A DNA stretch of 64,000 nucleotides from Hymenobacter canadensis (GTDB lineage Bacteria > Bacteroidota > Bacteroidia > Cytophagales > Hymenobacteraceae), in NCBI RefSeq assembly GCF_027359925.1, contig NZ_CP114767.1, positions 620,001 to 684,000 of the forward strand, written 5' to 3'. This document shows, piece by piece, positions 1 through 64,000 of the stretch (position 1 is its first letter; each line of letters opens with the position of its first letter). The translations under genes and the position numbers were made by a program. The notes beneath the pieces were generated by a model. The model saw nothing but the letters and a program-made list of their open reading frames with translations. It did not search any database and was not told where the DNA came from.

Positions 1-11
1 TCCCCGAAATC

Positions 12-623
12 ATGCAACGCTGGCTGCCGCACACCGAGTGGCGCGGGCCGATGCGGGCGGGGGAGAAGCCGCTCTACCTTACCTTCGACGACGGCCCCGT
101 GCCCGAGGAAACGCCCTTTGTGCTGGAGCAGCTGGCCCGGCACAACGCCCGCGCCACGTTCTTCTGCGTCGGCGACAACCTGGAAAAGCACCCGGACATT
201 GCCCGGCAGGTGCTGGCCGCCGGCCACCGGCTCGCCAACCACACATTCCACCACGTGAGTGGCTGGCGCACGCCCTTGCCGCTGTATCTGGCGGAAGTGG
301 CCCGCTGCCAGCAGGCGCTGGATGCGCTGCTGCCGCAGCCCGAGGCCCGGCCGCTGCTGCGCCCGCCCTACGGCCGCCTCACCCGCGCCCAGGCCACCGC
401 GCTGCACCCCAGCCACCGCCTCATCATGTGGGATGTGCTCACCTACGACTACGACGCCACCTATCCGCCCGAAACCTGCCTGCGCGCTGCCCTGGCCCAC
501 ACCCGCCCCGGCGCCATCGTCGTGTTTCACGACAGCCACAAGGCCCGCCAGAACCTGCGCGCCGTGCTGCCCCGCTACCTGGCGGCCTGTGTTGAACAAG
601 GGTATTCGTTTGAGTTGTTGTAG
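12..623 (+). CDS. Polysaccharide deacetylase (NodB domain)
   Basis: A 203-residue protein made up almost entirely of a NodB/carbohydrate esterase 4 domain. Such enzymes remove acetyl groups from N-acetylated polysaccharides such as peptidoglycan or chitin-like polymers, using a metal ion. Visible motifs are TFDDGP (residues 24-29, catalytic Asp and metal Asp), NHTFHH (76-81, the metal-binding HTxxH motif), RPPYGR near 118, and VFHDSH near 175. There is no signal peptide or membrane segment from this ATG, so a cytoplasmic location or an upstream start beyond the window edge is possible. The family 2 glycosyltransferase downstream suggests work on a surface polysaccharide, but that link is inference. 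Confidence 0.88.
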   Translation: MQRWLPHTEWRGPMRAGEKPLYLTFDDGPVPEETPFVLEQLARHNARATFFCVGDNLEKHPDIARQVLAAGHRLANHTFHHVSGWRTPLPLYLAEVARCQQALDALLPQPEARPLLRPPYGRLTRAQATALHPSHRLIMWDVLTYDYDATYPPETCLRAALAHTRPGAIVVFHDSHKARQNLRAVLPRYLAACVEQGYSFELL

Positions 624-645
624 GAAAGAGGTAGGGTAGATTAAG

Positions 646-769
646 ACTGTCATCCTGAGCTTGCGAAGGACCTTGTCACGTCTGAACAGGTCGTGGTGAC
701 GAAGTTTGCGCGGAGGTTTGCGGAGTCGTTCCAGCGTGATAGGATCCTTCGCAAGCTCAGGATGACAGT
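646..769. repeat. Intergenic inverted repeat, GTCATCCTGAGC family
   Basis: Arms at 646-680 and 735-769 pair over 35 bp with three mismatches. The outer part reads ACTGTCATCCTGAGCTTGCG. It starts 23 bp after the deacetylase stop. Related elements lie at 48511-48614 and 52345-52444. The right arm contains an in-frame ATG that could start the next gene. Confidence 0.85.
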
Positions 770-1910
770 ACCTTTGTCACCTCATCACCCCATCACCTCA
801 ACACCAGCTTTGCTTTTCCTCACGCTCTTTCTTGCCGGCTGGTTTCTGATTCTGGCCACGTCTACGCTGCTGCTGGCCACGCGGCGCGGTAGTCAGCCGG
901 GGGCGCTGCCGCAGCCGCTGCCGCGTGTGAGTATTCTGATTGCGGCCCGCAACGAGGCGGCGGCCATTGGGCGCTGCCTGCAGGCCATCCGGCAGCTGGA
1001 GTACCCGGCGCACCTGCTGGAAGTGCTGCTCGGCGACGACGGCTCCACCGACGGCACCGCCGCCGTGGCCACTCAGGCCATGCAGGGCTTTGGCGGCACG
1101 TTTCGGGTGGTGCCCATCCAGGAGACGCTGGGCCTGGCCCGCGGCAAGGCCAACGTGCTGGCCCACCTCACCCGCGCCGCCACCACCGACTTCTTCCTCA
1201 TCACCGACGCCGATATTGCCGTGCCCCGCACCTGGGTTCCGGCGTTGCTGGCGCACGCCCAGCCGGGCATCGGCACCGTGACGGGCCTCACGCTGGTGCA
1301 GGGCCCGCGCCTGTTCGATAAGCTGCAGGGCCTCGACTGGCTGATTTCGCTGGGGCTGGTGCAGGTGGTGTCGGACCTGGGGCGGCCCGTGACGGCCATG
1401 GGCAACAACATGCTGGTGACGCGCGCCGCCTACGAAGCCACCGGCGGCTACGAGGCGCTGCCGTTTTCCGTAACCGAGGACTTCGAGCTGTTCCGCGCCA
1501 CGCTGCGCCACGGCTTCGGCTACCGGATTCTGTTCCGGCCGGAGGTGCTGGCCGAGAGTTTGCCCATGCCTACGTTTGGCGCGTTGCTGCACCAGCGCCG
1601 CCGCTGGAGCCGGGGCGTGGAAAGTTTGCCGTGGTGGCTGAAAGGCGGGTTGCTGTACTACGCGGGCTTCTATCCGGCGCTGCTGGCGCTGGGCTGGCTG
1701 GCGGGGCCGCTGGCCGCCGGGCTGGTGCTGCTGGCCAAAATGCTGCTGCAGGGCCTGCTGGCCGCGCTTTGCTTCCGCCGCGCCGGCCGCCGCGCCCCGC
1801 TGCACCTGCTGCCGCTCTTCGAGCTCTACACGCCCGCCCTCACCGCCGCCCTGGCCGTCTTCCGCTTGCTGCCGCTGTCCTTCGACTGGAAAGGGAGAAG
1901 GTATCGGTGA
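762..1910 (+). CDS. Family 2 glycosyltransferase, membrane-anchored
   Basis: Processive-type GT2 of about 382 residues that transfers sugars from nucleotide-sugar donors, probably for a surface polysaccharide or glycolipid. An N-terminal membrane helix (LLFLTLFLAGWFLILA) is followed by a GT-A domain with GDDGSTDGT, the TDADI (DxD-like) motif, TEDFEL and the acceptor-site motif QRRRW, then two more hydrophobic helices near the C-terminus. The start is uncertain. An upstream GTG at 693 would translate the inverted repeat, the ATG at 762 lies inside its right arm, and a TTG at 810 sits directly before the first helix. I chose the ATG. The deacetylase is upstream on the same strand. Confidence 0.85.
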   Translation: MTVPLSPHHPITSTPALLFLTLFLAGWFLILATSTLLLATRRGSQPGALPQPLPRVSILIAARNEAAAIGRCLQAIRQLEYPAHLLEVLLGDDGSTDGTAAVATQAMQGFGGTFRVVPIQETLGLARGKANVLAHLTRAATTDFFLITDADIAVPRTWVPALLAHAQPGIGTVTGLTLVQGPRLFDKLQGLDWLISLGLVQVVSDLGRPVTAMGNNMLVTRAAYEATGGYEALPFSVTEDFELFRATLRHGFGYRILFRPEVLAESLPMPTFGALLHQRRRWSRGVESLPWWLKGGLLYYAGFYPALLALGWLAGPLAAGLVLLAKMLLQGLLAALCFRRAGRRAPLHLLPLFELYTPALTAALAVFRLLPLSFDWKGRRYR

Positions 1911-1913
1911 GTT

Positions 1914-2127
1914 TTTAGGGCTTAGAGAATAGGGTATAGTGCTTAGGCTTACTGCGTAGTGCCTTGGGCGTGGATGGGTGTAGTGAGCTGGGCCGGAACT
2001 CCGCACGCTGACATGTTGGCCAGATGCCACCCCCAGCCTGGCCCGCCGTAACTTGCATCCGCCAAACTGGTGCCGTTTTCAACCCCGCCACCAAGCCCTA
2101 ATTCCTAATATCTAGGTCCTAAGCCCA
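1914..2127. repeat. Degenerate GGGCTTAG/CTAAGCCC intergenic repeat
   Basis: After the glycosyltransferase stop, GGGCTTAG and GTGCTTAGG words (about 1918-1947) are matched in inverted orientation by AAGCCCTAATTCC and CCTAAGCCC words at 2093-2126. The arms are imperfect and the 145-base centre has no gene that I recognise. The same words recur at 54268-54344 and 56686-56866. Confidence 0.4.
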
Positions 2128-2131
2128 ACAC

Positions 2132-2899
2132 ATGCATTTCACCGATTCCCACGCGCACGTTTATTCCGAGCAGTTCAAGCCCGACCGTGACGACATGCTC
2201 AACCGCGCCTTCGAGGCCGGCGTGCAGACCATCGTCATGCCCAACATCGACCATGAAAGCATCGACGCCATGCTGGAAACCGAGGCCCGGTTTCCGCAGC
2301 AGTGCCACGCCATAATGGGTCTGCATCCGTGCCACGTCACCAAAAACTTCGAGCGGGAGCTGTACGAGGTGGAAGACTGGCTGGGGAAGCGGCCGTTTGC
2401 CGCGGTAGGAGAGTGCGGCATCGACCTGCACTGGGACAAAACCACCCTCGGCATTCAGCAGGAAGCCCTGCGCGTGCAGATTGCGCTGGCCAAAAAGCAT
2501 CAGCTGCCGCTGGTGCTGCACACCCGCGAGGCCTTCCGCGAAACCACCGACCTCATCGAGGCCGGGCAGGACGGCACGCTGCGCGGCGTGTACCACTGCT
2601 TTTCGGGCACCGTGGCCGAGGCCGAGGAGGCCATCCGGCTGGGCTTTTTGCTGGGCATCGGGGGCGTGGTCACGTTCAAGAACGGCGGCCTCGACAAGGT
2701 GCTGCCCGGCATAGCGCTGGAGCACCTGCTGCTCGAAACCGACTGCCCTTACCTGGCCCCGATGCCGCACCGCGGCAAGCGCAACGAGCCGGCCTACCTG
2801 CCCCTCATTGCCCGGCGCATCGCCACGCTGCTCGGCAAAACCGAGGCCGAAGTAGTGGAAGCCACCACCCACAACGCCCGGCAACTGTTCCGGCTGTAA
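2132..2899 (+). CDS. TatD family metal-dependent hydrolase
   Basis: A full-length 255-residue TatD-type TIM-barrel metallohydrolase. Family members act as 3'-5' exonucleases/DNases or D-aminoacyl-tRNA deacylases in the cytoplasm. Metal ligands are visible as SHAH (HxH at residues 7 and 9), the Glu of GECGIDLHWD, HTREAF, HCFSG and the Asp of ETDCPYLAPMPHRGKRNEP. The ATG at 2132 gives the typical N-terminus directly before the first metal motif. It is flanked by intergenic repeats on both sides and appears to be a single transcription unit. Confidence 0.93.
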   Translation: MHFTDSHAHVYSEQFKPDRDDMLNRAFEAGVQTIVMPNIDHESIDAMLETEARFPQQCHAIMGLHPCHVTKNFERELYEVEDWLGKRPFAAVGECGIDLHWDKTTLGIQQEALRVQIALAKKHQLPLVLHTREAFRETTDLIEAGQDGTLRGVYHCFSGTVAEAEEAIRLGFLLGIGGVVTFKNGGLDKVLPGIALEHLLLETDCPYLAPMPHRGKRNEPAYLPLIARRIATLLGKTEAEVVEATTHNARQLFRL

Positions 2900-2904
2900 G
2901 CTAA

Positions 2905-3036
2905 GGCTGAATGAACGATGTAGAGACGCAATATTTTGCGTCTCGTCGTTGCTGATGCTGTTTGACTGAACGACAAGGTTCCGACCGTTCAACGACGAGA
3001 CGCAAAATATTGCGTCTCTACATCGTTCATTCAGCC
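2905..3036. repeat. Perfect 47-bp inverted repeat with nested palindromes (GAGACGCAA family)
   Basis: Arms at 2905-2951 and 2990-3036 are exact reverse complements over 47 bp, around a 38-bp centre. Each arm also contains its own near-palindrome, GAGACGCAA...TTGCGTCTC, so it can fold alone as well as with its partner. It begins 6 bases after the TatD stop. A second copy lies at 50333-50435. Confidence 0.95.
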
Positions 3037-3068
3037 CATTTCTGCCTTGTGAGGAAGCACGGACTGGC

Positions 3069-3101
3069 TTTGCTGGAATGACGCCGCCCTTCCTACCTTT
3101 C
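3069..3101 (+). promoter_or_regulatory. Predicted Bacteroidota promoter for the asparaginase gene
   Basis: TTTG at 3069-3072, then 21 bases, then TACCTTTC at 3094-3101 fits the Bacteroidota layout (TTTG near -33, TAnnTTTG near -7) with one mismatch. It lies about 26 bases before the chosen TTG start. Prediction by eye only. Confidence 0.4.
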
Positions 3102-3126
3102 CGCCTCCAACCCAACCGCCCCGCCC

Positions 3127-4176
3127 TTGCTCACTCCCGATTCCCGCCCCGAAACTGCCGTCCTCGTTATTTATACCGGCGGCACGGCCGGCATGGCCTA
3201 CAACAAGCGCGGCGAGCTGGTGCCGATGAACTTCGAGCAGATCCGCAAGAAGATGCCCGAGCTGCGCCAGCTCAACATGCGGGTGGAGGTGCAGAGCCTC
3301 GGCGAGCCGATTGATTCCAGCAACGTCACCATTCAGGACTGGCTGCGCATTGCGGCCCTTATCGAGGACAACTATGCCCTCTACGACGGCTTCGTGGTGC
3401 TGCACGGCACCGATACCATGGCCTACTCGGCGGCGGCGCTGAGCTTTCTGCTGGAAAACCTGGATAAGACGGTGGTGTTTACCGGCGCGCAGGTGCCCGT
3501 GGGCGGCATCCGCACCGATGCCCGCCGCAACCTGGTAACAGCCCTGGAATTTGCCGCCGCCCGCCACCCGGAAACCGGCACGGTGCGGGTGCCCGAAGTC
3601 TGCCTGTTCTTCAACGACGTGCTGATCCGGGGCAACCGGGCCAAAAAGGTGGAAAGCCAGCAGTACGACGCCTTCCGCTCCGAAAACTACCCGCCACTGG
3701 CCCGCGCCGGCATCGAGCTGGACTTCTACGACAACCAGATTCGGCCGCTGCCCGCGGCCCCGCTGCGCGCCCACCAGCGTTTCTCCGACCACGTCACGAT
3801 TCTGCCGCTGTTTCCGGGCCTTACCGAGCGCATGGTGCGGGCCCAGCTGGAAGCCGACGGCCTGCGCGGCGCCATCCTCGAAACCTACGGCTCCGGCAAC
3901 GCGCCCACCGCGCCCTGGTTTCTGAAGTGCCTGCGCGACGCCACCGACCACGGCGTGCACCTGCTCAACGTGAGCCAGTGCGAGGAAGGCCGCGTGCTGC
4001 AGGGCCGCTACGAAACCAGCGCCTACCTCACCGACCTGGGCGTGCTCGGCGGCGACGACATCACGCTGGAGGCGGCCATCACCAAGCTCATGTTTGTGCT
4101 GGGCCTGGAGCAGTCCGCCGCCGAAACCCGCCGCCTGCTCACCCACGACCTGCGCGGCGAAATCACGCTGGCCTGA
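3127..4176 (+). CDS. ansA: Type I L-asparaginase
   Basis: Hydrolyses L-asparagine to aspartate and ammonia. The 349-residue protein has the two threonine motifs of the family: TGGTAG (nucleophile Thr17; GGTIG is more usual) and HGTDTM (Thr95/Asp96). These are followed by FTGAQVPVGGIRTDARRN and a C-terminal domain ending the usual length. No signal peptide is seen, which suits the cytoplasmic type I enzyme. No ATG or GTG fits the N-terminus, so TTG at 3127 is the likely start. A predicted promoter lies just upstream and tRNA-Ser follows on the same strand. Confidence 0.9.
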   Translation: MLTPDSRPETAVLVIYTGGTAGMAYNKRGELVPMNFEQIRKKMPELRQLNMRVEVQSLGEPIDSSNVTIQDWLRIAALIEDNYALYDGFVVLHGTDTMAYSAAALSFLLENLDKTVVFTGAQVPVGGIRTDARRNLVTALEFAAARHPETGTVRVPEVCLFFNDVLIRGNRAKKVESQQYDAFRSENYPPLARAGIELDFYDNQIRPLPAAPLRAHQRFSDHVTILPLFPGLTERMVRAQLEADGLRGAILETYGSGNAPTAPWFLKCLRDATDHGVHLLNVSQCEEGRVLQGRYETSAYLTDLGVLGGDDITLEAAITKLMFVLGLEQSAAETRRLLTHDLRGEITLA

Positions 4177-4208
4177 GGCAGATTCTGCGCCCGAATTGCG
4201 GCCGGGGC

Positions 4209-4239
4209 TTGTGTATCCGGAAAAACGGGTGTTATTTTG
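4209..4239 (+). promoter_or_regulatory. Predicted promoter of tRNA-Ser
   Basis: TTG at 4209-4211, then 21 bases, then TATTTTG at 4233-4239 resembles the Bacteroidota -33/-7 pair. The tRNA begins 19 bases further on, leaving room for a short 5' leader. Confidence 0.45.
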
Positions 4240-4257
4240 CGCCACCTTACCGCACCT

Positions 4258-4345
4258 AGAGAGGTGTCCGAGTGGTTGAAGGAGCACGCCTGGAAAGTGT
4301 GTATGGGTCTAAAGCTCATCGTGGGTTCGAATCCCATCCTCTCTA
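4258..4345 (+). tRNA. tRNA-Ser (GGA anticodon)
   Basis: Long class II tRNA. The acceptor stem AGAGAGG (4258-4264) pairs with CCTCTCT (4338-4344). There is a D-arm GTCCGAGTGG, an anticodon arm CACGC-CTGGAAA-GTGTG with anticodon GGA, an extended variable arm (ATGGGTCTAAAGCTCAT region), and T-arm GTGGG-TTCGAAT-CCCAT. The 3' CCA is not encoded. It reads UCC/UCU codons. A strong terminator follows at 4358. Confidence 0.95.
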
Positions 4346-4357
4346 CATTTTTACAAC

Positions 4358-4396
4358 AAAACCCCGTTTGCAAGCCGCAAACGGGGTTTTGTTTTT
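4358..4396 (+). terminator. Rho-independent terminator after tRNA-Ser
   Basis: AAAACCCCGTTTGC (4358-4371) pairs perfectly with GCAAACGGGGTTTT (4377-4390) over a 5-base loop, and is followed by a T-rich tract. Confidence 0.9.
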
Positions 4397-4517
4397 TCAG
4401 CGGTGCTGCCGTGGGCCTCACCCCCTAGCCTCCTTCACTCGCTTGATTCGCGACATCGTGGAGAGGGGGAACTAGCTCTGGAAAAGCTGGTAGCTACCCC
4501 AGGTTGCGGAGCAGGCT

Positions 4518-4641
4518 CCGGTCCGGCGGCTCTTTCAGCCGTCGGGCCGGTCGTTGCGTGAACGGGGGGGCGAAACGTCTGGAGATGAGCAACGGCAGCG
4601 TACGACGACCGGCCCGACGGCTGAAAGAGCCGCCGGACCGG
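4518..4641. repeat. Perfect 37-bp inverted repeat beside the restriction gene
   Basis: Arms 4518-4554 and 4605-4641 are exact reverse complements over 37 bp (outer end CCGGTCCGGCGGCTC), with 50 bases between them. The right arm ends 8 bases from the stop of the restriction-modification gene on the minus strand. It may act as that gene's terminator or be a small mobile repeat. I see no second copy in the window. The rest of 4397-4648 holds no gene that I can support. Confidence 0.9.
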
Positions 4642-4648
4642 GGGCCAT

Positions 4649-7600
4649 CTACGCCGCGTAGGCGCCTTCCTCGGTCTGGCGGAGCAGGCTGAGGGCGGTG
4701 AGCGTGTCCAGCAGGGGCTGCACCTTTTCCGGGCGGGTGCGGCGGAAGCGGGCGGCTACCTGGGCGGCCGTTACCGACTGGCCGGCCTGCTGCACGGCAT
4801 CCCGCACGGCCTGCATCTGCTGGGCCAGCTCCGTGGGCCAGGGCTGGGGGCCGGTGGCCTCGGTGGCCGGGGCCACCTTGGCGGCGGTGGCGGGCAGGGC
4901 CAGCGCCGACTGCTGCAACTCGGGGGCCTGGTAGGCGGGGCGGAGGTAGCGCACGTGGCCCGCCAGTTCCTCCTGGGCGCGCTCGTGGTTGAGGCGCACC
5001 AGGCGGGTGAGTATTTCCGCGTCGGGGAGGTTGGGGGGCCAGTTGTAGGCGGCGGCTACGGCGGTATCGAGCTGCTGGTGCAGGCTCAGGACCACGGAGG
5101 CCAGGCCCTGCTGGTTGATGGTTTGCTCTTTGGCCGTGGTGAGGGGCTGGCCGGCGCGCAGCTTCTCCACCACGTTGTAGAGGTCGGTGAGGGTGAGGGT
5201 GGGGTGCTGGGTTTGCTGGCGCTTGCGGTGGGCGTCGAGCTGTTCGGCCAGCTCCCGGATGCGCGCCTGCTGCTCCGCCGTGGCCGCCGGGAAGGGGAAT
5301 TTTAGGAAACAGTCACTGTGATTGTAGGTAGCATCATTGCCTACACCAAGCCAGCCACCAGCCGCCGCTGCCCAGACGGTATGGATTCGGCTCGAAAGGA
5401 CACCTAAAGCCAATGCGTCATTCAGTGCAAATACAACAAGCTTCTAATCTGCGAGCGTGTTTCCAGGTAGAAAGCTGAAAATCCGGTGTCTAGCGGTTCG
5501 AGTAGTGACGATGAAGCGCGGTAAATTTTCTAAAGCTGGCCGGAAGCTGGCACGAGGTTCACCAAAGGTCCACCACTTCCTACGATAAGACTCGCGGTTA
5601 TTCTGATCACGTTCAGGTTTTACACGCTCATAAACGTGCTGGAAAATCTGAGGGTATCTATCAAGAATGGCATCAGTTTCTAGACCAAATAAGTCTATGG
5701 CTAAAAGACCTCTTGATTTTTGGGAAAGGTCACGGCCGTTGACATAAGGACGAATATGCTTTTCTAAGCCGGGCAAGGAGCCCAGACCCAAAGCTGCAGC
5801 TTCCTCTTCAGTTACCATGAAGCCAGCGCCATAAAGCCCTACGCCTACGTTTGCTAAGCCAGTGTTTGCCTTCAGCGTTTGAGCTTGATTCAAATCTGCG
5901 CCGACAGTTAGATCAGCATTGATTTTGCCTTCCTGAACTGCTAATTCAACATCACTGCTACCATCATCGACAGGCTTTTCCGCTTCGACGCTAAACAGAG
6001 TCCCGGACACTTCACCTGCTACAGCAGCTGTCATAGCAATTCGTACCGAAGCGCCGTTTGCTGCATCTACCCAAGGATGGTCAGGAATAGCGAAAATCAG
6101 CGAAAGAGGCTTAGTCGCGTCTTCTAAAAAAGGCTGCGTAATGCGACGGTTAAAGCTCTGTGTAATGGAGTTCGTTGTAATAAAGCCAAACCGTTCTGTG
6201 TGGTTATTCTGAACGGCGCGGGCCGCATTATACCACCAGTACATTACCAAGTCGGCAGATTCCGGAATCGTGCCTTTGTAAGCTTTGCGAAGCGCCTCTA
6301 CGTACCCGTCACCAAGGGAGTTACGCATGGCCTTATCACCTAAAAACGGCGGGTTGCCCACGATGAAATCGGCCTGGGGCCACTCGGCGGGCTGGGGGTT
6401 GGGGTAGTCGAGGACGGGCGTGCGGGCGGTTTCGTCGGGCACGGGCTGGCCGGTGGCGGGGTGCAGCTTGGTGGTGCCGTCCCAGCGCGTCACGGGCTGG
6501 CCGTGGGCATCGAGGCGGGGCGTGGGCGGGTCGTGCTGCAGGGCCGCATCCTGCTGGCGGATGTTCTGGTACTCGTCCAGCAGCGGCTCGCGCAGCTCGG
6601 AGGGGCCGTAGGTGCGCAGGTGCCACTGCAGGTAGCCGATGCGCAGCACCACGTCGGCAATGGCGGCCGCGCGCGGGTTCAGCTCCAGGCCCAGCAGCTG
6701 GTGCGGGCTTACGGTGGTTCCTCCCCCCAATTCCAGCAGGCCCGTCTGGCCGTAGCTGTTGATGGCGGCCAGCACTTCGCCTTCCAGCCGCTTGAGGTGT
6801 TCCAGCGTCACGTAAAGGAAGTTGCCGGAGCCGCAGGCGGGGTCCAGGATTTTGAGGCTGGTGAGGCGGGTGAGGAAGCGCACCAGCTCGGCGCGGGCGT
6901 CTTTGGGCTGGCCTTCGTCGAGGCGGCGGGCGGCGGCGGCCTGGGCGGCGGCCCACTCCCGGCGCAAAGGTTCCAGCACGGTGGGCAGCACCAGCCGCTC
7001 CACGTAGCGGCGCGGGGTGTAGTGGGCGCCCAGGCTGTGCCGCTCCTTGGGGTCGAGGGCGCGCTCCAGCAGCGTGCCGAAAATGGCCGGCTCCACCTCC
7101 GTCCAATCCGCCTTCGCCGACTGCAGCAGCAGCTCCGCCTGGCCGGCGTTCAGAGGCAGGGCGGTGGCATCGTGAAACAGCTTGCCGTTGAAGCGCCGCA
7201 GCCGGGCTTTCAGGTCCGACGAGAAGCCGCCGGTGTCCATGGTGCGCCACAGGTTGGTGAGGGCGTCGGGCAGAAACTCCAGCAGCTCCGGCGTGCCGTA
7301 CTGGCTCAGCATGCCGGTAAAGCTCTGCTTCGGAATCAGGCCCACATCTTCCGAAAACATGGTAAACAGGCAGCGCATCAGGAACTGCGCCACCACGTCG
7401 GGCGCGTGGCCGGCGCGTTCCAGCTGCTCCGAGAGTTTGGCCAGGCGGGCGGCCAGTTCCCGCGTGACGCGGGCGGCGCGGCGGCTGAGGTCCAGCTCTT
7501 TCGGGTCGAGGAAAATCTGGCGGAGCATGGCCCGCGTTTTCTCATCGGCCAGCGCGGCCAGCGGCAACCGGAACTTGGTTTGATCGGGAAACGGCACAAA

Positions 7601-8098
7601 CGAATCCCCGACGCCGGCAAAGTTGCTGTATACGTCGAGGCAGAAGCCCACGTCGGCCACCAGCACAAACAGCGGGCGGGGTTCCTCGGGCGGGAGGGCG
7701 CGCACGTAGCCGAGGGCCTGCTGGCGGGCGGCCTGCATCATTTCGGCCCACTTGGCGGAGCCGCGTACGGCGTGGCCCTTGCGGCGCTTGGCGGGCTCTA
7801 ATCCCAGCTCGGCGCGTTCCTGCTTTTTCTGCTGGTCGGCGGTGTCGGTGCCCTGCTTGGTTTCCAGCACGAAGCAGCCGCGCTTATACAGGTCGATGCG
7901 GCCGGTGCTTTTCTTGGGGCCGTCGTTGAACTGCACGGCGCGTTCCAGCACGTACTGGTCTTGGGTGGGGTCGTCGGTGGTGGGGTCGGGGCGAGGTACT
8001 TCCAGCAGGTCGCAGAGGTCTTGCAGAAACAGGCCGTAGTTGGCGCGCTCCGCGCCGCCGGAGTTTTTCCAGCGGGCTTCAAAGTCGGGGTAAGTCAA
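4649..8098 (-). pseudogene. MmeI-like type IIG restriction-modification enzyme, split by an in-frame TAG
   Basis: One reading frame of 1150 codons, starting at ATG 8098 and interrupted only by a TAG at 5446-5444 (codon 885). The upstream part (5444-8098, 884 residues) holds a PD-(D/E)xK-like nuclease site (Asp69, Glu79-x-Lys81), a helical spacer, a class I SAM methyltransferase with DPACGSGNF near residue 420 and NPPF near 585, and the start of a target-recognition region. The 234 or so residues after the TAG continue the family pattern (LGVLSSRIHTVWA, LGVGNDATYN, FPFP) and end in a coiled C-terminal region. Intact relatives both cut and methylate DNA from one chain. The stop removes the end of the recognition domain, so I infer an inactive gene, or one restored by readthrough, tRNA suppression or reversion. 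A TTG at 5413 could start a separate C-terminal fragment. Base composition is uneven: about 5300-6335 is clearly AT-richer than both flanks. Confidence 0.8.
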
Positions 8099-8251
8099 AG
8101 CGGATAGGGGCTAGGGGATAAATCGGGCGGGGAAGATAGGGAGCGGGCGGGAAAACTGCCGGTGCCCGCCGCGTCGGGCAACCTGATTTCATTACTTTTA
8201 GCCTCGTCGCGAAGTGGCTCAGCCCCGCACTCTACTGCCTTATCGTCTTTA

Positions 8252-8932
8252 ATGAAAATCCTGCTGATAGAAGACCATCCGGAGCTGGCTCGGAGCATCG
8301 TTGCCTACCTCACCCAGGAGCATTATCTGTGCGAGGTGGCCGCCACCTTCGACGAGGCCCGCGAAAAGCTGATTCTGTTCACCTACGACTGCGTGCTGCT
8401 CGACATCATGCTGCCCGACGGCAACGGCATCAACCTGCTTAAGCTGCTGCGCAAAGACGGCGTGGAAAGCAGCGTGATTATCATTTCGGCCCAGAACGCC
8501 CTGGATTTCAAGCTCACCGGCCTCAGCGAAGGCGCCGACGACTACATCACCAAGCCGTTTCCGCTGCCCGAGCTGCACGCCCGCATCAAGGCCGTGATGC
8601 GCCGCCGCAGCCCGCACAAAAGCAACGTGCTGACCTTCCTCGACCTGACGGCCGACCTGGAGTCGATGGAGTGCCGCGTAAACGGCAAGCTGCTGAGCCT
8701 CACGCGCAAGGAAACCAACCTGCTGCTCTACTTCATCAACAACAAAGGCCGCATGCTGACCCGGCAGGCCATTGCGGCCCACCTCTGGGGCGACTACACC
8801 GACAACCTCGACAGCGTGGACTTCGTGTACCAGCACGTGAAAAACCTGCGCAAGAAAATCACGGATGCCGGCGGCAAAGACTACATCAGCACCGTGTACG
8901 GGCTGGGCTACAAGCTAAACGCGGCCGGCTAG
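8252..8932 (+). CDS. OmpR-family response regulator
   Basis: A 226-residue two-domain regulator. The receiver domain has the acidic pocket (E7/D8), phospho-acceptor Asp51 in LLDIMLPDGNG and Lys101 in ITKPF. The C-terminal winged-helix DNA-binding domain (about 130-226) ends in the typical STVYGLGYKL. The start is the ATG at 8252, which gives the standard MKILLIEDH opening. The stop overlaps the GTG start of the histidine kinase by one base, so the two are co-translated and probably partners. It is divergent from the restriction-modification gene, with about 150 bases between them. The target genes cannot be read from the sequence. Confidence 0.93.
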   Translation: MKILLIEDHPELARSIVAYLTQEHYLCEVAATFDEAREKLILFTYDCVLLDIMLPDGNGINLLKLLRKDGVESSVIIISAQNALDFKLTGLSEGADDYITKPFPLPELHARIKAVMRRRSPHKSNVLTFLDLTADLESMECRVNGKLLSLTRKETNLLLYFINNKGRMLTRQAIAAHLWGDYTDNLDSVDFVYQHVKNLRKKITDAGGKDYISTVYGLGYKLNAAG

Positions 8933-10206
8933 TGAAGCTCAACCACCGCTACACCCTGGCCTACGCGGTTATCACGCTGTTCGTGCTGTCGGTGGGGTTT
9001 GCTATCGTGTACGGGGCTATGTCGCGCAGCGTCACCCAGACCACCATCGGCAAGCTGCGCCACCTCAACGAGGTAGTAGCCGCCCAGCTCCGTAGCGGCC
9101 GCGACTATGCGGGCCATCCGGCGCGGGCCAACGTGCGCATCCGCCCGCTGGCGCCCTCCGATACCGTGGCCCACGCCCAGCTGGTGCAGGTGCGGCCGGA
9201 GTGGGACCCGGAGCTGCAGTCGGCCGTGAACGTGGTGCGGCTGAGCACGTATCCGCGCATCGGCGGGCAGCGCTACCACCTCACCAGCCGGGCCGTGGTG
9301 GTGATGCCCAGCGACGAGTACCTGACGGGCATCGTGCTGGTGTTTGCCTGGACCTTCGTGTTTCTGCTGGCGCTGGTGGTGATTCTGAGCGAGGTGATTT
9401 CGTGGTACATCCTGAAGCCTTTTAACGCCATTCTGCTGAGCATCGAGCGGTTTCAGCTCAGCCAGAAAACCACCATCGGCCTGCAGCCCAGCCGCACCAA
9501 GGAGTTCAACGTGCTCAACGACTTCCTGATGAAGATGACCAGCCGGGCCCAGAGCGACTACCAGGGCCTCAAGGAATTCTCGGAAAACGCCTCCCACGAG
9601 CTGCAGACGCCTATTGCCAGCATGAAGGCCAAGATTGAGCTGCTCATGGACTCGGAGCTGAGCGAAAAGCAGCTGCTCATGCTCACCACCATGCACGACG
9701 AGCTGGAGCGCCTGGCCAAAATCAATCAGTCGCTGACGCTGCTGGCCAAGCTGGAGCACTTTGAGTGGGAGCCCGCGCCCCTCACCGACCTGAGCCGGCT
9801 GGTGCCCGCCACCGAAGCCGCCTTCGCCGACCTGGCCGAAATGAAGGGCCTGCGCACCACCCAGCAGATTGCGCCCGGCGTGCGCGTGCCCCTGGACGAG
9901 TCGCTGGCCCAGCTGCTGCTCAACAACCTGTTCAGCAACGCCATCCGCCACAACCTGCCCGGCGGCGAAATCCGGGTGCTGCTCTCCGCCACCGAGCTGC
10001 TGGTGGAAAACACCGGCCACGCACCCTCCGTGCCGGTGGCGGAGCTGTTCGGGCGCTTCAAGAAAGGCAACGCCGCGCTGGATTCCATCGGCATCGGCTT
10101 GGCCATCGTCAAGCGCATCAGCGAGCTGTACAGTCACCGCGTCGGGTACACCTACGCCGACGGCTGGCACCGCATCCGGGTGGTTTTTGCGGCGGCCGGG
10201 GAGTAA
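8932..10206 (+). CDS. Membrane sensor histidine kinase
   Basis: A 424-residue partner kinase of the preceding regulator, starting at a GTG whose first base is the last base of the upstream TAG. Transmembrane helix 1 (about residues 8-30) is followed by an extracytoplasmic sensor segment of about 105 residues, helix 2 (IVLVFAWTFVFLLALVVIL), a HisKA domain with the phospho-accepting His222 in ENASHELQTPIA, and a HATPase domain with the N box (NNLFSNAIRHN) and G box (GIGLAIVKRIS). The layout matches RprX/CusS-like kinases. The signal is not identifiable. Confidence 0.92.
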   Translation: MKLNHRYTLAYAVITLFVLSVGFAIVYGAMSRSVTQTTIGKLRHLNEVVAAQLRSGRDYAGHPARANVRIRPLAPSDTVAHAQLVQVRPEWDPELQSAVNVVRLSTYPRIGGQRYHLTSRAVVVMPSDEYLTGIVLVFAWTFVFLLALVVILSEVISWYILKPFNAILLSIERFQLSQKTTIGLQPSRTKEFNVLNDFLMKMTSRAQSDYQGLKEFSENASHELQTPIASMKAKIELLMDSELSEKQLLMLTTMHDELERLAKINQSLTLLAKLEHFEWEPAPLTDLSRLVPATEAAFADLAEMKGLRTTQQIAPGVRVPLDESLAQLLLNNLFSNAIRHNLPGGEIRVLLSATELLVENTGHAPSVPVAELFGRFKKGNAALDSIGIGLAIVKRISELYSHRVGYTYADGWHRIRVVFAAAGE

Positions 10207-10365
10207 GGGAGGCCGGAAAAACGGTGCAGGTAGCCAAATTTCAGGCTCACCTTAACATTTCTATGAAATTTCCTCAAAATCAGGTTGCTCATTTGGGCTG
10301 TGCTAATGGGTAAGTGACTGCTCACCCACTGGCATCAAGAGTATTCTACCTGATTCCGCTGAGTT

Positions 10366-11721
10366 GTGGCCACACTCGTTTCCGTTGCCCCCGCCCCAGG
10401 CTCCACCCGGCTTCATGCCGGGCCGGAGCATATTTCGCGCCGCCGCCTGAAGGCCATTTTCAGCGGCTCGGTGGGCAACCTGGTGGAGTGGTACGACTGG
10501 TATGCCTTCTCGTCGTTTTCGCTGTATTTCTCGGCCTCGTTTTTCCCTTCCGACGATACCACCGCCCAGCTGCTGCAAACGGCCGGCATCTTCGCGCTGG
10601 GCTTTCTGATGCGCCCCATCGGCGGCTGGATGTTCGGCCGCATTGCCGATAAAGTGGGCCGCAAGCAGTCCATGACGCTGTCGGTGCTGCTTATGTCGCT
10701 GGGCTCGCTGCTGATTGCCCTCACGCCCACCTACCAGACCGTGGGCATTGTGGCCCCTATTCTGCTGCTCACGGCGCGGCTGCTGCAGGGGCTGAGCGTG
10801 GGCGGCGAGTACGGCGTTTCGGCCGCTTACCTAAGCGAGATGGCCACCCGCCGCCGCCGCGGCTTCTACTCCAGCTTCCTGTATTTCACCCTGATTGCGG
10901 CCCAGCTGCTGGCGCTGGGCATTCAGCTGGTGCTGCTGAAGGTGCTGCTCACCGAGGCCGAGCTGCTGGCCTGGGGCTGGCGCATTCCCTTCGTGATTGG
11001 GGCCCTGCTCTCGGTGGTGGCGCTCTACCTGCGGCAGAACCTCGACGAAACCGCCGCCTTCGAGCAGCAGCCGGTGAAATCGGAGGAGCTGCGGGGCAGC
11101 CTGAAGGTGCTGCGCCGCTACCCCGGCGCCGTGCTCAAGGTGGTGGGCCTGACGCTGGGCGGCACCCTGGCGTTTTACACCCTCACCACCTACATGCTGA
11201 AGTTTCTGGTGAACACCGCCCACATGACCAAGGGCGCGGCCACCAACACCTGCTTTCTGGCGCTGCTGGGCTTCGCGGCCATGCAGCCCGTATTCGGCAG
11301 CCTCTCCGACCGGATTGGGCGCCGCCCGCTGCTGATCGGGTTTGGGCTGCTGGGGGCGCTGGGCAGCGTGCCGCTGCTCACGGCCCTCAGCCACACCACT
11401 ACGCCCTGGGAGGCCCTGGGGCTGCTGCTGCTGGCCTCGGTGGCGGTGAGCGGCTACACCAGCATTAGCGCGGTGGTGAAAGCCGAGCTGTTTCCGGTGG
11501 AAATCCGGGCCCTGGGCATCGGCTTGCCGCACGCCCTCACCGTAGCCGTGTTTGGCGGCACCGCCGAATACATTGCCCTGTGGTGCAAGGGCATCGGGCA
11601 CGAATCCTACTTCTACTGGTACGTCTCGGGCTGCATCGCCATTTCCCTGGTGGTGGCGCTGCTGATGGCCGAAACCCGCGTGACTTCCTTCCACGACCAA
11701 GACCTGAGCGACGCGGCCTGA
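10366..11721 (+). CDS. MFS transporter, metabolite:H+ symporter type
   Basis: A 451-residue 12-helix permease of the MHS branch, relatives of which carry alpha-ketoglutarate, citrate, shikimate or proline/betaine with protons. Typical motifs are GNLVEWYDWYAF in the first helix, RPIGGWMFGRIADKVGRK in loop 2-3, LLQGLSVGGEYG in helix 4, and SDRIGRRP in loop 8-9. The GTG at 10366 is the only good start, and the 39-residue tail before helix 1 is normal. The substrate cannot be assigned. The TonB receptor gene begins about 95 bases downstream on the same strand. Confidence 0.87.
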   Translation: MATLVSVAPAPGSTRLHAGPEHISRRRLKAIFSGSVGNLVEWYDWYAFSSFSLYFSASFFPSDDTTAQLLQTAGIFALGFLMRPIGGWMFGRIADKVGRKQSMTLSVLLMSLGSLLIALTPTYQTVGIVAPILLLTARLLQGLSVGGEYGVSAAYLSEMATRRRRGFYSSFLYFTLIAAQLLALGIQLVLLKVLLTEAELLAWGWRIPFVIGALLSVVALYLRQNLDETAAFEQQPVKSEELRGSLKVLRRYPGAVLKVVGLTLGGTLAFYTLTTYMLKFLVNTAHMTKGAATNTCFLALLGFAAMQPVFGSLSDRIGRRPLLIGFGLLGALGSVPLLTALSHTTTPWEALGLLLLASVAVSGYTSISAVVKAELFPVEIRALGIGLPHALTVAVFGGTAEYIALWCKGIGHESYFYWYVSGCIAISLVVALLMAETRVTSFHDQDLSDAA

Positions 11722-11815
11722 CCGGGCCGTGGCTTGTGCATACCTATTAGCTGCTCCTGCTCCGGGCCGTGGTTTTTTCTTCGTTCTCCTACCTGTTCAA
11801 CCCCATTCCCACCAC

Positions 11816-14677
11816 ATGAAGACTCCTCTACTCTCGATTCCCCGGTGCCGGCCGCTGCTGCCCGGACAGGTGTTGGTGCTGCTGCTGGCCCTGCCCGGCG
11901 CGGCCGTAGCCAGCCGGCCGACGGCTTCCCTGGAAACGGCGCCCCGCGTGGCTAGCAGCGCCGCGCGGGTAGCCGACGTAGTGAAAGGCCGAATCACGGG
12001 CGGACCGGGCGGCGAGGCCATTCCGGGCGCTACCATCGTGGAGCAGGGCACCACCAACGGCACCAGCACCGACGCCGACGGGCGCTTCTCACTCACGGTA
12101 AAGCCCGGTGCCACGCTGGTAGTGTCGGCCATCGGCTTTAAAAGCCAGCAGATTGCCGTAGGCCAGCGTACCTCGTTGGAAGTGCGCCTGGAAACCAGCA
12201 CCACCGACCTGAGTGAGGTGATGGTGGTGGGCTCGCGCGGCCTGCCCCGCACCGACGTGGAGCGGCCCTCGCCGGTAGACGTGCTCAACGCCAAAGACCT
12301 GCAGCTGACCGGCCAGACCGACCTGGGCCAGCAGGTGCAGTTCAACTCGCCCTCCTTCAACTCGGCCAAAACCGGCGTGAACGGGGTGGCCAACTACGCC
12401 GACCCGGCCTCGCTGCGGGGCCTCTCGCCCGACCAGGTGCTGGTGCTCGTGGATGGCAAGCGCCGCCACCAGTTTTCGGCCCTGAACCTGAACGTGACCG
12501 TGGGTGCCGGCACCGTGGTAACCGATTTGAACGCCGTGCCGTCGCTGGCCATTGAGCGGATTGAGGTGCTGCGCGACGGGGCCGCCGCCCAGTACGGCTC
12601 CGATGCCATTGCCGGGGTTATCAACCTGGGTTTGAACAAGAGCACCGGCGTGGCCACCGTCAAGACGCAGTTTGGCATCACCCAGGAAGGCGACGGCGCC
12701 CAGTACCTGGCCGGGGCCAACTACGGCGTGAAGCTGGGTAAAACCAACCCCGGCTACCTCAACATGACCCTGCAGTATCAGCGCCAGGAGCAAACCAACC
12801 GCTCCGACAACTACGTGGGCGGCATCTACACGGCGTTTCCAGCGTTGCCGGCCCAACCCAGCGCCACCCAGATTGCCAACGAAAATGCCCGGCGCGCCGA
12901 GCGGGGCGTGTATCCGCAGGTGGGGCAGCCCTTCAAGGTGGGCGTGTACGGCAGCAACCAGGCCAACATCTACCAGGGCTTTTTCAACCTGGGCGTGCCG
13001 GTGGGCGGCAGCGGCTGGTCGGTGTACAGCTTCGGCGGGTTTTCGCGCAAGAACATCCTGGCCTACGGCTTCTTCCGCAACGCCCAGCCCGCCAACGTCA
13101 ACTTCAGCCCCATCCACCCCGACGGCTACCTGCCCGAGCTGCCCGGCCGCAGCGACGACTACTCCGGCGTGGTGGGCGTGAGCCGCAAGCTGGCCGGCGG
13201 CTGGAACCTCGATTTCAGCACCGGCTACGGCTACAACTACCTCGACCTGAACGCCAACAAAACCTCTAACCCGTCGATGGGGGCTGATTCGCCCACCGAC
13301 TTCTACGTGGGCCGTAGCGCCTTCGGGCAGAGCACGAGCGAGGTAAACGTGTCGCGCAACTACGAGGGCTTGTTCGGCACCAAGTCGTTCAACCTGGCCC
13401 TGGGCAGCCAGTTCCGGGTCGACCGGTTCCAGCTGGAGCGCGGCAGCCCGGAGTCGTACTTTGTGGGGCCGTTTGCGCTGGCTGCGCCGGCCACGCCTAC
13501 CTCACCCGCCCGTACGGCCAAGGCCCCCGGCTCCAGCGGCCGCCCCGGCATTGCCCCCGAGGATGAAACCAACACCACCCGCTCCAACGTGGGCGTGTAC
13601 GTAGACGTGGAAAGCGACATCACCGCGCGCCTGCTGCTGACCACGGCCCTGCGCTACGAGAAATACTCCGACTTCGGCAGCAACGTGTCGGGCAAGTTTG
13701 CCTCGCGCTTTAAAGTGACCGAAGGCGTTTCCCTGCGCGGCTCCGTGAACCGCGGCTTCCGGGCGCCGTCGCTGCAGCAGACCTTCAACAGCGTGACCAC
13801 CTCCACGGTGCAGAGCGGCGCCATCGTGCAAACCAAGCAGCTGCGCAACAACGACCCGCGCCTGGTGCCGTTGGGCGTGCAGGACCCCAAAGCCGAAACC
13901 TCCTGGAACTACAGCCTCGGCGTAGCCGCCCAGCTCGGCGACAACCTGCTCTTCACGCTCGATGCCTACCAGATCGACATCAGTGACCGGATCATCAACA
14001 GTGAGCGGCTGATTAAGGGCTCGGGCAATACGGGCATCAAAGCGCTGCAGACGCCGGCTTTCGACGGCATCAGCGAAATCCGCTTCTTCACCAACGCCAT
14101 TGACACCCGCACCCGCGGCATCGACCTGGTGACGACCTACAAAACGGAGCTGACCGACGCCAGCCGCCTCACCGCCAGCCTGGCTTTGACCTTCAACGCC
14201 ACCAACATCGAAAACACGAGCGACACGCCCGCGGCCCTGCAGGCCGGCACCGCCAACCGCATCCTGCTGATCGATACCGTGAGCATCGGGCTGATTGAGC
14301 GGGCCCAGCCGCGGCAGAAGATTCTGCTGTCGGCCACCTACCAGGTGGGCAAGTTCAGCATCACGCCCCGCGCCTCCTACTTCGGGTCCGTAACGGCCTT
14401 CGAGAAGCCCACGGCTACCACGGCCATTCCCAACCCGCGGCACATCAGCCAGGAGTTCAAGGGCAAAACCCTGTTTGACCTGGCGCTGGTGTACAACCCG
14501 GCCAAAGTGGTGTCCATCACGCTGGGCGCCAACAACCTCACCAACGTGTATCCCGACAAAGTGGACTCCAACCGCTTCGCCAGCTATTCCAACGGCGAAA
14601 TTCCGTATTCCCGCAACGTGGCGCAGTTCGGCTTCAACGGGGCCTACTACTACACCAACGTAACGCTGACGTTCTAA
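11816..14677 (+). CDS. TonB-dependent outer-membrane receptor
   Basis: A 953-residue receptor. It has a signal peptide (MKTPLLSIPR..VLVLLLALPGAAVA), a carboxypeptidase-regulatory-like beta-sandwich (about 55-135, with DADGRFSL), a plug domain (SLRGLSPDQVLVLVDGKRR and IERIEVLRDGAAAQYGSDAIAGVINL), and a large beta-barrel ending in the aromatic residue Phe (NVTLTF), as expected for outer-membrane insertion. It imports an unknown ligand (siderophore, vitamin, sugar or peptide) using TonB energy. No SusD-like partner lies beside it. The ATG at 11816 gives a clean signal peptide, whereas an upstream in-frame start would not. Confidence 0.92.
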   Translation: MKTPLLSIPRCRPLLPGQVLVLLLALPGAAVASRPTASLETAPRVASSAARVADVVKGRITGGPGGEAIPGATIVEQGTTNGTSTDADGRFSLTVKPGATLVVSAIGFKSQQIAVGQRTSLEVRLETSTTDLSEVMVVGSRGLPRTDVERPSPVDVLNAKDLQLTGQTDLGQQVQFNSPSFNSAKTGVNGVANYADPASLRGLSPDQVLVLVDGKRRHQFSALNLNVTVGAGTVVTDLNAVPSLAIERIEVLRDGAAAQYGSDAIAGVINLGLNKSTGVATVKTQFGITQEGDGAQYLAGANYGVKLGKTNPGYLNMTLQYQRQEQTNRSDNYVGGIYTAFPALPAQPSATQIANENARRAERGVYPQVGQPFKVGVYGSNQANIYQGFFNLGVPVGGSGWSVYSFGGFSRKNILAYGFFRNAQPANVNFSPIHPDGYLPELPGRSDDYSGVVGVSRKLAGGWNLDFSTGYGYNYLDLNANKTSNPSMGADSPTDFYVGRSAFGQSTSEVNVSRNYEGLFGTKSFNLALGSQFRVDRFQLERGSPESYFVGPFALAAPATPTSPARTAKAPGSSGRPGIAPEDETNTTRSNVGVYVDVESDITARLLLTTALRYEKYSDFGSNVSGKFASRFKVTEGVSLRGSVNRGFRAPSLQQTFNSVTTSTVQSGAIVQTKQLRNNDPRLVPLGVQDPKAETSWNYSLGVAAQLGDNLLFTLDAYQIDISDRIINSERLIKGSGNTGIKALQTPAFDGISEIRFFTNAIDTRTRGIDLVTTYKTELTDASRLTASLALTFNATNIENTSDTPAALQAGTANRILLIDTVSIGLIERAQPRQKILLSATYQVGKFSITPRASYFGSVTAFEKPTATTAIPNPRHISQEFKGKTLFDLALVYNPAKVVSITLGANNLTNVYPDKVDSNRFASYSNGEIPYSRNVAQFGFNGAYYYTNVTLTF

Positions 14678-14700
14678 CGCAGTAGCCCTGCTTACCCTTC

Positions 14701-14793
14701 CCGACGGCGCAACGAGGCTGCCGCGCGGCCCGGCGCCACCTGCCGGCTTCGCTGCAACGAAGCGGCCGCGCGGCCGCCTCGCCGCGCCGTCGG
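14701..14793. repeat. GC-rich imperfect inverted repeat
   Basis: CCGACGGCGC...GCGCGGCC (14701-14730) pairs with GGCCGCGCGGC...GCCGTCGG (14764-14793) over 30 bp with three mismatches. It lies between the TonB receptor stop and the AEC transporter start, so it could terminate receptor transcription. Confidence 0.65.
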
Positions 14794-14823
14794 AACGGGG
14801 TGTTTGTTGCCCAAACTTCGCCC

Positions 14824-15735
14824 ATGACAAACCTGGTCCTGCTGCTTTTGTGCCTGGGTTTGGGGGCGGTGCTGCGGCGCTGGCAGCTGGTGCCGGCCGG
14901 TACGCCGGCCGTGCTCAACCAGCTGCTGGTGCTGGTATTTATGCCGGCCCTGACGTTTCTGCACCTGTCGGTAGCACACCTCGACCGGCATTTTCTGCTG
15001 CCGGTGCTGGCCCCGTGGCTTATCTTTGGGGTGAGCTACCTGTTTTTTAGCGTCGTCGGCCGGTGGCTCCGCTTCTCGCGGGGCACCACCGGCGCGCTGA
15101 TCCTGACGGCCGGCATCAGCAGCACCTCTTTCGTCGGCTTCCCGATCTTTGAGCTGCTCTACGGCCACGAAGGGCTGGAGCTGGGCATTATGATGAGCCA
15201 GGCGGGCTCGTTTCTGATTGGCGTGACGCTGGGGGTGGCCGTGGCTTCGTGGTACGGGGAGGCGGAGCCTTCGTGGCGGGCCATGCTGGGCAATGTGCTG
15301 CGGTTTCCGCCGTTTCTGGCCTTTGTGCTGGCCATGGTGGCCAACGCGCTGGGCTACCAGCACCCGGAGCTGGTGCGCGGCGTGCTAGAAAAGCTTAGCG
15401 TGCCCTTCGCCGTGGTGGCCCTGCTTTCGGTGGGGCTCCAGATGAATCTGACGGTGCCCCGGGCCCACAGCCGGGCCCTGCTGCTGGGGCTGGCCTACAA
15501 GCTGGTGCTGGCGCCGCTGCTGATCTATGGCCTCTACCATGCCCTGGTGCAGCAGCCCGGGCGCGTGGTGGACCTGTGCGTGCTGGGCGCCGCCATTGGC
15601 CCGATGAACACCGCCGCCGTGGTGGCCGACCGCTACGGGCTGAATCCGCCTCTGGCCGCAAAGATGGTGGGGCTGGGGATTCCGCTGTCGTTGCCGCTGC
15701 TGGCTTTGCTGGGCTGGTGGCTTACCCGCACCTGA
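14824..15735 (+). CDS. AEC-family (auxin efflux carrier-like) transporter
   Basis: A 303-residue inner-membrane protein with about ten hydrophobic helices in the two-repeat AEC layout (helices 1-5, a hydrophilic segment near 150-160, helices 6-10). Bacterial members such as MdcF and YwkB are linked to malonate or malate export. Motifs seen include TAGISSTSFVGFP near residue 100 and GAAIGPMNTAAVVA near 265, which break the helices as in this fold. The ATG at 14824 starts directly at the first helix. The dicarboxylate transporter gene follows, which fits an organic-acid theme but does not prove a substrate. Confidence 0.85.
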   Translation: MTNLVLLLLCLGLGAVLRRWQLVPAGTPAVLNQLLVLVFMPALTFLHLSVAHLDRHFLLPVLAPWLIFGVSYLFFSVVGRWLRFSRGTTGALILTAGISSTSFVGFPIFELLYGHEGLELGIMMSQAGSFLIGVTLGVAVASWYGEAEPSWRAMLGNVLRFPPFLAFVLAMVANALGYQHPELVRGVLEKLSVPFAVVALLSVGLQMNLTVPRAHSRALLLGLAYKLVLAPLLIYGLYHALVQQPGRVVDLCVLGAAIGPMNTAAVVADRYGLNPPLAAKMVGLGIPLSLPLLALLGWWLTRT

Positions 15736-15852
15736 GCGCCGGAGCCGCCAGAGGCTTCCTCACGCCCGCAGCTTTGGCTGTTTTTGTCGGCTATTATCTA
15801 TCTGTGCCTGCTTTTCATTTGACTTTGCACGCCGGCTAACTTCCTTGATTCC

Positions 15853-17160
15853 ATGAAAAAAGTATTCACCAATCTGACGTTCTGGGTGCTGACCGCCATT
15901 GTGGCCGGTGCGCTGCTGGGCCACTTTGCGCCCGCCACCGCCGTGCAGATGGACGTGCTGGGCAAGGCGTTTATCAACGTCGTTAAGCTCTTCATCAACC
16001 CCATTATCTTCCTCACCATCACGCTGGGTATCAGCAGTATGGGCGACCTGAAAAAGGTGGGCCGGATCGGGGGCAAGGCGCTGCTTTACTTTGAAGTCGT
16101 GACGACGCTGGCGCTGCTGATCGGGATGGGAGTGGCCTATGTGGTGCAGCCGGGCGCCGGCGTGGCTACCGACAACCTCAACGGCCAGGCTATAGGTGAA
16201 TTCACGCAGCGGGCCGGCGAGTTTTCCTGGCTGCACTTCCTGGCCGACAACCTGACGCTGCAGGTGCTGCTGGTGTCCATTGTGCTGGGCATGATCCTGA
16301 GCCGCTACGACGGCCGCCAGCCCATCATCGACCGGCTCAACTGGGCCTCGAAATACGTGTTCAAGGGCCTGCACCTGGTGATGATATTTGCGCCCATCGG
16401 CGCGTTTGGCGGCATGGCCTTCACCATCGGCAAATACGGTATTGCCACGCTGCTGCCCCTGATCAAGCTCATGTTCACGGTGTACACCACCTGCGCCTTG
16501 TTTGTGTTTCTGGTGCTGGGCTCCATCCTGCGCTATTGCCGCGTAAGCATCCTGTCGTTTTTAGGCTACATCAAAGAGGAGCTGCTGATTGTGCTGGGCA
16601 CTTCTTCCTCGGAAGCAGGTCTGCCGGGGCTCATGGAAAAGCTGGAGCGCCTGGGTTGCGCCAAGCCCGTGGTGGGGCTGGTGGTACCGGCCGGCTACTC
16701 CTTCAACCTCGACGGCACTACCATCTACCTGTCGCTGGCCACGCTGTTTCTGGCCCAGGTGTTCAACGTGGAGCTGACCGGCTCCCAGATGCTGACCATC
16801 ATCGGGATTCTGATGGTGACCAGCAAGGGCGCGGCCGGCGTAACGGGCTCCGGCTTTGTGGTGCTGGCCAGCACGCTCACGGCCGTCAAGGTCATTCCGA
16901 TAGAAGGGCTGGCGCTGCTGCTGGGCGTCGACCGGTTTATGTCGGAGGCCCGCTCCATCACCAACTTCATCGGCAACGGCGTGGCTACTATCTTCCTGGC
17001 CCACAACGAAGGTGCCCTCGACCACGCCCAGATGGCGCGGGTATTGGGCGGAAAAACAACGGTATCGACCGTTGAGGAAGCCGTTGAGCAGTACAATCCG
17101 TCGTTGCCCAACCTGCCGGTGGAGCCGGCAGTGCCCCGCGAGGAAGTGCCGAAGCGGTAG
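15853..17160 (+). CDS. dctA: C4-dicarboxylate:cation symporter (DctA-like)
   Basis: A 435-residue member of the dicarboxylate/amino acid:cation symporter (GltPh/DctA) family. Eight membrane helices with two re-entrant hairpins are expected, and the signature blocks are present: GTSSSEAGLPGLMEKLE (hairpin 1, the DctA-type TSSSE), the PAGYSFNLDGTTIYLSLA block (helix 7 region), and SKGAAGVTGSGFVVLASTL (hairpin 2). It would take up succinate, fumarate, malate or a related acid with H+ or Na+. It is 13 bases upstream of a decarboxylating malate/tartrate dehydrogenase gene on the same strand, so uptake and oxidation appear to be coupled in one operon. Confidence 0.9.
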   Translation: MKKVFTNLTFWVLTAIVAGALLGHFAPATAVQMDVLGKAFINVVKLFINPIIFLTITLGISSMGDLKKVGRIGGKALLYFEVVTTLALLIGMGVAYVVQPGAGVATDNLNGQAIGEFTQRAGEFSWLHFLADNLTLQVLLVSIVLGMILSRYDGRQPIIDRLNWASKYVFKGLHLVMIFAPIGAFGGMAFTIGKYGIATLLPLIKLMFTVYTTCALFVFLVLGSILRYCRVSILSFLGYIKEELLIVLGTSSSEAGLPGLMEKLERLGCAKPVVGLVVPAGYSFNLDGTTIYLSLATLFLAQVFNVELTGSQMLTIIGILMVTSKGAAGVTGSGFVVLASTLTAVKVIPIEGLALLLGVDRFMSEARSITNFIGNGVATIFLAHNEGALDHAQMARVLGGKTTVSTVEEAVEQYNPSLPNLPVEPAVPREEVPKR

Positions 17161-17173
17161 GCTACCATCTTCT

Positions 17174-18271
17174 ATGAAAACCATCCATCTCGCCGTTTTT
17201 CCCGCCGACGGCATTGGCCCCGAGGTGATTGCCGCAAGCCGGCAGGTGCTGCGGAAGCTGGAGCAGCTGCACGCCGGGGTGCGCTTCGAGTGCCGGGAGT
17301 TCGACTGGAGCTCTGCCTACTACCACCAGACCGGCGCCATGATGCCGCCCGACGGCCTGCAGCAGCTGGAGGCGGGCGGCTTCGACGCTATTCTGATGGG
17401 CCCAGTGGGCAGCCCCACCATTCCCGACCACATCACGCTGTGGGGCCTGCTGCTGGCCATCCGCCAGGGCTTCGACCAGTACGTGAACCTGCGGCCCATG
17501 CGCCTGCTGCCGGGCGTGGCCAGCCCCCTGCGCAACGCGGCGCAGCACCCGATCAATATGGTGTGCGTCCGCGAAAACTCCGAAGGCGAGTATGCGGGCG
17601 TGGGCGGCCGGGTGCACCAGGGCAAGGCGCGGGAAGTAGCCCTCCAGACGACGGTGTTCACGCGCAGCATCACGGAGCGGGTGATGCGCTTTGCCTTCGA
17701 CTACGCCCAACAGCACGGCCACCAGCTGGTCACCAACGTCACCAAGTCGAACAGCATGCAGTACAATATGGTGTTCTGGGACGAGGTGTTTGAGCAAGTG
17801 GCCGCCCAGTATCCCGCCCAGGCCACCGACCAGCAGCTGGTAGATTCCATGACGGCCCGGATGGTAAGCCAGCCGGAAACCGTGGAGCTGTTCGTGGCCT
17901 CCAACCTGTTTGGCGACATCCTGAGCGACCTGGGGGCGGCCCTGACCGGCAGCATGGGCCTGGCACCCAGCGCCAACCTGAACCCCGAGCGCCAGTACCC
18001 CAGCCTGTTTCAGGCCATTCACGGCTCGGCCTTCAGTTTGGTGGGCAAGAACGTGGCCAACCCGATTGCCAGCATCTGGTCGGTGCAGCTGATGCTGGCG
18101 TTTCTGGGCGAAACGGAACTGGCGGCCCAGCTTATGGTCGCCATTGAAACGGTGTTGCGGGAGCAGCGCGTCCGCACGCCTGACCTGGGCGGCCGCAATT
18201 CCACCACCGACATGACCGAGGCGGTGTGCCAGGCCCTCGAAGCCGCGTCCGCGCCCGCCCGGCCCCGCTGA
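17174..18271 (+). CDS. dmlA: D-malate / tartrate dehydrogenase (decarboxylating)
   Basis: A 365-residue beta-decarboxylating dehydrogenase of the isopropylmalate/isocitrate family, oxidising a 2-hydroxy acid with NAD and releasing CO2. Motifs are PADGIGPEV at the N-terminus, VRENSEGEYAGVGGR (the form found in tartrate/D-malate dehydrogenases rather than LeuB), the TNVTKSNSMQYN block with the catalytic Lys, VDSMTARMV, SNLFGDILSDLGAA (metal-binding Asp residues) and HGSAFSLVGKNVANP. The ATG at 17174 lies 13 bases after the dctA stop. Assignment to D-malate versus tartrate is inferred from motif type and the DctA neighbour, and homoisocitrate-like activity is not excluded. Confidence 0.85.
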   Translation: MKTIHLAVFPADGIGPEVIAASRQVLRKLEQLHAGVRFECREFDWSSAYYHQTGAMMPPDGLQQLEAGGFDAILMGPVGSPTIPDHITLWGLLLAIRQGFDQYVNLRPMRLLPGVASPLRNAAQHPINMVCVRENSEGEYAGVGGRVHQGKAREVALQTTVFTRSITERVMRFAFDYAQQHGHQLVTNVTKSNSMQYNMVFWDEVFEQVAAQYPAQATDQQLVDSMTARMVSQPETVELFVASNLFGDILSDLGAALTGSMGLAPSANLNPERQYPSLFQAIHGSAFSLVGKNVANPIASIWSVQLMLAFLGETELAAQLMVAIETVLREQRVRTPDLGGRNSTTDMTEAVCQALEAASAPARPR

Positions 18272-18423
18272 TAGGTCAAGTGCAACTGGCAGATAAAGAG
18301 CCGCCAACGGGATTTGTGGAAGCTCAATGAACCTGAATGTTGGACGATTTGTATAATGAACATCCATTTCGCCAAGTTCTGCTTATGCTCAACGCTGGCC
18401 TTCGGTTCATACAAGCTTCCTTC

Positions 18424-18849
18424 ATGCACCACATCATTTACCTGAGCAGCGCAACAAAGCCCATGAGCGGCGACGATCTGACAAAGCTGCTGGGCCAGTG
18501 CCGCCAAAACAACGAGCAGCTGGGTATCACCGGGGCGCTGGTTTATGGCGGCGGGCAGTTTATGCAGATTATGGAGGGCGACGAAGCCATCGTGCAGGCC
18601 CTCTACGACAAAGTGGAAAACGACCCCCGCCACACCGGCGTGATGAAGCTGGCCGACAAGGACATTCCGCACCGCAGCTTTGGCAGCTGGTCGATGGCCT
18701 TTGATACGGTGGCGGCCGACGCGCTGCCAGCCGTGGATGGCTACGCCACGCCCGACGAGCTGCTGCGCACCCTGCCCGGCAGCCTGAGCGGCGCCGACGA
18801 CCTGCTGTACTCCATGCTGCGCACCACCGTCGGCGAAACGGCCAGCTAG
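18424..18849 (+). CDS. BLUF-domain blue-light sensor, short
   Basis: A 141-residue stand-alone BLUF protein, a flavin-binding blue-light sensor with no output domain fused to it. The photochemical residues are all present: Tyr6 (HHIIYLSSA), Asn30 (CRQNNEQLGITG), Gln48 (GQFMQIMEG) and Trp89/Met91 (FGSWSMAF). About 45 residues follow as the C-terminal helical cap. The ATG at 18424 starts the domain exactly, while an upstream in-frame ATG at 18337 would add 29 residues unlike the family. It probably signals through protein-protein contacts. No obvious partner (cyclase, EAL or antirepressor) is adjacent. A terminator follows. Confidence 0.93.
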   Translation: MHHIIYLSSATKPMSGDDLTKLLGQCRQNNEQLGITGALVYGGGQFMQIMEGDEAIVQALYDKVENDPRHTGVMKLADKDIPHRSFGSWSMAFDTVAADALPAVDGYATPDELLRTLPGSLSGADDLLYSMLRTTVGETAS

Positions 18850-18870
18850 CCGGTTTCCTCCGAAAAAAAC

Positions 18871-18905
18871 AAGCCCGCGACTCCACCGGAGGCGCGGGCT
18901 TTTCT
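18871..18905. terminator. Bidirectional terminator between BLUF and TonB receptor genes
   Basis: AAGCCCGCG (18871-18879) and CGCGGGCTT (18893-18901) form a stem, with an A-run on the left and a T-run on the right. It serves the two convergent genes. Confidence 0.8.
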
Positions 18906-18941
18906 ATGGGCTGAGGTCAGGCGGCTGCCAGAACGGCCCGG

Positions 18942-21398
18942 CTAAAACTCCACGATAAAGCCGATGGTAGGCAGCACCGTGCCGCTGTTGTTGTCGAGCA
19001 GGAACGGTATGGCGTTGGAGCCGTCGGGGCGCAGGGGCTGGCCGTCGGTGCTCACGAACTCGGCGTTGTCGGGGGTGCGCTGGAAGGTGTAGCTGGGCGC
19101 CGCCGGCGACTTCAGGGCCAGCACGTTCTGCACGTCCACGTAGAGGTCAAACGTGAGGCGGCGCAGGTTGATTTTCTTGTCGAGGCGCAGATCCAGCTGC
19201 TGGAAGGTGCCCAGGCGCAGCGTGTTCAGGCGGTTGTAGTCGAGCACGCCCTGCCCGATAGTGAGGTAGTTCTGCTGCGAAGCGTCGTCGTCGAAGGGCG
19301 TGTAGGGGGCGCCGCCGGCCAGCCGGTACTTGGCGCCCAACTCCCAGCCCCGCCCGAACTTGCGCCCCAGCAGCACCGAGGCCAAATGGCGCGTGTCCCA
19401 GGCCGAAGGCTTGTAGCGGCCATCCAGACCCGTAAACTCGCTGGTAAAGAGCGTGTAGGACGTCACGGCAAACAGGTTGCGGGTCAGCTTCTGCTGAAAG
19501 AAAAACTCGCCCCCAAAGGCCCGGCCCTTGCCAATGCTGGTCACGGCCTCGTTGCCGAGGGCCACGAAGTCGCCGCCCAGATTGGCCAGGCTGATACCGT
19601 CGCGCGTGTTGACAGGGTAGTGGTCATACTGCTTCCAGAAGGCTTCCACCGTGAAGCGGCGGCTTGCCGAGGGCAGAAACTCTAGGCCCGCCACGTAGTG
19701 CATGCTGCCGATGTAGCGGTTGGACTTGTTCACGAGCTGGCCGGCCGCGTCGCGGAAGCCGAGCAGGGTGGAGGGTGGAATCTTGTAGTAGCGCCCGATG
19801 CTGGCGTTCAGGTTCCAGCGCGAGGCCAGCGCATACGACGCCGACACCCGTGGCGACACCGTGCGCAGCAGGTTGGCCCCGCCCTCCGTAAACGAGTTGC
19901 CATCGGCCCGCAGCCCCGCCGACACCGTCAGCCGGTCATCCGCGAGAAACGGCCGCGTGACCTGCGCAAACGCCCCGAAGCGCGCAAACTGCAGGTCTGA
20001 CTGAAACCGCACGTTCACGGCCGGCTGCTGCACCGAGCCGTCGGGGTTGAGCACGGCCTGGCGCAGGCGGTTGAAGTAGCGGTTGTCGTAGCTGATAAGC
20101 TGGCCCACGGCTCCGTAGGCGTACTGCCACTTGCCCAGGCTGCGGTTGATGTCGAGGCGAAGCTTGTTTTCCACCTCACCGGAGCGGGTCTGGAACACGC
20201 GCCGGCTTTCGTCGCCCTCAAATTCGGCACCACCCTCAAAGAAGTCGGCCTGGTTGCTGAGCTGGGTGCGGCTGAGGGCCAGGTTGAGGTAGCCGCGCTC
20301 CAGCAGCTGCCGCAAGCTCACGCCCACGGTGTAGTTCCACTGGTCGATGGTGGGCGTGTTGCGGATGGTGTAGGTGTTTTCGGGCGTGGATTTGCGCGGC
20401 ACGGCCACCTCGAAGTGGTCCAGCGCACCCAGGCCCAGGGCCGTGAGCGTGGTTTTGGGGCCCAGCTTAGTGGTGATTTTAAACTGCGAGTCCCAATAGT
20501 CGGGCCGGATGGGCAAATCAATCAGCTTGAACAGCACCTGCAGGTAGGAGCGGCGCACCGAGGCCAGAAACGTGGTATTCTTGGCCAGCGGCCCTTCCAG
20601 CGTGCCAGCCACCTCGGTGCCGCTCAGGCGCACGTTACCCTGGATTCGGTCGGGGTTGCCGTCGCGCTGCCGGAACTGCAGCACGCTGCTAAGCGTGTTG
20701 TCGTAGCGCGCCTCGAAGGCCGACGTGCTCAGCGTCACGTCCTCGATAAAGCTCACGTTGAGCATGCCGGCCGGCCCGCCCGCGCTGCCCTGGGTCTGGA
20801 AGTGGTTGATGACCGGCACCTCGATGCCGTCGAGGTAGTACACGTTTTCGTTGGGCGCGCCGCCCCGGATGATGATGTCGTTGCGGAAGCCGGCGGTGCC
20901 GCCCGTGCCGCCGCCGCCCACACCGGGCAGCACCTGCACCACCTTCGAAATGTCGAAGTTGCCGCCGGGGTTGCTCTTGATTTCCTCCACGTTGAGGCGT
21001 TGCACGCTCAGCGGCGTTTCGGCCGTAGCCACCCGGATGGCGCGGCTGGCCGTCACCTGCACCTCGCCCAGCGCCTGCGCCGCCGGCGCCAGCTGCAAAC
21101 TCACGATGTTGGCGTTGCCGCTGGTGATGACCACGTTGGCGCGCAGCAGCGGCTCGTAGCCCACAAACGACACCCGCACATTATAGCTGCCCGTCGGAAT
21201 ATCAGCCAGCCGGAACCGGCCCTGCTCGTCGGTGGCGGTGCCCAGGCTGGTGCCTTCCAGGGCCACCGTCACGCCGGGCAGCAGCTGCTGGGTGGCCCGG
21301 TCGCGGATGGTGCCGCTGAGCACGCCCGTGCTTTGGGCCAGGGCCGGCAGCTGCAGCAGAATCAGGAAGGCAACAGTCAGAAAGTAGCGGAGAGGCAT
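18942..21398 (-). CDS. TonB-dependent receptor with carboxypeptidase-like domain
   Basis: An 818-residue outer-membrane receptor. It has a signal peptide (MPLRYFLTVAFLILLQLPALAQ), a carboxypeptidase-regulatory-like domain (about 25-105, with DEQGRFRLADIPTGSYNVRVSFVGYEP), a plug with IIIRGGAPNENVYYLDGIEVP near 175, and a beta-barrel ending in Phe (GFIVEF). This shorter type occurs singly in Bacteroidota without SusD and is often linked to metal or cofactor uptake, but the ligand is unknown here. The start at 21398 gives the clean signal peptide. It is divergent from the UvrA2-like gene, with about 154 bases between starts. Confidence 0.92.
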   Translation of the reverse strand: MPLRYFLTVAFLILLQLPALAQSTGVLSGTIRDRATQQLLPGVTVALEGTSLGTATDEQGRFRLADIPTGSYNVRVSFVGYEPLLRANVVITSGNANIVSLQLAPAAQALGEVQVTASRAIRVATAETPLSVQRLNVEEIKSNPGGNFDISKVVQVLPGVGGGGTGGTAGFRNDIIIRGGAPNENVYYLDGIEVPVINHFQTQGSAGGPAGMLNVSFIEDVTLSTSAFEARYDNTLSSVLQFRQRDGNPDRIQGNVRLSGTEVAGTLEGPLAKNTTFLASVRRSYLQVLFKLIDLPIRPDYWDSQFKITTKLGPKTTLTALGLGALDHFEVAVPRKSTPENTYTIRNTPTIDQWNYTVGVSLRQLLERGYLNLALSRTQLSNQADFFEGGAEFEGDESRRVFQTRSGEVENKLRLDINRSLGKWQYAYGAVGQLISYDNRYFNRLRQAVLNPDGSVQQPAVNVRFQSDLQFARFGAFAQVTRPFLADDRLTVSAGLRADGNSFTEGGANLLRTVSPRVSASYALASRWNLNASIGRYYKIPPSTLLGFRDAAGQLVNKSNRYIGSMHYVAGLEFLPSASRRFTVEAFWKQYDHYPVNTRDGISLANLGGDFVALGNEAVTSIGKGRAFGGEFFFQQKLTRNLFAVTSYTLFTSEFTGLDGRYKPSAWDTRHLASVLLGRKFGRGWELGAKYRLAGGAPYTPFDDDASQQNYLTIGQGVLDYNRLNTLRLGTFQQLDLRLDKKINLRRLTFDLYVDVQNVLALKSPAAPSYTFQRTPDNAEFVSTDGQPLRPDGSNAIPFLLDNNSGTVLPTIGFIVEF

Positions 21399-21552
21399 AG
21401 GCGGAAAGGTGGTTTCAGCCCTGTGAACCCGGGCCGGATGGATATGTTTGGGCGCGCGGCGGGCCCGGTGTTTGGGGCCGCCACTAACCTGCCGACGGCG
21501 CAGCAAGTATACGCAGACGCGGCCGCCTACTCCCGGCGCCTTTTTTCTATAT

Positions 21553-24102
21553 ATGGCAGTTACCCCATCTTCGTCTCCATCCTCTTCCCCCGACCCCAAA
21601 GCCGGCTACGTGCGCGTGCGCGGCGCCCGGGAGCACAACCTCAAAAACGTCAGCGTAGACATTCCGCGCGATGCGCTGGTGGTATTTACCGGCGTGTCGG
21701 GCTCCGGCAAATCCAGTCTGGCTTTCGGTACGCTCTATGCCGAAGCCCAGCGCCGCTACCTGGAGTCGGTGTCGCCGTATGCGCGGCGGCTGTTCCACCA
21801 GATGGCCGTGCCCGAGGTAGATTCCATTGAGGGCCTGCCGCCGGCCGTGGCTTTGCAGCAGCAGCGCGGCACGCCCACCACCCGCTCGTCGGTGGGCTCG
21901 GTCACTACGCTGTCCAACCTGGTGCGCATGCTCTACTCGCGGGCCGGCGACTACCCGGCCGGGCAGGGCATTGTGTACGCCGAAGGCTTTTCGGCCAACA
22001 CGCCCGAAGGCGCCTGCCCTACCTGCCACGGCCTGGGCCGCGTGTATGAAGTCACGGAGCAAAGCATGGTGCCCGACCCCACGCTCACCATCCGGGAGCG
22101 GGCCATTGCGGCCTGGCCCCAGGCCTGGGGCGGCCAGAACCAGCGCGACATCCTCGTGACGCTGGGCTACGACGTGGACATCCCGTGGCAGGAGCTGCCC
22201 CAGAAGCAGCGCGACTGGATTCTGTTCACCGAGGAGCAACCCGTGGTGCCCGTGTACCCCGGCTACTCGCCCCAGGAAACCCAGCGGGCCGTGAAGCGCC
22301 GGGAGTCGCCGAACTACATGGGCACGTTTAGCAGCGTGCGGCGCCACGTGCTGCATACCTTCGGCACCACCCAGAGCCCGCTCATGAAAAAGCGCGCTTT
22401 GCAGTACATGCTCAGCCAGGAGTGCCCCACCTGCCACGGCAAGCGGCTGCGGTGCGAGGCGCTGTCCGTCACGTTTGCCGGGCTGGATATTACCGACTTC
22501 TCGGCGCTGCCGCTCAAGCGGGTGGCGGCGCTGCTGGAGCCCTACGCCCGTGGCACCGCCGCCCGCCAAACCCACGATGCCGAGCACCCCGAGCAGGCCG
22601 AAGTGGCCCACCGCATCGCGCAGGATTTGTGCGCCCGCCTGGAAGTGTTGCTGGATCTGGGCCTCGGATACCTGTCGCTGGAGCGTAGCACGCCCACGTT
22701 GTCGCCGGGCGAGCTGCAGCGGCTGCGGTTGGCTACGCAGCTGTACTCCAACCTGTTTGGGGTGGTGTATGTGCTCGATGAGCCCTCGGCCGGCCTGCAT
22801 CCGTCCGACACCGAAGCCCTGCTTTCGGCGCTGGCCAGTCTGCGCCAGGCCGGCAACTCGCTGTTCGTGGTGGAGCACAACCTCGACGTGGTGCGCCAGG
22901 CCGACTGGCTGGTAGACGTGGGCCCCGCCGCCGGCGAGCTGGGCGGCGAAATCCTCTACAGCGGCCCGCCAGCAGGCTTGGCAGACGTAGAAGCCTCCCA
23001 GACGCGCCACTTCCTGTACCCCGCGCCCGCCACGGCCCCGGCTGCCGCCCCTCGCGAGCCGCAAGGCTGGCTGCAGCTGGCCGGCGTCCGGCGCAATAAC
23101 CTCGACGGCCTCGACGTGCAGTTTCCGCTGGGCGTGCTCACCACCGTTACGGGCGTGTCGGGCTCCGGCAAGTCCAGCCTCGTGAGCCAGGTGCTGGTGG
23201 AGCTGGTGGCCGCGCATCTGGGCCACGAACTAGTATCGGAAGAAGACGAAGCGGCCGACCCGCTGGAACGCGCCGCCACTCCTTCAGTCGGTGGCCGCAT
23301 CGTAGCCGGCCTGGAAAACATCAAGCGGCTGGTGCGTGTGGATCAGAAACCCATCGGGCGGACGCCGCGTTCCAACATGGCCACCTACACCGGCCTGTTC
23401 GACCACGTGCGCAAGCTGTTTGCCGCCACGCCCGCCGCCCGCAAGCGCCGCTACGACGCCGGCCGCTTCAGCTTCAACGTGGCCAAAGGGCGCTGCGAGA
23501 AGTGCCAGGGCGAAGGGTTTGTGATGGTAGAGCTGCTGTTTTTGCCGAGTGTGTACGCGCCGTGCCCGGTTTGTCACGGTGCCCGCTACAACGCCCAGAC
23601 CCTGGAAATCACCTACCGCGACAAGAACATTGCCGAGGTGCTGGGTTTGACCGTGGATGCCGCCTGGGAGTTCTTTGCGGATGAGCCCACCGTGCAGCGC
23701 GCCCTCACGGTGCTGCGCGAAGTGGGCCTCGGCTACCTGCGCCTGGGGCAGCCTGCCACCGAGCTCAGCGGTGGCGAGGCCCAGCGCATCAAGCTGGCCA
23801 CCGAGCTGCAGAAGGCCCAGCGCGGCCAGTCGCTCTACGTCCTCGACGAGCCCACCACCGGCCTGCACCCCGCCGACGTGGTGCGCCTGCTCACCCAGCT
23901 CAACCGCCTCGTGGAGGCCGGCAACACCGTCATCGTAGTGGAGCACGACATGCGCGTAGTAGCCGCCTCCGACTGGGTGCTCGACATGGGCCCCGGCGCC
24001 GGCGACGAAGGCGGCCAGGTGGTAGTGGCCGGCCCGCCCGCCGAAGTAGCCAAATCCAAAAAAAGCCGCACGGCGCCCTATCTGGCCCGGTTTCGGCCGT
24101 AG
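21553..24102 (+). CDS. UvrA2-like excinuclease ABC subunit A paralogue
   Basis: An 849-residue tandem ABC ATPase of the UvrA family, about 100 residues shorter than canonical UvrA. This matches the UvrA2/DrrC-like class, which lacks the UvrB-binding region and is linked to damage or drug tolerance. Walker A motifs lie at about 47-54 and 534-541 (GVSGSGKS in both). Zinc-module cysteines are seen in CPTCHGLGR and [11 protein letters not shown], and CEKCQGEGF with [14 protein letters not shown]. The second ABC signature is the standard LSGGEAQR; the first is altered to LSPGELQR. The ATG at 21553 leaves a short Ser/Pro-rich lead before the first domain. A bidirectional terminator follows. Confidence 0.9.
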
Positions 24103-24125
24103 GGAAGGAGCTATGAGGCCACATG

Positions 24126-24166
24126 AAAACGGCCGCTTCCTGAAGGTCAGGAAGCGGCCGTTTTTG
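24126..24166. terminator. Bidirectional terminator after UvrA2-like gene and TetR gene
   Basis: AAAACGGCCGCTTCCTGA pairs with TCAGGAAGCGGCCGTTTT (24126-24164) over a short loop. It lies between the two convergent stop codons. Confidence 0.9.
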
Positions 24167-24182
24167 TGCGTCTGGGGAGCGG

Positions 24183-24734
24183 CTACTGGTGCAGATCGGC
24201 CAGGCCGGGGTGCGTGTAGATGCGCTTGATGTAGGTGTTGAGGCGGTTCAGTATCTCGGCGTCTTCCTCGTGCAGCAGCTGGCGCCACAGCGCCTGCACC
24301 AGCAGCGTGAGGTGGTAGGTGGCCAGGTCCGGCTGCGCGTAGCCCAGGTCGATGAAGGCCTTGTTGAGCAGCGCATATACCGGCAGCATGAACTTCTGAA
24401 AGTGCTTCTGCACTACCTCCTTGTCGAAGGCCTTGTCCTGCAGCGTCCAGAACGCCCGTTCTTCCCGCACCAGCTTATAGGGCAGGTCGATGACCTTCTG
24501 CACCAGGGCCGAGGCGTCGTCCTCGGTGAGCATGCCGCGGTTGGCTTCCACAATGCGCTTGTAGCCATCCTTGATGATGGACTCAAACAGCTTGTCTTTG
24601 CTCTGGAAGTATTTAAAAATCAACGGCTCCGAAACGCCGGCTTCTTTGGCGATGAGGGCAGTGGAAGTATGGTCGTAGCCCCGGTCGGCAAACAGCTGCA
24701 AGGCAGTTTGCTCAATTCGCTGGTAGCTTTTCAT
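24183..24734 (-). CDS. TetR/AcrR-family transcriptional regulator
   Basis: A 183-residue regulator with an N-terminal HTH (about 1-47: IEQTALQLFADRGYDHTSTALIAKEAGVSEPLIFKYFQSKDKL pattern) and an all-helical ligand-binding domain. The start at ATG 24734 sets the family N-terminus exactly. TetR proteins usually repress a neighbouring efflux or catabolic gene. Here the convergent neighbour is the UvrA2-like ATPase, and upstream lies a long non-coding stretch, so self-regulation is the safest guess. The ligand is unknown. Confidence 0.88.
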   Translation of the reverse strand: MKSYQRIEQTALQLFADRGYDHTSTALIAKEAGVSEPLIFKYFQSKDKLFESIIKDGYKRIVEANRGMLTEDDASALVQKVIDLPYKLVREERAFWTLQDKAFDKEVVQKHFQKFMLPVYALLNKAFIDLGYAQPDLATYHLTLLVQALWRQLLHEEDAEILNRLNTYIKRIYTHPGLADLHQ

Positions 24735-25375
24735 AGTGCAGTGAGGTGAGGTAGGCGAGGGGCGCGGCCGAAGCCGACTAATGATGAAACCAGCCGAATG
24801 CCAACGGCCCAATGCTGGCCGGCAAGGTCAAAAATAGAGAGTAGGGCGCAATACCCGGCATACTGGCCGCAACTATCACTCTCTGAACTATAATTTTCCA
24901 TTAGTAACGGCCCAGGCAGGTTTTTTGTTGATGTCTCCATTCCCGTTCCGTCCGGGAAGCGGCCTGATCATCAGTGCAAAAACGCGCGGTCCAGGCGGGT
25001 GGCTGCCACGCGTGGCAATCTGTTTCTATTCCAATGTAGCCCGGCTTGGACTTCATCCGCAGAGGCTGAAGCAGCTCAAATGAGACAATGTGGTTGGTTG
25101 ACGGATTGATACATAAACTCATTTTTGCATATATGTACTTTATTAATATGAAAGCGCACTATAAGGGTTTAAAGGAGGGGCAGGATTGTCTTTTAAATTG
25201 TGTTAACAATTTGTTAATGTTGGGACGTTATCCAGGCAAAAGTAGCTGTAAGCTACGTTGAACTGCCGGCTTATTCTACTGGAAGAGGCGGGCGGTAAAT
25301 TGCATTATGCAGGTAAATCTCCCGGGTGGTAAAAGCAAATGCCGTAAACTGCCGCCTCAACAAACTTCAAAAGTT
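24735..25375. other. 640-base intergenic region, partly AT-rich
   Basis: No convincing gene here. The 25080-25240 part is much richer in A+T than the window average and holds a perfect palindrome at 25203-25217 and a small hairpin, GTAGC-TGTAA-GCTAC (25242-25256). TATTTTTG on the minus strand (24836-24829) could be a -7 box for the TetR gene. An open frame on the minus strand at 24901-25122 has no recognisable features. Confidence 0.6.
25203..25217. promoter_or_regulatory. Possible operator: 15-bp perfect palindrome
   Basis: TTAACAA-T-TTGTTAA is an exact odd-length palindrome in an AT-rich stretch, about 160 bases upstream of the small secreted-protein gene. The form suits a dimeric repressor, but AT-rich sequence yields such palindromes by chance more readily. 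Confidence 0.3.
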
Positions 25376-25663
25376 ATGATGAAGCGCATGATTTCGGCCG
25401 CTTTGCTTTCAATGCTGAGCACGGGTATGCTGATGGCCCAGGGTACGCCCGCTCCCGTGCAGGGCACTCCTGCCACCGTACAGACCACGCCTGCTCCCAT
25501 GCAGGGCACGCCTGCCACCACCCAGCCCACCGACACCACCAAAGTGAAGGTAACCGACGACCAGACCAAAGTGAAAACCGAGGATGGCAAAGTAAAGACC
25601 GATAAAAAGGCCCGTAAAGTGAAAGTAAAAAAGGAGGCTACGGCTCCTGCTTCGCAGAAGTAA
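25376..25663 (+). CDS. Small secreted protein with TPAPVQ repeats and Lys-rich tail
   Basis: A 95-residue protein not recognised as a known family. A signal peptide (MMKRMISAALLSMLSTGMLMAQ) is followed by a short Pro/Thr/Gln repeat (GTPAPVQ, GTPATVQ, TTPAPMQ, GTPATTQ; about residues 23-52) and a charged tail alternating Lys with Val and Thr (KVKVTDD, KVKTEDGKVKTDKKARKVKVKKE). The coding frame has its own strong terminator, which supports a real gene. The mature protein would be disordered, periplasmic or surface-exposed and basic. The function is unknown. The repeat could arise by slippage. Confidence 0.7.
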   Translation: MMKRMISAALLSMLSTGMLMAQGTPAPVQGTPATVQTTPAPMQGTPATTQPTDTTKVKVTDDQTKVKTEDGKVKTDKKARKVKVKKEATAPASQK

Positions 25664-25683
25664 GCCTTTCCGAAAATTTGTTG

Positions 25684-25720
25684 AAAAACCGTCTCTGCGA
25701 CTGCAGAGGCGGTTTTTTTG
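25684..25720 (+). terminator. Terminator after the Lys-rich protein gene
   Basis: AAAAACCGTCTCTGC and GCAGAGGCGGTTTTTTT form a stem with a GACT loop (one non-Watson-Crick pair) followed by a T-run. The remaining 270 bases to the next gene show no gene. Confidence 0.88.
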
Positions 25721-25993
25721 TGTGCAGTATCCGGGCCTGAAGCCTGTCGGCCGTTGGCTTTGCCCGCAGACAGCGCCTAAGCCCACCGCAAAGGCGCTGA
25801 ATATTCGTGTAGCGACATAACACCGCCGTTCGGGTGTGCGTAGAGAGGAGCAAGACCAGAGCCGGAGCCGTTGTTGCGCGCAGACCAGAGGATAGTGTTG
25901 ATCTGAACCAGTTGGCGGGGCGGTGGTTTGTACCACGCCGCTCCTGCTGACGTCAAACGTCCGGCCACCCTTTTATCACATTTGCTTTTCCTC

Positions 25994-26635
25994 ATGCCTG
26001 ATTTTCCTGCTTCCGATTTCCCGGCCGGCGGTGTGCCACCCGAGCCGCAGCCCAACGATGGCTCGCGCCGGTCGTTTATGAAACAAGCCGGCGGCATCCT
26101 GGGCCTGGCGCTGGCCCCGCCGCTAGTGGCGCAGGCCGAGCGCCTGACGGCCTACTCCAAAACGGTGGAGGGCGTCACGTCGCTCCAGTTGAAAATCAAC
26201 GGTACCGTGCGCACCATTCAGGCCGAGCCCCGCGTGACGTTGCTCGATGCCCTGCGCGAATACATGGACCTGACCGGCACCAAAAAAGGCTGCGACCATG
26301 GCCAGTGCGGCGCCTGTACCGTGCACGTAGATGGCCGGCGCATCAATAGCTGCCTCACGCTGGCCGTGATGCAGCAGGGCAAGGAAATCACCACCATCGA
26401 AGGCTTGGCCAAAGGTGACGACCTGCACCCGATGCAGGAGGCGTTCATCAAGCACGATGGGTTCCAGTGCGGCTACTGCACCCCCGGCCAGATCATGAGC
26501 GGTGTGGCGTGCGTGAAAGAAGGCCACGCCAGCTCCGACGACCAGACCCGCGAGTGGATGAGCGGCAACCTCTGCCGCTGCGGCGCCTACCCCAACATTC
26601 TGGCCGCCGTGCGCGAAGTGGCTGGCAAAGCGTGA
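25994..26635 (+). CDS. paoA: Periplasmic aldehyde oxidoreductase, 2Fe-2S subunit (PaoA-like)
   Basis: A 213-residue iron-sulfur subunit of a xanthine oxidase-family enzyme. A twin-arginine signal (RRSFMK at residues 25-30, then a hydrophobic stretch) marks export of the folded complex, as in E. coli PaoA. The plant-type 2Fe-2S cluster cysteines are in KKGCDHGQCGACTV...NSC, and the second cluster in FQCGYCTPGQ and GNLCRCGAY. It passes electrons from the molybdenum subunit to the FAD subunit. It is the first gene of the cluster paoA-paoB-paoC-xdhC-mocA, all on the same strand. The ATG at 25994 lies 24 residues before the Tat motif. Confidence 0.92.
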   Translation: MPDFPASDFPAGGVPPEPQPNDGSRRSFMKQAGGILGLALAPPLVAQAERLTAYSKTVEGVTSLQLKINGTVRTIQAEPRVTLLDALREYMDLTGTKKGCDHGQCGACTVHVDGRRINSCLTLAVMQQGKEITTIEGLAKGDDLHPMQEAFIKHDGFQCGYCTPGQIMSGVACVKEGHASSDDQTREWMSGNLCRCGAYPNILAAVREVAGKA

Positions 26636-26723
26636 TGAAGTGATGAGGTAATAAGTGATGAGGAATTCTCGTCACTTGCTTACCCACTTTCACCTCATCT
26701 CTTCATCACCTCATCACTAATTC
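26636..26723. repeat. Intergenic inverted repeat of CATCACCTCATCAC words
   Basis: GATGAAGTGATGAGGTAAT (26634-26652) and the copy AAGTGATGAGG are matched in inverse orientation by CACCTCATC and TTCATCACCTCATCACT (26692-26720). It fills the gap between the first two aldehyde oxidoreductase genes. Similar words lie at 778-800. Confidence 0.6.
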
Positions 26724-26724
26724 C

Positions 26725-27708
26725 ATGAACAACTTTAGCTACACCCAGGCTGGTTCGGCCAAGGAGGCCACCGGCCTGCTGAAAGATAAACCCCAGGCGG
26801 CCTACATTGCCGGTGGCACCACGCTGCTGGATCTGATGAAAGCCAACTTGCAGGAGCACCCGCAGCTGGTCGACATCAACACCCTGCCCTTCAAAGGCAT
26901 CGAGCAGACCAAGGACGGGCTGCGCATCGGGGCCATGGAGCGTATGAGCGACGTGGGCGAAAACAAGCTGGTGCTGGAGCAGTTTCCGGCCATTTCCGAG
27001 TCGCTGCTGCTGGCGGCCTCGCCGCAGTTGCGCAACATGGCCAGCATCGGGGGCAACATTATGCAGCGCACCCGCTGCGGCTACTTCCGCGACGCGGCGT
27101 TTCCGTGCAACAAGCGCGTGCCCGGCTCCGGCTGCCCCGCTTTGGAAGGCGACAACCACAACTTGGCCGTGCTGGGTACCTCGGAGAGCTGCATTGCCAC
27201 CGCCTACCCCGGCGACCTGAGCGTGGCCCTGGCTGCCTTTGACGCCGTGCTGACGCTGGAAAATCAGAAGGGCAAGCAGCGGCAGGTGCCGGTGAAGGAC
27301 TTTTACCTGCTGCCCGGCAAAACGCCCCAAAAGGAAACCGTGCTGGAGCCCGGCGAGCTGATTGTATCCGTAACCATCCCGATGACCGCGCAGGCCCGCC
27401 GCTCCACCTACCTGAAGGTGCGGGAGCGGAGCAGCTATGCCTACGCGCTGGCCTCGGCCGCCGTGGGCCTCGACGTGCAGGGCGGCACCATCCGGGCGGC
27501 CCGCGTGGCGCTGGGCGGCGTGGGCACTAAGCCCTGGCGTAGCCCCGAAGCCGAAAAAGCCCTCGTTGGTCAGCCGGCTACCGAGGCCACATTCCGGGCC
27601 GCCGCTGCTGCTGCGTTGCGCGGCGCGCAGCCCCGCAAGGAAAACGCCTTCAAAGTAGAGCTGGCGCAGAACACGCTGGTGCAGGCTTTGATGAAAGTAG
27701 CCGGCTAA
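26725..27708 (+). CDS. paoB: Aldehyde oxidoreductase FAD subunit with 4Fe-4S site (PaoB-like)
   Basis: A 327-residue FAD-binding subunit of the molybdenum hydroxylase. The FAD motifs are AYIAGGTTLLDLMK (about 30-43) and SPQLRNMASIGGNIMQRTRC (about 100-118). An insertion with four cysteines (118, 128, 137, 156: RCGYF, PCNKR, SGCPAL, ESCIA) corresponds to the extra 4Fe-4S cluster of PaoB/4-hydroxybenzoyl-CoA reductase-type subunits. A CO-dehydrogenase C-terminal domain follows. It has no signal of its own and would be co-exported with the Tat-tagged subunit. It accepts electrons and hands them to oxygen, a quinone or another acceptor. Confidence 0.92.
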   Translation: MNNFSYTQAGSAKEATGLLKDKPQAAYIAGGTTLLDLMKANLQEHPQLVDINTLPFKGIEQTKDGLRIGAMERMSDVGENKLVLEQFPAISESLLLAASPQLRNMASIGGNIMQRTRCGYFRDAAFPCNKRVPGSGCPALEGDNHNLAVLGTSESCIATAYPGDLSVALAAFDAVLTLENQKGKQRQVPVKDFYLLPGKTPQKETVLEPGELIVSVTIPMTAQARRSTYLKVRERSSYAYALASAAVGLDVQGGTIRAARVALGGVGTKPWRSPEAEKALVGQPATEATFRAAAAAALRGAQPRKENAFKVELAQNTLVQALMKVAG

Positions 27709-27717
27709 TCACCGCCG

Positions 27718-27892
27718 GAACGTCATGCAGAGCGCAGCGAAGCATCTCTACCGCTTCGTTGCATCAGGCGCGAACGTAAAACCGCTCCATAGCCTAGGGT
27801 TTAAACCCTGGGCTAGTGAACCGACGAAGCGGTAGAGATGCTTCGACTTCGCCTCTGGACCCTGGCTCGATGCGCCACATGCTCAGCATGAC
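27718..27892. repeat. Composite intergenic repeat (CGTCATGCAGAGCG family) inside the pao cluster
   Basis: AGCATCTCTACCGCTTCGT (27741-27759) pairs with ACGAAGCGGTAGAGATGCT (27824-27842). The centre carries a near-palindrome TAGCCTAGGGTTTAAACCC...GGGCTA (27790-27815), and the right end has GCTCAGCATGAC instead of the expected CTGCATGACG. It looks like a family element with a second palindrome inserted in its centre. Confidence 0.75.
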
Positions 27893-27931
27893 AGCCGATT
27901 ATTTAGGTAACGCCTAGCACCAAGCACCAAT

Positions 27932-30274
27932 ATGGATACCGCAGAACCAAATTTCTTTGATACTAACCCGAAGGCCGGCGTCGTAGGCCAGCCGCTGAAC
28001 CGGGTAGACGGCCGGGATAAGGTCACGGGCAAGGCTAAGTATTCGGCCGAGTTCAACCAGCTGCCGGGCCTCGTGCACGCCGTGCTCAAAACCAGCGACG
28101 TGGCCAAGGGCCGCATCACTGGCTTCGATACCTCGGCAGCTATGAAACAACCCGGCGTACTGGCCATCCTGACGCACCAGAACCTGCCCAAGCTGGCCAA
28201 GACTCCCAATGATGCGGAGGGCAAAAAGGCCATCGGTGCGCCCATGGGCTTTCTGCCGCTGACCACCGACCAGATTCATTACGCCGGCCAGCCCGTAGCC
28301 ATTGTGGTAGCCGATACGCTGGAACGCGCCCAGTACGCCGCGGCGCTGCTGAAAGTGCAGGTAGCGGCCGAGAAGCCCATTGCCTCCTACGAAGATCCGC
28401 AGGCCAAACTGTTCGACCCCACGAAAGTGCAGGATGGCAAAGCGCCGGCCCACACCGTGCGCGGCAACGCGCAGGCGGCGTTTGCGGCGGCGCCGGTGCA
28501 GCTTACCCACAAGTACACCCACGCCATCAACCACCACAACCCGATGGAGCCCGGCGCCACCACGGCCCACTGGGAAGCCCCCGACCGCCTCACCATCTAC
28601 GACTCCACGCAGGGCGTGACGCGCACCCAGAAGGCCGTCAGCACCATGCTGGGCCTCTCGGCGGAGCAGGTGCGCGTCGTGACCAAGTACCTGGGTGGCG
28701 GATTCGGGTGCAAGGGCTCCAGTTGGCCCCACACCATCCTGACGGTGCAGGCCGCCAAAGCCGTGGGCCGGCCCGTGAAACTCTCGCTCACCCGGCCCCA
28801 GATGTTTACGGGCATGGGCCACCGCGAAGACCAGGAGCAAACTCTGAGAATGGGCGCCACCCGCGACGGCAAGCTCACGGCCCTCATCCACGAGAAGACC
28901 TCGACTACCTCGCCCTGGGACAACTACGCCGAGTCGAACAGCAAGATTATCAATATGCTGTATGCGTGCGAGAATTTCGAGTCTTCCTATCAGCTGGCCC
29001 GCGCCAACGTGATGACCTCCACCTTCACGCGGGCTCCCGGTGAAGCGCCGGGTTCGTTTGCCTTGGAAAGTTCCCTCGATGATCTGGCCTACCAGCTGAA
29101 CATTGATCCGCTGGAAATCCGGCTGCGTAACTACGCCGAGAAGGACCCCAGCACCGGCCAGGCCTGGAGCAGCAAGAGCCTGAAGGAGTGCTACGCCCGC
29201 GGGGCCGAGCTGTTCGGCTGGAGCAAGCGAAACCCCAAGGCCGGCGCTACCCGCGACGGCCGCCTGCTGGTGGGCTGGGGCATGGCCACGGCCAGCTACC
29301 CCGTCCACAACTCGCAGGGCACGGCCCGCGCCCGCCTCTACGCCGACGGCCACGCCGTGGTGCAGTCGGGTGCCACCGACCTGGGCACCGGCACCTACAC
29401 TGTCATGACGCAGGTAGCGGCCGACGCCCTGTTCCTACCCGTGGACAAGGTGCGTTTCGAACTGGGCGACACCAAGTTGCCCACCGCCCCTAACTCGGGC
29501 GGCTCAGTGGCGGCCGGCACGGTGTCGTCGTCGGTGTACATGGCCGCGCAGGACGTGTGGCAGAAGCTGATTAAGGTGGCGGTGATGGATAAGAAGTCGC
29601 CGCTGTACCGGGCCAAAGCGGCCGATGTGGAGGTGAAGCAGGGCCGCTTGCAGCTCAAGAACAACCCGCAGAAAGGAGAGGACTTCTCTGCCATCATGAA
29701 GCGCGCCGAAATGGCCGACATCGAGGGCAACGGCCAGGGCCGCTACGGCAGCGGCTACGAAGACGCCCAGGCCGCCGCCAACGCCGACCCCGCCAAAAAA
29801 GACCAGGCCGCCGACCATTCCATGCACTCCTTCGGGGCGCACTTCTGCGAGGTGAAGGTAGACCCCGACCTGGGCACCGTGCGCGTCACGCGCTGGGTGA
29901 GCGTACACGGGGCCGGCCGCATCCTCAACGCCAAAACCGCCCGCTCCCAGATCATCGGGGGCAGCATCTTCGGCATCGGGGCGGCGCTGATGGAAGGCAC
30001 CGTGCGCGACCAGAACTACTCGCGTTACACCAACGCCTCCCTGGCCGACTACCACATTCCCGTCAACGCCGACATTCCGGAAATGACGGTGGAATTCATC
30101 GACGAAAAAGACCCATACATCAACGCTATGGGCGTGAAAGGTATCGGCGAAATTTCGATGGTGGGCGTATCGGCCGCCGTAGCCAACGCCGTTTTCCACG
30201 CCACCGGTAAGCGGGTCCGCAGCCTGCCCATTACCCCCGACAAAGTGCTGGCCACAAAGCCGGTGCAGGCGTAG
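27932..30274 (+). CDS. paoC: Aldehyde oxidoreductase molybdenum-cofactor subunit (PaoC-like)
   Basis: A 780-residue catalytic subunit of the xanthine oxidase family, oxidising aldehydes to carboxylic acids in the periplasm. The N-terminal a/b-hammerhead domain (GQPLNRVDGRDKVTGKAKYSAEF) is followed by molybdopterin-binding motifs including YLGGGFGCKG near 255, FTRAPGE near 370, the NSGGSVAAGT region near 520, and the catalytic glutamate Glu740 in VKGIGEISMVG. The ATG at 27932 follows a 223-base gap that holds a composite repeat, yet the gene order still argues for one functional unit. Exact aldehyde substrates are unknown; broad-range detoxification is the family role. Confidence 0.92.
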   Translation: MDTAEPNFFDTNPKAGVVGQPLNRVDGRDKVTGKAKYSAEFNQLPGLVHAVLKTSDVAKGRITGFDTSAAMKQPGVLAILTHQNLPKLAKTPNDAEGKKAIGAPMGFLPLTTDQIHYAGQPVAIVVADTLERAQYAAALLKVQVAAEKPIASYEDPQAKLFDPTKVQDGKAPAHTVRGNAQAAFAAAPVQLTHKYTHAINHHNPMEPGATTAHWEAPDRLTIYDSTQGVTRTQKAVSTMLGLSAEQVRVVTKYLGGGFGCKGSSWPHTILTVQAAKAVGRPVKLSLTRPQMFTGMGHREDQEQTLRMGATRDGKLTALIHEKTSTTSPWDNYAESNSKIINMLYACENFESSYQLARANVMTSTFTRAPGEAPGSFALESSLDDLAYQLNIDPLEIRLRNYAEKDPSTGQAWSSKSLKECYARGAELFGWSKRNPKAGATRDGRLLVGWGMATASYPVHNSQGTARARLYADGHAVVQSGATDLGTGTYTVMTQVAADALFLPVDKVRFELGDTKLPTAPNSGGSVAAGTVSSSVYMAAQDVWQKLIKVAVMDKKSPLYRAKAADVEVKQGRLQLKNNPQKGEDFSAIMKRAEMADIEGNGQGRYGSGYEDAQAAANADPAKKDQAADHSMHSFGAHFCEVKVDPDLGTVRVTRWVSVHGAGRILNAKTARSQIIGGSIFGIGAALMEGTVRDQNYSRYTNASLADYHIPVNADIPEMTVEFIDEKDPYINAMGVKGIGEISMVGVSAAVANAVFHATGKRVRSLPITPDKVLATKPVQA

Positions 30275-30290
30275 GTAGAGCTGATGACCT

Positions 30291-30397
30291 AAAGCACGTC
30301 ATGCTGAGCTTGTCGAAGCATCTCGCGTGCTGACGTTGAAATAGTAACTCAATGTCAGCACGCGAGATGCTTCGACAAGCTCAGCATGACGTGCTTT
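30291..30397. repeat. Long inverted repeat, GTCATGCTGAGC variant
   Basis: Arms 30291-30337 and 30351-30397 pair over about 47 bp with one mismatch (outer end AAAGCACGTCATGCTGAGC, inner end GCGTGCTGACGTT). It starts 17 bases after the paoC stop. The inner segment also occurs in the elements at 34581 and 60689. Confidence 0.92.
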
Positions 30398-30449
30398 TGT
30401 CTGTGTTCAGGCCAACGCCGCCGTTTCCGAATCCGTACTGCAGTTTATC

Positions 30450-31646
30450 ATGACCGAACTTCAACGCCTGCTTATCGCCTACGACGCGCACCGCGCCGAG
30501 GGCCGTGCCTGTGCGCTGGCTTCCGTGGTGGATGTGGCCGGCTCGGCCTACCGCCGTCCCGGGGCCCGCATGCTGGTCACCGATGAAGGCCGCCTGACCG
30601 GGGCCATCAGCGGCGGCTGCCTAGAGGGTGACGCCCGCCAGCGCGCCCGTCGCGTGATTCAGCAAGGCCGCCCCACCGTCGTCACCTACGATTCCACCGA
30701 CCCCGACGACGACCTGCAGTTTGGGGCCGCGCTGGGTTGCCAGGGAATCGTGCAGATTTTGCTCGAACCGCTCAACTTCCAGGACCCCGATAACCCCGTG
30801 GAGCTGTTGCGCCGTTGGGCCGAAGGCGTGGAGGCAAACGCCGTGGTAGCTACCGTATTCAGCACCGCCGGCCTGGGGGCTGAGGTAGCCGTGGGCCAGC
30901 GCTTGCTGCTAACTTCCGACAACACCGCCCAGGGCACCCTACCGGAAGCCGCTAGCCTGTACGCCGCTATTCTGACTGATGCCCGCACCGCCTTGGCGGC
31001 CGGTCAGCCAGCCACTCGGCACTACCCAACTGGCCCCGGTGCCGTGCGCGTGAGCTTGGAAATCCTGCGCCCGCCCGTACGCCTTACCGTGTACGGCGCC
31101 GGCAACGACGTGCAGCCGCTTGTTCGGCTGGCTGCCAGTCTCGGCTGGCGCGTGCTGGTGGTGGATGGCCGCCCCGCCCAGGCCCAGCCCGCCCGCTTCC
31201 CAGAAGCTGACGAGGTGCGCGTGCTGCCGCTGGCGCAAGTCGGTGAGCAGCCCCACGACGGCAGCTTCGCCCTGCTCATGACCCACAACTACTACTACGA
31301 CCTCGCGGTGCTACAACACCTGCTGCCGACTACCACGGCCCGCTATATCGGACTGCTGGGGCCGCGCAAGAAATACGAACGGCTGCTGGAAGAATTCTCC
31401 CAAACCACGCCCGATGCTGCCTCGCAGCTGCGGGGCCGCATCCACAGCCCCATCGGCCTGAACCTGGGCGCCGAAACGCCCGAGGAAATTGCCCTGTCCA
31501 TCGTGGCAGAAATCCAGGCGGTGCTTACCAGCCGTCCCGCCGGCTTCCTCCGCGACTCGCCGCATCCCATCCACCCGTCGCTGCACAGCAACGCCCCGCT
31601 GGTGCCCGAGGGCCGGGTAGATGCCGTGTGCGCCATCGGTGAGTAA
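30450..31646 (+). CDS. XdhC/PaoD-like molybdenum-cofactor maturation protein
   Basis: A 398-residue XdhC/CoxI-family chaperone. The N-terminal XdhC domain (SVVDVAGSAYRRPGARMLV, AISGGCLEGD) is followed by a Rossmann XdhC_C domain with VYGAGNDVQPL and LMTHNYYYDLAVLQ, then IGLLGPRKKYERLL and PIGLNLGAETPEEIALSI. Such proteins bind, sulfurate and insert the molybdenum cofactor into partner hydroxylases; PaoD does this for PaoABC. It has no export signal, which fits cytoplasmic loading before Tat export. It follows paoC on the same strand with a repeat between, and a MocA-like gene comes next. Confidence 0.92.
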   Translation: MTELQRLLIAYDAHRAEGRACALASVVDVAGSAYRRPGARMLVTDEGRLTGAISGGCLEGDARQRARRVIQQGRPTVVTYDSTDPDDDLQFGAALGCQGIVQILLEPLNFQDPDNPVELLRRWAEGVEANAVVATVFSTAGLGAEVAVGQRLLLTSDNTAQGTLPEAASLYAAILTDARTALAAGQPATRHYPTGPGAVRVSLEILRPPVRLTVYGAGNDVQPLVRLAASLGWRVLVVDGRPAQAQPARFPEADEVRVLPLAQVGEQPHDGSFALLMTHNYYYDLAVLQHLLPTTTARYIGLLGPRKKYERLLEEFSQTTPDAASQLRGRIHSPIGLNLGAETPEEIALSIVAEIQAVLTSRPAGFLRDSPHPIHPSLHSNAPLVPEGRVDAVCAIGE

Positions 31647-31652
31647 ACACAC

Positions 31653-31738
31653 AGTAGCGCGAACTTTGTAGTTCGCGTCCCCGCGCCGACAGATTCGTTC
31701 GACGGCCCAGGGGCGCGAACTGCAAAGTTTGCGCTACT
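31653..31738. repeat. Inverted repeat, GTAGCGCGAA family
   Basis: AGTAGCGCGAACTTTGTAG (31653-31671) continues to TTCGCG and pairs imperfectly with CGCGAACTGCAAAG...GCGCTACT (31714-31738). It starts right after the xdhC-like stop. Relatives lie at 42735, 43541 and 45840. Confidence 0.8.
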
Positions 31739-31805
31739 TCTTTATCAGCCCTGCAACTTCGTTGCTGGATAGTCCTGTGAGAGGTAATCTGGCCCCCTTA
31801 TCCCA

Positions 31806-32399
31806 ATGCCCAACGCTATTATCCTGCTTGCCGCTGGTTCCTCGTCCCGGCTGGGCCGCCCCAAACAACTGCTGCTATACAAGGGCCAGACGCTGCTGCG
31901 CCGCGCCGGTGAAACGGCCGTAGCCGCCGCGGCCGGCGCGCCGGTGGTCGTCGTCACCGGCTCCCTGCACCCGGAGCTGCTGCCGGAGCTGGCGGGCCTG
32001 CCGGTAACGGTTGTGCATAACCCCGAATGGGCCGTCGGCATGGGCGCCTCTATCCTGACCGGATTGGCGTATCTCGATGCGCTGCCTCAGCCGCCAACGG
32101 CTGTGACTGTTATGCTATGTGACCAGCCGTTCGTGACGCCCGCGTTGCTGGCGGAACTGCGTGACACGTACGTCCGCACCGGCCGGCCCATCGTAGCGTC
32201 GGCGTATGCAGAAACCCAAGGCGTGCCGGTGTACTTTGCGACCGAAGCGTTGTCGCTGTTGCGGGCGTTGCCGGCCGGGGCGGGAGCGGGGCAGCTGCTG
32301 CGCCAGCATGCGGCGCTGGTGGCGACGGTGCCGTTTCCACTGGGAGCCGTGGACGTGGATACGCCCGAGCAGTACGCGGCGCTGTTGGCGGGGGAGTAG
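31806..32399 (+). CDS. mocA: MocA-like molybdenum cofactor cytidylyltransferase
   Basis: A 197-residue nucleotidyltransferase of the MobA/MocA fold. The N-terminal nucleotide-binding motif is ILLAAGSSSRLGRPKQLL, with VTGSLHPE, NPEWAVGMGASI and the metal-binding CDQPFVTP further on. It would attach CMP to molybdopterin, making the cytosine-dinucleotide cofactor that PaoC-type enzymes use. The MocA rather than MobA type is inferred from the PKQLL motif and the location right after the aldehyde oxidoreductase and XdhC-like genes. It is the last gene of the cluster. Confidence 0.88.
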   Translation: MPNAIILLAAGSSSRLGRPKQLLLYKGQTLLRRAGETAVAAAAGAPVVVVTGSLHPELLPELAGLPVTVVHNPEWAVGMGASILTGLAYLDALPQPPTAVTVMLCDQPFVTPALLAELRDTYVRTGRPIVASAYAETQGVPVYFATEALSLLRALPAGAGAGQLLRQHAALVATVPFPLGAVDVDTPEQYAALLAGE

Positions 32400-32517
32400 C
32401 GTGGGGGAGAGTATCGGCTGATTTTCCGGAGTTGCCGCGCTGCTAAGCGGCCCACCCGGCAACGGCCGCGCCGAATTCCCGTTATCTTGCCCGAACCTAC
32501 CTCAACTACCTCCTTGT

Positions 32518-33924
32518 ATGAGCGACGCTACCGCCGCCGTAACTGCCCCTGAAGTGGGCTTCGAGAACATTCCCAAGGACGACAAGCGCATCACCCGCGG
32601 CTGGACGTTCTACGACTGGGCTAACTCGGTGTATCCACTGGTTATCACTTCCAGCATCTTCCCCATCTATTGGGGCGCGATGGTGAAGCAAATCACCAAA
32701 ACCGACAGCGGCAAAAGCCCGGTGGATTTCCTCGGTTTTCAGGTGCCCGGTTCTTCGCTGCTGACCTACTCCATTTCGGCAGCCTTCCTGTTCATTGCCA
32801 TCATCAGCCCGTTTCTCACGTCGCTGGCTGACTTTTCGGGACGCAAGAAGCTGTTCATGCAGATCTTCTGCTATCTCGGGGCCTTTTCCTGCGCCGCGCT
32901 GTTCTTCTTCACGCCCGACACGCTTACGCTCAGCACCTTTGTGTTCGTGCTGGCTACCATCGGGTTTTCGGGGTCCATTGTGTTCTACAACTCCTACCTG
33001 CCCCTGATTTCCAGCGAGGAAAAGTACGATTCGTTGTCGGCGCGCGGGTTTTCGATGGGCTACATCGGCTCAGTGCTGCTGCTGCTGATTTGTTTAGGGC
33101 TGATCATGGGCCATGAGGCCATTGGGCTGGAAGAAGGCTTTGCCACCCGGCTGGCCTTCCTGCTCACTGGCGTGTGGTGGGCCGGTTTCGCCCAGATTGC
33201 CTTCTTCGCGTTGCCTGCTGACCCTGGCCGCCCCGCCGGCGTTGCCGACGAGTCGGGCTGGCTGCTCAACGGCTTCCGCGAGCTGGGCAAAGTGTGGGAC
33301 CAGCTTCAGAAGCTCCCCAACCTCAAACGTTTCCTGCTGGCCTACTTCACCTACAATATGGGCGTGCAGACGGTGATGTACGTGGCCACCATTTTCGGAG
33401 ACGAAGAGCTGAAACTCGAAAGCACAGCCCTTATCCTGACTATTCTGCTGCTCCAGATTGTGGGTATTCTGGGCGCGTACCTGTTCTCGAAACTCTCGGA
33501 GCGCATCGGCAATACCCGGGCCCTGAGCTGGGCCGTGTTCATCTGGATGCTGATCTGCATCGGCGGCTACTTCGTGCAGGCGGGCTGGTCGTTCTACGCG
33601 CTGGCCGCTGTTATCGGCCTCACCATGGGCGCGGTGCAAAGCCTGTCGCGCTCCACCTACTCCAAGATTATTCCTGAGAATACGCCTAACACGGCCGCCT
33701 TCTTCAGCTTCTTCGACGTGACCGAGAAGCTTAGCATTGTGATTGGTACGGCCGTTTTCGGCGTTATTGCCCAGCTCACTGGCTCCATGCGCAACAGCAT
33801 TCTGTCGCTCATCGTGTTCTTCGTGCTGGGTCTGATTTTCCTGCTCCGCCTGCGCGGGAAGAAGCTGCGCGACGACGTGAGCGGTGCTGATCCGAAGTTG
33901 GCGGAAGGCCTCAGCGGCAACTAA
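32518..33924 (+). CDS. UMF1-family MFS transporter (Atg22-like)
   Basis: A 468-residue polytopic protein with about 12 helices. The opening GWTFYDWANSVYPLVITSSIFPIYW is typical of the UMF1/vacuole effluxer Atg22-like family, in which YDWANS is the hallmark. Later features include SDDRIG-like SERIGNTRAL (loop 8-9) and a GAVQSLSRSTYSKIIPE block. Substrates are not established for most bacterial members. The ATG at 32518 is preceded by GTTATCTTGC, which resembles a -7 box, about 30 bases upstream. The gene stands alone, with a terminator downstream. Confidence 0.9.
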   Translation: MSDATAAVTAPEVGFENIPKDDKRITRGWTFYDWANSVYPLVITSSIFPIYWGAMVKQITKTDSGKSPVDFLGFQVPGSSLLTYSISAAFLFIAIISPFLTSLADFSGRKKLFMQIFCYLGAFSCAALFFFTPDTLTLSTFVFVLATIGFSGSIVFYNSYLPLISSEEKYDSLSARGFSMGYIGSVLLLLICLGLIMGHEAIGLEEGFATRLAFLLTGVWWAGFAQIAFFALPADPGRPAGVADESGWLLNGFRELGKVWDQLQKLPNLKRFLLAYFTYNMGVQTVMYVATIFGDEELKLESTALILTILLLQIVGILGAYLFSKLSERIGNTRALSWAVFIWMLICIGGYFVQAGWSFYALAAVIGLTMGAVQSLSRSTYSKIIPENTPNTAAFFSFFDVTEKLSIVIGTAVFGVIAQLTGSMRNSILSLIVFFVLGLIFLLRLRGKKLRDDVSGADPKLAEGLSGN

Positions 33925-33977
33925 CGGCCGGGGCTACATTGGCTGCCGCCGAATACCTGCAAATTTCAGTACTTGCC

Positions 33978-34014
33978 AACGAGCACCGGCCGCCCCGGTG
34001 CTCGTTGCTGTTTT
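33978..34014 (+). terminator. Terminator after the UMF1 transporter gene
   Basis: AACGAGCACCGG and CCGGTGCTCGTT form a 12-bp stem (33978-34006) followed by GCTGTTTT. Confidence 0.85.
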
Positions 34015-34038
34015 CACGCCACCCAACCGCAGTTCCTT

Positions 34039-34554
34039 ATGCACACTTCTTCCCTTCAACAGAACATTCTGGCTGAGCTCGACCACGAGCTGGCCACCAC
34101 CCGCAAGCTGCTGGAGCGCGTGCCCTACGATAAGGCCGACTTCACGCCCCACCCCAAAAGCATGAAGCTGTGGCAGCTGGCCTCCCACATCGTGAACCTG
34201 CTGGCGTTCAACCAGCTCTTCGTACAGCATGCCTCCCGCGACTTCCTCGACCCCAACGGCCCCAAGCCTGGCCCCACGCCCACTAGCTCCGAGGAGCTGC
34301 TTGAACGCTTCGACCAGTACAGCGCCAGCCTGCGCCAGGCCCTCCAGGACTCCGACGATGAGCAGCTGACCGGTAGCTTCCGCCTGCACCACGGCGAGCA
34401 AACCCTGATGGAGCGCCCCAAAGGCGCGGCCATCCGCATCATGGGCCTCAACCACAGCATCCACCACCGCGGCCAGCTTAGCGTCTACTTGCGCCTGCTC
34501 GACATCCCGCTGCCCGCCATGTACGGTCCCTCCGCCGACGAGCAGGGCTGGTAA
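34039..34554 (+). CDS. DinB-family putative metal-dependent enzyme
   Basis: A 171-residue four-helix-bundle protein of the DinB/YfiT type. Metal-ligand histidines are seen in the usual places: ASHIVNLLAFNQ (about 54) and LNHSIHHRGQLSVYL (about 143-147), the latter being the family's HxxxHRGQ motif. Members include bacillithiol or mycothiol S-transferases and many proteins of unknown reaction. The ATG at 34039 gives a normal N-terminal helix. It lies just after a terminator, so it is transcribed separately, and an inverted repeat follows its stop. Confidence 0.88.
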   Translation: MHTSSLQQNILAELDHELATTRKLLERVPYDKADFTPHPKSMKLWQLASHIVNLLAFNQLFVQHASRDFLDPNGPKPGPTPTSSEELLERFDQYSASLRQALQDSDDEQLTGSFRLHHGEQTLMERPKGAAIRIMGLNHSIHHRGQLSVYLRLLDIPLPAMYGPSADEQGW

Positions 34555-34580
34555 TAGAGGAAGTAAGAGGAATCAGAAAC

Positions 34581-34705
34581 CAGAACGTCATTCAGAGCGA
34601 AGCGAAGGATCTCGCATGCTGACGTTGTGATAGTAGCCCTGTCGTAGGATTACCATTGCAACATCAGCACGCGAGATTCTTCGCTTCGCTCTGAATGACG
34701 TTCTG
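34581..34705. repeat. Inverted repeat, GAACGTCATTCAGAGCG variant
   Basis: Arms 34581-34626 and 34659-34705 pair over about 46 bp with a few mismatches (outer end CAGAACGTCATTCAGAGCG, inner end GCATGCTGACGTTG). It lies between convergent DinB and amidohydrolase genes and may terminate both. Confidence 0.9.
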
Positions 34706-34710
34706 CTTTT

Positions 34711-36366
34711 TTACTTCACCGAAAACACCCGTTCGCCGGCAATCCAGGTTTGCTGGACTTTGGCGGTGCGGAGCTGCTCTTTGGGGGCTTCCAGCAGGTC
34801 GGTTTTCAGGATGACGAAGTCGGCGGCCATGCCGGGGCGGATGCTGCCTTTCTGCTTATCCTCGAAGGCGGCGTGGGCGGCCCAAGTGGTCATGCCGCGC
34901 AGGGCGTCGGGGCGGCTGAGGGCGTTTTCCATCTGGAAGCCACCGGCCGGATAGTTCTTGGCATCCTGCCGGGCCACGGCCGAGTGGAAGCCATAGAGCG
35001 GGTTGATGTCCTCCACTGGGAAGTCGGAGCCCAGGGCTACCTGGCCGTATTGCTTGCGCAGGTCGTTGAAGGCGTAGGCGGTTTTGAGGCGGTCGGCGCC
35101 CAGCCGCTCGCCGGCCCAGTACATATCGGAGGTGGCGTGGGTGGGTTGCACCGAGGGCACGATGCCGTACTGCCCGAACTTGGCTATGTCGGCCCCACTC
35201 ACCACTTGGGCGTGCTCAATGCGCCAGCGCCGGTCCTTCTGGCCCTTCAGCGCCTCGCCGTAGATATCCAGCAGCAGGCGGTTCGAGGAGTCGCCAATGG
35301 CGTGGGTGTTCATCTGAAACTTGCTGGCGGCCAGTTCCTTGGCCAGGCTGCGGAAGTCCGCCACCGACGACAGCAAAAAGCCCGTTTCCCGGGGTCGGTC
35401 GGCGTAGGGGTGGATCAGGCAGGCGCCGCGCGAGCCCAGGGCGCCGTCGGCGTACACCTTGAACGAGCACACCGTGAGGCGGTCCTTAAACACCGGGCCG
35501 TTTTTGAGGTAGAACTCTTTGTTCTCTTTAGTGGGGGCCAGCATGGCATAGAGGCGCACTTTCAGCTTGCCCTGCTGCTGCAAGGCGTCGAGCCGGTCCA
35601 CGTTGGCTTTTTCCAGCCCGGCGTCGGCCATGCTGGTGAGGCCCACGGCCACGCAGCGTTTTTGCGCTTCCAGCAGCGCCGTTTCGGCCTCGGCGGCGGT
35701 GGGCTCCGGGATTTTGGCGGCCACCAGCTTCACGGCGTTATCCACCAGCAAACCGGTCAGCCGGCCCTGGGCATCCTTGGTAATGGTGCCGCCGCTGATG
35801 GGCGTGCGGGCCGTGACGCCGGCCAGATCCAGCGCCTTTTGGTTTACGAGGGCTGCGTGCCCATCTACCCGTATGATGAAGACGGGCGTGTTCGGAAACA
35901 GCGCGTCGAGGGTGTCTTTGGTGGGAAACTGCTTGCTGGCCCAGTCGTTCTGGTCCCAGCCGCGGCCGGTGAGCCAGGCGGCCTGTGGGTACTGCTGCCG
36001 CTGCTGCTGCAGCTTCTGTATCACTTCCTTCCACGAACCGGTGCCCACCAGGTCGGCATCACGCAAACCCAGGGCGTAGCGGTAGAAGTGGCAGTGCGCG
36101 TCGTAGAAGCCGGGGTAGATGAACTGGCCCTGGGCGTCCACTTCCTGCTTGCCCTGGTACTTGGCCCGGATTTCCTCGGCTGTGCCCACGCCCACGAATT
36201 TGCCATCCTGCACGGCAAATGCCTGCGCCTTGCTGAACGCCGAATCGACGGTATACACCGTGGCGTTGTACACGATGAGGTCGGCGGGCTGGCGGGCGGA
36301 GCTGTTGCAGCCAAAGAAGCCCAGCAGCGGCAATAGCAGCCAGGACGAGCGTAGGGTTGAGGTCAT
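34711..36366 (-). CDS. YtcJ-like amidohydrolase, lipoprotein
   Basis: A 551-residue amidohydrolase-superfamily protein of the YtcJ/exoenzyme-regulatory AepA type. An N-terminal hydrophobic stretch ends in LLGFFGCNS, a lipobox, so it is probably tethered to a membrane facing the periplasm. Metal motifs are DAHCHFY (HxH), the YADGALGSRG block, NTHAIGDSSNR, RIEHAQVV and LGSDFPVEDINPLYG. The substrate is unknown; amidase or imidase roles are common. A minus-strand TACCTTCG box (36380-36373) sits only 6 bases before the ATG, suggesting a leaderless or very short-leader mRNA. Confidence 0.9.
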   Translation of the reverse strand: MTSTLRSSWLLLPLLGFFGCNSSARQPADLIVYNATVYTVDSAFSKAQAFAVQDGKFVGVGTAEEIRAKYQGKQEVDAQGQFIYPGFYDAHCHFYRYALGLRDADLVGTGSWKEVIQKLQQQRQQYPQAAWLTGRGWDQNDWASKQFPTKDTLDALFPNTPVFIIRVDGHAALVNQKALDLAGVTARTPISGGTITKDAQGRLTGLLVDNAVKLVAAKIPEPTAAEAETALLEAQKRCVAVGLTSMADAGLEKANVDRLDALQQQGKLKVRLYAMLAPTKENKEFYLKNGPVFKDRLTVCSFKVYADGALGSRGACLIHPYADRPRETGFLLSSVADFRSLAKELAASKFQMNTHAIGDSSNRLLLDIYGEALKGQKDRRWRIEHAQVVSGADIAKFGQYGIVPSVQPTHATSDMYWAGERLGADRLKTAYAFNDLRKQYGQVALGSDFPVEDINPLYGFHSAVARQDAKNYPAGGFQMENALSRPDALRGMTTWAAHAAFEDKQKGSIRPGMAADFVILKTDLLEAPKEQLRTAKVQQTWIAGERVFSVK

Positions 36367-36423
36367 GCAGCGAAGGTACGTGCCGCCGCGGAATTGGCTG
36401 GCTTGGCGAAAAGCCCGGCGGCG

Positions 36424-36879
36424 CTATTGCGGCGCGGTTTTGCGGCGGCGCGCCCGGGCGTCCTGCAGCCGGCAATGCTCCAGCCACTCCAGCGCCGCCA
36501 CTTCGGTCGTGAACCGCTCCAGGCGGTAAGGGCGGCCGTCAAAATACGTGAGGGCCGGGATACTTGGGTCGGCGAGCACGCCCGCCAGCTGGTGCGGCGC
36601 CATCAGGTAAGCCAAGTAAGTAGTGCGTTTCAGACGCACCGGCAGCTGCGGAAAGAAGTCGCTCAGCATCCACTGCACGTCGGCAGCATCTACGCCGCCG
36701 GCCCGGTTGCTTAAGTCTACCAGCCAGAAGCGGCAGCGGCGCGACACGGCCGCATCGAGCAGGGCGGCGTAGCCGCGGTGCAGCTCAAAGGGCATCACCC
36801 CGCGCCACCAGCGGCCCGCCAGCACGCGCGGTTCCGCCAAGTAATCAATGGTAAGATAAGGAGAGGAAAAGTGTTTCAT
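36424..36879 (-). CDS. Hypothetical protein, STAS/SpoIIAA-like fold suspected
   Basis: A 151-residue protein not assigned to a named family. It opens with a beta-rich segment (YLTIDYLAEPRVLAGRWWRG) and has a central hydrophobic strand with a conserved-looking acidic end (RFWLVDLSNRAGG), then TYLAYLMAP and a C-terminal FTTEVAALEWLEHC helix. This order resembles the SpoIIAA/STAS-like proteins common in Cytophagales, a resemblance by eye only. The similar-sized protein at 58421-58828 shows the same ordering. The ATG at 36879 is preferred over an upstream TTG at 36885. Confidence 0.7.
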   Translation of the reverse strand: MKHFSSPYLTIDYLAEPRVLAGRWWRGVMPFELHRGYAALLDAAVSRRCRFWLVDLSNRAGGVDAADVQWMLSDFFPQLPVRLKRTTYLAYLMAPHQLAGVLADPSIPALTYFDGRPYRLERFTTEVAALEWLEHCRLQDARARRRKTAPQ

Positions 36880-36935
36880 AGACAAGTAGTTGTGGTGGAA
36901 AGGAGCGAGGAAGAGGCGGAAGGCGCAGCAACAAA

Positions 36936-36970
36936 AATCCCCGGAACTGCAGCAGCCCCGGGGATTATTT
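36936..36970 (-). terminator. Terminator of the AMP nucleosidase gene
   Basis: AATCCCCGG and CCGGGGATT bracket a short centre (36936-36966). Read on the minus strand, the stem is followed by TTTTTGTTG. Confidence 0.75.
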
Positions 36971-37018
36971 GCTACACGCAGTGTCGCAAGCTAAAGAAAA
37001 TAAGCAGAGCCGCCGAGG

Positions 37019-37792
37019 CTATTCGAAGCGCATGTGCTTTACCGACTCGCCGGAGTTTTTCAGCTCCAACAGCGAATCAATTCCGATCTGCAGGTGAGAC
37101 GTAACGAAATCAGCCGTTACCTTCTTGTCGCTCTCCGACGTTTTCACGCCCTCCGGCGTCATCGGGTTGTCGCTCACGAGCAGCAGGGCGCCGTGGGGAA
37201 TTTCGTTCACGAAGCCCACGGTGAAAATGGTGGCCGTCTCCATATCCACGGCCATAGCCCGGATCTGGCGCAGATACTCCTTGAAGTTCTCGTCGTGCTC
37301 CCACACGCGGCGGTTGGTGGTGTACACCGTGCCTGTCCAGTAGTCCTTCTCGTGCTTCTTGATCATGCTGCTCACGGCCCGCTGCAGGCGGAACGAAGGC
37401 AGGGCCGGAATTTCGGCCGGCAGGTAGTCGTCGGACGTACCCTCGCCCCGGATGGCGGCGATGGGCAGAATCAGGTCGCCGAGCTTGGTTTTGTTTTTCA
37501 GGCCGCCGCACTTGCCCAGAAATAGCGCTGCCTTCGGCTTCACGGCCGAAATCAGGTCCATGACGGTAGCGGCCATCGGCGAGCCCATGCCGAAGTTGAT
37601 GATGGTGATGCCGTTGGCCGTGGCGGTCTGCATCGGCTTGTCGAGGCCGCGCACTTCCACGTCGAACTGCTCGGCAAACATGTGCACATAGTTGATAAAA
37701 TTGGTCAGCAGGATGTACTGGCCAAAGTCGCCGAGTGGTACGCCGGTGTAGCGGGGCAGCCAGTTCTCTACGATGTCGGATTTGGTTTTCAT
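37019..37792 (-). CDS. amn: AMP nucleosidase (short Bacteroidota type)
   Basis: A 257-residue nucleoside phosphorylase-fold enzyme that splits AMP into adenine and ribose 5-phosphate. The motifs are NFGMGSPMAATVMDLI (phosphate/substrate loop), ALFLGKCGGLKNKTKLGDLILPIAAIRGEGTS pattern, and the purine-site MAVDMETATIFTVGF (residues near 180-195), with the catalytic Asp in LLVSDNPMTPEG. It lacks the extra N-terminal domain of the E. coli enzyme, as is usual in Bacteroidota. It would balance adenylate pools. It is divergent from the HsdR-N-like gene. Neighbouring minus-strand gene 36424-36879 is separated by a terminator. Confidence 0.88.
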   Translation of the reverse strand: MKTKSDIVENWLPRYTGVPLGDFGQYILLTNFINYVHMFAEQFDVEVRGLDKPMQTATANGITIINFGMGSPMAATVMDLISAVKPKAALFLGKCGGLKNKTKLGDLILPIAAIRGEGTSDDYLPAEIPALPSFRLQRAVSSMIKKHEKDYWTGTVYTTNRRVWEHDENFKEYLRQIRAMAVDMETATIFTVGFVNEIPHGALLLVSDNPMTPEGVKTSESDKKVTADFVTSHLQIGIDSLLELKNSGESVKHMRFE

Positions 37793-37953
37793 ATGGACTT
37801 GGTTGGTTGGGAAATAAGCGTTTGGGAAGATCGAACGGCGCCTCCGCTATGGCCAGGCGCCGCGGCCCGCCACCCTACGAAAAAACCGTCAGACCCTTGG
37901 CAAGAGGATGTGACGGTACGGAGGCGAGAAAGCGGAACCGGAGTCCAGGGCCG

Positions 37954-37961
37954 TACCTTTG
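37954..37961 (+). promoter_or_regulatory. -7 box directly before an ATG (possible leaderless mRNA)
   Basis: TACCTTTG matches TAnnTTTG exactly and ends 6 bases before the ATG at 37968. Transcription would start at or within a few bases of the start codon. No TTG is seen at the -33 position. Confidence 0.45.
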
Positions 37962-37967
37962 GAGGTG

Positions 37968-38411
37968 ATGCAAGAGCTAGACCTGCCGCCTTTCGACCAC
38001 AAACTTACACAATCCGGCTCAACTCTGTTGATATGGGATATACTGCGCCGCAAGCAGGTAGTGCTCACGCCCGAGGAATGGGTGCGCCAGCATGTGGTGC
38101 ACTACCTGATCAGCCACCGGGGCTACCCGAAAGGGTTGCTGAGCCTGGAGCGCGGCCTGCACTACAACCAGCGCCGCAAGCGCACCGACCTGGTGGCGCT
38201 GGATGCCACCGGGCAGCCCCTGCTGCTGGTGGAATGCAAGGCGCCGTCGGTGCCCATTACGGCGGCGGTGGCCCAACAGGCGGCCACCTACAACCAGACG
38301 GTGGGCGCGCCGCTGCTGCTGCTCACTAACGGCCTGCAGCACTTCTGCTGGCGAGTAGACTTTCTGGCCCGGACCAACGAGCGGCTGGTGGAAGTGCCTC
38401 GCTACGAATAG
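37968..38411 (+). CDS. Stand-alone HsdR N-terminal-like nuclease-fold protein
   Basis: A 147-residue protein resembling the type I restriction R-subunit N-terminal domain. It shows KQVVLTPEEWVRQHVVHYLI, an Arg/Lys-rich YNQRRKRTDLVAL with Asp, then LLLVECKAPSVPI, giving the D...ExK pattern of PD-(D/E)xK nucleases. There is no helicase domain and no hsdM/hsdS nearby. Such single-domain proteins are widespread in Bacteroidota chromosomes, so a housekeeping DNA role is possible and a restriction role is not implied. The ATG at 37968 was chosen over the TTG at 37959. Confidence 0.85.
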   Translation: MQELDLPPFDHKLTQSGSTLLIWDILRRKQVVLTPEEWVRQHVVHYLISHRGYPKGLLSLERGLHYNQRRKRTDLVALDATGQPLLLVECKAPSVPITAAVAQQAATYNQTVGAPLLLLTNGLQHFCWRVDFLARTNERLVEVPRYE

Positions 38412-38517
38412 GTAGCGGCGCAGCGTAGTGAACTGTTTTCGGGCGGAATACCGTATAACTTCTTTTCCGGGCTGCTAAGGCCTGAGAGTGTGTTGTATCC
38501 TATTGCTGCTCGGGCCG

Positions 38518-40383
38518 ATGATAGACAATTACACGGTTTCGGCCATTGGCGCCAGCCCTGCGGCAGTAGAGGAAGCCTGTGTCAGCTTCGCCGCCCAGGG
38601 CGTATTCCAGTCAGCTAACCCACTTTTTCTGCAGCTACTTGGCTGCCCGGCGGCGGCGCTGGAGGGCCGGTCCGTAGCCGAGCTGCTTGATGCGGCGGCG
38701 GCCCGGCAGGTGCTGCAGCTGCTGCAAGAGCCGCCCGCAGCGGCGCGGGTGCTTTCCATGGAGGCCACCCTGCACAGCCCGGCCGGCAGCACGCACCTGG
38801 CGCAGCTCACGCTTTTGCCGCTGGGCCCCGCTGCCGGGCTGGCCTGCGTGGTGCGCCCCGTGCCACCCACGCTACCCATCGAAAAAGCCCTGCGCCAGCA
38901 GGAAAACCAGCTGTCGGTGATATTTGCCAGTATTGCGGATGTGATTTTTGTGCTGGACGTACAGCCCGGGTTTCACTACCGTTTCCTGTTCGTTAATCAG
39001 GCCTTCGAAACCATCACCGGCATTGCCAGGGAGGCGGTAATTGGCCGGCTGGTGCAGGAGGTGATTCCGGAACCGTCGCTGACGCTGGTGCTGGACAACT
39101 ACCGGCAGGCGGTGGAAAACCGGCAAGCCGTGATGTGGCAGGAAACCACCGACTACCCCACGGGCCAGCTGATTGCCCAGGTCTGCGTGACACCTGTTAT
39201 CAACGAGGCCGGTGCCTGCTGCCAGCTGGTAGGCATCGTGCACGACCTGACGGCGCAGCACCAGATTGAAGAACGGCTGCGCGCCAGCAACGAGCGGTTC
39301 ATCTATGCCCTCAAAGCCACCACCGACGCCATCTACGACTGGGATATCCGGGCCGATACGCTGTACTGGGGCGAGGGATTCGAGGACCTGTTCGGCTACC
39401 AGCTGGACCGCAACCCCACCGACTTCAACCAGTGGGCCGATTACGTGCATCTCGAGGATGCCGCCCACACCGTAGACGACCTGCGCCACACCGCCCACGA
39501 CACGCAAGGCAGCCATTGGCAGCAAGAATACCGGTTTCAGCGCGCCGACGGCTCGTGGGCTACCGTCTTCGACCGGGGCTACATCATCCGCGATGCGCAG
39601 GGGCAGGCCGTGCGCATGATTGGGGCCATGCAGGATATTACGGAGCGCAAGCAGGCTGAAGAGCAGCAGCAGCGTTTGGCTCAGGATGTGTACAAACAGA
39701 ATGCTGATCTGCAGCAGTTTACCTATATTCTGTCGCATAACCTGCGGGCGCCGCTGGCCAATGCCGAGGGCTTCGCCAGCCTGCTGGCCCGCGTGCCGCG
39801 CCAGTCGGAGGAGTTCGATACGGCGCTGACTCACCTGACTACCAGCCTGGAGCAGGTGGGCGGAGTGCTGGAAGACATCAACATCATTCTGTCGGCCCGC
39901 GACAAGCCGGTGGTGGCCGAGCCCGAGGCTGTGCCGGTGGGCATTGTGTGCCGGCAGGTGTTGCAGACCCTGGCCCCCGATCTGGAGCGTTGCCAGGGGC
40001 AGGTGTTCTGCGCCATACCCGACGTGCTGCTACTGCCGGGTAAACGGGCCTATTTTTACAGCATATTCCTCAATCTGCTCAGCAATGCCATCAAATACCG
40101 GTCGGCACACCGGCCGCTGCGCGTCACCATCGAGGCGTACCAGCACCCACCGGGCCACACCATCATCACCATCGCCGATAACGGCTCCGGCTTTGAGATG
40201 CCACCCGTCAGCCAGGACGTGTTTCAGCTCTATAAACGCTTCCACACCACCGCCAGCGGCCGTGGCATTGGCCTGTTTTTGGTGAAGGCGCACGTAAATT
40301 CGATGGGAGGAAGCATTTTTGTGCATAGTATCGTCCGGCAGGGCACTACTTTTACGCTGCAGTTCAGCCCCCCCTCCGCATGA
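38518..40383 (+). CDS. PAS-domain sensor histidine kinase, soluble
   Basis: A 621-residue kinase without membrane segments. Three PAS modules appear: one degenerate at the N-terminus (about 10-110), one at about 130-250 (SVIFASIADVIFVLD, LVGIVHDLTAQHQIEERL), and one PAS_3-like with PAC at about 260-385 (ATTDAIYDWDIRADTLYWGEGFEDLFGY, MIGAMQDITERKQAEE). The HisKA domain carries His407 in ILSHNLRAPLANAEGF, and the HATPase has NLLSNAIKYRS, DNGSGF and GRGIGLFLVKAHV. The ATG at 38518 is preferred over the GTG at 38488. The stop overlaps the next receiver gene (ATGA), so the kinase probably phosphorylates it. Confidence 0.92.
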   Translation: MIDNYTVSAIGASPAAVEEACVSFAAQGVFQSANPLFLQLLGCPAAALEGRSVAELLDAAAARQVLQLLQEPPAAARVLSMEATLHSPAGSTHLAQLTLLPLGPAAGLACVVRPVPPTLPIEKALRQQENQLSVIFASIADVIFVLDVQPGFHYRFLFVNQAFETITGIAREAVIGRLVQEVIPEPSLTLVLDNYRQAVENRQAVMWQETTDYPTGQLIAQVCVTPVINEAGACCQLVGIVHDLTAQHQIEERLRASNERFIYALKATTDAIYDWDIRADTLYWGEGFEDLFGYQLDRNPTDFNQWADYVHLEDAAHTVDDLRHTAHDTQGSHWQQEYRFQRADGSWATVFDRGYIIRDAQGQAVRMIGAMQDITERKQAEEQQQRLAQDVYKQNADLQQFTYILSHNLRAPLANAEGFASLLARVPRQSEEFDTALTHLTTSLEQVGGVLEDINIILSARDKPVVAEPEAVPVGIVCRQVLQTLAPDLERCQGQVFCAIPDVLLLPGKRAYFYSIFLNLLSNAIKYRSAHRPLRVTIEAYQHPPGHTIITIADNGSGFEMPPVSQDVFQLYKRFHTTASGRGIGLFLVKAHVNSMGGSIFVHSIVRQGTTFTLQFSPPSA

Positions 40384-40772
40384 ATACCTTCCTCATCGAC
40401 GATGACAGCCTGAGTAACTACCTCACGGAAACGCTCCTGAAGATGGAGGATTTCTCTTCTGACATCCGCACGTTTGAGGCCGCCGACGAGGCCCTGGCCG
40501 AGCTGCTCCAAGAGCCCGAGCAACCCCGCGTGGTATTCCTGGATCTGAACATGCCCCTGATGAACGGCTGGGAGTTTCTGGATGCGCTGGCACCCTACCA
40601 GGGCCGCCTGCAGGGCAACTGCCGCATCTACATTCTCACCTCGTCGCTGGCCCTGGCGGACCTGAACCGCTCCCGGCACTACGACCTGGTGGCCGGCCTG
40701 ATCCACAAGCCCATCGACAGCGGCGAAATCCGCGCTATTCAGGCCGCAATGGCTCCGGCCGACCTGCAGTAG
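40380..40772 (+). CDS. Single-domain response regulator
   Basis: A 130-residue receiver without an output domain. It has an acidic pocket at IDDDS (residues 6-10), phospho-acceptor Asp55 in VFLDLNMPLMNG, Thr87 in LTSS and Lys110 in HKPID. It overlaps the PAS kinase gene by 4 bases, which couples their translation and marks them as a pair. In Bacteroidota such Rec-only proteins, close to the CheY/Rcp1 type, serve in phosphorelays or bind target proteins. It is convergent with the sulfatase gene only 11 bases away. Confidence 0.92.
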   Translation: MNTFLIDDDSLSNYLTETLLKMEDFSSDIRTFEAADEALAELLQEPEQPRVVFLDLNMPLMNGWEFLDALAPYQGRLQGNCRIYILTSSLALADLNRSRHYDLVAGLIHKPIDSGEIRAIQAAMAPADLQ

Positions 40773-40783
40773 CAGCCGGGCCG

Positions 40784-42715
40784 CTACCGGTGGTAGAGCG
40801 TATTGTCGAGCAGGCCGGTGCTGAACACCTGTACGCAGGCTTTCAGCTCGTTGCCGTACTGGCGTAGCTTTTCGGGGTTGGGGTGGGCGAGGGGCGCGGC
40901 GGGCAGCGCATGGGTCTGGTAGGGGTAGAGCCGCACCTGGTTGTCGGCCGTGAGCTCCGTCACGAAGTCGGCGTGTACCAGAAAGTAGCTGCCGCCGCTC
41001 AGAAACACGGCGCGGCCCGTGGCAGTGCTATCAAACACCGACGAGCCGAAGGGTAGCAGCTGGCGCGGCGGCACCGGCACCTGCAGCAAGTCCAGCACGG
41101 TAGCGGGCACGTCGGCCTGCTGGGTGATGCGGTGCACGTTAGCGGCGGGCAGCGCGCGGCCCGGATGGAACAGCAGCAGCGGCGTTTTGTAGGCTCCCAG
41201 CGTGTTCTGGTACGCCGGGTCGTCGGACTGCGAAGTATGGTCGGCGAGGAGCACGAACAGCGTGCGGCGGTACCACGGCTGCCGGGCCGCCGCCGCGAAG
41301 AACTGCCGCAGCGCGAAGTCGGAATACGCTACGGTGGCGTGAATAGGCAGCGTGCCCGGCGCAAACCGCTTGGTGTAGGGCGGCGGCACCAGAAACGGCT
41401 CGTGGGCGCTCAGCGTGAAAACGGTGCTGAAAAACGGCTCGGGCTGTCGGCCCAGCTCCCGGGCAAAATACTGCAGATACGGTACGTCCGGAATGCCCCA
41501 GTGCCCGTCGAAATCGGGGCTGCCGGCGCCGCCGGGGTACTCATCAAGCCCGAAATACTGCTGCATGCCCGCAATACCCGCGAAGGTGTTGAAGCCCATC
41601 GTGCCGTTCTGGGCGCCATGAAACAGCGACGTGCGGTAGCCGCGCCGGCCCAGCAGCTCACCCAACCCGTGCAACTCGTTGGTCTGGAAGCTGGAGGTGA
41701 TGAACGAGTTGTCCATGAGGCCCGGCAGGCCGGCCAGCGTGGCCGGCAGCGCCTCAATGGAGCGGCGGCCGTTGGCGTAATGCTCCCGAAACAGCAGCCC
41801 GCCGTGCGTGGCCAGCGAATCGAAAAACGGTGTGTAGCCGCGCCGGCCCGGGTTTTCGACGCCAGTATATTCGGAGGCAAAGCTTTCCAGCAGCACCACC
41901 ACCACGTTGTCGGGGCGGGGCGCGGTGGTGGCGGGCGGCAGCGGGCGGGCCGCCAGCGCCTGCCGCAGCCCGGCCGGCGACTGGAAATACTGCTTCCGCT
42001 CAATGGTTTCGGCGCCGAGGCTTTTCAGGAACGTGAACGTGCTGTTGAGAGCCAAGTGGCCCAGCACCGCCGGCTGCTGCCCGAAGGCGTGGCCGGTGCG
42101 CAAAGGCTTGAGCTGCAGCCCGCCTCGGATGCCCAGCACCACCAGCCCCGCCAGCATCAGCACCTGCGCGGCGTAGAGCAGAGCGGTTTTCGTTGTTCGG
42201 GGTTTGTTGTTCGTGCTAGGTGGCTCAGGGCTTGGGTGTCGGACTGCTGCTTTCGGCAGCGGGTACAGCCGCCACAGCACCGCCAGCAGCAGCCCGAACG
42301 GAATCAGCAGGTACCAATAGGAAAGCACCAGTTGGCCCGCCTGCCGCCGCACGTCGTCACCGATGGTGGCCAGCTCGTTGCTGGTGCGCCGCCCGATAAA
42401 CTTGAAATACTCGGTGTCAATCAGGTTCAGCGCCACGCCCAGGCCGTTGAGCAGCAGCCATACCACCTGCACCAGCCGCTGCCAGCCCCGCGCCCGGCTG
42501 GGCACCAACGACAGCAGCAGAAACGGAATGTTGAGCAGCAGCAGCCCCGCCACATCAAACCGGAACCCGTGCCAGAACGCCAGCAAAACCTGCCCGGCTT
42601 CAGCCTCCTGAAACGTAGTGCGGTTGGCCGCATAGAACCCCAGGCGCAGCAGCAGATACGCGCCCAGCAGCAGCAGAAAACGACGAGCCAACAAACGCAG
42701 AAACTCAGCAGGCAT
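40784..42715 (-). CDS. LTA synthase-like membrane sulfatase/phosphotransferase
   Basis: A 643-residue protein with five N-terminal membrane helices (about 1-200) and an extracytoplasmic alkaline phosphatase-superfamily domain. Motifs are NVVVVLLESFASEY (metal Glu), ANGRRSIEALPATLAGLP (nucleophile position Ser in the NGRxS motif, Thr in Staphylococcus LtaS), WGIPDVPYL and LLADHTSQSDDPAYQN. In Gram-negatives such proteins usually add phosphoglycerol, phosphoethanolamine or similar groups to surface glycans. The start at ATG 42715 is chosen because an upstream in-frame start would translate the 26-bp inverted repeat at 42735-42826. Confidence 0.87.
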   Translation of the reverse strand: MPAEFLRLLARRFLLLLGAYLLLRLGFYAANRTTFQEAEAGQVLLAFWHGFRFDVAGLLLLNIPFLLLSLVPSRARGWQRLVQVVWLLLNGLGVALNLIDTEYFKFIGRRTSNELATIGDDVRRQAGQLVLSYWYLLIPFGLLLAVLWRLYPLPKAAVRHPSPEPPSTNNKPRTTKTALLYAAQVLMLAGLVVLGIRGGLQLKPLRTGHAFGQQPAVLGHLALNSTFTFLKSLGAETIERKQYFQSPAGLRQALAARPLPPATTAPRPDNVVVVLLESFASEYTGVENPGRRGYTPFFDSLATHGGLLFREHYANGRRSIEALPATLAGLPGLMDNSFITSSFQTNELHGLGELLGRRGYRTSLFHGAQNGTMGFNTFAGIAGMQQYFGLDEYPGGAGSPDFDGHWGIPDVPYLQYFARELGRQPEPFFSTVFTLSAHEPFLVPPPYTKRFAPGTLPIHATVAYSDFALRQFFAAAARQPWYRRTLFVLLADHTSQSDDPAYQNTLGAYKTPLLLFHPGRALPAANVHRITQQADVPATVLDLLQVPVPPRQLLPFGSSVFDSTATGRAVFLSGGSYFLVHADFVTELTADNQVRLYPYQTHALPAAPLAHPNPEKLRQYGNELKACVQVFSTGLLDNTLYHR

Positions 42716-42734
42716 AGCAGTGCAAAAGGGTGCT

Positions 42735-42826
42735 GTAGCGCGAAGCCTTTGCTTCGCGTTTCGCAAAATTTTGTTGGTGAACAGCCGGAGGCAGTAACAA
42801 AACGCGAAGCAAAGGCTTCGCGCTAC
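42735..42826. repeat. Perfect 26-bp inverted repeat, GTAGCGCGAAGC family
   Basis: Arms 42735-42760 and 42801-42826 are exact reverse complements (outer end GTAGCGCGAAGCC, with the arm-internal palindrome CGCGAAGC...GCTTCGCG). It lies upstream of the sulfatase start and downstream of the SUKH-like gene. Confidence 0.93.
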
Positions 42827-42867
42827 TTCCCCGTGTATGCGCAAAACGGCACAGGCTGAAGCCTATG

Positions 42868-43464
42868 CTACAAGGGCTTCAGGCTGATCGACTGGCCGTC
42901 GGGCAGGTCTTTGATCTGGCGGTGGAAGTCGGCCAGCCACGCCAAACGCTCCGGCGCGCCGATGGCTTTCAGGCTGGGTGCTTGCTGGGTGGTGGCCATG
43001 CAGGAGGGCGGGTAGATGCTCAGCAGCTGGCCCGGCCGCAGCACGCCGCCGCTTTGCTGGAAGGCCCGCAGCGGCTCCATGCCCAAAGCATCCAGCGGAA
43101 ATTTCTCGGCCCCGAACAGAAAGTGCTTAAAATCCACCTCCAGGTCGGCTAGCTCGCCGGTTTCTGTGTCCAGCCACAGCACGGCGTCGCCGCGCAGCAG
43201 AAACTGGTTGCCGGCGCAGTCCTGCCCGAACGGAATGTCGGTTTCGAGCACCTGCGCGTAGGTGCGCCAGAAGGCTATTGGGCCCTGCCAGGCCTCAGCC
43301 AGGGAATGCCAGCCGGGCTCGGCCACGCACCCCCGGATGTGCAGCCCGCCGAAGTAGGCCACCACGCCGTTCTGCTCGCGCAGGAAGGCTTGCAGGTAGG
43401 AGGGAAGGCGGGCGAAGCTCACCAAGTCGGTCAGCTCGCCGCCAGTATACAGAATGCCTTTCAT
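42868..43464 (-). CDS. SUKH (SMI1/KNR4)-like protein
   Basis: A 198-residue protein resembling the SUKH superfamily. It has LPSYLQAFLREQNGVVAYFGGLHIRG near the start (loop with the conserved NG), then SLAEAWQG, DIPFGQDCAGNQFLLRGD (the FGxDxxGN core) and VLWLDTETGEL, followed by VDFKHFLFGA. SUKH proteins often give immunity to contact-dependent or polymorphic toxins, but orphan members with other roles exist. No toxin, Rhs or secretion gene is visible beside it. The family call is by motif pattern and is moderate in strength. Confidence 0.72.
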   Translation of the reverse strand: MKGILYTGGELTDLVSFARLPSYLQAFLREQNGVVAYFGGLHIRGCVAEPGWHSLAEAWQGPIAFWRTYAQVLETDIPFGQDCAGNQFLLRGDAVLWLDTETGELADLEVDFKHFLFGAEKFPLDALGMEPLRAFQQSGGVLRPGQLLSIYPPSCMATTQQAPSLKAIGAPERLAWLADFHRQIKDLPDGQSISLKPL

Positions 43465-43540
43465 GGCAATGGAGTAATGAAAATTAAAAATCGGCCTTGC
43501 TACAGCGCAAACCGCGGTAAGCCGCTACCCGGCCAGAAAG

Positions 43541-43641
43541 AGGTAACGCGAAGTTTCACTTCGCGCAACGCCGGAACGGCCTACACCACTAGGCCTCATA
43601 CTGGCAGTGCATACGCTTCATGAAGTGAAACTTCGCGTTAC
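43541..43641. repeat. Inverted repeat, GTAACGCGAAG family
   Basis: GTAACGCGAAGTTTCACTTC (43543-43562) pairs perfectly with GAAGTGAAACTTCGCGTTAC (43622-43641). It lies between the alanine dehydrogenase stop and the SUKH-like start. Confidence 0.92.
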
Positions 43642-43726
43642 ATCTGGCTGCCTCAAAAATCAAAAATTGAGCGTCCCAACGTCCAAAGGCCGCCAGAACG
43701 CTCAATTTCTAACACTTAACTGCTAT

Positions 43727-44854
43727 CTAAACAGTCGCTTCTTCCATTACCGACTCCACCGACTCCAGGGGCAGGCCCCAAGCATCGGCTACGCCTTTGT
43801 ACACCACTTTGCCATGCACCACGTTCAGGCCGAGGCGCAGGGCCTCGTCGCGGCGGCAAGCTTCCTGCCAGCCCAGGTTGGCCAGCTTCACGGCGTAGGG
43901 CAGCGTGGCGTTGGTCAGGGCCAGGGTGGAAGTATAAGGCACCGCGCCTGGCATGTTGGCCACGCAGTAATGCACGATGTCGTCGATGATGAAGGTCGGG
44001 TCTTCGTGCGTGGTGGGGCGGCAGGTTTCGATGCAGCCACCCTGGTCCACGGCCACGTCCACGAGCACGGTGCCGGCGCGCATGGTTTTCAGCATGTCGC
44101 GGGTGATGAGGTGCGGGGCCTTGGCACCCGGAATCAGCACCGCGCCGATGATGAGGTCGGCGGTTTTGATGGCTTCGCGGATGTTGTACTCGTTGGAGTA
44201 CTGCGTTACCACGTTCTTCGGCATGAAGTCGTCCAGCTCGCGCAGACGGTTCAGGCTGATGTCCATTACGGTTACCTTGGCGCCCAGACCGGCGGCAATT
44301 TTGGCGGCCTGCGTGCCCACGATGCCGGCACCCAGCACCAGCACTTCGGCGGGCTTCACGCCGGGCACACCGCCCAGCAAAATACCACGGCCTTTCAACG
44401 GCTTCTCCAGATACTTGGCACCTTCCTGCGGGGCCATGCGGCCGGCTACTTCGCTCATCGGGATGAGCAGGGGCAGAGCGCGCGAGGGCAGTTCTACAGT
44501 TTCGTAGGCCAGGCACACCGCCTTGCGCTCGATCATGGCGTGGGTCAGCTCCTCGCCCGAGGCAAAGTGGAAGTAGGTGAACAGCAGTTGGTTTTCCTTG
44601 ATGAGCGGGTACTCGGAAGCAATCGGCTCCTTCACCTTCACAATCATCTCGGCCTTGGCGTACACGTCCTCGATGGTAGGCAGCACGGTAGCGCCTGCCT
44701 GTTCGTATTCGGCGTCGGAGAAGCCGCTGCCGTTGCCGGCCGTGGCCTGCACGTACACGTCATGGCCGTGCTTGCGGAATTCAGCTACACCGGCAGGCGT
44801 CAGGCCTACGCGGTTTTCGTTGTTCTTGATTTCTTTCGGTACGCCGATGATCAT
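43727..44854 (-). CDS. ald: Alanine dehydrogenase
   Basis: Full-length (375 residues) NAD-dependent enzyme converting L-alanine to pyruvate and ammonia, and the reverse. Motifs seen are MIIGVPKEIKNNENRVGLTP (substrate Arg15), VKVKEP (Lys near 74), LLFTYFHFAS (catalytic His near 95), the nucleotide-binding LGAGIVGTQAAKIAAGLGA, and VDVAVDQGGCIET with the second catalytic Asp. The start at ATG 44854 gives the invariant N-terminus. A minus-strand TATCTTTG lies 39 bases upstream. It stands alone between repeats. Confidence 0.95.
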   Translation of the reverse strand: MIIGVPKEIKNNENRVGLTPAGVAEFRKHGHDVYVQATAGNGSGFSDAEYEQAGATVLPTIEDVYAKAEMIVKVKEPIASEYPLIKENQLLFTYFHFASGEELTHAMIERKAVCLAYETVELPSRALPLLIPMSEVAGRMAPQEGAKYLEKPLKGRGILLGGVPGVKPAEVLVLGAGIVGTQAAKIAAGLGAKVTVMDISLNRLRELDDFMPKNVVTQYSNEYNIREAIKTADLIIGAVLIPGAKAPHLITRDMLKTMRAGTVLVDVAVDQGGCIETCRPTTHEDPTFIIDDIVHYCVANMPGAVPYTSTLALTNATLPYAVKLANLGWQEACRRDEALRLGLNVVHGKVVYKGVADAWGLPLESVESVMEEATV

Positions 44855-44892
44855 GGCAGAACGTGAAGGTGGGTGGGTGAAAATTGAAGGCA

Positions 44893-44900
44893 CAAAGATA
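44893..44900 (-). promoter_or_regulatory. Predicted -7 box of the alanine dehydrogenase gene
   Basis: On the minus strand TATCTTTG matches TAnnTTTG exactly, with the ATG 39 bases downstream. A matching TTG at -33 is not evident. Confidence 0.4.
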
Positions 44901-44952
44901 GGCACTGCCGCTGGCATTGTGAGGAGGAAGCGCGCAGGACTATCAAAACAAG

Positions 44953-45044
44953 AACGTCATGCAGAGCGGAGCGAAGCATCTCGCCAGTGTGGTAGAATCA
45001 CTACACTGGCGAGATGCTTCGCTCCGCTCTGCATGACGTTCTGA
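44953..45044. repeat. Perfect 40-bp inverted repeat, GAACGTCATGCAGAGCG family
   Basis: Arms 44953-44992 and 45005-45044 are exact reverse complements over 40 bp around a 12-bp loop (outer AGAACGTCATGCAGAGCG, inner TCTCGCCAGTGT). It sits between the ald promoter region and the DUF1573 gene's stop. Confidence 0.95.
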
Positions 45045-45059
45045 TACTGCCGTAGAATC

Positions 45060-45833
45060 CTACTTGAACGGTACGACGGCGCCGCTTTCTTTCACCATGC
45101 TGCCCGCGTTCAGGTCGCGCACTACGGTGGCTTTCAGCGTCAGCTTCACGTCGCCGTTCAGGTCGTTGGAGGTCAGGGTGGCTACGTCGCTCATCTGGCC
45201 GGTCTGGCGCTGGGCGTACAGGATTTCCACCACGGCACTCTGGCCCGGCTGAATCGTGGGCGGCACCGCCTTATAGCCGATGCAGTTGCACGGCGACGTA
45301 ATCATGCCCAGCTCCAGCGGCTGCTTGCCGGGGTTTTTCACCGTGAACTTGGCCGCGGCCTGCTGGCCGCTTTCCATTTTGCCGAAATTATGCACGTTGC
45401 GGTCCAGCACCAGCCGCGGCGACTGCGCCATCTGGGCCGGTGTCATCATCGACTTCATCTCCGACTTGTTGACCACGTCGCCCTTGATGGTGAGCACCGC
45501 GCTGGGGGTGCTGGCGTTGCTGGTCACGGTCACGGTTTTGTTGAAGATGCCGGGGCGGCCGGCGCTGCTGTACATGGCCTTGATGATGCCCGACTTGCCG
45601 GGCAGTACCGGCGTCTTGGTCCAGTCGGGGGTGGTGCAGCCGCAGCTGGCCTGCACGTTGGCAATGACAATGGGCTGGTTGCCGGTGTTCTTGAACTTGA
45701 ATTCGTAGGTGGCCATGGTGCCTTCGGGCACTTTGCCGAAGTCGTGGGTGTCTTTCTCGAACGTTATGACGCCCTGCGCCCGGACACCCAGGGCCAACAA
45801 ACAGAAAATCAGGAGGGAGGCAATGTGTTTCAT
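45060..45833 (-). CDS. Secreted DUF1573 protein, two domains
   Basis: A 257-residue exported protein. A signal peptide (MKHIASLLIFCLLALGVRAQG) is followed by two DUF1573 immunoglobulin-like repeats. The first starts at ITFEKDTHDFGKVPEG and includes NVQASCGCTTPDW; the second starts at LVLDRNVHNFGKMESGQ and includes ITSPCNCIGYK. The paired Cys in CGC/CNC are typical of the family. The function is unknown, though members are abundant in Bacteroidota envelopes. The ATG at 45833 lies 7 bases from a single-arm repeat. Confidence 0.9.
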   Translation of the reverse strand: MKHIASLLIFCLLALGVRAQGVITFEKDTHDFGKVPEGTMATYEFKFKNTGNQPIVIANVQASCGCTTPDWTKTPVLPGKSGIIKAMYSSAGRPGIFNKTVTVTSNASTPSAVLTIKGDVVNKSEMKSMMTPAQMAQSPRLVLDRNVHNFGKMESGQQAAAKFTVKNPGKQPLELGMITSPCNCIGYKAVPPTIQPGQSAVVEILYAQRQTGQMSDVATLTSNDLNGDVKLTLKATVVRDLNAGSMVKESGAVVPFK

Positions 45834-45839
45834 AAGAGT

Positions 45840-45863
45840 GTAGCGCGAAGCAGGAGCTTCGCG
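45840..45863. repeat. Single arm of a GTAGCGCGAAGC element
   Basis: GTAGCGCGAAGC-AGGA-GCTTCGCG forms a lone hairpin in the 5' leader of the DUF1573 gene. No partner arm is seen nearby, so it looks like a solo or decayed element. Confidence 0.65.
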
Positions 45864-46080
45864 TATCGGTGAATAATGGAGTCGAAAGAGCATAGCTGAG
45901 GCGCAACGCGGCAGCCGCGCACCACAGCCAATTCAAAGATATACAAAAACGTGCCGGCCGCGTATCAACCCCGCCCCATGAATGCTCCCGGTCAAATCCG
46001 TACTTTTGGGCGCCTGTTTGCCGCAGGCTCTCTTTCCGCCCGCTAAATTCCTGCCCCCAACACCCTTCCCCACCCGCCCT

Positions 46081-48501
46081 ATGCCCACCGATGTATCTGC
46101 TGACCTGATGGCCACTACCACAACTCTGAGTAAAGACGATCTGCTGCACGACTACCGCCTGGGCTGGGAAAGCCGGCAGGCCTCGTTGGCCGGGCGCAAA
46201 GAAGTGTTCATGGGCAAGGCCAAATTTGGCATCTTCGGCGACGGCAAGGAGCTGCCGCAGCTGGCCATGGCCCGCGCCTTCCGCCCCGGCGACTGGCGCT
46301 CGGGCTACTACCGCGACCAGACCTTCATGCTGGCCGCTGGCGAGCTGACTCTGCAGCAGTACTTCGCCCAGCTCTACGCCCACCCCGACGCTGAAGCCGA
46401 GCCCGCCACCGCCGGCCGCGCCATGAACGGCCACTTCGCCACCCGCATCCTCGACGAGGATGGCAACTTCAAGAACCTCGCGCAAAGCAAGAATTCGTCG
46501 GCTGATATTTCGCCCACCGCCGGCCAGATGCCGCGCCTCGTGGGGCTGGCCTACGCCTCCAAGCTCTACCGCCAAAACCCCGAGCTGCACCAGTACTACC
46601 AGTTTTCGGTGAACGGCAACGAGGTGGCGTTTGGCACCATCGGCAACGCCAGCACCTCCGAAGGCATGTTCTTCGAGGCCCTGAATGCCGCCGGCGTGCT
46701 CCAGATTCCGCTGCTGATGAGCGTCTGGGACGACCACTACGGCATTTCGGTGCCCGCCGAGTACCAGACCACCAAGCAAAGCATTTCCGCCATCCTGGCC
46801 GGCCTGCAGCGCGACGGGGAAGGCGAGCAGGGCTTCGAGATTTTCGTGGTAAAAGGTTGGGACTACGCTGCTCTCGTCGATACCTACCAGCGCGCCGCCG
46901 AGGTGTGCCGCACCCAGCACGTGCCGGTGCTCATCCACGTAACCGAGGTGACGCAGCCGCAGGGCCACAGCACCAGCGGCTCGCATGAGCGCTACAAGAG
47001 CAAAGACCGCCTGACCTGGGAAGAAGAGCACGACTGCCTGCGCAAAATGCGCGAGTGGCTGCTGGCCGAGGGTCACGCCACCGAAGACGAGCTCAACCAG
47101 ATTGAAGCCGCCGCCAAGGAAACCGTGAAAGTAGCCCGCACGGCTGCCTGGAGCGAGTTTTTCAACCCCATCAAGCAGGAGCGCGACGAAGTAGTGGTGC
47201 TGCTCAACAAGCTGGTGGCCGACACCGGCACCGAAAACGGCCTGCACGAGCTGGTAGAGCACCTGGAGCATAACCCCACGCCCATCCGGGCCGACCTGGT
47301 GCGCACCGTGCGCCGGGCCCTGCGCCAGGTGCGCGGCACTCGCAGCGCCGGCCGCCGCGACCTGCTCAGCTGGCTCGACCAGGCCCTGGCCGAAAACGCC
47401 GACCGCTACAATTCCTACCTGTTCAGCCAGAGCGAAGAAGCCATTGGCAACATAGAGGAAGTGAAGGCGGAGTTTGCCCAAGATGCTCCGCAGGTAGACG
47501 GCCGCGAGGTTCTGCAGGCCTGCTTCGACGCCAACTTCCAGCGTGACCCGCGCATTTTCGCCATCGGCGAGGACGTGGGCCGTATCGGCGACGTGAACCA
47601 GGCGTTTGCGGGCCTCCAGGACAAATTCGGCGAGCTGCGCGTGACCGATACCGGCATCCGGGAGTGCACCATTGTGGGGCAGGGCATCGGGGCGGCGCTG
47701 CGCGGCCTGCGCCCCATCACCGAAATTCAGTACCTCGATTACCTGCTCTACGCCATCCAGATTCTCTCTGATGACGTGGCCTGCCTGCAGTACCGCACTA
47801 AGGGTGGCCAGAAGGCGCCGCTTATCGTGCGCACCCGTGGCCACCGCCTCGAAGGCATCTGGCACAGCGGCTCCCCGATTCAGATGATTCTGGGTGCCAT
47901 CCGCGGCATGCACCTGTGCGTTCCGCGCGACATGACCCAGGCGGCCGGCTTCTACAACACGCTGCTGCGCTCCGACGAGCCGGCCATCGTGATTGAATGC
48001 CTCAACGGCTACCGCCTGAAAGAGCGGATTCCGAGCAACGTGGGCGAGTTCACGCTGCCGCTGGGTGTGCCCGAAGTGCTGCGCGAAGGCACCGACATTA
48101 CGGTGGTCACCTACGGCTCGATGTGCCGCATCGTGCTGGACGCCGCCAAGCAGCTGGCTGAAGTCGGGATTTCGGTGGAAGTGCTGGACGTGCAGACGCT
48201 GCTACCCTTCGACCTGGAGCACGTCATCACCGACAGTATCCGCAAAACCAACCGCGTGCTGTTTGCCGACGAAGACGTGCCCGGCGGCGCCTCGGCCTAC
48301 ATGCTCCAGCAGGTGCTCGACGGCCAGGACGCCTACCGCCACCTCGACGCGGCCCCGCGCTGCCTAGCGGCCCAGCCCCACCGCCCGCCCTACGGCTCCG
48401 ACGGCGACTACTTCAGCAAGCCTAACGCCGAAGACGTGTTCGACGCCGTGTACGAGCTGCTTCAGGAGGCGGCTCCCAAGCAGTTTCCGGCCATTTATTA
48501 G
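46081..48501 (+). CDS. Fused alpha/beta E1 of a 2-oxoacid dehydrogenase complex
   Basis: An 806-residue thiamine-diphosphate enzyme joining both E1 subunits in one chain. The alpha half (about 20-400) shows YRDQTFMLAAGE, the TPP-binding GNASTSEGMFFEALNAAGV and SVWDDHYGISVP. The beta half (about 480-800) shows FAIGEDVGRIGDVNQAF, DTGIRECTIVGQGIGAALRGLRPITEIQYLDY and TYGSMCRIVLDAA. Fused E1 of this kind decarboxylates pyruvate or branched-chain 2-oxoacids for an E2/E3 complex encoded elsewhere. The ATG at 46081 is preferred; 46108 is a possible alternative. TACTTTTG at 46001-46008 could be a -7 box. Confidence 0.9.
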   Translation: MPTDVSADLMATTTTLSKDDLLHDYRLGWESRQASLAGRKEVFMGKAKFGIFGDGKELPQLAMARAFRPGDWRSGYYRDQTFMLAAGELTLQQYFAQLYAHPDAEAEPATAGRAMNGHFATRILDEDGNFKNLAQSKNSSADISPTAGQMPRLVGLAYASKLYRQNPELHQYYQFSVNGNEVAFGTIGNASTSEGMFFEALNAAGVLQIPLLMSVWDDHYGISVPAEYQTTKQSISAILAGLQRDGEGEQGFEIFVVKGWDYAALVDTYQRAAEVCRTQHVPVLIHVTEVTQPQGHSTSGSHERYKSKDRLTWEEEHDCLRKMREWLLAEGHATEDELNQIEAAAKETVKVARTAAWSEFFNPIKQERDEVVVLLNKLVADTGTENGLHELVEHLEHNPTPIRADLVRTVRRALRQVRGTRSAGRRDLLSWLDQALAENADRYNSYLFSQSEEAIGNIEEVKAEFAQDAPQVDGREVLQACFDANFQRDPRIFAIGEDVGRIGDVNQAFAGLQDKFGELRVTDTGIRECTIVGQGIGAALRGLRPITEIQYLDYLLYAIQILSDDVACLQYRTKGGQKAPLIVRTRGHRLEGIWHSGSPIQMILGAIRGMHLCVPRDMTQAAGFYNTLLRSDEPAIVIECLNGYRLKERIPSNVGEFTLPLGVPEVLREGTDITVVTYGSMCRIVLDAAKQLAEVGISVEVLDVQTLLPFDLEHVITDSIRKTNRVLFADEDVPGGASAYMLQQVLDGQDAYRHLDAAPRCLAAQPHRPPYGSDGDYFSKPNAEDVFDAVYELLQEAAPKQFPAIY

Positions 48502-48510
48502 GTGAATTAA

Positions 48511-48614
48511 CTGTCATCCTGAGCAAAGCGAAGGACCTTATCACGGCTGAACGATAGTCGCAACAACGACTTGTTCTTCCGTAATAAGGTCCTTCGCTTT
48601 GCTCAGGATGACAG
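48511..48614. repeat. Perfect 31-bp inverted repeat, GTCATCCTGAGC family
   Basis: Arms 48511-48541 and 48584-48614 are exact reverse complements (outer CTGTCATCCTGAGCAAAGCG). It lies between convergent genes 10 bases after the E1 stop and may end both transcripts. Confidence 0.95.
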
Positions 48615-48624
48615 GCTGTTTACT

Positions 48625-49206
48625 CTATCTTACCACCACAAAACTGCTGGTCGTGACGGTGTTGCTGGAGTTTAGGGCGCGGTCCTTGATGGTGATTTCG
48701 TAGCGGACCTCTTGGCCGGGGAAGAACGGGGAGCCCAGTGATAGGCGCTGGCCGAAACGCAGGTCGCCTTGTAGCGGTGCTTTCTTCTCGGCATTGGGCT
48801 CTAGGTGCGGAAACTGCCCGTAGTACGCCTCAGGCTGGATTGTCAGGCCGTCGGGCGTGCGGGTGTATGGCACAAACTGTCCCGTAGGGTTCTTCACGAA
48901 CAGCTTGATGATGTAATTCCAGTGGTCGGGGTTGAGCGCGCCGCCGTCGAGAAAGCGCTGGTAGGGCGGGTTGTTATACTCATCCTGAGTGAGGCCCAGG
49001 TCACCGTCGCCGTCCTCGAAGCCCAGCGTGATAATCACGCTGTCGGCGGGAATGTCGCCGGGGTTTGCTGGCTGGCGTACTACAGTAAGGGACTTGAACT
49101 CGATGCTGGGCGTATCCGGAAATTCCGGCGGGCTGATGCACGAACCTACGGCCACGCTGGCCACTGCCAGCCCCAAACCCAGACGAAGCGTACGAAACAT
49201 GGTCAT
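48625..49206 (-). CDS. Hypothetical lipoprotein
   Basis: A 193-residue protein with a lipoprotein signal (FRTLRLGLGLAVASVAVGSC, Cys near residue 23). The body contains TPSIEFKSLTVVRQ, an Asp-rich ITLGFEDGDGDLGLTQDEY loop and VRYEITIKDRALNSSNTVTTSSF, a pattern common in Cytophagales secreted lipoproteins with an Ig-like or calcium-binding DxDxDG loop. No enzymatic motif is seen. The ATG at 49206 or the one at 49200 could be the start. A minus-strand TACCTTTTG (49254-49246) lies about 40 bases upstream. Confidence 0.82.
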   Translation of the reverse strand: MTMFRTLRLGLGLAVASVAVGSCISPPEFPDTPSIEFKSLTVVRQPANPGDIPADSVIITLGFEDGDGDLGLTQDEYNNPPYQRFLDGGALNPDHWNYIIKLFVKNPTGQFVPYTRTPDGLTIQPEAYYGQFPHLEPNAEKKAPLQGDLRFGQRLSLGSPFFPGQEVRYEITIKDRALNSSNTVTTSSFVVVR

Positions 49207-49317
49207 AGTAAATAGCTGCTGTAAGGCGAAAATAGCCTTATGGAAGGCAAAAGGTACGATTTCTCAACGAAGCCGCCCGGCAATTGTTATTCTCTCTGCT
49301 AACCCCGCCGAGCCCCA

Positions 49318-50322
49318 ATGAGTTTCCGCACCGACTACCTAGCTGAGCTGCCCCACCTGACGCCCGAAACCGCGCCGGCGGCCGCCCTGCGTCTGTTCCG
49401 GCACCAAGCCGAGCACTGCCTGCCCTACGCTGCCTACCTAGCCGCCCTCGGGCGCGACCCGCAGCACGTTTCGCGGCTCGAAGACATTCCGTTTCTGCCC
49501 ATCGAGTTTTTTAAAACCCAGGAAGTCCGCACCGGGCCGGCCGAATGGGAGCCGCAGGAAACGTTTCTGAGCAGCGGCACCACCCTGCAGCAGCGCAGCC
49601 GCCACCTCCTCCGCGACCCGCAGCTCTACCGCCACAACGCCGCGCACATCTTCCGGCAGTTCTACGGCCCGCTCACGGAGTGGACGTTTCTGGCTTTGCT
49701 GCCCTCGTACCTGGAGCAGGGGCACTCGTCGTTGGTGGCGATGGTGGAGTATTTCGCCCGTGAGTCGGGGCAGGAGCAGGAGGCATTTTTCCTGCACGAC
49801 CACGCCGCGCTGCTGCGGGCTTTGGCCGAGGCCAAAGCGGCCGGCCGCCGGGTGTTGCTGTTCGGGGTGAGCTACGCCCTGCTGGACCTGGCCGCCGAGT
49901 ACGGGGCCGCGCCGGAGCTGCAGAATATCACGGTGCTGGAAACCGGCGGCATGAAGGGCCGCCGCCGCGAGATGATCCGGGAAGAACTGCACGCCGAGCT
50001 GCAGCAGGCTTTCGGCCCGGCCGGCATCCACTCTGAGTACGGCATGACCGAAATGCTCAGCCAGGCCTACAGCTTCGGCGACGGCCGCTTCCACGCCCCG
50101 CCCCAGCTGCACGTGCTGCTGCGCGACCCCGCCGACCCGTTCTCCGTCAGCGCAACCCGCCCCGACGGCGCCCTCAACGTCATCGACCTGGCCAACATCG
50201 ACAGCTGCGCCTTCATCGAAACCAAGGACTTGGCAAGGATGCACCCCGACGGCTCGTTTGAAGTGCTGGGCCGCCTCGATAACTCCGACGTGCGCGGCTG
50301 CAATCAGATGGCCGGTAGCTAG
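49318..50322 (+). CDS. LuxE-like acyl-protein synthetase domain protein
   Basis: A 334-residue protein resembling LuxE/acyl-protein synthetase, an ANL-superfamily adenylating enzyme that activates fatty acids. Features include IPFLPIEFFKTQEV near 60, the nucleotide loop TFLSSGTTLQQRSRH (about 82-96), LETGGMKGRRREMIREEL, and the adenylate motif HSEYGMTEMLSQAYS near 240, followed by VLGRLDNSDVRGCNQM at the end. No luxA/B/C/D genes are nearby. In Bacteroidota such proteins are linked to fatty-acid or surface-lipid chemistry, and the substrate here is unknown. Confidence 0.87.
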   Translation: MSFRTDYLAELPHLTPETAPAAALRLFRHQAEHCLPYAAYLAALGRDPQHVSRLEDIPFLPIEFFKTQEVRTGPAEWEPQETFLSSGTTLQQRSRHLLRDPQLYRHNAAHIFRQFYGPLTEWTFLALLPSYLEQGHSSLVAMVEYFARESGQEQEAFFLHDHAALLRALAEAKAAGRRVLLFGVSYALLDLAAEYGAAPELQNITVLETGGMKGRRREMIREELHAELQQAFGPAGIHSEYGMTEMLSQAYSFGDGRFHAPPQLHVLLRDPADPFSVSATRPDGALNVIDLANIDSCAFIETKDLARMHPDGSFEVLGRLDNSDVRGCNQMAGS

Positions 50323-50332
50323 CCAAGCTGTC

Positions 50333-50435
50333 ATGTAGAGACGCAATATTTTGCGTCTCGTCGTTGAACGGCCTGCAACAGCTCATTTATAACAATATCA
50401 GCAACGGCGAGACGCAAAATATTGCGTCTCTACAT
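50333..50435. repeat. Inverted repeat, GAGACGCAA family, second copy
   Basis: Arms 50333-50366 and 50402-50435 pair over 34 bp with one mismatch and carry the same nested GAGACGCAA...TTGCGTCTC palindrome as 2905-3036. The centre is unrelated to that of the first copy. It starts 10 bases after the LuxE-like stop. Confidence 0.93.
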
Positions 50436-50465
50436 CGGACTGCCTCTCCAAAATCACCTTACCCA

Positions 50466-50492
50466 AGATTCCTCACTCCGTTCGGAATGACT
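50466..50492. repeat. Half element, GTCATTCCGA-type arm
   Basis: AGATTCCTCACTCCGTTC then GGAATGACT matches the right arm of the element at 60689-60786, but no left arm is present here. Confidence 0.6.
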
Positions 50493-50494
50493 GG

Positions 50495-50992
50495 TTACTT
50501 CTTCACGACGGTAATCGTGCCGTCGTGCTCCAGGCGGACTACTTTGGTGGTAGATAGGTCGTCGGTGTTGGCGGTGGCGCGCACGCCGGCCCGCAGCTCC
50601 TGCTCGCTCACGCTGGCCCGGGCCAGCTCGTGCTGGTGAATGGTGGCGCCTTCCGCCAGGATGGAGTCGGAGCCCTTCACCAGCTTGCGCAGCAGCGGCG
50701 AAAAATAGACGGCATACGCCAGGGCCCGGTGTACAAATACCAGCGCGGCGGCAGCCGTGAACGTGACGCCCATCGGCGCATCGGCAATGATGACGCGGCT
50801 GAGCAAAGCGCCAAACATGAACTTCACCACCATGTCGAGGGCGCTGTTGCCGCCGAAGGTGCGCCGCCCCGACAGCCGCAGCAGCACCAGCGCCACCAGA
50901 AACACCAGCACCGCCCGCGCACAGGTCTGCCCGATGGTGATGGTATCGGCCGTGGCCTGCATACCCAGTAGGTTATTGAAAAACTCCTGCAT
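50495..50992 (-). CDS. DUF421 / YetF-like membrane protein
   Basis: A 165-residue protein with three N-terminal membrane helices (about 18-95) and a cytoplasmic DUF421 domain. The signature segments are ARAVLVFLVALVLLRLSGRRTFGGNSALDMVVKFMFGALLS (helix 1, RLSGRRTF typical) and ILAEGATIHQHELARASVSEQELRAGVR in the soluble part. The function of this family is not established. Upstream lies the terminator of the sigma-54 activator gene on the same strand, so it is transcribed separately. Confidence 0.88.
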   Translation of the reverse strand: MQEFFNNLLGMQATADTITIGQTCARAVLVFLVALVLLRLSGRRTFGGNSALDMVVKFMFGALLSRVIIADAPMGVTFTAAAALVFVHRALAYAVYFSPLLRKLVKGSDSILAEGATIHQHELARASVSEQELRAGVRATANTDDLSTTKVVRLEHDGTITVVKK

Positions 50993-51023
50993 CAGCTGGA
51001 TCGGGCAAAAAGTGAAACAGACA

Positions 51024-51073
51024 ACAGCGCGGGCCAGTCACCGGATTCGTACCCGGCGGCTGGCCCGCGCTGT
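51024..51073 (-). terminator. Terminator of the sigma-54 activator gene
   Basis: ACAGCGCGGGCCAG (51024-51037) pairs with CTGGCCCGCGCTGT (51060-51073), a 14-bp perfect stem. On the minus strand it is followed by a T-rich stretch. Confidence 0.75.
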
Positions 51074-51128
51074 ATGTTATTGGTGGTAGAACCGCAGCGG
51101 CCGGCTGATGGTTGTCGGCTGCCGAGAG

Positions 51129-52286
51129 TTATTTCCCGGCAAATGCCTTGGCGTCGGCAGCGGAGATGGTGTCGTCGCTCATAATCACGAGGCGCTCTAC
51201 CACATTGCGCAGCTCCCGGATATTACCGCGCCAATCGAGGCCCTTGAGGTAGTCGAGGGCGGCGGCGTCAATCTTCTTGGGCTTGTTGCCGTAATCGGAC
51301 GCAATGTCCTTGAGAAACTTCTCAATTAGCTCCGGAACATCGTCGCGGCGGTCGTTGAGGGCTGGCACCTGAATCAGGATGACGGAGAGGCGGTGGTAGA
51401 GGTCTTCGCGGAAGTTGCGGTCAGCAATTTCCTGCAGCAGGTTTTTGTTGGTGGCGGCCAGCACGCGCACGTTCACGCTGATTTCCTTTTCGCCGCCCAC
51501 CCGCGTAATCTTGCTTTCCTGCAGCGCCCGCAGCACCTTGGCCTGGGCCGAAAGGCTCATGTCGCCGATTTCGTCCAAGAAAAGCGTGCCGCCGTCGGCC
51601 TGCTCGAACTTGCCGATGCGCTGCTTTACGGCCGACGTAAACGAGCCTTTCTCGTGCCCGAACAGCTCGGATTCAATCAGCTCCGACGGAATGGCGGCGC
51701 AGTTCACCTCAATCAGCGGGCCGCCGGCGCGGTTGCTGAGCTCGTGCAGCTGGCGCGCTACCATCTCCTTGCCGGCGCCGTTGGGACCCGTAATCAGCAC
51801 CCGGGCGTCGGTAGGGGCTACCTTTTCGATGGCCTTGCGCACGGCCCCCAGCTCCGCCGAGGAGCCAATCATCTCCGAGCTTTTGGCGACTTTCTTTTTG
51901 AGCGTCTTGGTTTCGGCCACCAGCTTGGTGCGGTCCAGGGCGTTGCGCACCGTCACGAGCAGGCGGTTGAGGTCTGGTGGCTTCTGCAGGAAATCGTAGG
52001 CGCCTTTCTTGGTGGCATCCACGGCCATTTCCACGTTGCCGTGGGCTGACACCATAATAAAGGCCGCGTCGGGCGCCACGATGCGGGCCCGCTCCAGTAC
52101 CTCGATGCCGTCCATTTTGGGCATCTTGATGTCGCAGAGCACCACGTCGTATTTGTCGCGGATGAGCATGTCGAGGCCGGTCGGGCCGTCCTCGGCCTGG
52201 TCGACCTGGTAGCTTTCGTACTCCAGAATTTCCTTGAGCGTGTGGCGGATGGCCTTTTCGTCGTCGATTATAAGAATGCGGGGCAT
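51129..52286 (-). CDS. Sigma-54-type response regulator without a DNA-binding domain
   Basis: A 385-residue NtrC-family protein. It has a receiver domain (1-115; phospho-acceptor Asp52 in LCDIKMPKMDG, Lys102 in LQKPP), a linker coiled coil (116-138) and an AAA+ domain (139-385) with Walker A GPNGAGKE (167-174), Walker B TLFLDEIGD (234-242) and RGNIRELRNVVERL. The sigma-54 contact loop reads GSFTSA (214-219) in place of GAFTGA. The chain stops right after the AAA+ domain, where NtrC would have a Fis-type HTH, so it may act without specific DNA binding. The ATG at 52286 gives the receiver start. TACTTTCG (52314-52307, minus) is a possible -7 box. Confidence 0.92.
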   Translation of the reverse strand: MPRILIIDDEKAIRHTLKEILEYESYQVDQAEDGPTGLDMLIRDKYDVVLCDIKMPKMDGIEVLERARIVAPDAAFIMVSAHGNVEMAVDATKKGAYDFLQKPPDLNRLLVTVRNALDRTKLVAETKTLKKKVAKSSEMIGSSAELGAVRKAIEKVAPTDARVLITGPNGAGKEMVARQLHELSNRAGGPLIEVNCAAIPSELIESELFGHEKGSFTSAVKQRIGKFEQADGGTLFLDEIGDMSLSAQAKVLRALQESKITRVGGEKEISVNVRVLAATNKNLLQEIADRNFREDLYHRLSVILIQVPALNDRRDDVPELIEKFLKDIASDYGNKPKKIDAAALDYLKGLDWRGNIRELRNVVERLVIMSDDTISAADAKAFAGK

Positions 52287-52344
52287 AAGCAAAGGAAGTT
52301 GGGCAGCGAAAGTAACGAAAACAAGGGCGCAAACGATGCCTTTT

Positions 52345-52444
52345 CTGTCATCCTGAGCAGCGCGAAGGAGCTTGTCACGTTTGGGGCACCACCGAACGAT
52401 GGTGTTCAGGCGTGATAAGGTCCTTCGCAAGCTCAGGATGACGG
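52345..52444. repeat. Inverted repeat, GTCATCCTGAGC family, third copy
   Basis: CTGTCATCCTGAGCAGCGCG (from 52345) pairs imperfectly with the right arm 52411-52444 ending CTCAGGATGACGG. A further CTCAGGATGACA word at 52450-52461 duplicates the outer end. Confidence 0.88.
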
Positions 52445-52471
52445 ATGGCTCAGGATGACAAAACGCCAAAA

Positions 52472-52500
52472 CGGCCGCCGCACCCGAAGCTGCGGCGGCC
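52472..52500 (-). terminator. Terminator of the RNase P RNA gene
   Basis: On the minus strand GGCCGCCGCA and TGCGGCGGCC form a perfect 10-bp stem (52500-52473) followed by GTTTTGGCGTTTTG. Confidence 0.85.
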
Positions 52501-52509
52501 GAAAGCCGT

Positions 52510-52906
52510 GGTGATGAGTCTGTAAGCCGGGTTTTGTACGCTGCCCCGAGAGGCCGCGTCTCCACCATTTATCTAGGCCAGTCCTCGCGGAAAGGCTCCA
52601 TCAACCTACCCGCTGGCCCCGGACGAGCCGCCCGGTACGTCCTCGCAGGACGCGTGCCAGCTTATTTGGTCTTTCAACCCCTGAGGTTTACCCAGCCGGA
52701 CTGGTCACCCAGCCGCTGGTGCGCTCTTACCGCACCTTTTCACCCTTACCGGCTGCCCGAGGGCAACGTAGGCGGTATTTTCTGTGGCACTGGCTGTCCC
52801 GGGTCGCATTACACTTCCCGGTCCTTCCCGTTAGGAAGCAGGGTGCTCTGTGTTGCCCGGACTTTCCTCGTCGCCTTGCGGCGCCGCGGTGGAGCGACTC
52901 ATCACT
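52510..52906 (-). ncRNA. rnpB: RNase P RNA, bacterial class A
   Basis: The catalytic RNA that trims the 5' ends of pre-tRNAs. Read on the minus strand, helix P1 forms between GTGATGAGTC (5' end, 52905-52896) and GACTCATCAC (3' end, 52520-52511). The universal core is present: GAGGAAAGTCCGGGC just inside the 5' end, ACAGAAAATACCGCC in the middle, GGTAAGGGTGAAAAGGTG, and the terminal GATAAATGGTGGAGAC...CAAAACCCGGCTTACAGAC. The length of about 397 bases is normal. The open frames that cross it are not genes. A TACCTTTG box lies 5 bases upstream of the 5' end and a strong terminator follows. Confidence 0.97.
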
Positions 52907-52910
52907 GAGG

Positions 52911-52938
52911 CAAAGGTAGCACAGATATCATGCAGTAA
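52911..52938 (-). promoter_or_regulatory. Predicted promoter of rnpB
   Basis: On the minus strand TACCTTTG (52918-52911) is an exact TAnnTTTG -7 box. TTA at 52938-52936, 17 bases further upstream, is a near match to the -33 TTG. The P1 helix starts a few bases downstream. Confidence 0.55.
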
Positions 52939-52947
52939 GCACTAGCC

Positions 52948-52977
52948 AGCCCCGGAGGGGCGGCATATTGGTAGAAA
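52948..52977. repeat. REP-like sequence, left end of the RAYT locus
   Basis: AGCCCCGGAGGGGCGGCATA and the following TTGGTAGAAA form a 30-base unit. An exact reverse complement lies at 53671-53700. It folds as CCCC-GGA-GGGG, and it flanks the RAYT gene on the far side of its 3' end. Confidence 0.93.
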
Positions 52978-52997
52978 ACAGGTTCGCTGATAATCTC

Positions 52998-53058
52998 AAA
53001 GCCCCAGCGGGGCGGCACCTTATCTGTGCCGTTAAGGTGCCGCCCTGCTGGGGCTCTT
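52998..53058. repeat. REP pair forming a long hairpin
   Basis: AAAGCCCCAGCGGGGCGGCACCTTA-type left arm (52998-53022) pairs with a right arm ending GCCCTGCTGGGGCTCTT (53033-53058) around TCTGTGCCGT. The right arm shares GCCGTTAAGGTG with the repeat at 53621-53650. Confidence 0.85.
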
Positions 53059-53088
53059 GCGTTATGGTATGGTCTATTGGCTACCTAC

Positions 53089-53107
53089 ATGCCGCCCCTC
53101 CGGGGCT
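53089..53107. repeat. REP unit directly downstream of the RAYT gene
   Basis: ATGCCGCCCCTCCGGGGCT matches part of the terminal 30-base units in the orientation of 53671-53700. It ends 17 bases from the transposase stop. Confidence 0.85.
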
Positions 53108-53123
53108 GGAAGCTTCGAAATCT

Positions 53124-53615
53124 TCAGGAGGCACCAGGACCTTGCGGCTCGTCTGGCATTACAGACTCAAATACATATTTCGCGTTGTACTCCACGCCAA
53201 ATCGTTCGAGCAACAACCGGTATTCTTCAGCGAATGTGCGTTTTGCATGGTGTTCCTGCTGATGCTGAATGTACCGGATTACATCTGGCAACTGAGAGGC
53301 GCTGTAGGAAAACGCACCAAAACCTTCCTGCCAGGCAAATCTTGCTTTCAGCCAGCGTTGCTCATTGATGAACTTGGCGGAGTTGGCCTTCGTGTCACGA
53401 ACCAGGTCCGAAAGTGCCTTTTCCGGCCGCAACCCAATCAACAAGTGCAGGTGGTCGGGCATACCATTGATGGCGAGTAGCTTCTGGCCCTGATTCGTTA
53501 CGATGCCGGTGATATAGCGGTAAAGCGTTTCAGCCCGGTCTGCAGGTATCAGGCAGGCCCGGCCCCGCACGGCAAATACAAGGTGAAGGTGAATCTGCGT
53601 GTACGTGTTGGCCAT
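53124..53615 (-). CDS. REP-associated tyrosine transposase (RAYT, IS200/IS605 superfamily)
   Basis: A 163-residue Y1-type HUH transposase. The metal-binding HUH motif is His55-x-His57 in GMPDHLHLLIG, and the single catalytic tyrosine is Tyr115 in VIRYIQHQQEHH, with Gln residues on the same helix face as in TnpA_REP proteins. It nicks single-stranded DNA at hairpin sequences. The ATG at 53615 and the stop lie within 20 bases of REP-like hairpins, and exact 30-base inverted copies flank the locus, so this looks like a complete RAYT/REP unit. The frame appears intact. No tnpB/IscB gene is present. Confidence 0.92.
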   Translation of the reverse strand: MANTYTQIHLHLVFAVRGRACLIPADRAETLYRYITGIVTNQGQKLLAINGMPDHLHLLIGLRPEKALSDLVRDTKANSAKFINEQRWLKARFAWQEGFGAFSYSASQLPDVIRYIQHQQEHHAKRTFAEEYRLLLERFGVEYNAKYVFESVMPDEPQGPGAS

Positions 53616-53620
53616 GAGGC

Positions 53621-53650
53621 GCCGTTAAGGTGTCGCCCCTCCGGGGCTTG
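53621..53650. repeat. REP unit at the RAYT 5' end
   Basis: GCCGTTAAGGTGTCGCCCCT followed by CCGGGGCTTG lies 5 bases before the transposase start codon (minus strand). It shares GCCGTTAAGGTG with the right arm at 53030-53058. Confidence 0.85.
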
Positions 53651-53670
53651 AGCATCGGAATTACGTACTA

Positions 53671-53700
53671 TTTCTACCAATATGCCGCCCCTCCGGGGCT
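53671..53700. repeat. REP-like sequence, right end of the RAYT locus
   Basis: Exact reverse complement of 52948-52977 over 30 bases (TTTCTACCAATATGCCGCCC then CTCCGGGGCT). The two units define a locus of about 753 bases. The 90 bases to the next gene show nothing further. Confidence 0.93.
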
Positions 53701-53793
53701 TGCGGGCAGAGTAGCCGTACGCACATTCAATTCCGGGTCCAGGATGCGTCTGGGCAGAGCAGGCTTACGGGCAGGGCAGTAGCAAGCCCCTGG

Positions 53794-54264
53794 CTACCCC
53801 GCACGCCGTGCCTCAATTAATTCGTAGCCGTCATCAATCAGCAGGCCGCCGCCGGTGGCGCTGCGCACGGCGAGCTGGTCGCACCGTTCGTTTTCGGGGT
53901 GGCCGTTGTGGCCGCGCACCCATTTGAAGTGCACGATCCGCTGGCGGTACACCTTCACGAAGCGCCGCCAGAGGTCCTCGTTAGCCTTTTTGCCAAAATC
54001 GGGCTTGTTGAGCCAGCCGAACACCCACTTCTTTTCCACCGAATCCACCACGTACTTAGAGTCCGTGACGACGGTAATGGGCAGCTCGGGGCGGTTGATG
54101 GCTTCCAGGCCCACGATGATGGCCAGCAGCTCCATGCGGTTGTTGGTAGTGAGGCGGAAGCCCTGGGTCAGCTCTTTCTCGTGCTGGCCGAAGCGCAGAA
54201 TGGCGCCGTAGCCGCCCGGCCCCGGGTTGCCGCGCGACGAGCCGTCGGTAAACAGGTAAATCAT
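53794..54264 (-). CDS. rnhA: Ribonuclease HI
   Basis: A 156-residue enzyme that cuts the RNA strand of RNA-DNA hybrids. The catalytic residues are all present: Asp7 (LFTDGSSRGNPGPGGYG), Glu45 (TTNNRMELLA), Asp68 (VVTDSKYVVDSV), His119 (VRGHNGHPENERCD) and Asp129. The length is the same as in E. coli. The ATG at 54264 starts directly at the first strand. A repeat of CTAAGCCC words separates it from the MarC gene upstream on the same strand. Confidence 0.96.
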   Translation of the reverse strand: MIYLFTDGSSRGNPGPGGYGAILRFGQHEKELTQGFRLTTNNRMELLAIIVGLEAINRPELPITVVTDSKYVVDSVEKKWVFGWLNKPDFGKKANEDLWRRFVKVYRQRIVHFKWVRGHNGHPENERCDQLAVRSATGGGLLIDDGYELIEARRAG

Positions 54265-54267
54265 AAG

Positions 54268-54344
54268 TAGTGCTTGGTGCTTAGGGCCTAGTGCTTAGAA
54301 AATAGGTGTTTCAAACAGCCTAAGCCCTGAGCCCTAAGCACTAC
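54268..54344. repeat. Inverted repeat of GTGCTTAGGGC words
   Basis: GTAGTGCTTGGTGCTTAGGG (from 54268) and the duplicate AGTGCTTAG are matched in inverse by CTAAGCCCTGAGCCCTAAGC and ACTAC (54320-54344). It fills the rnhA-marC gap. Confidence 0.75.
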
Positions 54345-54346
54345 AG

Positions 54347-54907
54347 TCAGAAATTCGATTTAAACAGCTTGATAGCAATGGCCAGCAGAATCACGCCGAA
54401 CACACGGCGCAGGATGTCTTCGCCGGCCTTGCCGAGCTTGCGCTCAATCCAGGCGGAGCTTTTCAGCACGCCGTACACAAACACCAGGTTCAGCACGATG
54501 CCGGCCAGCACGTTGGGCAGCTGGTAGGCGGCCCGCAAGGAGAGCAGCGTGGTCATGGTGCCGGCGCCTACAATGAGCGGAAACGCCAGCGGCACAATGG
54601 AGCCTGACGCCGCCAGCGGATTGTGCCGGAACAGCTCGATGCCCAGAATCATCTCCATGCCGATGAGGAAGATAATGACAGCGCCCGCCAGCGCGAAGCT
54701 CTGGAAATCAACCCCGAACAAACTCAGTATGCTCTGCCCCAGAAACAGAAACACCACCATCAGCACGCCTGCCACCAGCGTGGCCTTCTCGGAGTGAATC
54801 TGGCCTTCGCGCTGCCGGATCTGGATGATAATCGGGATGGAGCCCAGAATATCAATCACGGCAAACAGCGTGAGCGTGACGGAGAAGATTTCTTTGAGAC
54901 TGAACAT
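54347..54907 (-). CDS. MarC-family membrane protein
   Basis: A 186-residue inner-membrane protein with six predicted helices. It shows the MarC/YchE/YhgN pattern: a first helix TLTLFAVIDILGSIPIIIQI (D/P-rich as usual), GAVIIFLIGMEMILGI, and the conserved SIVPLAFPLIVGAGTMTTLLSL segment in the second half. The function is unproven; an old link to multiple antibiotic resistance in E. coli has not held up. The ATG at 54907 matches the family start. It is flanked by repeats on both sides. Confidence 0.92.
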   Translation of the reverse strand: MFSLKEIFSVTLTLFAVIDILGSIPIIIQIRQREGQIHSEKATLVAGVLMVVFLFLGQSILSLFGVDFQSFALAGAVIIFLIGMEMILGIELFRHNPLAASGSIVPLAFPLIVGAGTMTTLLSLRAAYQLPNVLAGIVLNLVFVYGVLKSSAWIERKLGKAGEDILRRVFGVILLAIAIKLFKSNF

Positions 54908-54912
54908 AGGCC

Positions 54913-55007
54913 GTAACACCAAGCTCCAGCTTGGTGAGTCGATGAACGATGAAATTGATTGGACGCGGCCGTCAGCAACGATTCACCAAGCAGGAGCTTG
55001 GTGTTAC
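54913..55007. repeat. Inverted repeat, GTAACACCAAGC variant
   Basis: GTAACACCAAGCTCCAGCTT (54913-54932, then GGTG) pairs with CACCAAGCAGGAGCTTGGTG (54984-55003, then TTAC) with one mismatch. Same architecture as the GTAGCGCGAAGC family but with different core letters. It lies between the class V aminotransferase stop and marC. Confidence 0.9.
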
Positions 55008-55008
55008 A

Positions 55009-56073
55009 TCAGGCGAACTCCCGGGCGAAGAACTGCACCAGCTGCTCGAACGCCTCATCCGGAATGGCCGGGAAGTTGGCGATGCGCAGGCTGCCGGCCT
55101 TCCAGGAGCCGTAGCCGTTGCCGAGTTGCAGGCCCTGGGCCAGGGCGCGGCGCTTCACCTCGTCGATGAGGGCGGGTGGGCCCTGCAGGCCGATGACGGT
55201 GGTGGAGCGGGTTTCGGGGTTCGTGACGAGGGGTGTGAGCTGAGTGGCCTGCTCGAAGTAGTCGTAGAGTTTGGTGGCGCGCTCCTGCAGGTGCTGATGC
55301 ACGGCCTTCAGCGCCGGCCGGTCGTGCAGGACGCGGCTGAGCAGGTAGATGCCCAGCACGTTGGGCGTGTAGGTGGTCTGCCAGTTGAGCATCTTCTCGT
55401 ACTGGCTCACCAGCGAGTTGTAATGGCCCCGCTCGTTCTGGTCGCGCAGCCGCGCCACGGCCCGCGGCGACAGAATCATCACCGACAAGCCCGCCGGCAG
55501 TCCGAAGCACTTCTGCACCGACGCAAACCAGATGTCGGCCTTGATGAACTTGAGCTGCACGCCCGCCATCGACGAGGTGGCATCGACGGCCAGCAGCGCT
55601 TGGCCGAGGCGGTTGTAGAGGTTCAGAATGAAGCCGTCGCGCAGCTGGGTGGCGTTGCTGGTTTCGTTCTGGGTGATGCAGACCAGGTCGGTTTCGGTGT
55701 CGGGCAGGGGCAGGGCCGCCACGTCGGGCACCTCATCAATGCCAAACGGATAGCCGACGCAGGCTGGGCGCAAAGCCTTGGCGTACTCGTACCATTTCTC
55801 GCCGAAAGCGCCGCTGTAGAGGTGGAAGCTTTTGCGCGGCGTGAGGCTCTGCGTCAGCACTTCCCAGCACTCCGTGGCCGAGCCCATGAAGAACACGGTG
55901 TAGTCCTGGGGCACGTTGAGCTTGTTTTTGAGCTCCTGCACGGTCTGGCGCATGAGGCCCGTGAACCGCTCGCCGCGGTGCGGGGCCGAGAGCCAGCCCT
56001 CGTCGAAAGCGTCCTGCAGATACTGGCGCACCTGCGGGTACACCTGCGCAGGGCCTGGATTGAATGTATACAT
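55009..56073 (-). CDS. Class V aminotransferase, phosphoserine aminotransferase-like
   Basis: A 354-residue PLP enzyme. It opens MYTFNPGPAQVYPQVRQYL, as in SerC and alanine-glyoxylate-type class V enzymes. The PLP site is ITQNETSNATQ, AVDATSSMAG (Asp) and SVQKCFGLPAGLSVMILS with the Schiff-base Lys near 197, and it ends with NGYGSWKAGSLRIANFPA. It probably moves an amino group to or from phosphoserine or another 3-carbon acid. SerC proper is a likely but not certain assignment. The ATG at 56073 follows a minus-strand promoter, TTG-N17-TACCTTTG. Confidence 0.85.
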   Translation of the reverse strand: MYTFNPGPAQVYPQVRQYLQDAFDEGWLSAPHRGERFTGLMRQTVQELKNKLNVPQDYTVFFMGSATECWEVLTQSLTPRKSFHLYSGAFGEKWYEYAKALRPACVGYPFGIDEVPDVAALPLPDTETDLVCITQNETSNATQLRDGFILNLYNRLGQALLAVDATSSMAGVQLKFIKADIWFASVQKCFGLPAGLSVMILSPRAVARLRDQNERGHYNSLVSQYEKMLNWQTTYTPNVLGIYLLSRVLHDRPALKAVHQHLQERATKLYDYFEQATQLTPLVTNPETRSTTVIGLQGPPALIDEVKRRALAQGLQLGNGYGSWKAGSLRIANFPAIPDEAFEQLVQFFAREFA

Positions 56074-56100
56074 AGGTGTAGTGAGGCTAGAGGAGAAGTG

Positions 56101-56128
56101 CAAAGGTAGTCGGGGGGCAGGTGATCAA
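56101..56128 (-). promoter_or_regulatory. Predicted promoter of the class V aminotransferase gene
   Basis: On the minus strand TTG (56128-56126), 17 bases, then TACCTTTG (56108-56101) fits the Bacteroidota consensus. The TTG lies inside the end of the inverted repeat at 56120-56232. Confidence 0.45.
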
Positions 56129-56232
56129 GAGAACGGCATGCAGAGCGCAGCGAAGCATCTCGCCCGAGTGGTAATTAATAGTGCACTGGCGAGATTGTTC
56201 GCTGCGCTCTGCATGACGTTCTGTTGATCACC
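56120..56232. repeat. Inverted repeat, GTCATGCAGAGCG family, extended arms
   Basis: GGTGATCA (56120-56127) and GGCATGCAGAGCGCAGCGAA (56134-56153) pair with TTCGCTGCGCTCTGCATGAC (56199-56218) and TGATCACC (56225-56232). The arms have several mismatches. It lies between aroQ and the aminotransferase promoter. Confidence 0.85.
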
Positions 56233-56238
56233 CCAAAA

Positions 56239-56685
56239 TCACACTTTAAACCCCATGCGCTTGGGGCGCTGGCTTTCGAAGTACTGCACGGCCATGCGGT
56301 AGCTTTCCAGCTTGAAGCCGCTGATGCTGCCGATGCAGTGCTTGCCCAGTAGGCTGCGCTGCCGGAATTCCTCGCGGGCGTGCAGGTTGCTCAGGTGCAC
56401 TTCCACCACGGGCGTGTTGATGGCGGCCACGGCGTCGGCGAGGGCCACGCTGGTGTGGGTGTAGCCGCCGGCATTGAGCACGATGCCGTGGTAGGTGTAG
56501 CCTACTTCGTGCAGCTTGTCGAGCAGCTCGCCCTCGTGGTTGCTCTGGAAGTATTCAATTTGCACCTCCGGGAAGGCGGCGCGCAGCTCGGGCAGGTAGT
56601 CTTCGAAGGAGCGGGTGCCGTAGATGCCCGGCTCGCGGCGGCCGAGCAGGTTGAGGTTGGGGCCGTTGAGAATGAGAAGCTGCAT
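56239..56685 (-). CDS. aroQ: 3-dehydroquinate dehydratase, type II
   Basis: A 148-residue shikimate-pathway enzyme converting 3-dehydroquinate to 3-dehydroshikimate. The motifs are ILNGPNLNLLGRREPGIYG (flexible lid with Arg and catalytic Tyr22), YFQSNHEGELLDKLHEV, VLNAGGYTHTSVALADAV and PVVEVHLSNLHAREEFR (catalytic His near 97), then GSISGFKLESYRMAV. The length and motifs are standard. The ATG at 56685 gives the invariant MQLLILNGPN opening. It is divergent from xerD, with a repeat in the space between. Confidence 0.96.
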   Translation of the reverse strand: MQLLILNGPNLNLLGRREPGIYGTRSFEDYLPELRAAFPEVQIEYFQSNHEGELLDKLHEVGYTYHGIVLNAGGYTHTSVALADAVAAINTPVVEVHLSNLHAREEFRQRSLLGKHCIGSISGFKLESYRMAVQYFESQRPKRMGFKV

Positions 56686-56866
56686 GTGTGGGGCTTAGGG
56701 AATGGGGCCTGGGGCTTAGGCTCAGCGAGGCGGGTACACTGACTGATTAATTGGTGACGGCAAATTACGCTTCGTTAAACTTGCGACCACAAAACAATAT
56801 TCGCGGCTATACTGCCCGGCTATGTACGTGGCCTGAGCCCCAGGCCCTATTCCCTAAGCCCTACAC
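56686..56866. repeat. Inverted repeat of CTAAGCCC words between aroQ and xerD
   Basis: GTGTGGGGCTTAGGGAATGG...GGCTTAGGCTCA (56686-56724) is mirrored by TGAGCCCCAGGCCCTATTCC...CTAAGCCCTACAC (56834-56866), with a gap of about six bases in the right arm. Both arms abut start codons, so they would fold at the 5' ends of both mRNAs. Confidence 0.75.
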
Positions 56867-56868
56867 AG

Positions 56869-57771
56869 ATGTCTACCTGGTCTATTACTATTCGGCAGTT
56901 TGAAGGCTACCTGCAGCTGGAAAAGTCGTTGTCGGGCAACTCGGTGGAGGCCTACGTGCGCGACGTAAGTAAGCTGCGCCACTTCCTGGAAATCCGGCAC
57001 CTGCCCAACTCGCCCAAGGAAGTGACGGCCGAGCTGCTGCGTGAGTTTCTGGCGTACCTAGGCGAACTGGGCCTGAGCGCCACCTCGCAGGCGCGCATCC
57101 TGTCCGGCATCAAGGCCTTCTTCAGCTTCATGATCATGGAGGACCTGCTCACGCACGACCCCACCGACACGCTGGAAGCCCCTAAAACCGGCCGCAAGCT
57201 GCCCGATACGCTCAGCTACGACGAAATCGTGCAGTTGCTGGACGGCATCGACCTGAGTACGCCCGAGGGCACCCGCAACCGCGCCATGCTGGAAGTGCTG
57301 TATTCCTCGGGCCTGCGCGTGAGCGAGCTGACTGGTTTGCGCCTGTCCAACGTCTACGCCGACCAGGGCTTCGTGCGCGTAACCGGCAAGGGCAACAAGG
57401 AGCGGCTGGTGCCCATCGGGCGCGACGCGCTGAAGCACCTGGGGCTCTACCTGCAGGGCATCCGCTGCCACCTCGACATCAAGCCGGGCCACGAGGACTT
57501 TGTGTTTCTCAATAAGCGCGGCAGCAGTCTGTCGCGCGTCACTGTATTCACGGTCATCAAGGCGGCCGCCGACAAGGCCGGGGTGCGCAAGAGCATCAGC
57601 CCGCACACTTTCCGGCACTCCTTTGCCACGCACCTCATTGAGGGCGGCGCCGACCTACGGGCCGTGCAGGAAATGCTGGGCCACGAAAGCATCACGACCA
57701 CCGAAATCTACACCCACCTCGACCGGGACTACCTGCGGCAGGTGATTACGGCCTTCCACCCGCGCAGCTAG
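56869..57771 (+). CDS. xerD: Site-specific tyrosine recombinase XerD
   Basis: A 300-residue recombinase for chromosome dimer resolution at dif. The N-terminal SAM-like core-binding domain (1-95) is followed by the catalytic domain with the complete set Arg150 (SSGLRVSEL), Lys174 (GKGNKERL), His246 and Arg249 (SPHTFRHSFATHL), His272 (MLGHES) and Tyr281 (TEIYTHLD). The length equals housekeeping XerD, not a phage or integron integrase, and no att-like repeat or cargo lies beside it. The ATG at 56869 immediately follows the right arm of an inverted repeat. Confidence 0.95.
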   Translation: MSTWSITIRQFEGYLQLEKSLSGNSVEAYVRDVSKLRHFLEIRHLPNSPKEVTAELLREFLAYLGELGLSATSQARILSGIKAFFSFMIMEDLLTHDPTDTLEAPKTGRKLPDTLSYDEIVQLLDGIDLSTPEGTRNRAMLEVLYSSGLRVSELTGLRLSNVYADQGFVRVTGKGNKERLVPIGRDALKHLGLYLQGIRCHLDIKPGHEDFVFLNKRGSSLSRVTVFTVIKAAADKAGVRKSISPHTFRHSFATHLIEGGADLRAVQEMLGHESITTTEIYTHLDRDYLRQVITAFHPRS

Positions 57772-57887
57772 TAGTTTAATATCGCAAAAACAAGATAAAG
57801 GCGGATCGGAATTAGGAAATAAAAACGTAGCTTAGTACAAGCCCTTACGGGAAATGTGCTGTTTTTTTACCTAAGTCCACACCTGCC

Positions 57888-58391
57888 ATGAAAAGCTTCC
57901 TTTTCCTCCTTCTTTTCTCTTTGCTGGTTGTATTGAGCGCAGCCATTCAGCCTCAGGCATCCAAGGGCACGCTGCTGCGCGCTGGTACCCTGGTGGTGCT
58001 TGAGACTACCACTCCGCTGTCGTCCAATGATGCCCAGATGGGCCAGAATGTGTCGCTGCGCGTGAAGTACGATGTAATGATTGGCGGCCGGGCTGTTATC
58101 AAGGCCGGAGCGCCGGGCAGCGCTCAGGTAACGGCCGCCGAGCGGCGAAAGGGTATGGGCAAAGAAGGCAGCCTGGGCATCAGGCCCAGTGTGGTACAGG
58201 CCGTGGATGGCCAGATGATTCCGCTCACTAGCAGCGGCACCAGTAGTGCCGGCACCGATACCAAAGGGGCTGCTATCGGCTTGGCTGTGGTGGTGAGCCC
58301 GCTGTTTCTGCTAAAAAAAGGCAAGGACGCCACCATTCCGGTCGGCTATGAACTACAAGGCAGTGTAGCTTCGGAAACAACCATAGAGTAA
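57888..58391 (+). CDS. Hypothetical secreted protein
   Basis: A 167-residue protein not assigned to a named family. A signal peptide (MKSFLFLLLFSLLVVLSAAIQPQA) is followed by a mostly beta region: LRAGTLVVLETTTPLSSNDAQMGQNVSLRVKYDV, then AVIKAGAPGSAQVTAAERRKGMG, a Gly/Ser/Thr stretch and a short hydrophobic AAIGLAVVVSPLFLLKKG. The TLVVLETTTPLSS and AxIKAGxxGxAxV pattern resembles small exported Bacteroidota proteins with an SH3-like or TrbI-like barrel, seen by eye only. The start has a poly-T stretch 20-30 bases upstream. Convergent with the next gene. Confidence 0.75.
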   Translation: MKSFLFLLLFSLLVVLSAAIQPQASKGTLLRAGTLVVLETTTPLSSNDAQMGQNVSLRVKYDVMIGGRAVIKAGAPGSAQVTAAERRKGMGKEGSLGIRPSVVQAVDGQMIPLTSSGTSSAGTDTKGAAIGLAVVVSPLFLLKKGKDATIPVGYELQGSVASETTIE

Positions 58392-58420
58392 TAAGGACAG
58401 CCGGCCGCTGAGAGTAGGTA

Positions 58421-58828
58421 TTAACAACAGGAGCGCAGCCATTCTTCGGCCTCGCACACCGACTCGAACAGCTGCAGATCGGTGCCGGCGTTGCGGGTCC
58501 AGCCCGTGTCTAGGTCGCCGACGTTGGCGCTGGCGCCAGGCTGCATGACGTGGGCCATGCAGGGCGGCGGCGACGTATTGGTGCTTTCCCACACGTAGCG
58601 CAACCATGTCAGCGAGTCGAACCAGGGATTCAGCACCCGGCTGTTGTCGTTGAGGAAAAGCGGCACCAGGGGGGTGCTGAGCAGATCCAGATGCGAAACA
58701 ATGCTCTGAAGAGCTTGCTGGGGATTTACGAAACCGTACCAGGTAGCACGCAGCCAATGGTTGCTGGCATCGTATTCAACCTTGCAAAAGGCTTGTTTTT
58801 CGGAGGCAGATGGTGATATGATAGTCAT
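58421..58828 (-). CDS. Hypothetical protein, STAS/SpoIIAA-like fold suspected
   Basis: A 135-residue protein without an assigned family. It shows an N-terminal beta pair (CKVEYDASNHWLRATWYGFV), an alpha segment (PQQALQSIVSHLDLL), a central strand with LFLNDNSRV, then PWFDSLTWLRYVW, PCMAHVMQP and a C-terminal helix FESVCEAEEWLRSCC. The order strand, W-x-G, helix, strand-Asp, helix, strand, EAxEWL helix is also seen in the protein at 36424-36879, which suggests a shared fold. The ATG at 58828 is chosen; the longer frame from 58876 has no family support. Confidence 0.68.
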   Translation of the reverse strand: MTIISPSASEKQAFCKVEYDASNHWLRATWYGFVNPQQALQSIVSHLDLLSTPLVPLFLNDNSRVLNPWFDSLTWLRYVWESTNTSPPPCMAHVMQPGASANVGDLDTGWTRNAGTDLQLFESVCEAEEWLRSCC

Positions 58829-58910
58829 GGGACAATGCGGGGCAGGAGTGAGGGTGGTCCTAGCTGAGCATTGCAATTGGTGTAGTCGGAAAGGTTAGGG
58901 CGCGGCGGGG

Positions 58911-58918
58911 TACTTTTG
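58911..58918 (+). promoter_or_regulatory. Predicted -7 box upstream of the polytopic membrane protein
   Basis: TACTTTTG matches TAnnTTTG and lies 17 bases before the GTG start at 58936. No TTG occurs at the expected -33 distance. Confidence 0.35.
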
Positions 58919-58935
58919 TCGCAAACTTTCTGCCT

Positions 58936-60654
58936 GTGCCTTCCCTAAATCAACCTGATTCTTTTCGGTTTTCACCGCTGGGACTGGCACTGCTGGGCTT
59001 GCTGTTGTTCCTGCTTCCATACGGCATTCTGCGGGCCCACAGTTACGTTACCATCGACGATAATCTGGATGCGGAGCTGAATATTCCGTATCTGCTTGTG
59101 CAGCAAGGCGTGGCGCTGGACTACCGGCCGCAGGTCGTGGTGGCGCCCCTGATGGACGGGCTGCCCCGCAACGCCCTGCGCCCGGGTCTGAGCGTGACGG
59201 TAAGCCTGTTTGCCCTGATGCCGCCGTGGGCCGCCTACTTGGTGCAGCAGGCACTGGTGCGGCTGCTGGGGCTGCTGGCCCTGTATGCGCTGCTGCGGCA
59301 GGAACTGCTGCCCGAGCGGCGGCAGCGGCGGGTGGCGGCCGGCGTGGCGCTGGCCTGGGCGCTGCTGCCGCTCTATTCTATGTATGGGCTGTCGGTGCTG
59401 GGGCAGCCGGCGCTGCTGCTGGCGTTTCTGGCCGTGCGGCGCGGGGCGGACCGGTGGTGGCACTGGCTGCTGATTGCCGCCTTCCCGTTCTGGACTATGT
59501 TCGTGTTTGTAGGGCCGTTTATGCTGGCGGCGCTGGGTGCCCTCTGGCTGCGTGATTGGTGGCATCGGCGGCAGCTCAACTGGCTGTTCCTGGGCGGAAT
59601 GGTGCTGCTGCTGGCCGTGTATCTGGTGGTGGAGTGGCCGCTGTTCTACTCGCTGCTGGTGGCCCGGCAGTTTGTGCCGCACCGCGTGGAGTTCGACCTG
59701 GCCCAACTCGCGCCGCTGGGCCTGAAAGCTGGTTTGCGCAGCACCAGCCAGTTTTTTCTGTTTGGGCAGTACCACGCCAGCCGGTTTCTGCGAGTAGCGG
59801 TGCTGCTGGCCGTGGCGGCCGCCATGGGGCTGGCGCCAGCTGGGCAGCGGGCGGCGCGGGTGCGGCAGCTGGGCGGCTGGCTGCTGGCACTGGCGGCGCT
59901 GGCCGTGTTCAGCGGCTTCCATCCGCAGCTGGTGGCTTGGGGCCAGCATCGGCTGCCGATTCTGGGCGTGTTCAACTTCGGGAGGCTGCATTTTCTGGCG
60001 CCGCTGCTGTGGTTCTGGCTGCTGGCGCTGGCGTTGCGCCACCTCAGCGGCCGCTGGCAGCTAGCCGTGGTAGGGCTGCAGCTGCTGATTGGGTTAGGCA
60101 TGAACCCGGAGTGGACCAACAACCTGCGCGAGTTGGCGGGCCGGCCCAGTCCGCACGAGCCCAACTACACCGCCTACGTGGCGCCGGTGCTGTTCAGGCA
60201 GGTGCAGCAGGCCATCCGGCAGCAAACCGGCCTGGAGCCCGCGCAGTACCGCGTGGCCAGCCTGGGTCTGCCTCCGGCCGTGGCCCAGCTCAACAACTTC
60301 TACACCCTCGACTCCTATCAGAACAACTACCCGCTGCCCTACAAGCACCGCTTCCGCCCGATAATAGCCGGGGAGCTGACCAAAAACGATACCCTGCGCC
60401 GCTACTTCGACGCCTGGGGCAACCGCTGCTACCTGTTTTCGAGCGAGCTGGGCAAGGATTTTCGGGTGGGCGCGTTTCAGCAGCGCACGGTGCAGGATTT
60501 CGCCTTTGGTGCGGCGGCTTTCCGGCAGCTAGGCGGGCGTTACGTGCTATCGGCGGCACGGCTGGCTACCCCGGCCCGTAGTGGGCTGCGGCTGGCCGGT
60601 GAGTTCGGTCAGCCCGACGCCTACTGGCATATCTGGCTGTATGAGGTGGAGTAG
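58936..60654 (+). CDS. Polytopic membrane protein, possibly GT-C/YfhO-like
   Basis: A 572-residue protein with about ten hydrophobic helices over residues 13-385, then a soluble C-terminal domain of about 190 residues. Between helices 1 and 2 lies HSYVTIDDNLDAELNIPYLL, an acidic first loop (DDNLD) like that of GT-C glycosyltransferases, which use lipid-linked sugars. The overall shape resembles DUF6044 or YfhO-type proteins, but I could not confirm a family. The start is the GTG at 58936. The gene is monocistronic, with an inverted repeat beyond its stop. Confidence 0.75.
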   Translation: MPSLNQPDSFRFSPLGLALLGLLLFLLPYGILRAHSYVTIDDNLDAELNIPYLLVQQGVALDYRPQVVVAPLMDGLPRNALRPGLSVTVSLFALMPPWAAYLVQQALVRLLGLLALYALLRQELLPERRQRRVAAGVALAWALLPLYSMYGLSVLGQPALLLAFLAVRRGADRWWHWLLIAAFPFWTMFVFVGPFMLAALGALWLRDWWHRRQLNWLFLGGMVLLLAVYLVVEWPLFYSLLVARQFVPHRVEFDLAQLAPLGLKAGLRSTSQFFLFGQYHASRFLRVAVLLAVAAAMGLAPAGQRAARVRQLGGWLLALAALAVFSGFHPQLVAWGQHRLPILGVFNFGRLHFLAPLLWFWLLALALRHLSGRWQLAVVGLQLLIGLGMNPEWTNNLRELAGRPSPHEPNYTAYVAPVLFRQVQQAIRQQTGLEPAQYRVASLGLPPAVAQLNNFYTLDSYQNNYPLPYKHRFRPIIAGELTKNDTLRRYFDAWGNRCYLFSSELGKDFRVGAFQQRTVQDFAFGAAAFRQLGGRYVLSAARLATPARSGLRLAGEFGQPDAYWHIWLYEVE

Positions 60655-60688
60655 CGGGGTGGCGGATTGGTGGGGTGGTTGAAATGGT

Positions 60689-60786
60689 ACGTCATTCCGA
60701 GCGGAGCGAGGAATTGCGCGTGCTGATGTTGAACCACGACTACAACGTCAGTTCGCGAGATTCCTCGCTCCGCTTGGAATGACGTT
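60689..60786. repeat. Inverted repeat, GTCATTCCGAGCG family
   Basis: ACGTCATTCCGAGCGGAGCG (from 60689) to about 60731 pairs imperfectly with CAACGTCAG...CCTCGCTCCGC...GGAATGACGT (60743-60785). The inner GCGTGCTGATGTTG is close to the inner part of the elements at 30291 and 34581. Confidence 0.88.
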
Positions 60787-60856
60787 CTGGATTTTCGCCT
60801 CCATCACTCCATCAACCCACCACTCCACGAATCCGCTGAATCCACTAACAATTGCC

Positions 60857-60864
60857 TAGATTTG
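60857..60864 (+). promoter_or_regulatory. Predicted -7 box of ftsK
   Basis: TAGATTTG matches TAnnTTTG and lies 18 bases upstream of the chosen ATG at 60883. The -33 element is not evident. Confidence 0.35.
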
Positions 60865-60882
60865 GCCCTTTGGCGCGTTAGA

Positions 60883-63867
60883 ATGGCAAAAAATACTTAC
60901 AAGCAAGACGCAACACCTCCCAGCCGGGCCAATGAGCCCCGGCCAACCCGTGCCCCGCAGCCCCGAGCGGCCGCGCCCGAGCCGGCCGCACCCCGCGAAA
61001 ACCGGCGGGCCTCCGAACCCAAGGCCGCGCCCAAGCCGCCACGCAAACCCCTGAAGCTGCCGTCGCTGAACCTGGGCGCCATCTTCGGGTTCCTGCGCGA
61101 CCGGCGGTTTCAGCTGTTTCTGGGCTTCTTCTTCCTGCTGGCTTCGCTGTACCTGACGTTCGCCTTCTTCTCGTTCCTGTTCACCGGCCACGCCGACCAG
61201 AGCGTGGTGGAAGGCCTCGACCATACGCCGGTGAAGGAAGCCGGCCAGCAATCTGGCAACTGGCTGGGACTGGTGGGGGCTTTCGCGGCGCAGCTGCTGA
61301 TTTACAAGGGCTTCGGTGTGGCGGCTTTCGCCCTGATTCCGATTGTCTTCTTCCTGGGCTACAAGATTGTGTTCCGGCGGGCCGGCGTGTCCGTGACCTA
61401 CGTGCTGGCGCTGTGCCTGTTTATCATGGGCTGGCTGAGCGTGCTGCTGGGCTACGTGGTGCTCACCATGCAGGCCCCCGATGCCGACCCCAGCCTGGGC
61501 TACCGCCTCGATTTCCTGAGCGGCGGTATCGGCTACGAAGCGGCCGTCTGGCTCGACAGTCTCATCGGCTGGGGCACGGTGCTGCTGCTGGCTTTCCTGC
61601 TGATTTCCTTCGTGGTCTTTTTCTTCAACGTCACGTCAGTCACGCTGCCGCGCTTTGGGGCGGAAGGGGAGGAGCCGGACGCAGAGCCTGCTGCTGCTGA
61701 CTCAAACCGCCGCCCGGCCGTGGCCGCCGCGGCTTACGCCGACGACGACGAGCCCGAGCCTGATATGGGCTTCGTGGTGCGCGATACGCGGCCGGTGGCG
61801 GCCCCACCTGTGGCGGCCATAGAGGAGGAAGAGCTGGACGACGAGGAGCCCTATGCTACGCCCGCGCCCGACGCGCCATTTGTGGCCAGCGGTCCGGTGG
61901 CTTCTTCGGCGTTCAACATGGCTCCGAGCGTAGCCCCGGCGGCGGCCGCTGTCGGAGTTGGTGCTGCCGCCCTGACTACCGCGGCCGGCACCGCCGTGCC
62001 CATGAGCGTGGCTGCGGCCGGCGCTGTTGTTGGCGCGGCCGGTGCGGCTGCTTCTATGGCTGCGGGCGGCACCACCGCCGCGCCGAAAGGCCCCAGCTTC
62101 TCCATCGAAGCGCCTGCCGATCCGGAGCCGCTGGCCGTGGCCCCGTCGCGGGTGCCCACGCCGCTTTCCCTCTCCGATCTGGCCGACGATGATACGCCTC
62201 TGTCGCCCCCGAGCAGCGAAAAGCCGGTTGCTCACCCCGAAGCGCCTGCCCTGCAGATTGCCGTGAAGCCCGGTGAGCTGGACCCGGCCGCCGGCGCCGA
62301 CATGGCCCGCATTGCCGACGATGACGAGGACATGGAAACCATGCCCGCCGTCAACTACGACCCTACGCTGGACCTGTCGCGCTACCTCTACCCCACGCTG
62401 GAGCTGCTCAACGACTACGGCGTGGCCAAAGCCCAGGTAACCAAGGAGGAGCTGGAAGCCAACAAGGACCGCATCGTGGAAACGCTGGGCCACTACGGCA
62501 TCAACATCGCCAGCATCAAGGCCACCATCGGCCCCACGGTCACGCTCTACGAAATCGTGCCCGACGCCGGGGTGCGCATCTCCAAAATCAAGAGCCTGGA
62601 AGACGATATTGCACTGAGCCTCGCGGCGTTAGGTATCCGTATCATCGCACCTATTCCGGGTAAGGGCACGATTGGTATCGAAGTGCCGAACACCAAGAAG
62701 GAGATGGTAAGCATCCGGTCGGTTTTTGCCACCGAGAAGTTTGCCAACACTGAAATGGACCTGCCGATTGCCTTCGGCCGCACCATCACCAACGAGGTGT
62801 TCGTCGTCGATCTGGCCAAGATGCCCCACTTGCTGATGGCGGGTGCCACCGGCCAGGGTAAGTCGGTGGGTTTGAACGTGATTCTGGCTTCGCTGCTTTA
62901 CAAGCGTCACCCGGCCACGCTCAAGTTCGTGCTCGTCGACCCCAAAAAGGTGGAACTGAGTATCTTCAACAAGATTGAGCGCCACTTCCTGGCCAAGCTG
63001 CCCGACACCGAGGAGGCCATCATCACCGACACCAAGAAGGTGGTGAACACGCTCAACTCCTTATGCATGGAGATGGATAAGCGCTACGACCTGCTCAAGG
63101 ATGCCGGCTGCCGCAACCTGAAGGAGTACAACCGCAAGTTCATTGAGCGCCGCCTGAACCCCAAGAAGGGCCACCGCTTCATGCCGTTCATCGTGCTGGT
63201 AATTGACGAGCTGGCCGACCTGATGATGACCGCCGGCAAAGAGGTGGAAACTCCGATTGCCCGTCTCGCGCAGCTGGCCCGCGCCATCGGCATTCACCTG
63301 ATTGTGGCCACCCAGCGCCCCAGCGTGAACGTTATTACGGGTATCATCAAGGCCAATTTCCCCTGCCGGATTTCCTTTAAGGTGACCAGCAAGATTGACT
63401 CCCGCACCATTCTCGACGCCGGTGGCGCCGACCAGTTGGTGGGCCAGGGTGACATGCTGATTTCGCAGGGCTCCGACATTATCCGGGTGCAGTGCGCCTT
63501 CATCGACACGCCCGAGGTGGACCGCCTCTGCGACTACATCGGCGAGCAGCAGGGCTACCCCGACGCCTACCTGCTGCCCGAAGTGGTGGGCGAAAGCGGT
63601 GGCGGCAGCGGCGACATGGAAGACATGGATCCCGCGCAGCGCGACTCGATGTTTGAGGAAGCCGCCCGCGTTATCGTCACGCACCAGCAGGGCAGCACCT
63701 CGCTGCTGCAGCGCCGCCTGAAGCTCGGCTACAACCGCGCCGGCCGCCTTATCGACCAGCTGGAGCACGCCGGCATCGTGGGGCCGTTTGAGGGCAGCAA
63801 GGCCCGCGAAGTATTAATTCCGGACGAGTACAGTTTGGAACAGTTGTTGAATACGCTGCCCAAGTAA
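60883..63867 (+). CDS. ftsK: DNA translocase FtsK
   Basis: A 994-residue septal DNA pump that clears chromosome ends and activates XerCD. After a basic Pro-rich lead, four membrane helices fall at about 80-250. A long acidic and Ala/Gly/Pro-rich linker (about 260-480) follows, then the motor with Walker A GATGQGKS (654-661), FVLVDPKKVELSIF, Walker B VLVIDELAD (771-778) and TQRPSVNVITG. The C-terminal winged-helix gamma domain (STSLLQRRLKLGYNRAGRLIDQLEHAGIVGP pattern) reads KOPS-like sites. The ATG at 60883 is preferred over the TTG at 60862. xerD lies about 3 kb upstream, which fits their joint role but is not an operon. Confidence 0.95.
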   Translation: MAKNTYKQDATPPSRANEPRPTRAPQPRAAAPEPAAPRENRRASEPKAAPKPPRKPLKLPSLNLGAIFGFLRDRRFQLFLGFFFLLASLYLTFAFFSFLFTGHADQSVVEGLDHTPVKEAGQQSGNWLGLVGAFAAQLLIYKGFGVAAFALIPIVFFLGYKIVFRRAGVSVTYVLALCLFIMGWLSVLLGYVVLTMQAPDADPSLGYRLDFLSGGIGYEAAVWLDSLIGWGTVLLLAFLLISFVVFFFNVTSVTLPRFGAEGEEPDAEPAAADSNRRPAVAAAAYADDDEPEPDMGFVVRDTRPVAAPPVAAIEEEELDDEEPYATPAPDAPFVASGPVASSAFNMAPSVAPAAAAVGVGAAALTTAAGTAVPMSVAAAGAVVGAAGAAASMAAGGTTAAPKGPSFSIEAPADPEPLAVAPSRVPTPLSLSDLADDDTPLSPPSSEKPVAHPEAPALQIAVKPGELDPAAGADMARIADDDEDMETMPAVNYDPTLDLSRYLYPTLELLNDYGVAKAQVTKEELEANKDRIVETLGHYGINIASIKATIGPTVTLYEIVPDAGVRISKIKSLEDDIALSLAALGIRIIAPIPGKGTIGIEVPNTKKEMVSIRSVFATEKFANTEMDLPIAFGRTITNEVFVVDLAKMPHLLMAGATGQGKSVGLNVILASLLYKRHPATLKFVLVDPKKVELSIFNKIERHFLAKLPDTEEAIITDTKKVVNTLNSLCMEMDKRYDLLKDAGCRNLKEYNRKFIERRLNPKKGHRFMPFIVLVIDELADLMMTAGKEVETPIARLAQLARAIGIHLIVATQRPSVNVITGIIKANFPCRISFKVTSKIDSRTILDAGGADQLVGQGDMLISQGSDIIRVQCAFIDTPEVDRLCDYIGEQQGYPDAYLLPEVVGESGGGSGDMEDMDPAQRDSMFEEAARVIVTHQQGSTSLLQRRLKLGYNRAGRLIDQLEHAGIVGPFEGSKAREVLIPDEYSLEQLLNTLPK

Positions 63868-63988
63868 GCGCCAGCGGCTATTTCCAGCCACGCCAGGGAG
63901 GTTTTACCACTTCTTTTGGTTTAGAAGTAAACAAACTGGCCCGCTACACGTCTCTGTACTCAACCTACCGAATCACCACCTTTTTGCA

Positions 63989-64000
63989 ATGAAAAAATAC
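63989..64000 (+). CDS. Start of the next gene, truncated by the window edge
   Basis: An ATG followed by AAA AAA TAC (Met-Lys-Lys-Tyr) at the right edge looks like the start of an exported protein. In Bacteroidota a LolA-type outer-membrane lipoprotein carrier often follows ftsK, so that is my guess, but four codons cannot show it. Confidence 0.4.

Follow-up and report, generated by a model that had tools for sequence, protein, structure and literature searches.

The DNA analysed here is a 64,000-nucleotide stretch of Hymenobacter canadensis (the window; NZ_CP114767.1, positions 620,001 to 684,000), in which a long minus-strand reading frame is broken by one TAG. The question was whether this is one gene that has lost its function, and whether the shortened product would be harmful to the cell. 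The frame at 8098-4649 (minus strand) was translated. It comprised 1,150 codons, and in-frame stops occurred only at codons 885 and 1,150; the inner stop is codon 885 because the upstream product counts 884 residues. The translation confirmed the initial annotation, which described a single frame of 1,150 codons with one TAG at 5446-5444. The features of the locus were as follows.

4649..8098, minus strand: MmeI-like Type IIG/IIL restriction-modification gene with 1,149 sense positions including the interrupted codon; TTG start
5447..8098, minus strand: 884-codon upstream piece with nuclease, helical spacer, methyltransferase and most of the recognition domain (Pfam)
7856..7894, minus strand: nuclease catalytic residues D69, E79 and K81 (alignment of relatives)
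7814..7849, minus strand: residues 84-95, the array site of sister genes, without an array here
6818..6844, minus strand: methyltransferase motif I, DPACGSGNF
6344..6355, minus strand: methyltransferase motif IV, NPPF
5249..6331, minus strand: exchangeable recognition-domain segment, residues 590-950
5444..5446, minus strand: in-frame TAG, codon 885, opposite MmeI Asn773 (alignment to 5hr4)
4649..5443, minus strand: 264-codon downstream piece, still open, encoding the last stretch of the recognition domain plus the C-terminal part (PDLC03627)
4651-4649, minus strand: terminal TAG of the enzyme gene (translation)
4518..4641, strand not applicable: perfect 37-nt inverted repeat with 50 nt between the arms, just 3' of the enzyme gene

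Identity and domain layout of the interrupted gene

The upstream piece matched the Pfam families MmeI_N (residues 5-228, E 1.4e-23), MmeI_hel (236-308) and MmeI_Mtase (400-689), and the scores of MmeI_hel and MmeI_Mtase were above the Pfam cut-off. In the downstream piece, the tail of MmeI_TRD was found at 23 bits, below the cut-off of 27. The PADLOC Type IIG model PDLC03627, which has 1,136 positions, matched the upstream piece with positions 3-869 and the downstream piece with positions 871-1136 (the latter E 9.9e-89), so one residue is replaced by the stop and the frame is unchanged. Since one family matches end to end, the 1,150-codon frame is not a chance open reading frame. The profile match of the gene to the MmeI structure (PDB 5hr4) had an E value of 3e-55. 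The MmeI-like identity proposed earlier was supported by the Pfam matches and this alignment, and the continuation of PDLC03627 across the TAG bore out the proposal that one gene is cut by one stop.

The nuclease residues D69, E79 and K81 were invariant in 40 aligned relatives; the catalytic residues of MmeI are D70/E80/K82 (PMC4833311). The gamma-type adenine methyltransferase motifs DPACGSGNF and NPPF share a chain with the helical spacer. The recognition domain and the C-terminal part are not in one uninterrupted chain, as the TAG at codon 885 intervenes. MmeI (PDB 5hr4) likewise combines an N-terminal D-E-K nuclease, a helical spacer, a gamma-type methyltransferase, a recognition domain and a C-terminal part in one chain, but the window gene is about 230 residues longer (1,149 vs 919), is interrupted in the recognition domain and encodes a predicted enzyme. 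The gene derives from the MmeI-like family, but its product as read is an incomplete member. The structure prediction with the TAG read as Q gave a mean pLDDT of 62 and a pTM of 0.33, and was set aside.

A DNA search gave one place only for this sequence. The codon aligned with the TTG start of the enzyme gene was GTG or TTG in 28 of the 29 loci checked, drawn from 49 related loci by the condition that the match started at locus base 6001 and extended as far as the start codon; a damaged start codon was thereby ruled out. Non-ATG starts are near universal in the enzyme family (the same 28 of 29 loci, among L002-L047) and may hold enzyme expression low. Homologs ending at the stop and followed by a separate C-terminal gene, an arrangement raised in the initial annotation, were absent from the best 120 homologs, the shortest of which had 975 residues when the window's own 884-residue reading frame (P0014) was left aside. 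Full-length homologs and the continuous PDLC03627 match ruled out that two genes are normally encoded apart.

Position of the stop and variation of the recognition domain

In the profile alignment with 5hr4, codon 885 was opposite MmeI Asn773, within a gap-free block running into the conserved GLLSS stretch of MmeI. TRD-C of MmeI consists of residues 746-825, base pair 3 is specified by Glu751 and Asn773, and a figure legend gives 12 recognition-domain residues as contacting bases (PMC4833311). The determinants reading later base pairs lie 3' of the stop. The chance of a stop striking one of the 12 base-contacting residues among 1,149 codons was near 1%; as this is a single case, the position on a base-contacting column was taken as coincidence. 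In place of the stop, all 121 aligned relatives (119 homologous proteins together with L029 and L081) have an amino acid, whose identity varies (N 40, D 39, G 12, H 10, A 7, Q 6, others 7); Q was found in all five relatives most similar to the window across the recognition segment.

The recognition domain of this enzyme family varies far more than the backbone. The median identity to relatives was 80.5% for residues 1-575 and 56.5% for residues 590-950. The copy in G049 showed 96% identity to the window gene over residues 1-523 and 66% over residues 565-1148. The G+C content of residues 590-950 was 0.50 between flanks of 0.68 and 0.72, and dropped to 0.45 in sliding windows. The dip recurred in 12 relatives and therefore characterises the segment rather than the window copy. 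Diversification of the recognition domain is known in the MmeI family (PMC4833311). The two proteins most similar in the recognition segment, P0001 (88.4%) and P0004 (82.8%), were both full length. P0001, from Hymenobacter sp. 5414T-23, had 89% identity over the whole length and, unlike the window copy, is uninterrupted. P0003 from H. perfusus had 83% identity over the whole length and is also uninterrupted, with a quite different recognition segment.

Origin and consequence of the stop

The window gene was most likely inactivated by one nonsense mutation, probably recent, by which methylation and restriction were lost together and the cell was not endangered (probability about 0.85). A single nonsense mutation at codon 885 would truncate the enzyme inside the recognition domain. 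The resulting 884-residue product would retain the nuclease and methyltransferase motifs without the remaining recognition domain and the C-terminal part. Modification and restriction would then fail together, which would make the loss safe. One recognition domain serves both nuclease and methyltransferase in MmeI-type enzymes (PMC4833311), and truncation should therefore abolish both activities and be safe rather than dangerous. For the fused enzyme Cj0031, frame loss was predicted to abrogate both activities at once and to lower toxicity (PMC4889913). The shared recognition domain and the Cj0031 prediction argue against the danger to the cell that had been raised for a truncated product unless it is inactive. 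The sequence shows the position of the stop, the family, the domain order, the intactness of the remaining gene and the mosaic recognition domain; the loss of both activities, its recency and the fixation of the allele we infer. Taken by itself, the window gene is one further decayed restriction-modification gene, with an ordinary nonsense allele of a familiar type. It is at the same time a clean case of why a fused enzyme gene should be able to gain a single nonsense mutation without harm to the cell, as modification and restriction fall together.

The age of the loss was examined in the remaining sequence. One stop and zero frame changes were found across 1,149 codons. The backbone showed 0 departures at 297 near-invariant sites, although the test is weak, since the close relatives P0001 and P0003 likewise showed 0. 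The window copy had 0 private backbone residues, against a median of 6. These counts were made on the 109 rows of at least 1,095 residues among 120 (119 proteins and the window), with L029 and L081 left out. The absence of another lesion, of private backbone residues and of departures at conserved sites are signs of recency. A non-synonymous excess on the window branch relative to a sister was found in two of three comparisons (window 12:14 vs sister 4:25, p 0.016; 12:12 vs 24:66, p 0.046; 8:12 vs 27:52, p 0.61). The greater non-synonymous change would fit an older loss. The recent inactivation that the initial annotation gave as one option stays probable.

A lone substitution in an otherwise intact gene also resembles a sequencing or assembly error, in which case the real gene would be intact; but the window sits in a contig of 4,532,152 bases, in an assembly of 4 contigs rated 100% complete, and such an error is improbable. 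The 884-residue protein P0014 sits on a contig of equal length and is not independent evidence for the TAG. A reversible on/off state, with a mixed population or frequent reversion toggling the gene at codon 885, is about as improbable. Switch-like arrays do occur in sister genes, but at a different site; the window gene has no such array, and the periods that Tandem Repeats Finder (TRF) listed for the window were 15 and 21 and no others. The region 5380-5520 around the TAG is also without a direct or inverted repeat of at least 12 nt, and reversion of a point mutation is slow. The earlier suggestion of such a state at the TAG was therefore not borne out.

Readthrough of UAG, which would yield some full-length enzyme, is less likely still. 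The rest of the frame is intact, and one tRNA of this genome has an anticodon loop of six bases readable as CUA. Against this, no other tRNA gene has a UAG anticodon, the terminal stop of the enzyme gene is itself TAG, and TAG is the commonest terminator of the 47 long mechanical open reading frames of the window (23 TAG, 13 TAA, 11 TGA). Nothing requires the readthrough that had been offered as an option. Just as doubtful is a decoding of codon 885 by the odd tRNA, under which the enzyme would be made only upon suppression and its DNA target would be set by the residue delivered. The least likely reading is that the truncated protein, or both pieces jointly, is active, perhaps with an altered target. 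The specificity of the Helicobacter Type IIG enzyme JHP1272 shifts by frameshift near an additional C-terminal recognition domain (PMC3936762), and a TTG at 5413 could initiate a 254-residue C-terminal piece of the window gene. The regular and additional recognition domains of JHP1272 are, however, separate (PMC3936762), whereas the window stop lies inside the sole domain, opposite Asn773, and everything 3' of it is lost.

The odd tRNA belongs to a pair located outside the window (L198; G000:C1:2446790-2446942, minus strand). The two adjacent tRNAs have unusual anticodon loops of 6 and 8 bases, the six-base loop being the one readable as CUA. No canonical UAG-reading (CUA) tRNA was detected by ARAGORN among the 50 tRNA genes of the genome. 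Of 120 genus genomes, 9 gave a strong match to the pair and 3 more a weak partial one; G051 and G068, the remaining genus genomes whose enzyme gene has a lone TAG, gave no strong match, which also argues against readthrough. The loop of the first tRNA differed in length among the nine genomes: four had 6 bases, three had 7, and one each had 8 and 9; the 7-base loops read CUA once and CUC twice. The loop of the second tRNA had 8 bases in all nine. As the anticodon loops vary so freely, selection for decoding looks unlikely. A conserved protein of about 450 residues was encoded just 5' of the pair in eight of the nine genomes (in two frames in L206); in the ninth the contig ends, so only the end of the protein is present. 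This protein had no Pfam, NCBIfam or PADLOC match above cut-off, and 1,572 homologs were found among 7,998 scored.

Lesions and repeats in sister genes and in the neighbourhood

The enzyme family was matched in 94 of 120 genus genomes. Among the matches listed, 77 copies in 62 genomes were examined, leaving out short fragments and matches of about 33-36% identity. Lone stops were found in three of the 77 copies, and every one was TAG: the window gene, L029/L067 of G051 (codon 238) and L081 of G068 (codon 46), the columns of the latter two being mostly Gln. Outside the genus, the Spirosoma copy L011 has a TAG at codon 395 in a column that is mostly Glu, with an identical reading in the G175 copy, and in G571, which is 71% complete, a TAA immediately precedes the catalytic ETKQ motif. 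Plain lone stops at codons 46, 238, 395 and 885 ruled out a programmed stop at a fixed site. The recurrent lone stops look like ordinary repeated loss of a restriction-modification gene. Frame changes were found in the genus copies L070, L108, L136 and L137. A sister gene in G059:C47 (L143/L144) is broken near residue 427, and about 18 kb separates the two parts.

The family context is of greater interest than the window gene. Perfect tandem arrays of 7-, 8- or 11-bp units were found just after the catalytic ETKQG in 14 of the 77 genus copies, in 13 Hymenobacter genomes (L066, L109, L110, L124, L125, L130, L131 and L136-L142, all outside the window). Eight copies had a period of 8 bp, four of 7 bp and two of 11 bp, none divisible by three. 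Nine distinct units occupy this one site; were the period independent of the frame, all nine would miss a multiple of three with a probability of about (2/3)^9 = 0.03. The value of (2/3)^14 = 0.003 for the 14 copies ignores relatedness. The arrays had no stops in any of the three frames, and were absent from 14 loci of other genera.

Ten arrays were assembled through, and four (L124, L140, L141 and L142) touch contig ends. Three of the ten (L066, L109 and L130) were in frame, close to the one-third expected under random phase; seven (L110, L125, L131, L136, L137, L138 and L139) were out of frame. L109 was counted as in frame because its N-terminal frame continues for 1,114 residues, its out-of-frame flag being a regular-expression artefact. 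Downstream of the array, L110, L125, L131 and L138 are open to the end in one frame, L136 and L137 have a second frame change, and L139 is cut by a contig end. A separate methyltransferase product in the out-of-frame sisters was set aside as judged from the stretch that extends from the last stop before the GHA.RG motif to that motif, in which only L125 (1/7) has a start codon.

G016 and G055 have the array unit and its flanks in common, with 10 and 3 copies of the unit. These are different species, so the difference in copy number shows turnover and not clonal switching. The tree, built on 74 copies, required 8 changes of the array label, and well-supported branches forced at least 7 of these; within-gene recombination could inflate the count. 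The label was still more clustered than in any of 500 shuffles. The tree held 74 of 76 rows; L139 and L111 were too short, and L079, L082, L143, L144 and L147 were excluded as duplicates or split copies.

The results suggested that the array-bearing Hymenobacter sisters are very probably switched by slipped-strand mispairing, that is, by phase variation. The window copy is not part of this group; as it has no such repeat, it is not a member of the phase-variable Type IIG group. The sisters resemble cj0031 of Campylobacter jejuni and JHP1272/HP1353-HP1354 of Helicobacter pylori, fused nuclease-methyltransferases with repeat-driven frame loss (PMC4889913, PMC3936762). In cj0031 the tract is present in some alleles only (PMC4889913), as are the arrays among the Hymenobacter sisters. 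The repeats of cj0031 and JHP1272 are homopolymer tracts, whereas those of the sisters are 7-, 8- or 11-bp units inside the nuclease region. Among the open-licence papers that the searches listed, none dealt with phase variation in Hymenobacter. If confirmed, the arrays would extend on/off control of methylation and phage defence to a genus only distantly related to Campylobacter and Helicobacter.

Palindromes were seen at another site of the family. The genes in G385 (L228) and G372 (L229) carry perfect palindromes with arms of 31 and 36 nt, a one-base centre and a central in-frame TAA, at about residues 54-58 and thus 5' of the catalytic motif; the core is common to both and the arms differ. 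A palindrome at residues 54-58 occurred in only these two of 103 loci scanned. In 19 further loci, L241, L245 and L249 were the G385/G372 genes again, and L242 had an unrelated palindrome with 18-nt arms. L064, one of the 103 loci, carries a palindrome with 16-nt arms without a mapped residue.

A tRNA-Ser gene adjoins the window gene; in 6 of 49 related loci a copy of it lies no more than 6 kb from the enzyme gene, which indicates a chromosomal site common to some relatives. Also in the neighbourhood, a response regulator (8162-8932) lies next to a histidine kinase (8671-10206, plus strand), the latter matching PorY at 355.2 bits against an NCBIfam cut-off of 350. A link between the enzyme gene and these two-component genes was rejected on the five of nine relatives that had a long match (G049, G051, G052, G110 and G050), where the matching DNA was not beside the enzyme gene. 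DNA resembling the inverted repeat at 4518-4641 was found elsewhere in relatives such as G050. A dispersed palindromic repeat of about 110 bp lies at 2913-3029 of the window and recurs many times, on both strands, in the relatives searched.
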